Origin: Magnetococcales bacterium
Lineage (GTDB): Bacteria; Pseudomonadota; Magnetococcia; Magnetococcales; JADGAP01
Assembly: GCA_015231965.1 (NCBI GenBank)
Contig: JADGAP010000009.1
Coordinates: 1 to 43,421 of the forward strand
DNA: 43,421 nucleotides
Direction of reading: 5' to 3'
A program made the position numbers and the translations under genes. Shown one piece after another: positions 1 to 43,421 of the stretch. The notes beneath the pieces were generated by a model. It saw nothing but the letters and a program-made list of their open reading frames with translations. It was not told the origin of the DNA and searched no databases. The first letter of the stretch is position 1. Every line of letters starts with the position of its first letter.

Positions 1-513
1 CCCGAAGGCCCCGGTGGGAACCCCCTCGGGCAACCGTCCAATGGTGCGCTCACCACAGCACGGGCAGACCAGTTCGTGAATCCGATACTCCGTCACAAGG
101 GGGCGGATTTCGGGAATCTCCGCCACCTGATGCCGTCCTGGATGGGCGTCTTCACCTTCCAATCGTCCGCCACACCCATGGCAGACTTCCGGTTTGACCT
201 CCACCGTGCGATCCACCTGTTCGGGCGGGAGCATCTGCCGCGAGGTTCCCTTGTGCCCAGGCTGCCCGCCGCGAGGCCGTCCCGTTGAAGGCTTGCCCGG
301 TCGCTTCATGGACGGAGGATCCTGCGACGGCGGCTTGGACGAGTTGTTGGAATTCTGCCGCAGCCTCTCCTCCAGCAGGGCCACCTTCTGCATCAAAACG
401 GCAATCTGCTCCTGCAAACGGACGATCATCTCCCGCTGCGCCAGGTTTTCAGCCTTCAGGCGAGCATTCTCCAACAACAGGGCATTGACATCTATCTCCG
501 TGTTTTCTCTCAT
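1..513 (-). mobile_element. IS66-family transposase (TnpC type), N-terminal part, truncated by window edge
   Basis: Reverse-strand reading from ATG at 513: MRENTEIDVNALLLENARLKAENLAQREMIVRLQEQIAVLMQKVALLEERLRQNSNNSSKPPSQDPSMKRPGKPSTGRPRGGQPGHKG...; coiled coil + NSNNSSKPPSxD + GGQPGHKG + later CxxC zinc-binding motif typical of IS66 transposases. IS end likely at about 585 (reverse-strand GTAACCGTTCAGCC). Confidence 0.88.
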
Positions 514-585
514 GGAACTCACATTGAGCGCTCATAATCACTTTTGTCAAGGGCTGACGCAGCTTCTACTGGGCTGAACGGTTAC

Positions 586-834
586 TTTAATTTTATCGAA
601 TAATTTCCGTGCTGCTTCGACGACATCTTGAAACGCCTGCGTCCCCACCACCGGACGGGGAGGTTTGTCGGCAATGCCAAGCAGGAGATGACCGCCGCCT
701 TCGTTTGCAATGGCGATACAATATTTGGATAACGTCGTAAAGTCGAATTGAGTCTTTGCCTCCTTGAACTCAAGTCGTTGGTGTTCACTGGCGGATTGTC
801 GCCAAATGTCGATTTGTTTGGGAGTGATGCTCAT
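586..834 (-). pseudogene. AlbA_2/Schlafen-type putative DNA-binding protein, 3' part removed by IS66 insertion
   Basis: MSITPKQIDIWRQSASEHQRLEFKEAKTQFDFTTLSKYCIAIANEGGGHLLLGIADKPPRPVVGTQAFQDVVEAARKLFDKIKV: LEFKE...ANEGGGHLLLGI motif; the reading frame runs into the IS66 terminus. Confidence 0.75.
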
Positions 835-976
835 GTGGCAAACCTGAGAGGTTTTGGGAATCATGGGATGGGCCGCCCGTTGAAATATTGTGATCTTATT
901 TTAAAGTTGGAGGATGGATGCCGGGCGCGGCACACCCTCTTTCCCGTGCATCAGAGTGTTTTCATCTACCCTGTCG

Positions 977-2335
977 TCACGCGATGCGCGCCTCGGGCTG
1001 TTCCGCCGCCGCGTCCTCCCGCCACACCACCCGGCGCAAACTCCAGACGCCCTCTTCCTTGCGCCACAGATGAGGCGAACGAAACCGCTCGGCCAGATGG
1101 AGAAAATAGTCCCGATCCATCCTCGGCTGCTCGAATTGACGGCTGGCGGCGGGATACTCCCGCTCCGGCAGGCTGAGATAACGGAAAATCTCCTCGGCGA
1201 ACCGCTCGGGAAACTCCCCGTCAAATTTTTTCACCAGGGCCACCCCCTCTTCCCGGGTGATCTCCTCGTTGCGGATCTCCTGGGCGGCGTCGTAGGTGGC
1301 CCGACCGATGCCGAACTTGATCCACGTGGTGTAATAGTGAAAATCGTCGATGCGGTCGTCGATGCTGTTGTATTTACTGTAGGTGCCCGGGGTGCGCTCG
1401 GGAGAGGGCTGAAATCCCCCATTTTCCACGGCGTAATAGAACGCCCCCTGGGGATGCCACGGCAAGTAGTAGCCCAGATAGTGGACCTCGACGTTTTTCT
1501 CTTCCAACCGCTGGGGATCGGCGGGCAGATAGGGGGCCAGGGCGTACCGCTCCACGCCGAAATGACGCTCCAGGTCGGCGGCGGAGACCCCCCCCAGGTA
1601 AAGTTTCTCCCAGGCGGCGTCGGCGGCATAGTAGGCCCGATCCCGCTTGGGGGTCAGGGTGTCGGCCCGGGCGTTGCCGTATTCCGCCTCGTTCTCGCCG
1701 TAAAAAATCAGGGGAATGTCGTGGAGCAGGGCCATCTTGGGGGCGAGATTTTTCTGCCCCAGGATGAAGGGCTGGAAAGGATGAAACAAATTTTCCACCG
1801 CCAGCCGGGTGAGCAATCGGTGGGTGCGACCATCGGGGGTCATGAGTTGATTGTCGAACCCGGCGTGGATCCAGGCCTGGAAATTTTTCCAGCCCCAATC
1901 GGTGTGAATGTGGGGTGCCCACGTCACCGTCAGGGGGTGCATGCCGTATTCGTACTTGAGCTTGTGGGCGGCGTAAAAGCTGTCCTTGCCCCCGGAGCCG
2001 GGAACGAGACAATCGTAGGAGCCGTCGGTTTTGCGAAAACGGTCGCACAACGCCCGCAACTGCCGCTCCCGCTCGGCCCAGTCCACCCGTTTTTTCTGCT
2101 CGATGGTCCGGCAGGCGTCGCACACCCCCTCGGCGTCGAAATGGATGGTCTCCTTGCGGCTGGCGGCGGTGTGCTGAAACTCCACCGCCGAGTTGGGCCG
2201 CTGGTTGGAGATGACGCAACGGGCGCAAAAACGCACCTCGGCGGGCAGGCCGTACTTGGCGGCGCGACGCCCCTCCGGCGCGGCGAAGTCTGCGTCCTCC
2301 ACCGGTTCAAGTCGGGGATAGGGGGGTCGATCCAT
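977..2335 (-). CDS. N-acetyl sugar amidotransferase (WbpG/PseA-like)
   Basis: 452 aa; FCARCVISNQRPN..., CDAC, DCLVPGSGGKDSFYAAHKLKYEYGMHPLTVTWAPH PP-loop signature of LPS/nonulosonate amidotransferases. Confidence 0.88.
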   Translation of the reverse strand: MDRPPYPRLEPVEDADFAAPEGRRAAKYGLPAEVRFCARCVISNQRPNSAVEFQHTAASRKETIHFDAEGVCDACRTIEQKKRVDWAERERQLRALCDRFRKTDGSYDCLVPGSGGKDSFYAAHKLKYEYGMHPLTVTWAPHIHTDWGWKNFQAWIHAGFDNQLMTPDGRTHRLLTRLAVENLFHPFQPFILGQKNLAPKMALLHDIPLIFYGENEAEYGNARADTLTPKRDRAYYAADAAWEKLYLGGVSAADLERHFGVERYALAPYLPADPQRLEEKNVEVHYLGYYLPWHPQGAFYYAVENGGFQPSPERTPGTYSKYNSIDDRIDDFHYYTTWIKFGIGRATYDAAQEIRNEEITREEGVALVKKFDGEFPERFAEEIFRYLSLPEREYPAASRQFEQPRMDRDYFLHLAERFRSPHLWRKEEGVWSLRRVVWREDAAAEQPEARIA

Positions 2336-3029
2336 GGAGGCGCTCCCGCATCAGCCATTCGGCCAACTGAAAATCCAGGGGGGTGTCGATATCCAACGAC
2401 CGCTCGGGGGGCATGACGCACCCCCGGGTTTGCGGCCCGAAAAAGGAGCGGCTCTGGGAGAGCCACCCCGCCCGGGCGACATAGACCGCGCCGTTGGGAA
2501 CATAGGCCTTGGGCAACTGCTGGCGTTGCAACTCGCTTTTGTCCTCCCCCAGCAGCGGGGCCAGCAACCCGTTGTCGCCGAGGGCGTACATCCACGCCGG
2601 GCTTTTGCCCGTCGCCGCCACGGAAACCGCCGCCTTGACCTCCTCCTCGCCGCAGGCCTCCAGGCAGGCCAGGATGTCCTCCGGCAGGCGCAGGGGCGAG
2701 GTGGGTTGCAGCAGCACCGCCAGTTGCACGCAGCCTTGCACCATCCGCAGGGCGTGGAGCAGCGCCTCGGTGGCGGAAACGTCGTCTTCCGCCCACTTGG
2801 CGGGGCGGAGGAAGGGGACGTCGGCACCGTATTGCCGGGCAACCTCGGCGATCTCCGCATCCTCGGTGGAGACGATCACTTGATCCAACCCCGGCGTGGC
2901 CAGGGCGGTCTCGATGGTCCAGGCCAAGAGCGGCTTGCCACAAAACGGCTTGAGATTTTTCCTCGGGATCCCCTTGGAACCGCCCCGGGCCGGGATCACC
3001 GCCAAATATTTGCCCTTTTTCACGATCAT
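2307..3029 (-). CDS. CMP-nonulosonate/acylneuraminate cytidylyltransferase
   Basis: MIVKKGKYLAVIPARGGSKGIPRKNLKPFCGKPLLAWTIETAL...VIVSTEDAEIAEVARQYGADVPFLRP: NeuA/LegF/PseF signature. Confidence 0.92.
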   Translation of the reverse strand: MIVKKGKYLAVIPARGGSKGIPRKNLKPFCGKPLLAWTIETALATPGLDQVIVSTEDAEIAEVARQYGADVPFLRPAKWAEDDVSATEALLHALRMVQGCVQLAVLLQPTSPLRLPEDILACLEACGEEEVKAAVSVAATGKSPAWMYALGDNGLLAPLLGEDKSELQRQQLPKAYVPNGAVYVARAGWLSQSRSFFGPQTRGCVMPPERSLDIDTPLDFQLAEWLMRERLHGSTPLSPT

Positions 3030-4075
3030 GCGAACTCCTCCGCGTAGTCCTGACAGGCCTGCTGAAAATCCCCCATCCGGCCAATGTCCAGCCAGTATTC
3101 CAGAAAGGGGAAGGCCGCCGCGGTCAAACCTCTTTCCAACGTCATGCGGAACAGGTCCGGCATGTCCAGGGGGCTCCCCGGAGGAATCAGCGACAGCACG
3201 ACGGGGTCCAGCAGATAAATTCCGGCGTTGACGAAATACTCCTCCACCGGCTTTTCCACAATGTTCAGCAGTCGAGGACCGTCCAGATCCACCACGCCGT
3301 AGGGAATGGCCTGCTCCACCTTGCGCACGCACATCGTCGCCTTGGACTGATGCTCGTGGTGGAACGACAGCACCTGGCCGAAATCGATTTTGGTCAGCAA
3401 ATCACCATTCATCACAAAAAACGGGAGGCGGGGTTTTTCCGGCAGCAACGCCAGGGAACCGGCGGTTCCCAGCCGATCCGGCTCCTCCACATACTGAATG
3501 GAGACGCCCCACTTTTCGCCGTTGCCGAAATGGCGATGAATCATCTGTTTTCGGTAGTTCACCGAAAAATAAAAATGGCGAAAGCCCGCCTCGACGAAGC
3601 TTTCGAGAATAATTTCCAGGATCGGCTTGGAGCCGATTTTGAGCAGGGGCTTGGGGCATTCCTGGGTCAGGGGGGCCAGTCGGGAGCCCAAGCCGCCCGC
3701 CATCAGCACCACCGGATTGTCCCGGGGGCCGGGTCGGGCCAACTCCTGGTAGGTGATCAGATTGACCACCCGCCCCTGGGCGTCGACGATGGGGATGTGG
3801 ATCAGGTCCGATCCCCGCATCAGGGCCAGGATCCACTCCTTGGAGTCGGACTCCCGGGCCACCACCGGCTTGGTGGACATCACCTGGGCGACCGGGGCGT
3901 CCAGCCCCAGGCGGCGCAACAGCCCTCGTCGCACGTCGCCGTCGGTGACCATGCCCAGCAATTTCATCGCCGGATCCACCACCAGACCCAGCCGCAACAC
4001 CCCCTTGTCGATGATCTCCAGGGCCTGGAGAATCGTGGTTTCCGGGGTGAGCAGGACATGGCGCCAATCGTTCAT
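3026..4075 (-). CDS. CBS-domain nucleotidyltransferase (PtmE/LegX-like sugar-1-P guanylyltransferase)
   Basis: MNDWRHVLLTPETTILQALEIIDKG... CBS pair followed by VVLMAGGLGSRLAPLTQECPKPLLKIGSKPILE nucleotidyltransferase; ATGA overlap with downstream cytidylyltransferase. Confidence 0.88.
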   Translation of the reverse strand: MNDWRHVLLTPETTILQALEIIDKGVLRLGLVVDPAMKLLGMVTDGDVRRGLLRRLGLDAPVAQVMSTKPVVARESDSKEWILALMRGSDLIHIPIVDAQGRVVNLITYQELARPGPRDNPVVLMAGGLGSRLAPLTQECPKPLLKIGSKPILEIILESFVEAGFRHFYFSVNYRKQMIHRHFGNGEKWGVSIQYVEEPDRLGTAGSLALLPEKPRLPFFVMNGDLLTKIDFGQVLSFHHEHQSKATMCVRKVEQAIPYGVVDLDGPRLLNIVEKPVEEYFVNAGIYLLDPVVLSLIPPGSPLDMPDLFRMTLERGLTAAAFPFLEYWLDIGRMGDFQQACQDYAEEFA

Positions 4076-4189
4076 CAAGACCACCCGACAAAAGAGGGGC
4101 GAGAGGGAGGTCGGGAGGACGCGGGAGGGGACGAGGCGTCGTTCCCCGCGCCAGGAACCCCGATCCACGCCGCGTCGGCCATGGAACGG

Positions 4190-4780
4190 TCAGATTTCTC
4201 GCAGGGTGTTGGCTCCCCCATCAGCCAAAATCGCCTCCACCCGGGCCCGCCACAGGGCGGCGAAGCGGGCCGCGTCGTCGGGATCGCCGGCCATGGCCCC
4301 GGGCATCGCCTGACCCATGGCGGGATCGGGGGGAATGGCCGCCGCGGAATAGAGCAACGTCACCCGACCGCCCCCATCCACCCGCTCCAGGGTAACGCTC
4401 CCCTGGGGCTCCCGGTTCTCGAAACGCATCAACCCCCGCCGGACGTGGAGTCCCCCCAGGCCGCCGAACCCGTTTTCCGCCGCCGCCCCGGTGATCAGGG
4501 TGAGAATTTGGCTGATGGGGCCGTTGACCCCGGCTTGGACCGGTCCGGGGGCCGTCACCCGCACCGCCCCCCGCTGGGGAAGGAGCCCCGCCGTCGCGGG
4601 ATAAAGCCGCTCCATGCCGCGAATCGCCAACAAAAAGGCCCCCGCCACCGTGGGACAAGCGTGGCCCGCCACCTTGACCGCATCGTCGAAGGTGTAGGTC
4701 AAGATTCCCTCCCCCGCCCCCAGCAGGCGGGCCAGGGGATCTTGCACGGTGAGGGCGGGTTGGGGGGCGAACAACGTCAT
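4190..4780 (-). CDS. FmdE-like domain protein (formylmethanofuran dehydrogenase subunit E family)
   Basis: MTLFAPQPALTVQDPLARLLGAGEGILTYTFDDAVKVAGHACPTVAGAFLLAIRGMERLYP: DAVKxxGHxCP motif. Confidence 0.6.
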   Translation of the reverse strand: MTLFAPQPALTVQDPLARLLGAGEGILTYTFDDAVKVAGHACPTVAGAFLLAIRGMERLYPATAGLLPQRGAVRVTAPGPVQAGVNGPISQILTLITGAAAENGFGGLGGLHVRRGLMRFENREPQGSVTLERVDGGGRVTLLYSAAAIPPDPAMGQAMPGAMAGDPDDAARFAALWRARVEAILADGGANTLREI

Positions 4781-5069
4781 GGATCCACTCTCCAGGGGGG
4801 GATGGGCGAGGAACACTCCCCGCAAAATCAAGGCTGCCGCGCTTCCTCTCCCGATCACGCCTGAAAGGGAGCGCATCCCGAAATCACGCGGGGAGGGTCG
4901 GTTGGCGCAATTCGGCTTCAGCCTTGCATATTACGTCAAAGCGACGCCACGCACAGGTGATTTTGTCGCCGCGCCGCCAAAACGTCGGCGCGGCGCGGGG
5001 AGATCGTCTCCTCGGAGGGCGTTCCATCGAGGGATCAACGGACCCAACGGATTGCGTTCAGAGGAAACC

Positions 5070-5903
5070 ATGGCCAAGTCGATACTGCTGGTGGACCCCT
5101 TTCGCGGGACGCGGGCCCTGGTGCGGAGCTATTTGCAATCGGAGTTGGGGGAGGTCATCCTGGTCGAAGCCGACTCGCTGGATCGGGCCGCCGCCCTGAG
5201 CGCGGGACGATCCTTTGATCTGGCCATATGGAGCGACCGTCTGCCCGGCATCGATCGCCTGCTCTCCGACGAGGGCGGCGGAGCGGAGTTGTTGCGTCTG
5301 CGTCGGAGCTGCCCCTTTCTCGTGCTGTTTCATACGCCGCAACGCCCGGAGCGCATCGCCCGCTTCGCCCTGGGGGGGCTGACCCATGGCCTGCCGTCCC
5401 CCTTCACCCCGGAAGAGTTGGCCGCCCGGGTGGAAGCCCTCACCCCGTCCCGACCCATGCGCGCCACCCCCCGCCTTTCCGCCCCCGACAGCCGGGTTTC
5501 GTTGCGGCTGGGCGATCTTCTCCTGGAAGGGGAGTTGATCAACGTCAGCCTGGGCGGTTTTCTCTGTGAACTGGTGTGGGATGTTGGGGACGAATCCCGG
5601 GAAAGCTCCTGCCGACGGTGGGATGCCATTCTCTCTCCCGCCAGGCTGGAAGCGGTGGCGGCGGGCTTGCATTTTCCCCCGGAGCTGGGAGGCGTCTCCT
5701 TGGAGGGGTTGTCCTGCCAATGGGTGGCGTTGCGGGTGATGAGCCGTCTGCCCGATGGACGCCTGGAGCGGTTGCGTTTGCGCTGGCAGTGGATCGATCC
5801 CCCCCTCCCCCGGTTGCAAGAGGTGGAGGCGATCATCGACCGCTGGCGCGCCGCCACCCTGGCGGCCTGGGAAAACGACGGAGCCGCCGCCGCCCCGGCC
5901 TGA
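5070..5903 (+). CDS. Response-regulator receiver-like domain + PilZ-like domain protein
   Basis: MAKSILLVDPFRGTRALVRSYLQSELGEVILVEADS...FDLAIWSDRLPGID; C-terminal SLRLGDLLLEGELINVSLGGFLCEL (PilZ-like NxSxGG). Confidence 0.7.
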   Translation: MAKSILLVDPFRGTRALVRSYLQSELGEVILVEADSLDRAAALSAGRSFDLAIWSDRLPGIDRLLSDEGGGAELLRLRRSCPFLVLFHTPQRPERIARFALGGLTHGLPSPFTPEELAARVEALTPSRPMRATPRLSAPDSRVSLRLGDLLLEGELINVSLGGFLCELVWDVGDESRESSCRRWDAILSPARLEAVAAGLHFPPELGGVSLEGLSCQWVALRVMSRLPDGRLERLRLRWQWIDPPLPRLQEVEAIIDRWRAATLAAWENDGAAAAPA

Positions 5904-5961
5904 GGACGCCGCGCCCCACGGCGGAGGATGGGGCGGTTCATGGGATGCGGCGCGCCGTTGA

Positions 5962-6657
5962 TCACCACTCGACGATGCGTCCCAGGGGAATCGCCTCTCC
6001 CGGACCGCCGCGATGGGCCATTTGCGCCAGGAACAACTCCGCCGTCGCCACGGCGTCGGAGAGGGCGTTGTGCGCCCGGTAGCGGGGCAGGCCGTGACGC
6101 TCCCGCAAGGCGGCTAGGCGCAACTCCCCCTCCTTGGGAGGGTGATTTTTTTTCGTCAGGGCGTGCAAGGCCAGGCTCATGGTATCCACCATGGGCAAGG
6201 GAGGGGCCACCCGGTAGAGTTGAAGAGACGCCTGATGGATGAAGGCCCGCTCCAGGGGGGCGAAATGGGCCAGGATCACCCGTCCGGCCATGGCCTGGAG
6301 CAGACGCCCCAGGGCTTCCGCCAGGGGCAGCCCTTCCAGGGCCATCTGGTCGTCGGTCAGGCGGTGGATCACCGCCGTTTCCGGCGGAATGGGGCGGGTG
6401 GGCCTGACCAGCAGATGGACCGCCTCCCCCAGCCGCACCCGCGCCTCCCGGATCGGGACGAAGCCGATGCTCAACACCTCGTGGCGGGCGGCGTCGAAAC
6501 CGGTGGTCTCGAAATCCAGGGCGAGATACTCCACCGCGTCCCAGGGGAGGTCGTCCCGGGGAAACGGGGTGGACAAAAAATGGCGCAACGGCCCCTCCGG
6601 GGCTTGTCGGAGTTGGTAGCGTCGCCGCCAATCCGCCATTCGGGCGCGCATCCCCAT
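5962..6657 (-). CDS. 3'-5' exonuclease (DnaQ/RNase T-like)
   Basis: EYLALDFETTGFDAARHEVLSIGFVPI...VIHRLTDDQM...ILAHFAPLERAFI...YRAHNALSDAVATAELFL: DEDDh Exo I/II/III motifs. Confidence 0.9.
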   Translation of the reverse strand: MGMRARMADWRRRYQLRQAPEGPLRHFLSTPFPRDDLPWDAVEYLALDFETTGFDAARHEVLSIGFVPIREARVRLGEAVHLLVRPTRPIPPETAVIHRLTDDQMALEGLPLAEALGRLLQAMAGRVILAHFAPLERAFIHQASLQLYRVAPPLPMVDTMSLALHALTKKNHPPKEGELRLAALRERHGLPRYRAHNALSDAVATAELFLAQMAHRGGPGEAIPLGRIVEW

Positions 6658-6670
6658 CCTCCCGCCTCCT

Positions 6671-8542
6671 TCAGGTCAAGAGCGCAATTTGATGGTGATG
6701 GGCCAGCGACCGCTGCATGACCCGCACCACGCGAAAGGCGTCCTTCAAATGTTGCCGCTCGAAGTCGGAAAGCTCCTCCGGCGACAAATGGTTGTTGGGA
6801 ATCTTCCCTTCCCGGGCTCTTCGCGCCTGATGGCGAAAACGGGTGGCCCCGATAAATTCCATGGCTTCGCTCAAATCCCGGGCGGCGGCGGGGGTGACGC
6901 TCCCCTTGACGCTGGCAAGGGAGAGACGCTCCCAGGTGTTCACCGCCGTCACCTCGGTTTCCAGAGCGTAGACCCGCGCCATGTCCACGATGGGAATCAC
7001 CCCGTTGAGTTTCAAATCCAAGGTTGCGGCGTGTTCGCCGGTGCGCTCCAGCACCAGGTTGCGAAAAAAGCCCAACGGCGGTTGGCGACTCAGCGCATTG
7101 TCCGCCATGTGGGCCAGGAATACTTTGTTGTCCCTGGCTTTTTTTAAGACGGAGCGGTGCAGGTCATCGAACAGCGCGGCGTCGCCATGCACCCGCCGAA
7201 GGTCGAAAAAGACGCTGGAGAGCATCAACGCCTGCTGGGTGGGATCGTCGATCCATTGGGCAAAGAGGTCTCGCCAAATCCGGGCCGGTTGGCGCCATTG
7301 GGCGTTGCTCGCCATCATCTCCCCGGGGCAATAGTCATAACCGCAGGCGTCCAGCCCGTCGCAGACGAACTGGCTGAATTCGGCGAAATAGCGTCCATGG
7401 GCGGCGGGGGTGTAGGCGTCGTCCAGAATCAGACCGTTGTCCTGGTCCCCCTTGGCCCCTTGTTCCTGTCGTCCTTGGGATCCCCCCGCCATCCAGGCGT
7501 AGGCCACGGGGGGGCGGCCCAGGCGCTCCTCGGCCATGCGAATCAATCGCAGGGTGATGGCGTCGGTGAGGTGGGTCAGGGTGCGCCCCAAGGCTTGCGC
7601 GGTGACATTGGCCGACGTCATGCTGACCAGGAGCCGATGCGACGCCTGGGCCGCCTCGCGTAGTTCCGCCAGATCCGTCAGGCGGTGGATACGACCCACC
7701 AAATAGACCGGAGAACTTCCCAGTTGCTTGAATGACACATCCGCGCTGGTCAAAATGCCCGTCATCCGGCCGTTCCGGCGCACCGCAAGATGATTTATAT
7801 TTTGTTCCTCCATCAACAGCATGGCGTCGATGGCGGGACTCTCCTCATCGATGGAGAGCGGGTGCGGGGTCATGATGGTGGAGACCGGAAGCTCTCCCGG
7901 CAGCCCGGTGGCGACGGCGCGGAGGGTGATATCGCGATCCGTCACGATCCCTTGCGGAATCTTCCCATCGCTGAGCAGTAGGGCCGAGCATTGATGGAGC
8001 ATCAAGAGTTCCGCCGCCTGACGGATCGTGATCGAGGTGGGCGCGGTCACCCCCGGGCTGGGGGCGAGGTCGCTGACCCGGGCGGAGCCGAGGTCGAACA
8101 GGGAGAGGGAGTCCCGGGGGGGGGTGCGCAGGGCGCTGCGCAATCGGTCGGCCCCCAGGGGGACGAAAAATTCGGCGAAGGCGTAATCTTCCTGGCAAAG
8201 ACGCTGAAACTCCGTCACGGGCAGGCGATAGATCAACGCATCCTCGATGGCGGTTACCCGGTTGCGCACCTTGCCGCCCCGGATCAAGGCCTGCGCCCCG
8301 AACAACTCGCCCTCGCCCAGGCGGCGCAGCAGTTCGCCATCGGGGCCATGGACCTCCACCGCGCCGCCGCGAATGAGATGCAAGGCGTCGGTGCGCCCGC
8401 CGGAGGTCAAGATTTCCGTCCCCCGGCGGGCGTACTGAATCTCCATGCGCACGGGCAGATCCCGCCGCAATTCAGGGGAGAGCAGGCTGAACGGCGGGTA
8501 GAGGGCGAGGAAGTCCAATACTTCCAGCAGTTCGATCTCCAT
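6671..8542 (-). CDS. DUF294 nucleotidyltransferase with cNMP-binding and CBS domains
   Basis: MEIELLEVLDFLALYPPFSLLSPEL...(cNMP), tandem CBS, YAWMAGGSQGRQEQGAKGDQDNGLIL nucleotidyltransferase; conserved partner of ActP-type symporters. Confidence 0.9.
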   Translation of the reverse strand: MEIELLEVLDFLALYPPFSLLSPELRRDLPVRMEIQYARRGTEILTSGGRTDALHLIRGGAVEVHGPDGELLRRLGEGELFGAQALIRGGKVRNRVTAIEDALIYRLPVTEFQRLCQEDYAFAEFFVPLGADRLRSALRTPPRDSLSLFDLGSARVSDLAPSPGVTAPTSITIRQAAELLMLHQCSALLLSDGKIPQGIVTDRDITLRAVATGLPGELPVSTIMTPHPLSIDEESPAIDAMLLMEEQNINHLAVRRNGRMTGILTSADVSFKQLGSSPVYLVGRIHRLTDLAELREAAQASHRLLVSMTSANVTAQALGRTLTHLTDAITLRLIRMAEERLGRPPVAYAWMAGGSQGRQEQGAKGDQDNGLILDDAYTPAAHGRYFAEFSQFVCDGLDACGYDYCPGEMMASNAQWRQPARIWRDLFAQWIDDPTQQALMLSSVFFDLRRVHGDAALFDDLHRSVLKKARDNKVFLAHMADNALSRQPPLGFFRNLVLERTGEHAATLDLKLNGVIPIVDMARVYALETEVTAVNTWERLSLASVKGSVTPAAARDLSEAMEFIGATRFRHQARRAREGKIPNNHLSPEELSDFERQHLKDAFRVVRVMQRSLAHHHQIALLT

Positions 8543-8562
8543 CGTGAATCGCCCCTCCGGGA

Positions 8563-8595
8563 GAAAAAAACGGCCCCGCTTGCACAGCGGGGCCG
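8563..8595 (-). terminator. Rho-independent terminator after actP-like gene
   Basis: Reverse strand CGGCCCCGCT-gtgca-AGCGGGGCCG followed by TTTTTTT. Confidence 0.75.
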
Positions 8596-8627
8596 GATGA
8601 ACCACAACACCGCCAGGGCGTGGCGGA

Positions 8628-10337
8628 CTAGTGCTTGGAAGCCCCCACCGCGCCGATGCCGGTTTCGCAACGGATGCTTTGGGCCTCGAAGGCCCGCTTT
8701 TCCCGCTTGGCCCGCTCGGAGCCGTCGGTGATGGAGAAGAACCAGGTGCCGACGAAGGCCATGGTCATGGAGAAGATGGCAGGATCCTTGTAGGGGAACA
8801 AGGGGGCGGCGTGGCCAAACACGTCCACCCACACCGTCTTGGAGAGCACCACCATGATGATCGTGCTGAACAATCCCATCAACCCGCCGATGACCGCGCC
8901 GCGGGTGGTCAGACCTTTCCAGTAGATGGAGAGGATGAGGATGGGGAAGTTGGCGCTGGCGGCGATGGCGAAGGCCAACCCCACCATGAAGGCGACGTTC
9001 TGCTTTTCAAAGGCGATGCCCAGCCAGATGGCGATAACGCCGATGACCAGGGCGGCACCTTTGGAGATGCGCATCTCCACCCGTTCATCCACTTTGCCCT
9101 TCATGATGGCGTTGGCGTAGATGTCGTGGGAGACGGCAGTGGCACCCGCCAGGGTGAGACCCGAAACCACCGCCAGGATGGTGGCGAAGGCGACGGCGGA
9201 GATGAAGCCGAGGAAGAGGTCGCCGCCGGTGGCGTGGGCCAGGTGGATGGCGGCCATGTTGTTGCCGCCCCGCAGGGTGCCCTTGACCAGATCCAGGTAC
9301 TGATTGTCCGGGGCCACCAGCACCACCGCGCCGAAGCCGATGATGAAGGTGAGGATGTAGAAATAACCGATGAAGCCGGTGGCGTAGAAGACCGACTTGC
9401 GGGCCTCCTTGGCATTGCTCACGGTGAAGAAGCGCATCAGGATGTGGGGCAGGCCGGCGGTGCCGAACATGAGGGCCAGACCCAGGGAGATGGAGGAGAT
9501 GGGGTCGTTGACCAAGCCGCCGGGGGCCAGCACGTTTCGTCCGTCGGCCACCGCTTTCTTGTGATCGGCCAGGGCGCTGCTCTTGACGCCCTCAAGGGCC
9601 ATGGTGAAGAACTTTTCCAGGTCGAAATTGGCGGCGGCCAAGGCCGCGATGGCGATGAAGGTGGCCCCGGAGAGGAGCAACACCGCCTTGATGATCTGCA
9701 CCCAGGTGGTGGCCAACATGCCGCCGAAGGCGACGTAGAGGATCATCAGGGCACCCACCATGACGACGGCCAGGCTGTAGTCCAGGCCGAAGAGGGTGCG
9801 GATGAGCTGACCGGCACCCACCATCTGGGCGATGAGGTAGAGGATGACGGTACACAACGTGCCCAGGGCTGCGAAAGAGCGGACCGGCATGCGCTCCAAA
9901 CGGAAGGAGGCGATGTCGGAGAAGGTGTAGCGCCCCAGGTTGCGCAGTTGCTCGGCCATCAGAAAGAGAATGACGGGCCACCCCACGAGAAAGCCGATGG
10001 AGTAGATGAGTCCGTCATAGCCCTTGGCGAAGACCATGCTGGAGATACCCAGGAAGGAGGCGGCGGACATGTAGTCGCCCGCAATGGCCAAGCCGTTTTG
10101 CATGCCGGTGATGCCGCCGCCGGCGGCGTAGAAATCCTTGGCCGACTTGGTGCGGCTGGCCGCCCAGTAGGTGATGCCCAGGGTAACGGCCACGAAAATG
10201 AAGAACATGACGATGGCGGTCATGTTCATCGGCTGCTTTTCCGCCGCCTTGGGAATGTCGGCGGCCCAAACGGAGAGCGGTGCCAGCAACGAGAAGGCCC
10301 CCAGGAGGCCCGTGGTGAGGGAGGCGCTTTTCATCAC
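8628..10337 (-). CDS. actP: Cation/acetate symporter ActP (SSS family)
   Basis: 569 aa; [50 protein letters not shown] family/ActP signature. Confidence 0.93.
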
Positions 10338-10657
10338 TTGGCTTCCTCCTTGATTTGACGGGTCAACTCGTCGAACTCGCCATTGGCGCGGCGAACGTAA
10401 ATGCCGGTGAGGATGAAGGCCCCGACAATGATCAAGGCTCCGACGGGGATGCCGATGGTGATCACGCTGCCCTTGGCGATGGGCGCTCCCAGGCTGGCCG
10501 GGGAGAAGGCGATGACCAGGATGAAGGCGTAGTACATGACCAACATGATGATGGAGAGGATCCAGGCGAACCTACTGCGCTTGGAGACCAGCTCCTGGTA
10601 TTTCGGATTGTTGCGGATTCGTTCGATCTGTCCGCTGTCCATGACTTGTTGATCCAT
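10334..10657 (-). CDS. DUF485 membrane protein (YjcH-like)
   Basis: [53 protein letters not shown]; precedes and overlaps actP. Confidence 0.9.
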
Positions 10658-10840
10658 AGATTTTCCTTTCCGGAGGAAGGCGCGAGGTTCGAGGGATTGC
10701 CTTGCCGCAAGAGCAGCCATTCGAAACCAACGCGCGATTCGGGGGGAGCGCCCCCCCTTGGTAGGGCGCATTCGCGACGCCCCCCTCCCCCCCCGGAGAG
10801 CTCGGGGAAAAAAGGGGGGCGGCGATGGCGTTTGTGACGC

Positions 10841-12778
10841 TCAGCCGGTGGGCTGGCGGTTGTCGATGAGCTTCTGCACCACGGTGGGATCGGCCAGGGT
10901 GGTGGTGTCGCCCAGGCTGTCCAGTTCGTTGGAGGCGATCTTGCGCAGGATGCGGCGCATGATCTTGCCGGAGCGGGTTTTGGGCAGGCCAGGGGCCCAT
11001 TGGATGATATCCAGGGTGGCCAGGGCACCGATCTCCTTGCGCACCAGGGTGACCAACTCCTTGCGCAGCGCCTCGGTGGGCTCCACGCCGACCATCAGGG
11101 TGACGAAGGCATAGAGGCCGTTGCCCTTGATGGGATGGGGATAGCCCACCACCGCCGCTTCCGCCACCTTTTCGTGCAGCACCAGGGCGCTTTCGATTTC
11201 GGCGGTGCCCAGGTTGTGGCCGGAGACGATGATGATGTCGTCCACCCGACCGGTGATCCAGTGGTAGCCGTCGGCGTCGCGGCGGCAGCCGTCGCCGGGA
11301 AAGTAACGGCCCGGATAGGCGGCGAAATAGGTCTCGAAGAACCGCTTGTGGTTGCCGTAGACCGTGCGCATCATCCCCGGCCAGGGCGTGGAGATGGTCA
11401 GAATGCCGGAGCATTCGCCCTCTTGCACCACGCCCTTTTCATCCACCACTTCCGGCGTCACGCCAAAGAAGGGACGGGTGGCGGAACCGGGCTTGAGGGG
11501 GGTGGCACCGGGCAGCGGGGTGATGAGGATGCCGCCGGTTTCGGTCTGCCACCAGGTGTCGACGATGGGGCAGCGGGAGTCTCCCACCACGTGATAGTAC
11601 CATTCCCACGCCTCGGGATTGATCGGCTCGCCCACCGAACCCAGGATGCGCAGGCTGGAGCGGCTGGTCTTCTTGACGAAAGCATCCCCTTGGGCCATCA
11701 GCGAGCGAATGGCGGTGGGGGCGGTGTAGAAAATGTTGACCTGGTGTTTGTCGATCACCTGCCAGAAGCGGGAGGCGTCGGGATAGGTGGGAATGCCCTC
11801 GAAGACCAGGGTGGTGGCGCCGTTGGAGAGGGGGCCGTAGACGATGTAGCTGTGGCCCGTCACCCAACCCACGTCGGCGGTGCACCAGTACACATCGCCG
11901 TCATGATAGTCGAAAATGTACTGATGGGTGATGCCGGCGTAGAGCAGGTAGCCGGCGGTGGTGTGCAGCACCCCCTTGGGTTTGCCGGTGGAGCCGGAGG
12001 TGTAGAGGATGAACAGGGGATCCTCGGCGTCCATGGGTTCGGCGTCGCAGACCGGGCTGGCGGCGGCGAGGGCGTCGTGATACCAGACGTCCCGCCCTTC
12101 GGTCATGGGGACCGGGCTTCCCGTCAGTTGGACGGTGAAGACGGTGTGAACGCTGGGGCAGGATTTGAGGGCTTCATCCACATTGGCCCGCATGGGGATC
12201 TTCTTGGAACCGCGCACCCCCTCGTCGGAGGTGACGACGGCGCAGCATTCGGCGTCGTTGACCCGGTCCTTGATCGAGTCGGGGGAGAAGCCGCCAAAGA
12301 CGATGGAGTGGATGGCACCGATGCGGGTGCAGGCCAGCATCGCCACCACCGCCTCGGGGATCATCGGCATGTAGATGCAGACCCGGTCGCCTTTTTTGAC
12401 ATTCCGCGCCTTCATGGCGTTGGCGAAGCGGCAGACCTCCTCGTGGAGCTGCTTGTAGGTGATTTTTTTCGACTGGTTGGGGTCGTCGCCTTCCCAGATG
12501 ATGGCCGTCTGGTCGCCCCTGGTCGCCAGATGGCGGTCCAGGCAGTTGTAGGAGACGTTGATCTTGCCTCCTTCAAACCAGCGGATTTTGGCTTGATGAA
12601 AATCGTAGTCCAGAACCCTGTCCCACTTTTTAAACCAATGGAGGCGTTGTTCGGCCTGTTCGCCCCAGAATCCCTCGGGGTCTTCCACGGAGCGGCGATA
12701 CATCGCCTCATAGGTTTCCGCGTTGATGTGGGCGTGAGCGGCCACGGCGGGTTGAACGGGGTAGATCTTCTCGCTCAT
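10841..12778 (-). CDS. acs: Acetyl-CoA synthetase
   Basis: [41 protein letters not shown]..., [42 protein letters not shown]. Confidence 0.97.
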
Positions 12779-13794
12779 TGTGTCAATCCTTTCTCGCACA
12801 GGCTCTGGCTTCATCCTATATTGTTCGGTTCGTCCGTCATCCCGTCGCCCTTGCGCCGTCTTGTCCCCGCCCCAGCTCCAACCATGGAACCAGGGGGAGG
12901 TCTGGCGCTGGAGGGGGAGGCCTCGGCGGAGGGTGGTGCCGAGGCTAGGTTCGGGTCCGCCGCCGCGCCAGGGAAGAGCCGACGGCTCCGCGGCCCTTTT
13001 TGGCATCGATGGTCACGCCCTTGGGCGATTCCGCCTCGGGGACGGAGGACATTCGCCAGGTACGATTTCAAGTGGTTGGATGGTAGAAAATTCCAGAATG
13101 AACTGTAAAGCTGGGTCGCACAGGAAATGTTTATTATCTCTATGAATCAATATTTTGCATCGCATCATAGTTATGAATATCAACCATCATTACGGTGCAA
13201 TAAATCCCACGAATTTCTGGGAGATAAGTTCATTATATAATACAAAATCAGATAATTATGCTCCCTATCAAGGGGCGGGGCAGGGGCGTTTCAAGCCCAT
13301 TATCACGCAGCATCAATGGCGACTATTTCAATAAATGGATTGTGCAACGCAGCAAAGCGTAATATTCTAGTAGAATCAAATGGGGCTACGGGATTCCGGA
13401 GGACGGACCGCCCCGGAGAAGCCTCGACTTGAACCGCTTTTTCCAACATTGCCGAATAAAATGATCTCTATTCGACGATTCCTCAGGGAGAGATATCATC
13501 CTGCCTGAAATATCATTCATCCCAGAGTCCCCTGAAAAAAAGTCCACTTCGAGAGTTCGATCTATTTATTGTCCATAAGTTACATGACTGTGCAAGACTG
13601 GGTCAAACATAGTGGAATCAACAGGTCACGAGACTCATGCCGACCGTCTCCAGACTTTTTTCGGGGGACTCATCCCAGAGTCCCGATTTTTCGGGGCGCG
13701 ATATGGCATGGCGGCTCTTGAAAGGGTTTGGAAGGGAACGCGGGGGGAAAGTTCCCGAATGGTTCAAAATGGCTCAGGGACGAGGGGGAGGGAG

Positions 13795-15954
13795 ATGACA
13801 CCACGCATGGATCGCCAGGAAGCCTCCGCCCATCGCGAAGGGCCGCGGGATCTGACGCCGCTGTTGCAACCGCAGGCGGTGGCGGTGGTCGGGGCGTCGC
13901 GGGTGCCGGGCAAGATCGGGCATGAAATTTGGGTCAATTTGCAGCGGGGGGGATTTCAGGGGGCGTTGTACGCGATCAATCCCAACGCCGAGTCGATTTT
14001 GGGAGCGCCGTGTCTGAACTCGATCCGGCAGGCGCCCCGGGGGGTGGATCTGGTGGTCATCGCCTTGCCGCCGGAGGGGGCGATGGAGGCGGCGCGGCAA
14101 GCGGTGGACCATGGCTGCCGCGCCCTGGTGATGGTGGCGGAGGGATTTCGCGAACGGGGCGGCGAGGGGGCGGCGCGAGAGGCGGCCCTGGCGCGGATGT
14201 GTCGGGAGCGGGGGGTGATCTTGCTCGGTCCCAACAGCCTGGGCGTGATCAACACCCACCATGGACTCAACGCCAGCTTCGCCATGACCCAGCCGGGGCC
14301 GGGGGGGGTGGCGATTTTGTCCCAGTCGGGCTCGGTCTGCACGGCGGCGCTGGACTGGATGGCGGCCCGGGGGGTGGGGTTGTCGGTGATGGCAAGCCTG
14401 GGCAATCAGGCGGATCTGACGGAGAGCGAACTGCTGGACTACGTGTCGCGGGATCCGGCGACCCGGGTGGTAGGGTGTTATCTGGAGGGGGTCTCCAGCG
14501 GGGCCACCTTCATGCGGATGGTGGAGGAGACCTCCTCCCGTCTGCCGGTGGTGGTGCGCAAGGCGGGGATGACGGCGGCGGGGCGGCGGGCGGCGGCGCG
14601 CCACACCGGCCATGTGATGGGTCCGGAACGGAACTGCTGGGTGGGCCGTTCCGGGGCGGTGCGGGTGGAGGGGTTCGACGCCTGGCTGGACGCCCTGGCG
14701 GCCTTTTCCCGGCAGCCCTTGCCCCGGGGGGGGCGGGTGTTGATCGTCACCAACGCTGGCGGCCCCGGGGTGATGGCGGCGGATGCCCTGGAGGGGGCGG
14801 GATTGTCGGCGGCGGAGCTTCCCCCCGAGGGGCTGGAGGCGCTACGTCAACGTTTGCCGGAGCGGGTGGGGGAGCGTCTGATGGCGGGCGGCCCCCTGGA
14901 TTTGGGCGGCGACGCCTCGCCGGAATGGTATGGCGCGGCCTTGGAAACCCTGCTGCCCCTGCCCGAGGTGGATGGGGCGGTGGTGATCATGACGCCCCAA
15001 TCCATGACCCAACCCCTTCAGACCGCCCAGGCCATGACCCGGGAGGGGGGGTGGGGCAAACCGGTGATGGGGGTGTTCATGGGGGGCGGGCAGGTGATTG
15101 CGGGCCTGCTGGCCCTCAATGGGGCGGGGATCCCCTCTTTTCCCTCGCCGGAACGGGCGGTGGCGGCCTTGGGTGCCATGGCCGGGCTGACCCGCTGGCG
15201 GGAGCGTCCCCCCCGGGTGGTGGCCCATTTCCCCGTCAATCAGCGGCGGGTGCAGCGGGTGTTGCATCGCTATCGCCTGACCGGCATGCGACGGCTGGCG
15301 GCCAGCGACGCCAAGGAGATTCTTCAGGCTTATGGTTTCAACGTACCGGAAGGGGAGCTGGCGACCTCGCTGGAGGAGGCCATGTCCCATGCCGAGCGGT
15401 TGGGGTATCCGGTGGCGCTCAAATTGTGTTCCCCCGACGGGGCTCCGGAAGAGCATTGGGAGCGGATTCGCCTCAACCTCGCCACCCAGTTGGGCGTGCG
15501 GGACGCCTACGACCTCATGACCCTGCGGTTCGCCCATCGTCATCCGGAGGGGCGAATGGACGGCGTGCTGGTGGAGCGGATGAGCCCGCGCGGCCTGGAC
15601 GCGGCCATCGGCCTGACCCGGGATCCCCAGTTCGGCCCCTTGTTGATGTTCGGTTTGGGGGGGCGGTTCGTCGAGGTGCTGAAGGAGAGCAGCTTTCAGG
15701 TGGCCCCCATCACCTTTGACGAGGCCATGGAGATGCTCGATGCCAGTCAAGCCATGGGGGTGTTGCGGGGGAACGGCGAATCCGGCGGGGTGGATCAGAA
15801 GACGGTGGCGGAGTGCCTGCAGCGGTTGAGCCAGTTGGCCGCCGATTTTCCCGAGATCGAGCGGGTGGAGGTGGATCCGCTGATCGTGGGGCGTCCCGGC
15901 GTCGCCTCGGTGGCGGCGGAGTGCCGCATGGTCCTCGCCCCCGAGAGCGAATGA
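13795..15954 (+). CDS. ADP-forming acetate/acyl-CoA ligase-like protein (CoA-binding + succinyl-CoA synthetase-like + ATP-grasp)
   Basis: LLQPQAVAVVGASRVPGKIGHEIWVNLQRGGFQGALYAINPN..., GPNSLGVIN, GVAILSQSGSVCTAALDWMAARGVG, C-terminal ATP-grasp LVERMSPRGLDAAIGLTRDPQFGPLLMFGLGGRFVEVL; start chosen after GGGGGAGGGAG. Confidence 0.88.
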   Translation: MTPRMDRQEASAHREGPRDLTPLLQPQAVAVVGASRVPGKIGHEIWVNLQRGGFQGALYAINPNAESILGAPCLNSIRQAPRGVDLVVIALPPEGAMEAARQAVDHGCRALVMVAEGFRERGGEGAAREAALARMCRERGVILLGPNSLGVINTHHGLNASFAMTQPGPGGVAILSQSGSVCTAALDWMAARGVGLSVMASLGNQADLTESELLDYVSRDPATRVVGCYLEGVSSGATFMRMVEETSSRLPVVVRKAGMTAAGRRAAARHTGHVMGPERNCWVGRSGAVRVEGFDAWLDALAAFSRQPLPRGGRVLIVTNAGGPGVMAADALEGAGLSAAELPPEGLEALRQRLPERVGERLMAGGPLDLGGDASPEWYGAALETLLPLPEVDGAVVIMTPQSMTQPLQTAQAMTREGGWGKPVMGVFMGGGQVIAGLLALNGAGIPSFPSPERAVAALGAMAGLTRWRERPPRVVAHFPVNQRRVQRVLHRYRLTGMRRLAASDAKEILQAYGFNVPEGELATSLEEAMSHAERLGYPVALKLCSPDGAPEEHWERIRLNLATQLGVRDAYDLMTLRFAHRHPEGRMDGVLVERMSPRGLDAAIGLTRDPQFGPLLMFGLGGRFVEVLKESSFQVAPITFDEAMEMLDASQAMGVLRGNGESGGVDQKTVAECLQRLSQLAADFPEIERVEVDPLIVGRPGVASVAAECRMVLAPESE

Positions 15955-16059
15955 CCCTGCCCGGAATGTTCTCGTCTCGACCGGCCATCCCCCCTCCTCC
16001 TCCCTCCGCCGACGCTGAGGGGGGCGACGGGGTTATCTCCCCAACAAGGTCGGTGGTGG

Positions 16060-16378
16060 AGGAGTTGGTCGCATAACCCAGGCGCCGTTTGACGACATGG
16101 GCAATTTTATAGTAGTTCCAAATCAGTTCTGCACATTGCCAGCTAAAGAATTTATGCTCGTCATTCCCGCGAAAGCGGGAATCCAGGAAAGCCGATCGGT
16201 GAATGGCTCCCTTCAAACAAACGGAAAGGAGGCTTGGTTCCTCGTAACGATCTCTGCATTTCTCTCCCCCGCCCCCTGGATTCCCGCCTTCGCGGGAATG
16301 ACGTTTTCGTGGTTGAGGAGATGGTTGCTTAACCCAGGCACCGCTTGACGCCATGTGCAATTTTTAAATGGAATGACT
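16060..16378. repeat. Composite palindromic (MITE-like) repeat, copy 1, core 16160..16302
   Basis: Core bounded by GTCATTCCCGCGAAAGCGGGAATCCAGG ... CCTGGATTCCCGCCTTCGCGGGAATGAC; flanks carry inexact direct copies of GTTGGTCGCATAACCCAGGCGCCGTTTGACGACATG.GCAATTTT. Confidence 0.8.
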
Positions 16379-16390
16379 CTATACAAAGAC

Positions 16391-16421
16391 AGCCCCTCCC
16401 CCGGGCGTGGGAGGGGCTTTT
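16391..16421. terminator. Stem-loop terminator-like hairpin downstream of acyl carrier protein gene
   Basis: AGCCCCTCCC-ccgggcgt-GGGAGGGGCTTTT; T-tract only on + strand, so orientation is uncertain. Confidence 0.45.
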
Positions 16422-16455
16422 CAAGGCGTGGAAGGCGTGGAGGTCGTGGCGAGGG

Positions 16456-16704
16456 TCATCCCCCGCCGCGCCGCTCCTCGACAATCCACCAGGCGCTTTC
16501 CAGGGAGGCCACCTCTTCCATCTCCTCGACGCTCAGGGCGAAGCCGAATTCGCTTTCGATGGCGAAACACAGCGAGGTGTGGGCCAGGGAGTCCCAGCGC
16601 GGATGGTTGAGACGGCGGATTTCGCTCACGTCGGCGTCGTCGGGCAGGTCCAACGCCAGACGAAAGATGGTGCGCAAGGTTTCCAAATCAGCATTCCCGT
16701 CCAT
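16456..16704 (-). CDS. Acyl carrier protein-like
   Basis: MDGNADLETLRTIFRLALDLPDDADVSEIRRLNHPRWDSLAHTSLCFAIESEFGFALSVEEMEEVASLESAWWIVEE; W-D-S-L-A phosphopantetheine-site context. Confidence 0.82.
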   Translation of the reverse strand: MDGNADLETLRTIFRLALDLPDDADVSEIRRLNHPRWDSLAHTSLCFAIESEFGFALSVEEMEEVASLESAWWIVEERRGGG

Positions 16705-16760
16705 CGGGGGCTCCTGGGTCGTGGCGGCGGCTTGGGTGAAAAACCGCTGGGGTCGCGTTG

Positions 16761-16835
16761 GGTGAACGTCTGGTTGCCTTCGGCAACGGGGGGCGCGCCG
16801 CGCCGGATCAAAAGGCGATCCGGTTTGTTTTATAA
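16761..16835. repeat. Structured double-hairpin repeat, copy 3 (upstream of ACP gene)
   Basis: GTGAACGTCTGGTTGCCTTCGGCAACGGGGGGCGCGCCGCGCCGGATCAAAAGGCGATCCGG aligns with the copies at 39985..40089 and 40712..40806. Confidence 0.6.
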
Positions 16836-16909
16836 TCCTTTCATTCCAGCCCATCTTATTCATGGATTGACCGGTCTGGAGGGGATAGAACCGCGCAACA
16901 TGTTGTATA

Positions 16910-17160
16910 GTATAGTACTTTCAAAACAGTTTTGCGCCTTGCCAGCTAAAGAATCGACGCTCGTCCTTCCAGCGAAAGCGGGAATCCAGGGGCGGGGGAG
17001 GGAAATGCAGAGATCGCACCAAGGAACCAAGCCCTCTTTCCGTTCGTTTGAAGGGAGCCATTCCCCTATCGGCTTTCCTGGATTCCCGCATTCGCGGGAA
17101 TGACGGGCGAAAATTCTTTGGCTGGCAATGGGCAACACCGGCTTGGAATTGCTATAGAAT
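16910..17160. repeat. Composite palindromic (MITE-like) repeat, copy 2, core 16963..17104
   Basis: GTCCTTCCAGCGAAAGCGGGAATCCAGG ... CCTGGATTCCCGCATTCGCGGGAATGAC; outer arms TTGCCAGCTAAAGAAT... / ...ATTCTTTGGCTGGCAA extend the inverted repeat to about 85 bp. Confidence 0.82.
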
Positions 17161-18873
17161 TCAGGGGTCAAGAAGAGTCGTCAAAGAGGACTCATAGCGG
17201 CAGGGATGGATTTTTTTGAGAAAACGGACAATGGTTTTTACCTCGTTCTCGGATACGAATGGGGCCTGGATGCGCTGCAAAGGCGCGCCCTGATTGACGA
17301 AGAGACCGTCGCCCTTGCCCAGAAGATTCTCGGCGCCGGGACGATCGATGATGATGTTCGAATTGGCGATGGAAGTGACCCGGAAGGCCAGTCTGGCCGG
17401 GATATTGGCTTTCAGCTGCGGAGTCAGCACCTCGCGTGACGGACGCTGGGTGGACAAAATCAGATGAATCCCCGCTGCCCTGCCCATTTGGGCCAGTCGG
17501 ATCAGGGATTCCTCGACCGCTTTGCCGCTTTGAAGCATCAGATCGTACAGTTCATCGATCACGGTGATGATCGCAGCCGGGGCTTGGCCGCTCTTCAGGC
17601 GCCATCCTTCCAGATTGCGTACCTCCAGTTTTTCCATCTGCGCGTAGCGGCGGGTCATCTCGTTGACCAGCCAGGAGAGCACCTTCGGACATTCCTTGGT
17701 CTCCATGATCACAGGTGCCAGGAGGTGCGGCACATCTTCATAGGCGCAGAATTCCAAGCGTTTGGGATCGATAAGCAACAACCGCACCTGCTCTGGAGTG
17801 GACCGCATCAATAGGGCGCAAATCAAGGAATGCAGAGCGACCGACTTGCCGGAACGGGTGGCGCCGGCAACCAGCAGATGAGGCAATTCGACCAGGTCGG
17901 CCACAACAGGCGCGCCACGGCTATCGACGCCAACCGTCAACAGCAACGGGGCGGGATTGGATTCTGTACTCTCCAGGATAGGCCGCAAGTTGACCGTTTG
18001 CCGTTCCTGGTTGGGCAGCTCGATACCGATGAGGCCATCGATGAATGAAAGATCGACCCGCAACCCGGCTGCGGTCATGCGCAGGGCCAGATCCTCCTCC
18101 AGACCCACCACGCGAGCCGCCTTGACCCCTGGGGCCGGAGAGAAGCCAAACGTGGTGACCACTGGGCCTGGCGTCCAATGGGTGATAGAGCCCTTGATTT
18201 TGAAGTCGCCCAAAATTTGTTCGAGGGCGCATGCCGCGCGTTTTTGTTGCGCCATATCCTCGGATTCAGCCTTGAGCGCGGGGGGCACCAGCAGGCTCAA
18301 GGGAGGTCGGGGAGGCGTAGCTGGAGCCGAATCATCCCCGGAAACACCAAAATGATGGGCCATCGCGGTCAAACCACCGGCAAAACCTTGAGCCGAAAGG
18401 TGCAGACGCCATGGGCCGTTCTTGCGATAAATTTCCACTAAAATCAGGGAGCGTTCCTTCTGAAACATCTCCTTGTCGATGCGGAAGGAGGCCAGGAGAT
18501 TCCGATCTTGGTATAGGTTGAGGTGTCCCACGTCGATTTCACTGAATGTGGCGGCACCATCGATGGTGGCCACCACCACGAAATGGGAGATGGCTGCTGG
18601 CAATCGCGCCAAATCGATCTCCAGTCCTTCCGGATCATCCGCTGGAGCCGCCAAGGCAATCCCACCACAGGGGGTTGTCGGTTGGTTGAAATAGATGATG
18701 TAACGTTCGTCGGAAGCACGACCCTCGGGGTCAAGGGCAAAGCAGGTGCAATCGATGACGGATGGCATGGGAAGATCGGTCCGGATTCCCAATGCGAAAG
18801 AATGGTCGCAGTTTAGCAGTTGCTCCAAGTCGATGCGTTGACCCCGTTGCAACTCCCTCATCGGACTCTCCAC
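17161..18873 (-). CDS. TerD-domain / FtsK-SpoIIIE DNA translocase fusion protein
   Basis: N-term LQRGQRIDLEQLL...VIDCTCFALDPEGRASDERYIIYFNQPTTPCGGI...LVEIYRKNGPWRLHLSAQGFAGGLTAMAHHFGV (TerD); then FtsK alpha-like ILGDFKIKGSITHWTPGPVVTTFGFSPAPGVKAARV; then motor LLVAGATRSGKSVALHSLI (Walker A), IITVIDELYDLML (Walker B), HLILSTQRPSREVLTPQLKANIPARLAFRV. Confidence 0.9.
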   Translation of the reverse strand: MESPMRELQRGQRIDLEQLLNCDHSFALGIRTDLPMPSVIDCTCFALDPEGRASDERYIIYFNQPTTPCGGIALAAPADDPEGLEIDLARLPAAISHFVVVATIDGAATFSEIDVGHLNLYQDRNLLASFRIDKEMFQKERSLILVEIYRKNGPWRLHLSAQGFAGGLTAMAHHFGVSGDDSAPATPPRPPLSLLVPPALKAESEDMAQQKRAACALEQILGDFKIKGSITHWTPGPVVTTFGFSPAPGVKAARVVGLEEDLALRMTAAGLRVDLSFIDGLIGIELPNQERQTVNLRPILESTESNPAPLLLTVGVDSRGAPVVADLVELPHLLVAGATRSGKSVALHSLICALLMRSTPEQVRLLLIDPKRLEFCAYEDVPHLLAPVIMETKECPKVLSWLVNEMTRRYAQMEKLEVRNLEGWRLKSGQAPAAIITVIDELYDLMLQSGKAVEESLIRLAQMGRAAGIHLILSTQRPSREVLTPQLKANIPARLAFRVTSIANSNIIIDRPGAENLLGKGDGLFVNQGAPLQRIQAPFVSENEVKTIVRFLKKIHPCRYESSLTTLLDP

Positions 18874-19030
18874 GGTGTGCTGGAACGCCTTAGATTTTTA
18901 AGTTATTCTATTTCAAATAATCAACAGGTTGCTCATGGCTGAAAAAATTGTCAAGGTGATTCTCCCGCCGCGCTGGCGCATGAGTTTACAGCCCTGTCGA
19001 GGCTACTTTTTTCGGGGGCTCGGAGTCGAA

Positions 19031-20314
19031 TTAAAAGAGCCGCATACGCATCGGCGGACCGGAAGGACCGGAGGTGCCGCCGTCGTCTGGGGGAATTTCG
19101 CCGGTGACCACCAACATGCCCTCGGCCAGGGGAGGTGCCTGGGCCTCTTCCTTGGGTTCGAGGATCTCCGTGAAGCGGTTGTCGGTGATGCCCAGCGACG
19201 CCGCGACCGGATGCAACGCCTCGTCCCGCCACAGATGAAGGGTTCCCCACCCCCCTCCATCCAGGCTGGCCCGGGAGCGCTTTTCCCCACCTCCCTTGCC
19301 CGCGCCGCCCTTGCCTTCGCCCCTTCCGTCCCCGCCGCCGCCCTTGCCGCTGGCGGCGGGGGAGCCTCCCCCGGGAGCCCCTTTTCCGGCGGTGGGCTTG
19401 AAACGCAAGGCCGCGTTGGGAACCAGCAGCGCCTCCGACCGTTCCGCCGTGACGATGGTGACATAGGCGGTCATGCCGGGCAGCAGCCGTTGCTCGGGAT
19501 TGTCCACCGCCACCACCACGTCATACGTCACCACGTTTTGTTGCACGGCGGCGTTCAGGCGGATCTGCCGCACCACGCCGTGAAACGTCTGGTTGGGGTG
19601 GGCGTCGACGGTGAAGCGCACCGGCTGACCCACGGCGATTTTACCGATGTCGGCCTCGGCGAAGCTGGCGTCGATCTGCATGCGGGCCAGATCCTGGGCG
19701 ATGCGGATCAAGGTGGGGGTTTGGAAACTGGCGGCCACCGTCTGGCCCACATCCACCATGCGATCCACCACCACGCCGGAGACCGGGGAACGGATCTGGG
19801 CATAGGCCAGATTGACCCGATCCTTGTCCGTCTGGGCCTGGGCCTGGGCGACCTGGGCTTGGGCCGACTTGCGGGCCTGCACGACTTGATCCCGTTCCTG
19901 CCGCGACACGTACTCTCGGGCGAACAGGGCCAGGATCCGTTGTTCGTTGGCCAAGGCCAGTTCCAGGGAGGCGCGGACGTTTTCCAGGGTGGCGGCGCTC
20001 TGCCGAGCCTGAGCCGCCAGCAGAGCGTCGTCGAGTTCGAGGAGCATTTGCCCCTGCTCCACCTTGTCGTTGAAATCCACGTGCAGCTTGCGCACCGTGC
20101 CGGAGACTTGGGTTCCCACATTCACCAGCGTCACTGGATTGAGCGACCCGTTGGCCGAGACGGTCTGGGCGATGGACCCCCGGGTCAGGGGCTGGGTTTG
20201 GTAACGCACGGCGGGGGAGGGGAACCACTGGCTCCAGGCCAGCCATCCCCCCCCCGCCAGCAGCGGCAGGAGCAGCAGAGGCGTGGTTCGCCAAAAGGGG
20301 GTGCGCTGGACCAT
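19031..20314 (-). CDS. HlyD/MacA-like efflux periplasmic adaptor subunit
   Basis: MVQRTPFWRTTPLLLLPLLAGGGWLAW...GTQVSGTVRKLHVDFNDKVEQGQMLLELDDALL...YAQIRSPVSGVVVDRMVDVGQTVAASFQTPTLIRIAQDL. Confidence 0.9.
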   Translation of the reverse strand: MVQRTPFWRTTPLLLLPLLAGGGWLAWSQWFPSPAVRYQTQPLTRGSIAQTVSANGSLNPVTLVNVGTQVSGTVRKLHVDFNDKVEQGQMLLELDDALLAAQARQSAATLENVRASLELALANEQRILALFAREYVSRQERDQVVQARKSAQAQVAQAQAQTDKDRVNLAYAQIRSPVSGVVVDRMVDVGQTVAASFQTPTLIRIAQDLARMQIDASFAEADIGKIAVGQPVRFTVDAHPNQTFHGVVRQIRLNAAVQQNVVTYDVVVAVDNPEQRLLPGMTAYVTIVTAERSEALLVPNAALRFKPTAGKGAPGGGSPAASGKGGGGDGRGEGKGGAGKGGGEKRSRASLDGGGWGTLHLWRDEALHPVAASLGITDNRFTEILEPKEEAQAPPLAEGMLVVTGEIPPDDGGTSGPSGPPMRMRLF

Positions 20315-20495
20315 GGAACCATCCTTTCCGGGTTGGATGAGCCCCCAGTCTAACCCAATCGATCCCCCCGAGGGAGGGTTGCGCGGGCGGAGCCTTTCGT
20401 TTCCTCCGAGAGGATTGCACAATGGAATCCTTGTCCCTCGTCCCTCGTCCACGGACGACGGAGAAACGCATGACACGGAGGGAGTCGGCAAAGCC

Positions 20496-20774
20496 ATGCG
20501 ACGCTGTTGGGAAACGATGCGATGCGGTCGACAACCCGGCGGTTCCAACGTGGCCCGTCAGGGGGAGTGTCCCGTTTCCCGGTTGGAGGCGGGGGTCTGT
20601 TGGTTGTCCGCCGGTCCCCACGCCCCACCGGAATTGCGCTGCTCCCGGGTCACGCAGGGAGGCGATTGCCACGCCTGCCCCTACTATCATGAATTCCACC
20701 ACGAACTGGCCCTGCACATGACCCCCGCCGAGGTGGAGATCATCGCCCAATCCTGGGTGGAACTCTGCACGTAA
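20496..20774 (+). CDS. Small Cys-rich protein with CWExxxCGRxxGG motif
   Basis: MRRCWETMRCGRQPGGSNVARQGECPVSRLEAGVCWLSAG...GGDCHACPYYHEFHHELALHM; TAATG overlap with the next gene. Confidence 0.6.
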   Translation: MRRCWETMRCGRQPGGSNVARQGECPVSRLEAGVCWLSAGPHAPPELRCSRVTQGGDCHACPYYHEFHHELALHMTPAEVEIIAQSWVELCT

Positions 20775-21700
20775 TGGATCCCCCCCCGCCTCCCCGGAGA
20801 CGTTTTGCCGCCGCCGAGTCCGCCATGCTCTATCGCATTCGCCACCGCACCCGCTATCGCTACCGGGATCCCGTCGCCATTTGCCACACCCTGGCCCATC
20901 TGGCGCCCCGTCAGGAGCCCTGGCAGCAGTGTCGCCGCTTTCATTTGGAAATATCTCCCGCCCCGGCCTTCCTGGAGGAGTTCATCGACTTCCACGGCAA
21001 TCGTTGCCACTATTTTGAAGTGGTGGAGCCCCACGCCGACCTGATCATCACCGCCAGCAGCGAGGTGGAGCCTCTCCCGGCGTTGCGTCCTCTGCCGGAG
21101 CCGTGGGACTCCCCGCCGTGGGAGGAGACGCAGCGCGTCCTGGCCCGCTCCGACGTCCCCGAGACACGACGGCAGCGGGTGTTTGTGCTGGAATCCCCCC
21201 TGGCGCAACACGCGGCGGCGGCGACGGCCTTCGTGCGGCCCAGCTTCACCCCCGGGCGGCCGATTTTGGAGGCGACCCTGGAGTTGACCCAACGCATCCA
21301 CCGGGAGTTTCTCCACGACCCCCGCGCCACCACGGTGCAGACCCCGGTGGAAGAGGTGATGCGGCTGGGCAAGGGGGTGTGTCAGGATTTCGCCCATCTG
21401 GCGCTGGCCGGGTTGCGCGCCATGGGATTGGCTGCCCGTTACGTCAGCGGCTATCTGGAGACCGCCCCGCCCCCCGGACAGCCCCGACTCGTCGGGGCCG
21501 ACGCCTCCCACGCCTGGTTCTCCCTGTTTGTTCCGGAGATCGGCTGGGTCGATTTCGATCCCACCAACGGCGTCATTCCCGGTGCCCGTCACATCACCCT
21601 CGCCTGGGGCCGGGACTACGCCGATCTCCCACCGGTCAAGGGGGTGGTGGTGGGGGGCGATCAACACGTGGTGGAGGTTTCGGTGGACGTGGAACGCTGA
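20774..21700 (+). CDS. Transglutaminase-like cysteine peptidase family protein (N-terminal beta + TGase core)
   Basis: MLYRIRHRTRYRYRDPVAICHTLAHLAPR..., RLGKGVCQDFAHLALAGLRAMGLAARYVSGYLET, ASHAWFSLFVPEIGWVDFDPTNG (Cys-His-Asp). Confidence 0.93.
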   Translation: MDPPPPPRRRFAAAESAMLYRIRHRTRYRYRDPVAICHTLAHLAPRQEPWQQCRRFHLEISPAPAFLEEFIDFHGNRCHYFEVVEPHADLIITASSEVEPLPALRPLPEPWDSPPWEETQRVLARSDVPETRRQRVFVLESPLAQHAAAATAFVRPSFTPGRPILEATLELTQRIHREFLHDPRATTVQTPVEEVMRLGKGVCQDFAHLALAGLRAMGLAARYVSGYLETAPPPGQPRLVGADASHAWFSLFVPEIGWVDFDPTNGVIPGARHITLAWGRDYADLPPVKGVVVGGDQHVVEVSVDVER

Positions 21701-22192
21701 ATCCGACCCGCCGCTTCCCCCTCACCGCGCCGGGCACCCCATCCCCGGCGTTCCCAACCGGGCCGAAGAGGACCAAAATCCGCGATTTTCCCGCCGCGGG
21801 AACGCTCCTCCGACGCCGCGCGACGCCCGTGCGGACGTCCGTGCCAAAAAATAACATGATTTAAATGTTTAAACGACAAGATTCGCCTCCCCGCCCCCTT
21901 TCATGGGCTGGGAGGCACGGCACTGACTTGGATTAACGCATTGAATTTAAAGTATTATATGAATCGTATGGGCGGGGACTGGGAAGATCAACGGGGGTAT
22001 CGATTAACCGCATTATAAGTGTATTAAGTAGAACTTAATTTACCGTAACAAAGTCATGTTTTGGTGGATTGCCCGGGGGAATGTCGTTGTAATGGACGCC
22101 ATGCGTCGTGCTGAACCCCTTCGGAGTCCCTCCGACAGCCCGCGCCCCCCCCTTGCCCCACCGGTCATCTTGAGAAAGAAGGAGTCGCCCCC

Positions 22193-22888
22193 GTGCCCGT
22201 CGCCGCCGTTCGTTCCCTGCTCTCCTCCACCGTCCAACGCATGCTGCCCCATCGTCCCCACCATCTGGATCTGCTCATGGAGCAGTGCGAGTTGGCGGTG
22301 GAGACCATGGATGTGTTGGCCGACTACATGCACGATGGCGACCCCGCCAAGGCGGAACGGATTCATGAACTGGAGCGCAAGGGCGAAATGATGCGCTTTC
22401 GCCACGCCACCAGCCTGACCGGGCTCTACACCAAGCCCCGGGGGCGGGAGGATTTCATTCGGGCCATCCGCGCCCTCGACGGCGTGATGGATTACTGCCG
22501 CAGCACCGTGCACGAGATGGAGGATCTGGGCGTCGATCCCGACGAGCATGCGCAAGTGATGGCTCGCCATCTCCGCGAAGGGGTGGACGCCCTGCGTCGC
22601 GGCATCCTCGCCCTCAAGGAGCATCCGGAGTTGATCGGCGCCGAGGTGCAATTGGCCATGAAAGTGCAACGCGCCGTCGATAAATGCCACCAGCGCGCCA
22701 TCTCCGAACTGCTTCCCCCGGGCTCCGAGGAACATTTTTTTGGCGCGGGAAGCGATAGCCCCCCGCAATTGGCGCGTATCAGCGCGGCGATCAAGCGTCG
22801 GGAGTTGTATCGCCACCTTTCCCACACCGCCGGTCACATCGGACGGGTCGGGCAGGTACTGCGCCACTTGGCCATGCAGGCAACCTGA
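22193..22888 (+). CDS. DUF47 / PhoU-like phosphate transport regulator (GTG start)
   Basis: LLMEQCELAVETMDVLADYMHDGDPAKAERIHELERKGEMMRFRHATSLTGLYTKPRGREDFIRAIRALDGVMDYCRSTVHEMEDLG. Confidence 0.85.
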   Translation: MPVAAVRSLLSSTVQRMLPHRPHHLDLLMEQCELAVETMDVLADYMHDGDPAKAERIHELERKGEMMRFRHATSLTGLYTKPRGREDFIRAIRALDGVMDYCRSTVHEMEDLGVDPDEHAQVMARHLREGVDALRRGILALKEHPELIGAEVQLAMKVQRAVDKCHQRAISELLPPGSEEHFFGAGSDSPPQLARISAAIKRRELYRHLSHTAGHIGRVGQVLRHLAMQAT

Positions 22889-22917
22889 TATTTTCCGTGT
22901 CCAATCCGTTGCCCCCC

Positions 22918-22946
22918 AAGGCCGACCTCGCGTCGGCCTTTTTTTT
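22918..22946 (+). terminator. Rho-independent terminator
   Basis: AAGGCCGAC-ctcgc-GTCGGCCTT followed by TTTTTT. Confidence 0.85.
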
Positions 22947-23286
22947 GGCATGGACATTGCTTGAATTCTATTGCACCGTCAAAACAGGGGGCTTCGGCCC
23001 TCATCGCCGCCCCAAAAGGAGGATCGACGCTCTTTTCGCCGAAGGGCGGAAAAAGCGCAAGAAGGGGGGTGGCATTTCTCCACCCATTCTCGGTATAGTG
23101 CGCTGTGATGATAAAACCGCGTGGCCGTGTTGAACTTACATGGCGGTTGAACCGTCGGCGGTGAATCGTCCACTGGAGGCGCTCCCCGCTTTGCCCCGTC
23201 CATCCGGCGCGGTGGTCGCCCCGACAGGCGAATCCGCCATGAAACGAGCATCCAACCCCGCTTGCCATTGAGGCGCAGGTCCACCC

Positions 23287-23811
23287 ATGAATCTTTTTCG
23301 CTTCGTCTATTTGGGCTTGGCCGTGGGGGCCGCGGTCGCGCTGCCCCTGGTCGCCATTCAGTTGGATAAGAACTACCAGGAGCTTCTCGGTGCCCAGGCC
23401 AAGGCCGAACTGCTCACACGCTCCCAAGTCAGTCGCGCGGAGTATCTGGAGCAACTGCGCTCCTACAAGGTCTACGCTGGCAAGGTCAATCAGTTCGTCA
23501 CCCAGGCCAAGCAGGCCAACCTGAGCCAACCGTCTTGGATCACCTACGGGGTGGATATCAACAAACAGGCGGTGGGGGTGGCCGAAATGCGGGTCATTCT
23601 GAGCAACGCCCGCAGCGGTTTGAACTACTATTTCAACCCGGAAAAATTCGAACTGCTCGCCATGGCCAGCCCGGATTTTGGCACGCCGCCTCCCGGGGTT
23701 CAGTATCTGCCCGGGTTTGAAGGAAAGGTTTCGTCCGGAAAGCTGGATGTCGAACCCGGGTCCGTGGTCGCGCTCACCCTCAAGGGAAGCTACTACGTGA
23801 CGCAACAATAA
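23287..23811 (+). CDS. PilO/MshJ/GspM-like membrane protein (tentative)
   Basis: 174 aa, single N-terminal TM then periplasmic domain ending KLDVEPGSVVALTLKGSYYVTQQ; first of a three-gene cluster. Confidence 0.45.
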   Translation: MNLFRFVYLGLAVGAAVALPLVAIQLDKNYQELLGAQAKAELLTRSQVSRAEYLEQLRSYKVYAGKVNQFVTQAKQANLSQPSWITYGVDINKQAVGVAEMRVILSNARSGLNYYFNPEKFELLAMASPDFGTPPPGVQYLPGFEGKVSSGKLDVEPGSVVALTLKGSYYVTQQ

Positions 23812-23899
23812 CGTCGTCTCCAACCGGTCGACCGGTGGGGACGCCACGGCCCCCTGACCGCCTTGGCCTCGCTTCGGTGCGCGGACCCAGAGGAATTCC

Positions 23900-25387
23900 A
23901 TGAAGAGACCTTCTCAAGAAAAACTGATCCTCGACATCAAGGGCGTCAGCTATCTGCTGACCCGGAAAAATCTGCAAAAATTGGTGGATATCCGGGACGT
24001 CAAGGGCGACAAATGGGTGATCAGCGACTTCATCGCAGGGGTTCCCCCCCGGGTGATGACCGTTGAGGCACCCATGCAATACGCCGACATGTTGTTGCTG
24101 CGCAAACTGCAACAAAGCGGCGACATCGCCGGCATCCCGCGGGTGATCACCCATAAAAAAGTCGCCCGGGGCAAAACGTCCACCGAGGTCTTCTTTTCCG
24201 CCATGCGGGAAGACGATTTCAAGCCCTACGAGGACCGCGCCAGCGAGGATCCGGATCAGCATCTGCTCTTTTCGATCAACGCCCTGCTCTACGCCGAGTT
24301 GAGCGCCGCTCCCCCCAAGAAAAACGTGCTGGTGATGTATGAACACGACCGGCACGTGGACTATGTGGTGGGGCGCGATGGCAAGGTGCTGGGGGCCAAC
24401 CGCATCTCCGCCTACTCCGCCGATGTTTCCGCCAAGGAAGGGCTGGCGGAAAGCCTCAAGATCGAGCTGCGCAATCTGGAGGATTCCCTCCGCTTCAAGG
24501 TGGAAACCATCCGATATTTCAACTGGATGGAAGGGCAAAGCCTGGGCTCGGCCGATACCGGCATGTTGACCGGCGACGCCCCGTCCTCCTCCTCTTCCGG
24601 GTTCGGCTCCGGCGGTTCGCAGGAGATCTCCTCCGGCGGATGGGGTTCGGTGGGCAAGGACGAAGCCACCGGGAAAAGCTCCGGCTGGGACGCCGCCTTG
24701 CAATCCGGCGTCTCCAGCGTCGACAAGGCGATTCAAAACCTCTCCAGTTGGGTGATGAAGCTGGCCAGCGACCTCCAGGTGGAGTGCGTCCTGCTGCCCT
24801 GTCAATGGTTTGATCTGGATGGCGGCCACACCATCATCACCTCCGTCCCCGAGGCGGCGAAACGTCTGAGCGACGGATGGTGCGCCAACCCCCCCAAGGA
24901 GCTTTACGCCTACCGGGCGCAACGCCTCGCCCCCTTGACGGTGCTGCTCTCCTGGGTGCTGGTCTTCTCCCTGTACATCGGTGCCCAGATGATCAACCAA
25001 AGGGCCACCAACCTTTCCGCCCTCGCCATGGGCACGGAAACCCCGGATTCCGTGGTCCTGGACCCCGATCATAAAACCGTGACGGAGTTCGCCAACCGAC
25101 TCTATTTTCTCAAATCCGCCCCCTCCCTTCAGGAAATCTTCGCCGAGATGACCAAGGCGCGGCGCGAGAATCAGTACTTTGACAAAGTGACCGTGGAGTA
25201 CGCCAACAACGACGCCGTGATCTCCCTTCAGGGACGCATCACCTCGGGATTCGACCTGGCCAGCAAGGAGCATGAAGCCTTTGTGGCGCAAATGCGGAAC
25301 CAGGGCTACCGGTTGATGGAAAACAAGCTGACCACCGACGTCATGCAGATCAACTTCTCCTTGAAATTCGGACGGAGCAGCCTGTGA
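23900..25387 (+). CDS. GspL/MshI-like protein (PilM-like actin fold + TM + PilN-like periplasmic domain, tentative)
   Basis: VLVMYEHDRHVDYVVGRDGKVLGANRISAYSADVSAKEGLAESLKIELRNLEDSLRFKV; Ser/Gly linker; TM LAPLTVLLSWVLVFSLYIGAQMI; C-term VTVEYANNDAVISLQGRITS. Confidence 0.5.
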   Translation: MKRPSQEKLILDIKGVSYLLTRKNLQKLVDIRDVKGDKWVISDFIAGVPPRVMTVEAPMQYADMLLLRKLQQSGDIAGIPRVITHKKVARGKTSTEVFFSAMREDDFKPYEDRASEDPDQHLLFSINALLYAELSAAPPKKNVLVMYEHDRHVDYVVGRDGKVLGANRISAYSADVSAKEGLAESLKIELRNLEDSLRFKVETIRYFNWMEGQSLGSADTGMLTGDAPSSSSSGFGSGGSQEISSGGWGSVGKDEATGKSSGWDAALQSGVSSVDKAIQNLSSWVMKLASDLQVECVLLPCQWFDLDGGHTIITSVPEAAKRLSDGWCANPPKELYAYRAQRLAPLTVLLSWVLVFSLYIGAQMINQRATNLSALAMGTETPDSVVLDPDHKTVTEFANRLYFLKSAPSLQEIFAEMTKARRENQYFDKVTVEYANNDAVISLQGRITSGFDLASKEHEAFVAQMRNQGYRLMENKLTTDVMQINFSLKFGRSSL

Positions 25388-26139
25388 AAGTTAAATCCCT
25401 AGGCTTGGCATCCCTTGGCGTGCTGGCCCTCTCCGCGGCGGGAACCGCCGGTTATGTTGTTCTTGCCACCAATCTGGTGACGCCCGCCAAGAGCGTCGTT
25501 GCGGCCAAGCCCGGCGCTCCCGGCAAGCCTGGGGCTCCCGGCAAGCCCGCCGAGGAGAAAAAGGGCGAGATTCCCAGTCAGGATCCCCAGGTGTTGGACG
25601 CCGTCAACCGCCTACAGCACCAACTGGCCTCCCTCTCCCAACCCCGGATTCCCGAAAAGGGAGAGGTCAACTTGCAATTGCTGGGCTTCTCCTCTGCCAG
25701 CATCCGCAAGAACGACGCCGTGGAGATGGCTGGGAGCGAGGACTATTCCACCCGAGTGGTCACCATGTCCTACACCGCCGGGCAGGAAAAGTTTGCCGTC
25801 ATCGACGACCGGCTGTACCGGGAAGGGGACAAGTTGGACGAATCCGGCGACGCCACGGTTCGTTCCATCGAACCCACCAAGGTGCTGGTGGCGGGGAAGG
25901 AGGTCCGGCAATGGTTGGAGGTCAAGAACTCCCTGCTGTCGGATGAGGATATGAGCAGCAAGAAAAAGGCCGCCCAGGACGCCGCCAAGCAGGCCAAGCA
26001 GGCCAAACTGGCCCCTGCCGTCGCCAGCGAGGGCCCCAAGCCCATCGACAAATTGGACAAGGGCGTCACCCCCGGCAGCGCCATCGAGGCGCTGAAGGAC
26101 TACAAGGACATCCTGAATCAATTGAATCCCAACAAGTAA
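25384..26139 (+). CDS. PilP/MshK/GspC-like periplasmic protein (tentative)
   Basis: N-terminal TM, Pro/Gly/Lys linker (KPGAPGKPGAPGKPAEEK), core KFAVIDDRLYREGDKLDESGDATVRSIEPTKVLVAGKEVRQWLEV resembling the PilP/MshK homology region. Confidence 0.5.
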   Translation: MKVKSLGLASLGVLALSAAGTAGYVVLATNLVTPAKSVVAAKPGAPGKPGAPGKPAEEKKGEIPSQDPQVLDAVNRLQHQLASLSQPRIPEKGEVNLQLLGFSSASIRKNDAVEMAGSEDYSTRVVTMSYTAGQEKFAVIDDRLYREGDKLDESGDATVRSIEPTKVLVAGKEVRQWLEVKNSLLSDEDMSSKKKAAQDAAKQAKQAKLAPAVASEGPKPIDKLDKGVTPGSAIEALKDYKDILNQLNPNK

Positions 26140-26205
26140 CGCGCGTCGCGGCCGGGAAGACATCCTTCTCGCCCGTGGTTTGTGGGCGCGTTGCATCGTG
26201 AATCC

Positions 26206-26241
26206 AAGAGGGAGCCTTCAAGGGCTCCCTCTTAGTTTTTT
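26206..26241 (+). terminator. Rho-independent terminator after the pilus-like trio
   Basis: AAGAGGGAGCC-ttcaa-GGGCTCCCTCTT followed by AGTTTTTT. Confidence 0.85.
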
Positions 26242-26334
26242 GGGGGGGATGGACGCGCGGGGGCAACGGTTGGCGAGGGGTCGCTTGCGCAAGTTTATTG
26301 GGGAGGGGGCGTTGGGGGGGGATGGAGAAGGATT

Positions 26335-26660
26335 ATAGTAGTTCCAGTTCAGAATTGCACCTCAGGTCAAACGGCACCCAGGGGTGCAACCAACTTTATA
26401 GAGCAATTCCATTTTAAAATTGCACATATCGCCAAGCGGCACCTGGGTTAAGCAACCAACTCCCCAACCACGAAAACGTCATTCCCGCCCCCGATTTAAG
26501 CCCTCGGGGGCAGGCTCGCGGGAATCCAGGGGGCTGGGGAGGGAAATGCGGATATCGCCACGAGGAACCAGGCTCCTTTCCGTTTGTTTGAAGGGAGCCA
26601 TTCACCAATCGGCTTTCCTGGATTCCCGCTTTCGCGGGAATGACGATCTATTTTTGGAAT
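26335..26660. repeat. Composite palindromic (MITE-like) repeat, copy 3, core 26478..26644, with two tandem flank units
   Basis: Same internal sequence as copy 2 (GGGAAATGCGGATATCGC...GTTTGAAGGGAGCCATTC); left flank has two inexact copies of TTGCAC..(C)AA(A/G)CGGCACC.(A/G)GG.T.AA(G)CAACCAACT. Confidence 0.8.
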
Positions 26661-26773
26661 GAGTTCCTCGCTTCCCCAAATTCCAGGTGCGGCAATTTCA
26701 GATGGAACGACTAAAATGACGGTTCATTTTGGACATGGGATCCTTGCATCGGCAATCTCGGCATATGCAAATC

Positions 26774-29798
<3,025 letters not shown>

Positions 29799-29843
29799 TT
29801 ACTTCCAATACCCCCTCAGAAGCACAGGAAAAGCGAACATTCC

Positions 29844-30512
29844 ATGGTTCAAACCCGACACACCTCCCTGCGGTTCTCTCCCCTTCCTCGGTGGAAGGCG
29901 GCCTTGCTCGTCTCCGGTGCCCTGTTCATCGCGGGGGCCGCGTGGGCCGAAAACCGCTTTGTTTCGGAAAACTGCACCATCACCCTGCGCCGCGGCCAGG
30001 GGTTGGATTTCAAGATCATTCGCGAACTGAAGACCGGAACCCCCTTGACGGTGTTGGAAAAGGCCGGTTCCGGCTGGACCCGGGTGCAAACCGCCGACGG
30101 GACGGACGGCTGGCTGTTGGATCGCTACCTGGGGGACGAACCGCCGCCCCGCGCCCTGGTGGATGGTGCCGCCGCCGCCCGCCGCAAGGCCGAGGAGGAG
30201 CGGGATCGCTTCACCAAGGAAAATCATGAGTGCAAAACCCGCCTGGCCACCCTGCAAGGGGTGGAGGCGGAGTTTTCCGAACTCAGGCGCCTCTCCGGCG
30301 ATACCCTGGCTATGGCGGAGGAGAACAAAAAGCTCAACGCCCTGGTCAAGGAGTTGGAAGAGAAAGTGGTCGGCTTGGAAGAAGAGGTCCAACAGATGGA
30401 GCAGAGCAGCGACACGCGGTTTTTCCTTGCCGGGGCCGGGGTTCTGCTGCTAGGAATGATCGGCGGGGCGATGATGGGTCGCCGCCGTCGGCGTCCCTAC
30501 GACATGTTGTAA
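29844..30512 (+). CDS. TIGR04211-type SH3 domain protein
   Basis: Signal peptide; RFVSENCTITLRRGQGLDFKIIRELKTGTPLTVLEKAGSGWTRVQTADGTDGWLLDRYL; coiled coil; C-terminal TM followed by RRRRRPYDML. Confidence 0.85.
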   Translation: MVQTRHTSLRFSPLPRWKAALLVSGALFIAGAAWAENRFVSENCTITLRRGQGLDFKIIRELKTGTPLTVLEKAGSGWTRVQTADGTDGWLLDRYLGDEPPPRALVDGAAAARRKAEEERDRFTKENHECKTRLATLQGVEAEFSELRRLSGDTLAMAEENKKLNALVKELEEKVVGLEEEVQQMEQSSDTRFFLAGAGVLLLGMIGGAMMGRRRRRPYDML

Positions 30513-30530
30513 GACCTGAGTCCCCCGGCC

Positions 30531-31328
30531 ATGAACCCCCGACCGTTCGACGTCACCTCCTCGTTCCTCCGGCGCTGCACCCGCCTGCTCTGCCTCCCCA
30601 TTCTGTGGATGAAGGATGCGGTGCGGGATCTGCTGCCCATCGCCGTGATCATCACCGTGTTTCAGGTCTTGATCCTGCGCCAACCCATTCCCAATCTGCC
30701 GGACATCCTCTTCGGCTCGGTCTTCGTGGTGGTGGGGTTGACCCTCTTCGTCAAGGGGTTGGAGTACGGACTTTTCCCCATCGGGGAGAACATGGCCTAC
30801 GCCCTGGCGGAAAAGGGCAGCGTCTTCTGGCTGATGGTCTTCTCCTTCGCCCTGGGATTTTCCACCACGGTGGCGGAACCGGCCTTGATCGCCATCGGCA
30901 ACGAGGCGGCCCGGGTGGCGGCGGAGGCCAACCTGCTGCCCCCTGGGGAGGGCGTGCAAGAGCAGTACGCCTACGACCTGCGCATCGCCGTGGCCCTGTC
31001 GGTGGGGTTTGCCATCATGCTGGGGGTGTTCCGCATCCTCAAGGGGTGGCCGCTGCACTATTTCATCTTGTCGGGTTACGTGCTGGTCAGTCTGTTGACC
31101 CCCTTCGCCCCCGAGGAGATCATCGGCATCGCCTACGACGCCGGGGGCGTGACCACCTCCACCGTCACCGTGCCCCTGGTCACCGCCCTGGGAGTGGGGC
31201 TGGCCACGTCGATCAAGGGGCGCAATCCGATGATCGACGGTTTCGGCCTGATCGCCTTCGCCTCGCTGCTGCCCATGTTTTTCGTCATGGGCTTCGGCGT
31301 GTTGATGTTTGGACTGGGAGGCGGCTGA
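30531..31328 (+). CDS. DUF1538 membrane protein, first copy
   Basis: Multi-[18 protein letters not shown] and [48 protein letters not shown]. Confidence 0.88.
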
Positions 31329-31332
31329 TTCC

Positions 31333-32172
31333 ATGGAGACCCTCGGGCAGTTGTGGAACACCATGCTGGAAACCGGCTCCGATCTGGTTCCCATCATCGC
31401 CCTGCTGCTTTTTTTCCAGATGGCGGTGTTGCGCCGCCCCATCCCCCGTTGGCGGGAGATGGCGGTGGGCATGTTGTTCGTCTATTTGGGCCTGGGCATC
31501 TTTCTGTACGGCCTGGAGACCGCCCTCTTCCCCTTGGGCAAGACCATGGCCTTGCAGCTCACCCACCCTCAGTTCGTTTTTGGCGCGGCGGAAACCCCCG
31601 CCGGGGCCAGGCCCTTGGACTATATCTGGGTTTACATCTTTGGGGCGTTGATCGGCTTTGCCACCACGGTGGCGGAACCGGCGCTGATGGCGGTGGCCCT
31701 CAAGGCCCACGAGGTCTCCCGGGGGGCGATTCACCCCTTTTCGTTGCGCATCTCGGTGGCCGTGGGAGTGGCCATCGGCATCGGGCTGGGAACCTTTCGC
31801 ATCGTCACTGGGGACCATCTGGCCTACTATATCGTGGTGGGCTATATTTTCGTCATCCTTCAGACCGCCAAGGCCCCCCGCTTCATCATTCCCCTGGCCT
31901 ACGATTCGGGGGGGGTGACCACCTCCACGGTGACGGTGCCCCTGGTGGCGGCCCTCGGTTTGGGGCTTTCGTCCACCATCCCGGGGCGTAATCCGGCGGT
32001 GGACGGATTCGGCCTCATCGCCTTCGCCAGCCTTTTTCCCATGATGACGGTCATGGGGTACGCCCAATACGTGGAGTGGTCCTTGAAGCGGCGCAAGATG
32101 GGCGACATCGGCGCTGACTTAAGCGCCGACCCAAGCGCCGACCCAAGCGCCGATAGCCTGGAGGAGAACTGA
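31333..32172 (+). CDS. DUF1538 membrane protein, second copy
   Basis: Paralog of the preceding [21 protein letters not shown] and [48 protein letters not shown]. Confidence 0.88.
   Translation: METLGQLWNTMLETGSDLVPIIALLLFFQMAVLRRPIPRWREMAVGMLFVYLGLGIFLYGLETALFPLGKTMALQLTHPQFVFGAAETPAGARPLDYIWVYIFGALIGFATTVAEPALMAVALKAHEVSRGAIHPFSLRISVAVGVAIGIGLGTFRIVTGDHLAYYIVVGYIFVILQTAKAPRFIIPLAYDSGGVTTSTVTVPLVAALGLGLSSTIPGRNPAVDGFGLIAFASLFPMMTVMGYAQYVEWSLKRRKMGDIGADLSADPSADPSADSLEEN
32110..32155 (+). repeat. In-frame 12-bp tandem repeat in the C-terminal tail of DUF1538 copy 2
   Basis: AAGCGCCGACCC repeated, encoding LSADPSADPSADS. Confidence 0.8.
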
Positions 32173-32174
32173 AC

Positions 32175-32510
32175 ATGTCGCACAAACTGGTGGTGGTGAC
32201 CGCCCGCACCGATTTGACCGAACGCATCGTCGACGCCGCCAAGGCGGTGGGAGCGCGGGGAGCCACCATCATTCCCGGGCGTGGTACCGGCGTCACCGAA
32301 GCCAAAACCTTCTTCGGACTCACCCTGGAGTTGCAACGGGACGTGCTGCTCTTTCTGGTCAAGGAGGAGATCGCCCGACAGGTGATGCAGGCCGCCCGCA
32401 TCACCGGCGAATTCCACAAGCCCGGCACCGGCATCGCCTTTCTCCTCGACGTGGACGAAGTGGCCGGCCTGGAAAGCCAGAACACCCCGGAAAAAGACAA
32501 GAAAAAATAG
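32175..32510 (+). CDS. PII-like nitrogen regulatory family protein
   Basis: MSHKLVVVTARTDLTERIVDAAKAVGARGATIIPGRGTGVTEAKTFFGLTLELQRDVLLFLVKEEIARQVMQAARITGEFHKPGTGIAFLLDVDEVAGL. Confidence 0.85.
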   Translation: MSHKLVVVTARTDLTERIVDAAKAVGARGATIIPGRGTGVTEAKTFFGLTLELQRDVLLFLVKEEIARQVMQAARITGEFHKPGTGIAFLLDVDEVAGLESQNTPEKDKKK

Positions 32511-32591
32511 GCCCCCCTCCCCCATCCCCCCCCCTTTCTTGATCCGGGAACAAGAGGAGGAGGAGAGGGGCGTTGGGCGGTGGGGATCCCG

Positions 32592-32921
32592 TTACTTCGG
32601 GGTGGAATCCAGGCTGCTCCATTGGGTGATTTTGTACTGCTCTCCCAGAAAGGTCGCGATAATCTCCAGCTTTCCCCCCAAGGCCTCGACAAAGTTGCGC
32701 AAGGAACTCAGGTACAGATCCGTGCGCCGCTCCATCTTGGAGATGTTGGCCTGGGTCGTGCCCAACACCTGGGCCAGTTCTGTCTGAGAAAACTCCCGCG
32801 CCTTGCGCAGTTGCTCCAAGGTTTCCCACTCCCGCTCGATGCGCTCGGCGATTTTTTCCAACTCCGGATATCGCTCCGGCGGGATCGTCTCCTCGATCAA
32901 TTCCCGCAATGGCTTGGCCAT
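32592..32921 (-). CDS. XRE-family HTH regulator (antitoxin-like)
   Basis: LRKAREFSQTELAQVLGTTQANISKMERRTDLYLSSLRNFVEALGGKLEIIATF. Confidence 0.88.
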   Translation of the reverse strand: MAKPLRELIEETIPPERYPELEKIAERIEREWETLEQLRKAREFSQTELAQVLGTTQANISKMERRTDLYLSSLRNFVEALGGKLEIIATFLGEQYKITQWSSLDSTPK

Positions 32922-33030
32922 CGAAAACCTCCTGGGTAACGTGTTGTACTCTAGAAATCCGACAGGATTACCAATAGTTAAACGAATGACGAACTTTTAT
33001 TTTTCAAAAATCGATCCAATAGGGACTGGG

Positions 33031-33348
33031 CTATTTCAACATTCCGTGAACACCATCCTGGGTCCAGCGCGTCGTGACCGTCGCCGCACAACAGAAGAAC
33101 CATAGGTGGGCGAAGCGGAACGGGAGGGGAAGCTCAGGAGGGGCGTTCCAGGTCGGACAGGGCGACGGCGGCACCGGATTCACCGTGCCGTTGGGGGCCT
33201 TCTTGGCGTCATCCGAACGGGTCCTGAATCGTCCATTATCGACGACCTTATTCTGAATCCCATATCGGGGGATGAGATTGCGATGAAGATACGCCACCCA
33301 CCTCGTCACCGCGATGGTGAGCCCAATGATCCCAAGGCGTTGGAACAT
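33031..33348 (-). pseudogene. 5' fragment of the 33437..34009 family with a degenerate 3' half
   Basis: MFQRLGIIGLTIAVTRWVAYLHRNLIPRYGIQNKVVDNGRFRTRSDDAKKAPNGT is nearly identical to MYRRLGIIGLTIAVMLWVAYLHRDLIPRYGIRNNVVDNGRFKKLSDDAKK; no similarity after that. Confidence 0.8.
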
Positions 33349-33436
33349 TATTGACTCCTTGTGGGCGTTGGCACCCATGGCTGGAAAGTATATTACTCTC
33401 GCAACGTCAATCCCATGGGACCAACCCTCCGGCGGA

Positions 33437-34009
33437 TCATCGCTTAATGGGCTCGCAATCAGGCGTCATGGTCGGAGCTAAAGGATCTCTTTTAGCATAC
33501 TTGAAATATTCTTCCTTGACCTCCTCGAGGGCGCCATGATCATCAATTGGTCCGCGCTCTTGAATGGCCACGTCAAGAAGGATTTCAAATATGGCATTGA
33601 CAACTACCTGATTATCCTCGCTGGAAATGCTTCCGCATGACGCCCATTGATAGCAAGACAAAGCGCCAAGCACGTGATAGAGATCTTTTTCTACATCGTT
33701 TAACTTGCAATTAAATTCATTAATAAATTTTGGAACCAAGACAGCGTCAGTCCGGGCCTTGATTTCGCGCACAAGACAATTTGTATATTCCCCCAATGGA
33801 ACCCTTGGGTTGTAAATGCCAAATTGTTTCTCCGCATCCTCCCGGCACTTGTTGATGACCTTCTTGGCGTCATCAGAAAGCTTTTTAAATCGCCCATTAT
33901 CGACGACATTATTCCGTATCCCATATCGGGGGATGAGGTCGCGATGAAGATACGCCACCCACAGCATCACCGCGATGGTGAGCCCAATGATCCCAAGGCG
34001 TCGGTACAT
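33437..34009 (-). CDS. Membrane-anchored Cys-containing protein, paralog A (candidate immunity or lysis-accessory protein)
   Basis: N-terminal TM; CREDAEKQFGIYNPRVPLGEYTNCLVREIKA...LSCYQWASCGSISSEDNQVVVNAIFEILLDVAIQERGPIDD. Confidence 0.7.
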   Translation of the reverse strand: MYRRLGIIGLTIAVMLWVAYLHRDLIPRYGIRNNVVDNGRFKKLSDDAKKVINKCREDAEKQFGIYNPRVPLGEYTNCLVREIKARTDAVLVPKFINEFNCKLNDVEKDLYHVLGALSCYQWASCGSISSEDNQVVVNAIFEILLDVAIQERGPIDDHGALEEVKEEYFKYAKRDPLAPTMTPDCEPIKR

Positions 34010-34089
34010 TTTTTGGCTCCTGGAGAGCTCCCGAATCATCGGCCCGATTGGAAAAAAGTTCATTATTCGCTCAATGAAAATCAACAAGA

Positions 34090-34647
34090 CTATTCCGCGG
34101 GTTCCAAGGGTTCTGGAAGCCAATCAGGGTGCTTTTTGTCCCACTCTGTTCTCTTGATTAACATCGTCTCATCATCCAAGCTGGCTTTCCGCTCCAAAAT
34201 CATGGCATCCAACAGATTCTCATAGATTTGACCAGACCGCTCCCCTTGATACACTGAAATAATGCTGCCACAGTGAAAATCATCATCGCAATAGATGCTA
34301 TTAATCAGTTCTCCCATGGCATGATCGAATTTCCATAAAGCTGTTTTAAACCTCTTCTCTCCAGTCGGAGTCTTGATCAGATAAGCCGTTGCTCGGATTT
34401 CCCTCACAAGGCATTGAACATAATGTCCCAAAACAATTTGGGGCGCATGATTGCTATGATTTTCATCGGTATCCTTTCGGCATCGCTCAATCGCCGCCTT
34501 GCCGTCCGCCGTGATGGCAAGGTACTTCTTCTCCTCTGGACTGGAAAATTGGCAAAATGGAATAATATTTCCATAACAAAGCAGTGCGATTGTCGATGCC
34601 AGAACCAATACATTAATGCCTGTCCAATAGAAACAGCGTCTGTTCAC
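34090..34647 (-). CDS. Membrane-anchored Cys-containing protein, paralog B (candidate immunity or lysis-accessory protein)
   Basis: N-terminal TM; CRKDTDENHSNHAPQIVLGHYVQCLVREIRA...YCDDDFHCGSIISVYQGERSGQIYENLLDAMILERKASLDD aligns with paralog A. Confidence 0.72.
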   Translation of the reverse strand: MNRRCFYWTGINVLVLASTIALLCYGNIIPFCQFSSPEEKKYLAITADGKAAIERCRKDTDENHSNHAPQIVLGHYVQCLVREIRATAYLIKTPTGEKRFKTALWKFDHAMGELINSIYCDDDFHCGSIISVYQGERSGQIYENLLDAMILERKASLDDETMLIKRTEWDKKHPDWLPEPLEPAE

Positions 34648-34727
34648 TTCAGTCTCTCCCGAAAACAGGGTGCCGGGTCAACCGGCACCCTTGAAGAACT
34701 TGGGCTTACTCCGACTACGAGAAGCGT

Positions 34728-35384
34728 TCAGCGAAACGTCGTATAGCGATTCATCCCTTGATGCTCGTTGCCCTTTCCCGCCGGAAAGAGCCGTTCCCGA
34801 GCCGTGGCCATGGCGGATCGGAACCCTGCAAGCTTCGTCGGCTGCGCCGTGACCGTGAGAATATTATTCCAAGTTTCCTTGGACATTCCTCCTGGTTTTT
34901 GGCTGCTAACCGACCCAAGATTCCACAGGGATAAACCATGCTGATAAACCCACTCGGCTCCACCGGGCGTGTACTGGAACGCGATATCTGCGACAGCGGC
35001 AGCGGTTTTATCATCTCCCAACCGGCTGAAGATGCTATGCCCTCCGAAACGTCCCAGCACCTCGTCGAAATACGCCCGATAAAATCGCGCCCGATCATTG
35101 AAGGTCAGATCGGCCGGACCCGTGATGCTGTGATCCGGGGTAAACTTTCCCTGCCCGATCATTGCCTGCAACATACCAGGATCAATTCCGCTGGCCGTTC
35201 CCTTGTCACCAACCCGAAGCCCCCCCTCGACTCCAAAGAGCATCATGTAGATATACTTCTCCCGCGCCGTGAGGTCAGGAAACTCCTCTTCCAGCGCGGC
35301 GGCGAAGGCGTTCCATACTTCCTGGGTCACATCCCGCCGGGCCACCACGAGGGGCGGCATTTCCGGGGTGGGGAGCCGCGCCAC
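34728..35384 (-). CDS. GH108/TtsA-like muramidase domain protein (GTG start; N-terminus uncertain)
   Basis: LTAREKYIYMMLFGVEGGLRVGDKGTASGIDPGMLQAMI (EGG catalytic context), later DKTAAAVADIAFQYTPGGAEWVYQHGLS resembling the peptidoglycan-binding region. Confidence 0.6.
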   Translation of the reverse strand: MARLPTPEMPPLVVARRDVTQEVWNAFAAALEEEFPDLTAREKYIYMMLFGVEGGLRVGDKGTASGIDPGMLQAMIGQGKFTPDHSITGPADLTFNDRARFYRAYFDEVLGRFGGHSIFSRLGDDKTAAAVADIAFQYTPGGAEWVYQHGLSLWNLGSVSSQKPGGMSKETWNNILTVTAQPTKLAGFRSAMATARERLFPAGKGNEHQGMNRYTTFR

Positions 35385-35554
35385 GGGCGTCTGCCCGCTA
35401 GTCGGGGAGAGGGCGCCCGATCCGCCGCCGCCGCCGAGGGGCGAGGCACCGCCGGTGCGGCTGTATTGTCCGTTGTGGTCATCGTAGGGTTGGCAGCGTC
35501 CCCCGGCCGCCGGGCTTGCAGTCGCTCATCCAGGTTCTCCCAGGGGCGTTGAGG

Positions 35555-35614
35555 CGCGAGGGAACCCCAAGGTTCCTTCGCGGGCGCTTCCTCCGCCCCC
35601 AGGGAGGAAGCGCC
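35555..35614. repeat. Two adjacent 12-bp-stem hairpins
   Basis: CGCGAGGGAACC-ccaa-GGTTCCTTCGCG (one G-T) then GGCGCTTCCTCC-gcccccag-GGAGGAAGCGCC (perfect). Confidence 0.85.
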
Positions 35615-35715
35615 ATGGTAGATTAAAAGGTTTGGGATGTGAAACGGTTCATGGATTGGAACCGCCCTGACGCCCGCGCTCCCCGTTTCGCCCCGGAACT
35701 TTCAGGGCGGCGGCC

Positions 35716-36156
35716 TCATCGGAAGGGCACCGCCGCCCCGCTGGACCGGCTGGGGCGGGCGTTGGTTTCCGTTGTGTTGAGGATGTAATAGATGCGCCGC
35801 TCGGTCAGACCATAGGTCTTGGCCAGGAGGCGCACCGGGGTTCCCCCGTCGTAAAGTTGCACGATCTCCCGATCCCGCAGCCGTCGCCGCACCCCGTCGG
35901 CCCGAGGAACTTCCAGCACCTCGCCGCCGAAGAGATGGCAAAACCGGCGCATCGCCTCCCAGCCCAGGCAGGCGGCCAAGGGGTGATCGGGTCGGGAGCG
36001 GCGGGGCACGCGCACCCGGGAGCCGGCGTAGTGGCGCACCAGGGCGGACACCGCCTCCAATCCCACCAACCCCGCCACCTCCTGCAACGAGCGGGGCAGC
36101 ACGTCAAAATGGATCCCCAAGGCTTCGTCCATCGGTTTCACCCATTCCCGCATCAT
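35716..36156 (-). CDS. Mor-like (Mu middle-operon regulator) transcription activator
   Basis: LPRSLQEVAGLVGLEAVSALVRHYAGSRVRVPRRSRPDHPLAACLGWEAMRRFCHLFGGEVLEVPRADGVRRRLRDREIVQLYDGGTPVRLLAKTYGLTERRIYYIL. Confidence 0.85.
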   Translation of the reverse strand: MMREWVKPMDEALGIHFDVLPRSLQEVAGLVGLEAVSALVRHYAGSRVRVPRRSRPDHPLAACLGWEAMRRFCHLFGGEVLEVPRADGVRRRLRDREIVQLYDGGTPVRLLAKTYGLTERRIYYILNTTETNARPSRSSGAAVPFR

Positions 36157-36470
36157 GGTTCGTCCTCCGCGAATCCTCGCGTTCCGCCCAGGACGCCGCT
36201 CCGCAACCGCAGGATGGCTTGGCGCAGGGTGAGCCGCCGCGCCGCCGCCCGTTCCGCCGCCCTTCCCCCGGGGCGTCGGGGGGCAGGGCCGCACCCGACG
36301 CAGCGTAAGAGGGAGAGGAGGACGGTGGGACGGACGCCGCCAGTCGGTAGGCCAGCGCCTGGAGATACACCAGACCCATGGCCTCCCCCTTCCCCCATCT
36401 TCTCTTCCCCATCCGCCATTGGATCCATCGATGAACGCGCCATCTCTCCCCCCTCTTCCCGCCGTTTCAT
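36153..36470 (-). CDS. Small phage-module protein of unknown function
   Basis: 105 aa ORF bounded by ATGA overlaps on both sides (Gam stop/start at 36467-36470; stop/Mor start at 36153-36156), consistent with translational coupling. Confidence 0.5.
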   Translation of the reverse strand: MKRREEGGEMARSSMDPMADGEEKMGEGGGHGSGVSPGAGLPTGGVRPTVLLSLLRCVGCGPAPRRPGGRAAERAAARRLTLRQAILRLRSGVLGGTRGFAEDEP

Positions 36471-36997
36471 TCCGCCGCTTCCTTTTCATCCAAAGGAATG
36501 GGATAGGCCTTGAGTTCGTACCAAAACCGATCCCGTTCCACCCGACGCACCCCCACCTGGGCCAGACGATCCTCCGTCCAGCGCCGCAGCGCCCCCCGAT
36601 TCACCTCCACCCGCATCCGCAACCCCTCGCTCAGGCCCAGGCCGTGCAACCGGGCCGCCACCTCGTTCCACCCCTGACGCACCGGCTCCACCTCCCGCGC
36701 CCGGCGAAAACCCAGGCCGCCATGGGTCAGCGCCACGCTACGACGACCGGTGAACATCTCCGCCTTGCGGCTCAAGGCCAACGCCGCCAGGGATTGTTCC
36801 AAGCGCGCCATCTCCCGATTCAGGGGCTCGGCTTGCACCTCCTGGCGGCGGCGCGCCTCGGCCATGGTTTGCTGGAGCTCTTCCTCCAGCTCGCTCAAGC
36901 GTCGTCGAAGGTCGCTCAACCCGCGCAACAGCCGATCCGCCTCTTCCCAGGGGGGGTCATCCCCCGTCGTTTCCGGTATACTCCCCATGTTCGCCAT
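36467..36997 (-). CDS. Mu Gam-like host-nuclease inhibitor
   Basis: ADRLLRGLSDLRRRLSELEEELQQTMAEARRRQEVQAEPLNREMARLEQSLAALALSRKAEMFTGRRSVALTHGGLGFRRAREV...GLRMRVEVNRGAL. Confidence 0.8.
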   Translation of the reverse strand: MANMGSIPETTGDDPPWEEADRLLRGLSDLRRRLSELEEELQQTMAEARRRQEVQAEPLNREMARLEQSLAALALSRKAEMFTGRRSVALTHGGLGFRRAREVEPVRQGWNEVAARLHGLGLSEGLRMRVEVNRGALRRWTEDRLAQVGVRRVERDRFWYELKAYPIPLDEKEAAE

Positions 36998-37028
36998 TTT
37001 TGGTCTCCAATCCCGTGGTCTTCCAATT

Positions 37029-37259
37029 TCCGAACCGACCGATTTTTTCCGAACGCCCCGAACCGGTTGAACAGACGGGGAAAAGCAGAGTAGGATGGTC
37101 CGGGATGGCCGCTCGCCCGTTCGGAAATTTCCGGACATGTTCGGCGATTGCCGTTCGGAAGTCAAGAATCAACGCGCTATATCCGAACCTTGCCTGTGTG
37201 CAAGTTCGGAAATATGGGGAAAATGGATGGAGGATTCGGAATTTCATGGAGGAGTTCGG
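37029..37259. promoter_or_regulatory. Cluster of operator-like sites (consensus GTTCGGAA / TTCCGAAC)
   Basis: Sites read at 37029, 37048, 37119, 37139, 37153, 37181, 37204, 37234 and 37254, lying between divergent gam-like and repressor genes and into the repressor 5' end. Confidence 0.65.
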
Positions 37260-37955
37260 TTTACCGACTCTTCCCGGGATCAGATCGCGCCGGGGTTTGG
37301 CGAACGGCTGCGCCGCGCCATCGGTCACGAGCCGGAAAGCTCCTTTGGGACTCGGGTGGGCATCCCCAAGGCGACCCTGTCGGAAATTCTCAACGGGGTG
37401 AACACGCCCCGCACCCCGACCTTGTACAAAATCGCCCGCCACACCGACATCTCCCTCAACTGGTTGCTCACCGGCAAGGGGGCGGAGCGGGTGAGCCACG
37501 TCTCCCGGGCGGAGGAGAACGAGGAGCGGTATCTTTCCGACTTCACCCTGGTGCCGCGCTACGAGGTGACGGCGGCGGCGGGGCCGGGATTCCACGTGCG
37601 TAGCGAGCGAGTGGTGACCCGGTTGGCCTTCAAGACCAGTTGGGTCATGGGGGTCATGGGGTTGGATCCCGACCGGCTGGCCTTGGTGGGGGTGGAGGGG
37701 GACAGCATGGAACCCTCGCTCAAGGATGGGGATATCCTGTTGCTGGACATGAGGGATCAGCAGGTGCGCAACGACGCCATTTATGTGTTGCGACGGGAGG
37801 ACGCCCTCATCGCCAAACGGCTGCAACGGGGGTACGATGGATCGGTGATCATCAAGAGCGACAATCCCGTCTATGAGCGGGAGGTGGTTCCCGAGGCCAT
37901 GGCCGACTGTTTGCAGATCATCGGTCGAGTGGTGTGGGCCGGCAGGCGGTTGTAA
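37227..37955 (+). CDS. Phage CI-like repressor (HTH + S24/LexA-like peptidase)
   Basis: FGERLRRAIGHEPESSFGTRVGIPKATLSEILNGVNTPRTPTLYKIARHTDISLNWLLTGKG; LALVGVEGDSMEPSLKDGDILLLDMRDQQVRNDAIYVLRREDALIAKRLQR. Start codon uncertain (37095 also possible). Confidence 0.9.
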   Translation: MEDSEFHGGVRFTDSSRDQIAPGFGERLRRAIGHEPESSFGTRVGIPKATLSEILNGVNTPRTPTLYKIARHTDISLNWLLTGKGAERVSHVSRAEENEERYLSDFTLVPRYEVTAAAGPGFHVRSERVVTRLAFKTSWVMGVMGLDPDRLALVGVEGDSMEPSLKDGDILLLDMRDQQVRNDAIYVLRREDALIAKRLQRGYDGSVIIKSDNPVYEREVVPEAMADCLQIIGRVVWAGRRL

Positions 37956-38001
37956 AATTCCAACGTTTCCCCTCAACCCTCGACCCCGGTCCGCCCACGC
38001 C

Positions 38002-39828
38002 ATGTTCCCGACCCTCGCCCCGCCCCGTCCGGCTTACTGGTTTCGCCTGTTGGTGGCCCGTTCCGACCTTCCGGCGGCCATTCGCGCCCTGGCGGCGTTG
38101 CGGGTGGTGGAGCTGGAAACCACGCCCCTGGCGGCCCGTCCCACCCTCTCCCCGACCCTGGCCGAGGGGTTGGCCCGGTATCGCCAATTTTCCGAACGCT
38201 ATCGCGCCTTTTGGCCCGAACCTTCGCCCCACGCCCCCCGGGATTTTTGTCAGCCGGAGCCGGAAAACCGTCTCGCCGCCATTTTGGAAGCCCTGGAACA
38301 GTGGCGATTGCAAGCCGATCCTCTGATCGAGCAGTGGCGCTCCCTGAGCGCCCTGCGTTGGGAGCTTTCCCTCTATTCCGAACTGTTGGAAAGCCTGGGA
38401 GGGGGATCCCTGGACCTGCCCCGGCTGCGGGATGCCCCCGGGATGGCGTTGCAGACCGCGTTGTTGGCGCAACCGGCGGATCAGCCCTCGCCTCCCGAGG
38501 GGGAGGGGCGTTTGATGCGGCGCATTTCCGGTCCGCACCATCATTTTCTGGTGGTGGTGGGAACGCCGGAGGCCATCGCCGCCCTGGAAGAGGAGATGAA
38601 CTCCGGGCGGCGGTTAATCATTCCCTCATGGCTCACCCAGGCGGGGGATGCTCAACTTCCTCGTTTGAAGGCGGAGGGGATTCACTGCCGGGGGGAGTTG
38701 GGGCGGGTGGAGGCGGAGCTGAATATTTTGGCCCAGCGGTGTGGTTTGGCGGAGCGGATTCGGGTGGCGGCGCGGTTGCAGTGGTTTTACGACACGGTGC
38801 GGGAGGCCCCCGCCAGCGACTCCCTGGCCTGGATCACCGGCTGGACCGCCGCTCCCACCCCCGAGGCGTTGGAAGAGCCCCTGGCCCAGGCGGGGGTGCG
38901 GGGGATCGTCGCCTTTGCTCCCGGAGGGGCGCTGCCCAATCCGCCGATGATTCAGAATAATCCTCGTTGGGCCGTTCCTTTTGAACTATTCCCCCGGTTG
39001 TTGGGAACGCCCGGGCGTTTCGAGGCGGACCCTTCGCCGCTGTTGGCGGGATTGGTTCCGCTGCTTTTTGGCTACATGTTCGGTGATGTGGGACAGGGAG
39101 CGGTGTTGGCGGCGGTGGGGTGGATGATGCGGCGGCGTTTCGCTCAGGCGTGGTTGCTGGTCGCCGGGGGGATTTCCGCCATGGGGTTTGGGTGGTTGTT
39201 CGGCAGCGTGTTTTGTCTGGAGGATTGGATCCCCGCCCTGTGGACCCATCCTTTGAGCCATCCCTTGATGATTCTGGGGGTTCCCCTGGGGTTGGGGGCG
39301 GGGGTGATTGGCGGCGGCATGGCCCTGGCGGGACTTCAGGCGGCGTGGCGCGGCGCGTGGCCCCGTTGGGTGGCCCACGAGGGGGGATGGGCGGTGATTT
39401 ACGTCGGGCTGTTGATGGCCTTTCACGCCCCGCTACGGCCCCTGGCGGCGGTTTTGGCGACGGCGGGGGTGGCGGCCCTGATGTTCGGTCACGCCCGTCA
39501 TGAGGGACTCAAGGGGGTGCTTGTCGCCTTGGGACATCTGCCAGAGACTTTATTGCAACTGGCGGTCAACACCCTCTCTTTCAGTCGGGTGGGAGCTTTT
39601 GCCCTGGCCCATGCCGGATTGGCTCAGGCGGTGGTCGCCCTGGCTCAATTGGCCGGGGAGGGGGTGGGATATGGGCTTACCCTCGTGATCGGCAATCTGC
39701 TCATTTTGCTATTGGAGGGGTTGGTGGTGGGGGTGCAGACCACTCGGTTGGTGTTGTTTGAATTTTTCATCCGTTTTTTGCGCGGCGAGGGGCGTTCTTT
39801 TCGGCCTCTTACCGCCCCGCCATTTTAG
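38002..39828 (+). CDS. V-type ATPase subunit I (a/116-kDa family)
   Basis: Long N-terminal soluble region, then NPRWAVPFELFPRLLGTPGRFEADPSPLLAGLVPLLFGYMFGDVGQGAVLAAVGWMM and TLSFSRVGAFALAHAGLAQAV. Confidence 0.9.
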   Translation: MFPTLAPPRPAYWFRLLVARSDLPAAIRALAALRVVELETTPLAARPTLSPTLAEGLARYRQFSERYRAFWPEPSPHAPRDFCQPEPENRLAAILEALEQWRLQADPLIEQWRSLSALRWELSLYSELLESLGGGSLDLPRLRDAPGMALQTALLAQPADQPSPPEGEGRLMRRISGPHHHFLVVVGTPEAIAALEEEMNSGRRLIIPSWLTQAGDAQLPRLKAEGIHCRGELGRVEAELNILAQRCGLAERIRVAARLQWFYDTVREAPASDSLAWITGWTAAPTPEALEEPLAQAGVRGIVAFAPGGALPNPPMIQNNPRWAVPFELFPRLLGTPGRFEADPSPLLAGLVPLLFGYMFGDVGQGAVLAAVGWMMRRRFAQAWLLVAGGISAMGFGWLFGSVFCLEDWIPALWTHPLSHPLMILGVPLGLGAGVIGGGMALAGLQAAWRGAWPRWVAHEGGWAVIYVGLLMAFHAPLRPLAAVLATAGVAALMFGHARHEGLKGVLVALGHLPETLLQLAVNTLSFSRVGAFALAHAGLAQAVVALAQLAGEGVGYGLTLVIGNLLILLLEGLVVGVQTTRLVLFEFFIRFLRGEGRSFRPLTAPPF

Positions 39829-39948
39829 GCGTACATGGTTGTTCCAATGAGAAATTATGCATACTGGACAAGACGCGGACTCTTGAACCCGGATTGATCA
39901 TTAGATATGAAGATTGCTTTTATAAGCTGAAAAAGGTGAAGGGGGGTA

Positions 39949-39976
39949 TTGGGGGGACAGTTCCCTGTCCCCCCAA
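39949..39976. repeat. Perfect G/C hairpin
   Basis: TTGGGGGGACAG-ttcc-CTGTCCCCCCAA. Confidence 0.85.
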
Positions 39977-39984
39977 GGTCTTGA

Positions 39985-40089
39985 TTTTGACTTTGTTTTT
40001 TAGGCGCGCTTTCAAGTGAAGCCGAAGCGTCTTCTGCTTCGGCGCAGCGCGCCCAATCGTTGCCGCAGGCAACCAGATTTTCACGGAAC
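39985..40089 (-). repeat. Structured double-hairpin repeat, copy 1 (inverted relative to copy 2)
   Basis: Reverse strand GTTCCGTGAAAATCTGGTTGCCTGCGGCAACGATTGGGCGCGCTGCGCCGAAGCAGAAGACGCTTCGGCTTCACTTGAAAGCGCGCCTAAAAA. Confidence 0.85.
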
Positions 40090-40638
40090 TCATCCCATGG
40101 TTGCGGAAACACCGAATTTTGGGAAATCCGACAAACATGCCCTTTGCATGGCAAACTTCCCTGACCTCCCGCTCTCGCCTCCTCCCGACCTGCTTTCTCT
40201 TTTCTGTTCTTTAAAGAAATTAAAAGATAGTAGAAACAGTAGTCGCCGCCCGAACCTGTGGAGCAAATGGGCATCCTTTTGAATCTGAATGATAATTTTT
40301 AATAAAAGACTGTGAGAAAGCGGCGGACGATCCCCCGGTCAACCTGGGGAGGAATCGGGAACATCCCCTCTCCCCACGATTTGTTCCACAATCCGCCCCG
40401 GTTTCCCACCCCCTTTTCACAGCCCCCGCGCCCCCCCATGGGGATGATCTTTCCTCCAAGCGAGGCGGTGAGGGGCTTTCCTCCATCTTCCGGGTGTGGA
40501 TGAGGCACCCGCCAATCCCTCCCCCCTGTCAAGGAGACGCCGCATCGGCCGCCGTGGCATCTTGTTGAGGTGGGGCGCTTGCCTTATCTTGGGCGGAGCG
40601 GGGATGAAGCTTGGGGAAGATCGCGCCGCCAAGGTAGG

Positions 40639-40724
40639 TTTTCGTGGAAAAGTAGAGTTCCATGTAAGAAGTGGGGTTCCGTGGGAAAATAGGGTTCCAT
40701 GGAAAAGTAGGGTTCCGTGAAAAT
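40639..40724 (+). repeat. Imperfect 18-19 bp tandem array (about 5 units)
   Basis: TTTTCGTGGAAAAGTAGAG|TTCCATGTAAGAAGTGGGG|TTCCGTGGGAAAATAGGG|TTCCATGGAAAAGTAGGG|TTCCGTGAAAATC. Confidence 0.8.
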
Positions 40725-40806
40725 CTGGTCGCCTTCGGCGACTAATGGGCGCGCTGCGCCGAAGCAAAAAGCGCTTCGGCTTCTCTTGAAAGCGCGCCTA
40801 AAAAAC
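40712..40806 (+). repeat. Structured double-hairpin repeat, copy 2
   Basis: GTTCCGTGAAAATCTGGTCGCCTTCGGCGACTAATGGGCGCGCTGCGCCGAAGCAAAAAGCGCTTCGGCTTCTCTTGAAAGCGCGCCTAAAAAA. Confidence 0.85.
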
Positions 40807-40809
40807 TGC

Positions 40810-40848
40810 AAAGTCAAAAGCGAAAGTCAAAAGCGAAAGTCAAAACCG
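40810..40848 (+). repeat. 13-bp tandem repeat x3
   Basis: AAAGTCAAAAGCG / AAAGTCAAAAGCG / AAAGTCAAAACCG. Confidence 0.9.
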
Positions 40849-40891
40849 TAGGGCTCTGCCCTACAACCCGCCAGGGCAATGATTGCCCTGG
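40848..40891. repeat. Two adjacent hairpins
   Basis: GTAGGGC-tct-GCCCTAC and CCAGGGCAA-tga-TTGCCCTGG. Confidence 0.85.
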
Positions 40892-41018
40892 ACCCGCAGT
40901 CGCAAAAGCGAGAGTGCTGAAATAGTTACAGCACCACTCAAAACGCCAGGACATTCCGCCGCGAAGACGGAACAACACCCTGGACTCACGGACGCAATCA
41001 TTGAGGGGGACGGAATCC

Positions 41019-43421
41019 ATGGGCGATCGTTGGATCCTGCAACGTCTTTTTATTTTAGTGGCGGGGCTCTTTCTCGCCGTCCTGCCCTGGCCTGCCCAGT
41101 CGGCCAACAGCCTGGACGTAGTGCTGGTGCTGGACAACTCCGGCAGCATGAAAAAAAACGACCCGGAACGACTCACCCGCACCGCCACCCTCTGGCTCAC
41201 CCGCAACCTGCCGCCGGACGCCCGCTTTGGACTGGTGATTTTTGACAAGGAGGCGCGGGTCGTCCTCCCCCTGGCCCCGGCGGACGACCAAACGCCGACG
41301 GCGGTGGAATCCAGCCTGAGCCAATTGAATTACAAGGGTGCCCTGACCAACACCCCGGCGGCCCTGGAAAAGGCCCTCTACGAACACAAGGTCCACGGTC
41401 GGGGAGAGGCCATGCGGGCGGTGCTGCTGCTCACCGACGGCATGGTGGATACCGGCGACAAGAAAAAGGACGAACAAGTCACCCAATGGATGAAGGAGTC
41501 CCTGGCGGAAGACGCCGCCCGGGTAGGGGTGAAAATTTACGGCGTAGCCCTTTCGGAACAGGCGGATTTCATGCTGCTCCAGGGCCTTGGCCAACGCAGC
41601 CAGGGGGATTACTACCGAGTGCTGCAACCCCAGGACATCCAGGGGGTCTTTGAACGGGTGCTGAACGCCCTCAAGCCCGCGCCATCGCCTCCTCCTCCTC
41701 CTCCTCCCGCCCCCGTCGCCCAGGTGGAACCCCCTCCGCCCCCCAAGATGGAACTTCCGCCGGAACCCAAGGCGGAACCCGTCCCGGCGGTCAAGGTTCC
41801 TGAACCCGCTCCCGTCGCCCCTCCCGTCGCCCCTCCCGTCGCCCCTCCGGTGGAGGCCCAAGGCGACCGCCTGCTGTGGATGGGGATCATCGGCGGCGTG
41901 GGGGTGTTGGGCGTGGTGGGGCTGCTGCTGTGGATCGTCAAGGGCAAGCGTCGGAAGGAAGAAGAGGTGGAGGAGCAACGGCTGCGGGAGTTGCAACGCC
42001 AGGCGGAAGCCCGCAAGGCGGCCCCGGCGGCTCCTCACGCGACGGGCGACTTGGCCCCGCCGCTCACCCGGAGTTCCGCCGCCGCCCTGTCGCCGCCCTC
42101 GGCGATGCCGCCCCCCTCTCACACCATTGCCGCTGCTCCGCCCCTGCCCGAAGTCTATTTGCGGGATCTTTCCGGGATCACGGGACGGGACTCCCACGCC
42201 CTGGGCAAGGCGGAAATCCAGGTGGGCCGGGTGGGAGATCTGCAAAACGAAACGGTGCAATGCCTGGTGATTCGCGATGCGGCCATGAGCCGTCATCACG
42301 CGGTCATCCGCTTCCACGACGGGGCGTTCCACCTGTCGGACCGGGGGAGCGGCAACGGCACGTTTTACCAAGGACAAAGGCTGGAGAGCAACGAGGAGCG
42401 GGCGTTGCGCCACGGCGACCGCATCGCCTTCGGATCGTTTGAGTTTGAAATTTACCAGCCGCAAGAGGAGGAGGAGGGGGCGACGGTGATCGTTCGGGGT
42501 CCCAGCCCGATGCGGCCCCCGGCCCCCCTCCCGCCCCGGACCTCTCCTCCCACGCCGACCCCCGCGCCGACCCCGGAACCGACGCCGGAGCCGACCCCCG
42601 AACCGACGCCGGAGCCGAAGCTTGATCTGTTGATGCTGGATGAGTCCCCCGAGGAGATAGAGGAGGAGGATTCTGAGGGAGAGAGAACCTTCATCGACGC
42701 CGCTCCGGAGGCGTTCCAAGGGGAGCCTCGGTGGGAGAGCGCCGCCACGCCCTCGTCCCTTTCCGGCGCTCCCGCCGCTCCCGCTTGGCCGGAAGCTTGG
42801 CTGCGGGATGGCGACAAGGTCAGCGGCGAGGAGTGGAATCCCATCGCCACGCCGGTGGTTCACATCGGTCGGCAGCGCCAGGAGGAGGGGGCGGAAGCCC
42901 GCTCCCTGGTCTTGTTGTTGGATGGCATCAGCCGTAAGCACGCCCGTCTGGAAGTGCGGGACGGCACCTTCCATTTCATCGACCTGGGCAGTGGCAACGG
43001 AACCTACGTCAACGGCGAACGGTTGGCCGGCGAAACCGTGCTGCGCCACGGGGATCGCATCCGACTGCATCACACCGTACTGGAGTTTGTCTGCCCGGCC
43101 CTGCAAACGCCGCCGCCCTTGATGGAAGAAGAAGAGGAGGAGCGCACCGCCCTGGCCGGGTCCTTCCAGACCCGCGCCATGCCCATCGCTCCCCCCATCG
43201 AGGAGGAAGAGGAGGAGCGCACCGCCCTGGCCGGGGCTTTTCGTTCTCCCGTCGCGCCGCTGCTGCCAGTGGAGGAGGAGGATGAAGAGGATCGCACGGC
43301 CTTCGTGCGTCCGGTTTCTCCCCGCTCGTCGGCTCCGTCGGCCCCCGTCGCGCCGCCGCTGCCAGCGGAGGAGGATGAAGAGGATCGCACGGCCTTCGTG
43401 CGTCCGGTTTCTCCCCGCTCG
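41019..43421 (+). CDS. vWA - TM - FHA - FHA membrane protein (truncated by window end)
   Basis: Own translation from ATG 41019: signal peptide, LDVVLVLDNSGSMKKNDPERLT (MIDAS), Pro-rich linker, TM LLWMGIIGGVGVLGVVGLLLWIV, FHA1 IQVGRVGD...MSRHHAVIRF...LSDRGSGNGTFYQGQRL, FHA2 VHIGRQ...ISRKHARLEVRDGTFHFIDLGSGNGTYVNGERL. Frame open to window end. Confidence 0.9.
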   Translation, partial: MGDRWILQRLFILVAGLFLAVLPWPAQSANSLDVVLVLDNSGSMKKNDPERLTRTATLWLTRNLPPDARFGLVIFDKEARVVLPLAPADDQTPTAVESSLSQLNYKGALTNTPAALEKALYEHKVHGRGEAMRAVLLLTDGMVDTGDKKKDEQVTQWMKESLAEDAARVGVKIYGVALSEQADFMLLQGLGQRSQGDYYRVLQPQDIQGVFERVLNALKPAPSPPPPPPPAPVAQVEPPPPPKMELPPEPKAEPVPAVKVPEPAPVAPPVAPPVAPPVEAQGDRLLWMGIIGGVGVLGVVGLLLWIVKGKRRKEEEVEEQRLRELQRQAEARKAAPAAPHATGDLAPPLTRSSAAALSPPSAMPPPSHTIAAAPPLPEVYLRDLSGITGRDSHALGKAEIQVGRVGDLQNETVQCLVIRDAAMSRHHAVIRFHDGAFHLSDRGSGNGTFYQGQRLESNEERALRHGDRIAFGSFEFEIYQPQEEEEGATVIVRGPSPMRPPAPLPPRTSPPTPTPAPTPEPTPEPTPEPTPEPKLDLLMLDESPEEIEEEDSEGERTFIDAAPEAFQGEPRWESAATPSSLSGAPAAPAWPEAWLRDGDKVSGEEWNPIATPVVHIGRQRQEEGAEARSLVLLLDGISRKHARLEVRDGTFHFIDLGSGNGTYVNGERLAGETVLRHGDRIRLHHTVLEFVCPALQTPPPLMEEEEEERTALAGSFQTRAMPIAPPIEEEEEERTALAGAFRSPVAPLLPVEEEDEEDRTAFVRPVSPRSSAPSAPVAPPLPAEEDEEDRTAFVRPVSPRS

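Follow-up and report, generated by a model that had tools for sequence, protein, structure and literature searches.

Gene and domain architecture at the locus

Here we analysed a window of 43,421 nucleotides (the whole stretch of DNA under study) from a Magnetococcales bacterium, on the minus strand of which lies a gene joining a TerD domain to the alpha and motor domains of FtsK (Table 1). The gene is one uninterrupted open reading frame of 570 codons when counted from a GTG, and translation probably begins at the ATG at position 18861 (the fifth in-frame codon), which gives a protein of 566 amino acids and is the place where its orthologues also start. Its coding periodicity is normal, and its GC content is 57.6% vs 62.3% for the whole window.

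Pfam profiles placed TerD at the N-terminus (aa 7-175; E = 2.9e-26; 92.5 bits against a cut-off of 25.3) and the FtsK alpha and FtsK_SpoIIIE domains after it, in the order and with the intact Walker A and Walker B motifs that a previous sequence-only reading of this DNA had described. That reading had also claimed that the membrane and gamma domains are absent, and both points held. No membrane segment is present, since the highest 19-residue hydropathy (1.55) falls within a TerD strand, and the gamma winged helix (KOPS, XerCD; PF09397) gave no match at E <= 1 in the protein, whose chain ends about 10 residues past the motor match. Neither a vWA domain nor a nuclease or other effector domain was found in the protein by Pfam.

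Table 1. Position of the terD-ftsK gene, its domains and its motor motifs in the window.
Feature	Position	Strand	Evidence or remark
terD-ftsK fusion gene	17161..18873	-	ORF, Pfam and orthologue starts
TerD domain, TerF/TerA-type subclass, acidic GDN..GDDE stretch absent	18349..18855	-	Pfam, alignment and tree, structure matches 3ibz and 2kxt
FtsK alpha domain, aa 190-288	18010..18306	-	Pfam, E = 2.7e-21
FtsK RecA-like motor (beta) domain, aa 302 to ~560 (Pfam part 302-479)	17194..17970	-	Pfam, E = 1.4e-52; sequence comparison; structure matches 2ius and 6t8o
Walker A GATRSGKS, aa 337-344	17842..17865	-	Arg for the usual Gly, common to all four fusions
Walker B ITVIDEL, aa 436-442 (D440, E441)	17548..17568	-	Alignment with orthologues
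Arginine finger R465, equivalent of PaFtsK R620	17479..17481	-	Alignment; residue role from PMC7321959
Loop I, aa 502-506 (I502, N506 at the PaFtsK K657, R661 positions)	17356..17370	-	Alignment; roles from PMC7321959

Distribution and genomic context of the fusion

The survey of genomes for the same architecture, which the sequence-only reading had proposed, yielded three further full-length members among 48 genomes of the order (G006, G016 and G039; 52-54% identity), all of them Magnetococcales MAGs by their public records and belonging to a different family of the order from the window genome (G000). Between G039 and G016 the estimated dN/dS is approximately 0.12-0.15 overall and 0.20 in the TerD part, both the TerD and the motor halves being under purifying selection in this pair. 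Because the same architecture occupies a single frame in three independent genomes at this level of identity and with these dN/dS values between two of them, we could exclude an assembly artefact or two genes merged by a frameshift, the latter being a weakness that the earlier reading had itself pointed to. The TerD-FtsK fusion is confirmed as a real single protein, very rare, in a magnetotactic-type bacterium.

When GTDB r220 was scanned with the TerD part, the only TerD-FtsK fusions recovered were the Magnetococcales proteins, the other matches being two Pseudomonas TerF-type proteins (TerD plus vWA) and one Selenomonadaceae TerD protein, and the same part searched against 300 Bacillota genomes gave TerD frames of up to 477 amino acids, those inspected being TerF-like, TerA-like or plain TerD; scans of this kind could miss fusions built on a very different TerD subtype. 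A profile of the whole protein matched end to end in the same four genomes only, out of 399 Pseudomonadota genomes, and none of the plasmids (3570 with a match) or phages (257) covered 80% of the fusion protein in one place. A literature text search for TerD with FtsK turned up no description of the fusion by title or abstract and no mention of it by term in PMC7824862, the 2012 Ter survey of Anantharaman, Iyer and Aravind being outside its scope. Both parts of TerD-FtsK are known, and their combination appears new, no description of it having turned up in the literature searched.

At none of the four loci is the fusion accompanied by a conserved partner gene, a nuclease or a ter gene. The neighbourhoods differ among the four genomes, with only G016 and G039 sharing theirs, a site near mreBCD that is empty in those congeners with enough flanking sequence, and the G006 fusion lies approximately 100 kb from the mreBCD-near site. 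Based on these different neighbourhoods, the empty site in congeners and the low GC content, the fusion behaves like a patchy accessory gene that was gained separately or has moved. In the window it lies downstream of a HlyD/MacA-like gene (19031-20314, minus strand) that lacks the ABC-ATPase gene coming after HlyD in two relatives (L092 and L093). As it is the ABC ATPase that follows HlyD in these relatives and no other TerD-FtsK gene adjoins HlyD, we rejected an operon with HlyD. The repeats reported on the downstream side are indeed there (16103-17161); they are, however, copies of a dispersed element of about 200 bp with approximately 40 near-full copies genome-wide, unrelated to the fusion, and were rejected as a functional part of the finding. 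Inverted copies of this palindromic repeat (16103-16275 and 16989-17161) flank a small ORF (16456-16704, minus strand) with an acyl-carrier-protein-like sequence but no Pfam match. Elsewhere in the window there is a local duplication, in two adjacent ORFs (33031-34063, minus strand) that both contain RLGIIGLTIAV..WVAYLH.

The statement that no other ter genes flank the fusion is correct for its immediate surroundings, but a terB-terD-terD group is located on another contig (C274), so that Ter partners do exist in the window genome. In this region (L022, 8840-19040) the ter group adjoins a CRISPR-Cas cluster with cas3 and a CT1975-type gene, encoded on the opposite strand. Co-occurrence of the fusion with classic TerD was considered and set aside: other TerDs are present in all four fusion genomes, yet also in many relatives (chance 0.12; not significant).

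The stress or phage-defence role suggested from the sequence is possible, but draws no support from this genomic context, in which neither conserved neighbours nor a nuclease partner were found. The patchy, mobile-looking distribution would suit an effector working by itself against phages or plasmids, with TerD as the sensor of a threat signal and incoming DNA as the target of the motor, and so would the captured FtsK motors known in anti-invader systems (PMC10853773) and the implication of ter genes in phage inhibition (PMC8123226). We nonetheless think such an effector unlikely, considering that neither the domains of the protein nor its neighbours include a nuclease or another effector, and that the PADLOC match to SspH and its like spans only their generic motor. 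With that match so confined and the motor grouping with cellular FtsK, identification as an SspH defence protein was rejected.

Origin of the two halves and conservation of the motor

Analysis of the TerD phylogeny grouped the fusion TerDs with the N-terminal TerD of TerF (TerD plus vWA) and TerA-like proteins (support 99/97; Pseudomonas L025 and L027, Bacillota L083 and L084) and not with classic TerD/TerE. An FNQ signature is common to the fusion TerDs and these proteins, as is the lack of the acidic GDNxTGxGxGDDE stretch, which is missing in all four fusions and present in classic TerDs, including that of Klebsiella; the vWA or second Ter domain of the TerF/TerA-like proteins is replaced in the fusion by the FtsK alpha-beta part. 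For Klebsiella TerD, calcium binding has been demonstrated (Pan et al. 2011, cited by PMC8123226). The acidic stretch would correspond to the calcium site, and judging from its absence the fusion TerDs have presumably lost classic calcium binding. Gating by calcium or another metal, as envisaged in the sequence-only reading, is hence not supported, the TerD being of the TerF/TerA type without this stretch. In one Selenomonadaceae protein a zinc-ribbon-like segment precedes a TerF-type TerD (L028:5629-6468).

The four fusion motors form one clade (98/90) beside the canonical Magnetococcales FtsK, in a tree whose long branches leave the deeper branching order unsure, and this clade stands apart from the DndE-FtsK proteins of about 500 amino acids and from an SspH-like protein also found in this order; the grouping shows a single origin of the fusion motor. 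The DndE-like proteins with FtsK alpha-beta are soluble, lack gamma, occur in eight Magnetococcales genomes (L065-L072) and are probably linked to phosphorothioation systems. Another FtsK-like motor closes a 1060-aa protein with an N-terminal P-loop-like region that adjoins canonical ftsK in G001 (L064:1103-4285).

Sequence comparison of the motor and alpha domains placed the fusion nearest to canonical dsDNA-translocating FtsK (E = 1e-94), far ahead of EccC/EssC, and the motor is 42% identical to its structure match 2ius. A peptide pump, which the earlier description as a DNA/peptide pump had allowed for, is accordingly unlikely, and a Type VII-like one was rejected. Structure prediction, also proposed in that reading, agreed with the domain assignment. 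The AlphaFold2 model, obtained from a 51-row alignment (the four sequences alone gave a pLDDT of 44), reached a pLDDT of 93.6 and a pTM of 0.80, confidence being low in the linker alone (around aa 175-200); because this alignment combined TerD and FtsK sequences as separate entries, the model carries no information on how the domains are placed relative to each other, and a monomer model says nothing on the oligomer state. In Foldseek the model matched FtsK motors of E. coli and P. aeruginosa, DNA-bound ones among them (E down to 7e-48; TMt ~0.90 for the FtsK-dsDNA complexes 6t8b and 6t8o), and the TerD structures 3ibz and 2kxt (TMt 0.76 and 0.72, respectively).

Compared with FtsK/SpoIIIE (PF17854 + PF01580 + PF09397), the fusion has the same alpha-beta motor and carries TerD at the N-terminus in place of the membrane domain. 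The roles of the arginine finger (R620), of loop-II R632 and K643 and of the DNA-gripping loop-I K657 and R661 are known from the structure of PaFtsK with DNA (PMC7321959). Walker A, Walker B, the arginine finger and both loop-II residues are kept in all four fusions, and the loop-I pair in the three orthologues. From these conserved positions the fusion motor should hydrolyse ATP and the orthologues should grip dsDNA as FtsK does. Two changes common to the four fusions, unlike the canonical FtsKs compared, are the replacement of a Walker A glycine by arginine (GxTRSGKS) and of loop-II V635 by arginine, and the canonical Magnetococcales FtsKs have a longer loop before Walker B than the fusions.

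The window copy is peculiar in that both loop-I contacts are lost (K657I and R661N) and loop II carries G640P, changes found in none of the other three fusions. With both loop-I contacts gone, it may hold DNA less firmly or in a different way. These substitutions, together with the longest branch of the four in the motor tree (0.83) and a position downstream of a HlyD gene without its ABC-ATPase neighbour and adjoining dispersed repeats, could mean that the window copy is drifting to loss of function, a remnant of a gene still functional in the other lineage alone. The full-length frame, the intact Walker motifs and arginine finger and the normal coding periodicity make this quite improbable, and we would give it little weight.

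A different role is conceivable for a motor with approximately 47% identity to canonical FtsK and without the anchor and gamma: it could modulate the host FtsK, joining or competing with its rings and so damping or redirecting chromosome segregation and division under Ter-sensed stress. The placement of the motor clade beside canonical FtsK and not among the defence types agrees with this, as does the separate canonical FtsK of the window genome (contig C135). The long branches, however, suggest divergence away from the FtsK interfaces, and the orthologues keep the full catalytic and DNA-contact set, superfluous in a passive modulator; we therefore regard modulation of FtsK as improbable. The rival explanations discussed here overlap in part.

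Possible role of the fusion in Ter-linked DNA handling

The explanation that we prefer, tentatively and with somewhat less than even confidence, is that the fusion is a captured FtsK motor with a Ter-linked DNA-handling role in a stress or anti-invader response. Under such a scenario, a single event would have joined alpha-beta from a cellular FtsK to a TerF-type TerD, which would have replaced the membrane anchor and left a soluble dsDNA motor. We infer that the alpha-beta part would form a hexameric, ATP-driven ring translocating on dsDNA, and that TerD, tethered flexibly to the alpha side by a linker, would act as a docking or sensing module for a ligand or partner of the Ter system, its binding controlling the place or time of ring loading or activity. 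Without gamma, the motor would be freed from KOPS reading and XerCD activation, neither of which is expected of it, and this argues against a chromosome-dimer-resolution protein. The fusion might then pump DNA or strip bound proteins from it during the response.

Such a capture has precedents, as anti-invader systems took up the alpha-beta part of cellular FtsK in what has been termed HerA/FtsK capture (PMC10853773). These systems (DndH/SspH, DndE-FtsK) are likewise soluble multidomain proteins with an acquired FtsK-type motor, some of them with FtsK alpha, whereas the fusion has no nuclease or wHTH partners and no Dnd/Ssp neighbours and its motor groups with canonical FtsK. PMC7824862 proposes that Ter parts include ligand-sensing (TerB, TerD) and sub-membrane (TelA, TerF vWA) components. 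The putative Ter link of the fusion rests on domain homology.

Whether the fusion stands for a new class of Ter-regulated soluble dsDNA pump, in which a Ter system took over the FtsK ring and swapped its anchor for a ligand- or partner-binding TerD, is a stronger claim that we consider rather doubtful. The ter genes confer resistance to tellurite, phage and colicin, and a connection with DNA processing has been put forward chiefly on comparative-genomic grounds; to our knowledge, their biochemical job is unsolved. If the fusion were such a pump, it would link ter genes to DNA handling directly, at the molecular level. TerD-FtsK offers a single protein in which this link could be assayed directly, through the gating of a dsDNA motor by TerD and through the ligand or partner involved, and FtsK capture would gain a case with a stress-system domain, instead of a nuclease, as the fused part.
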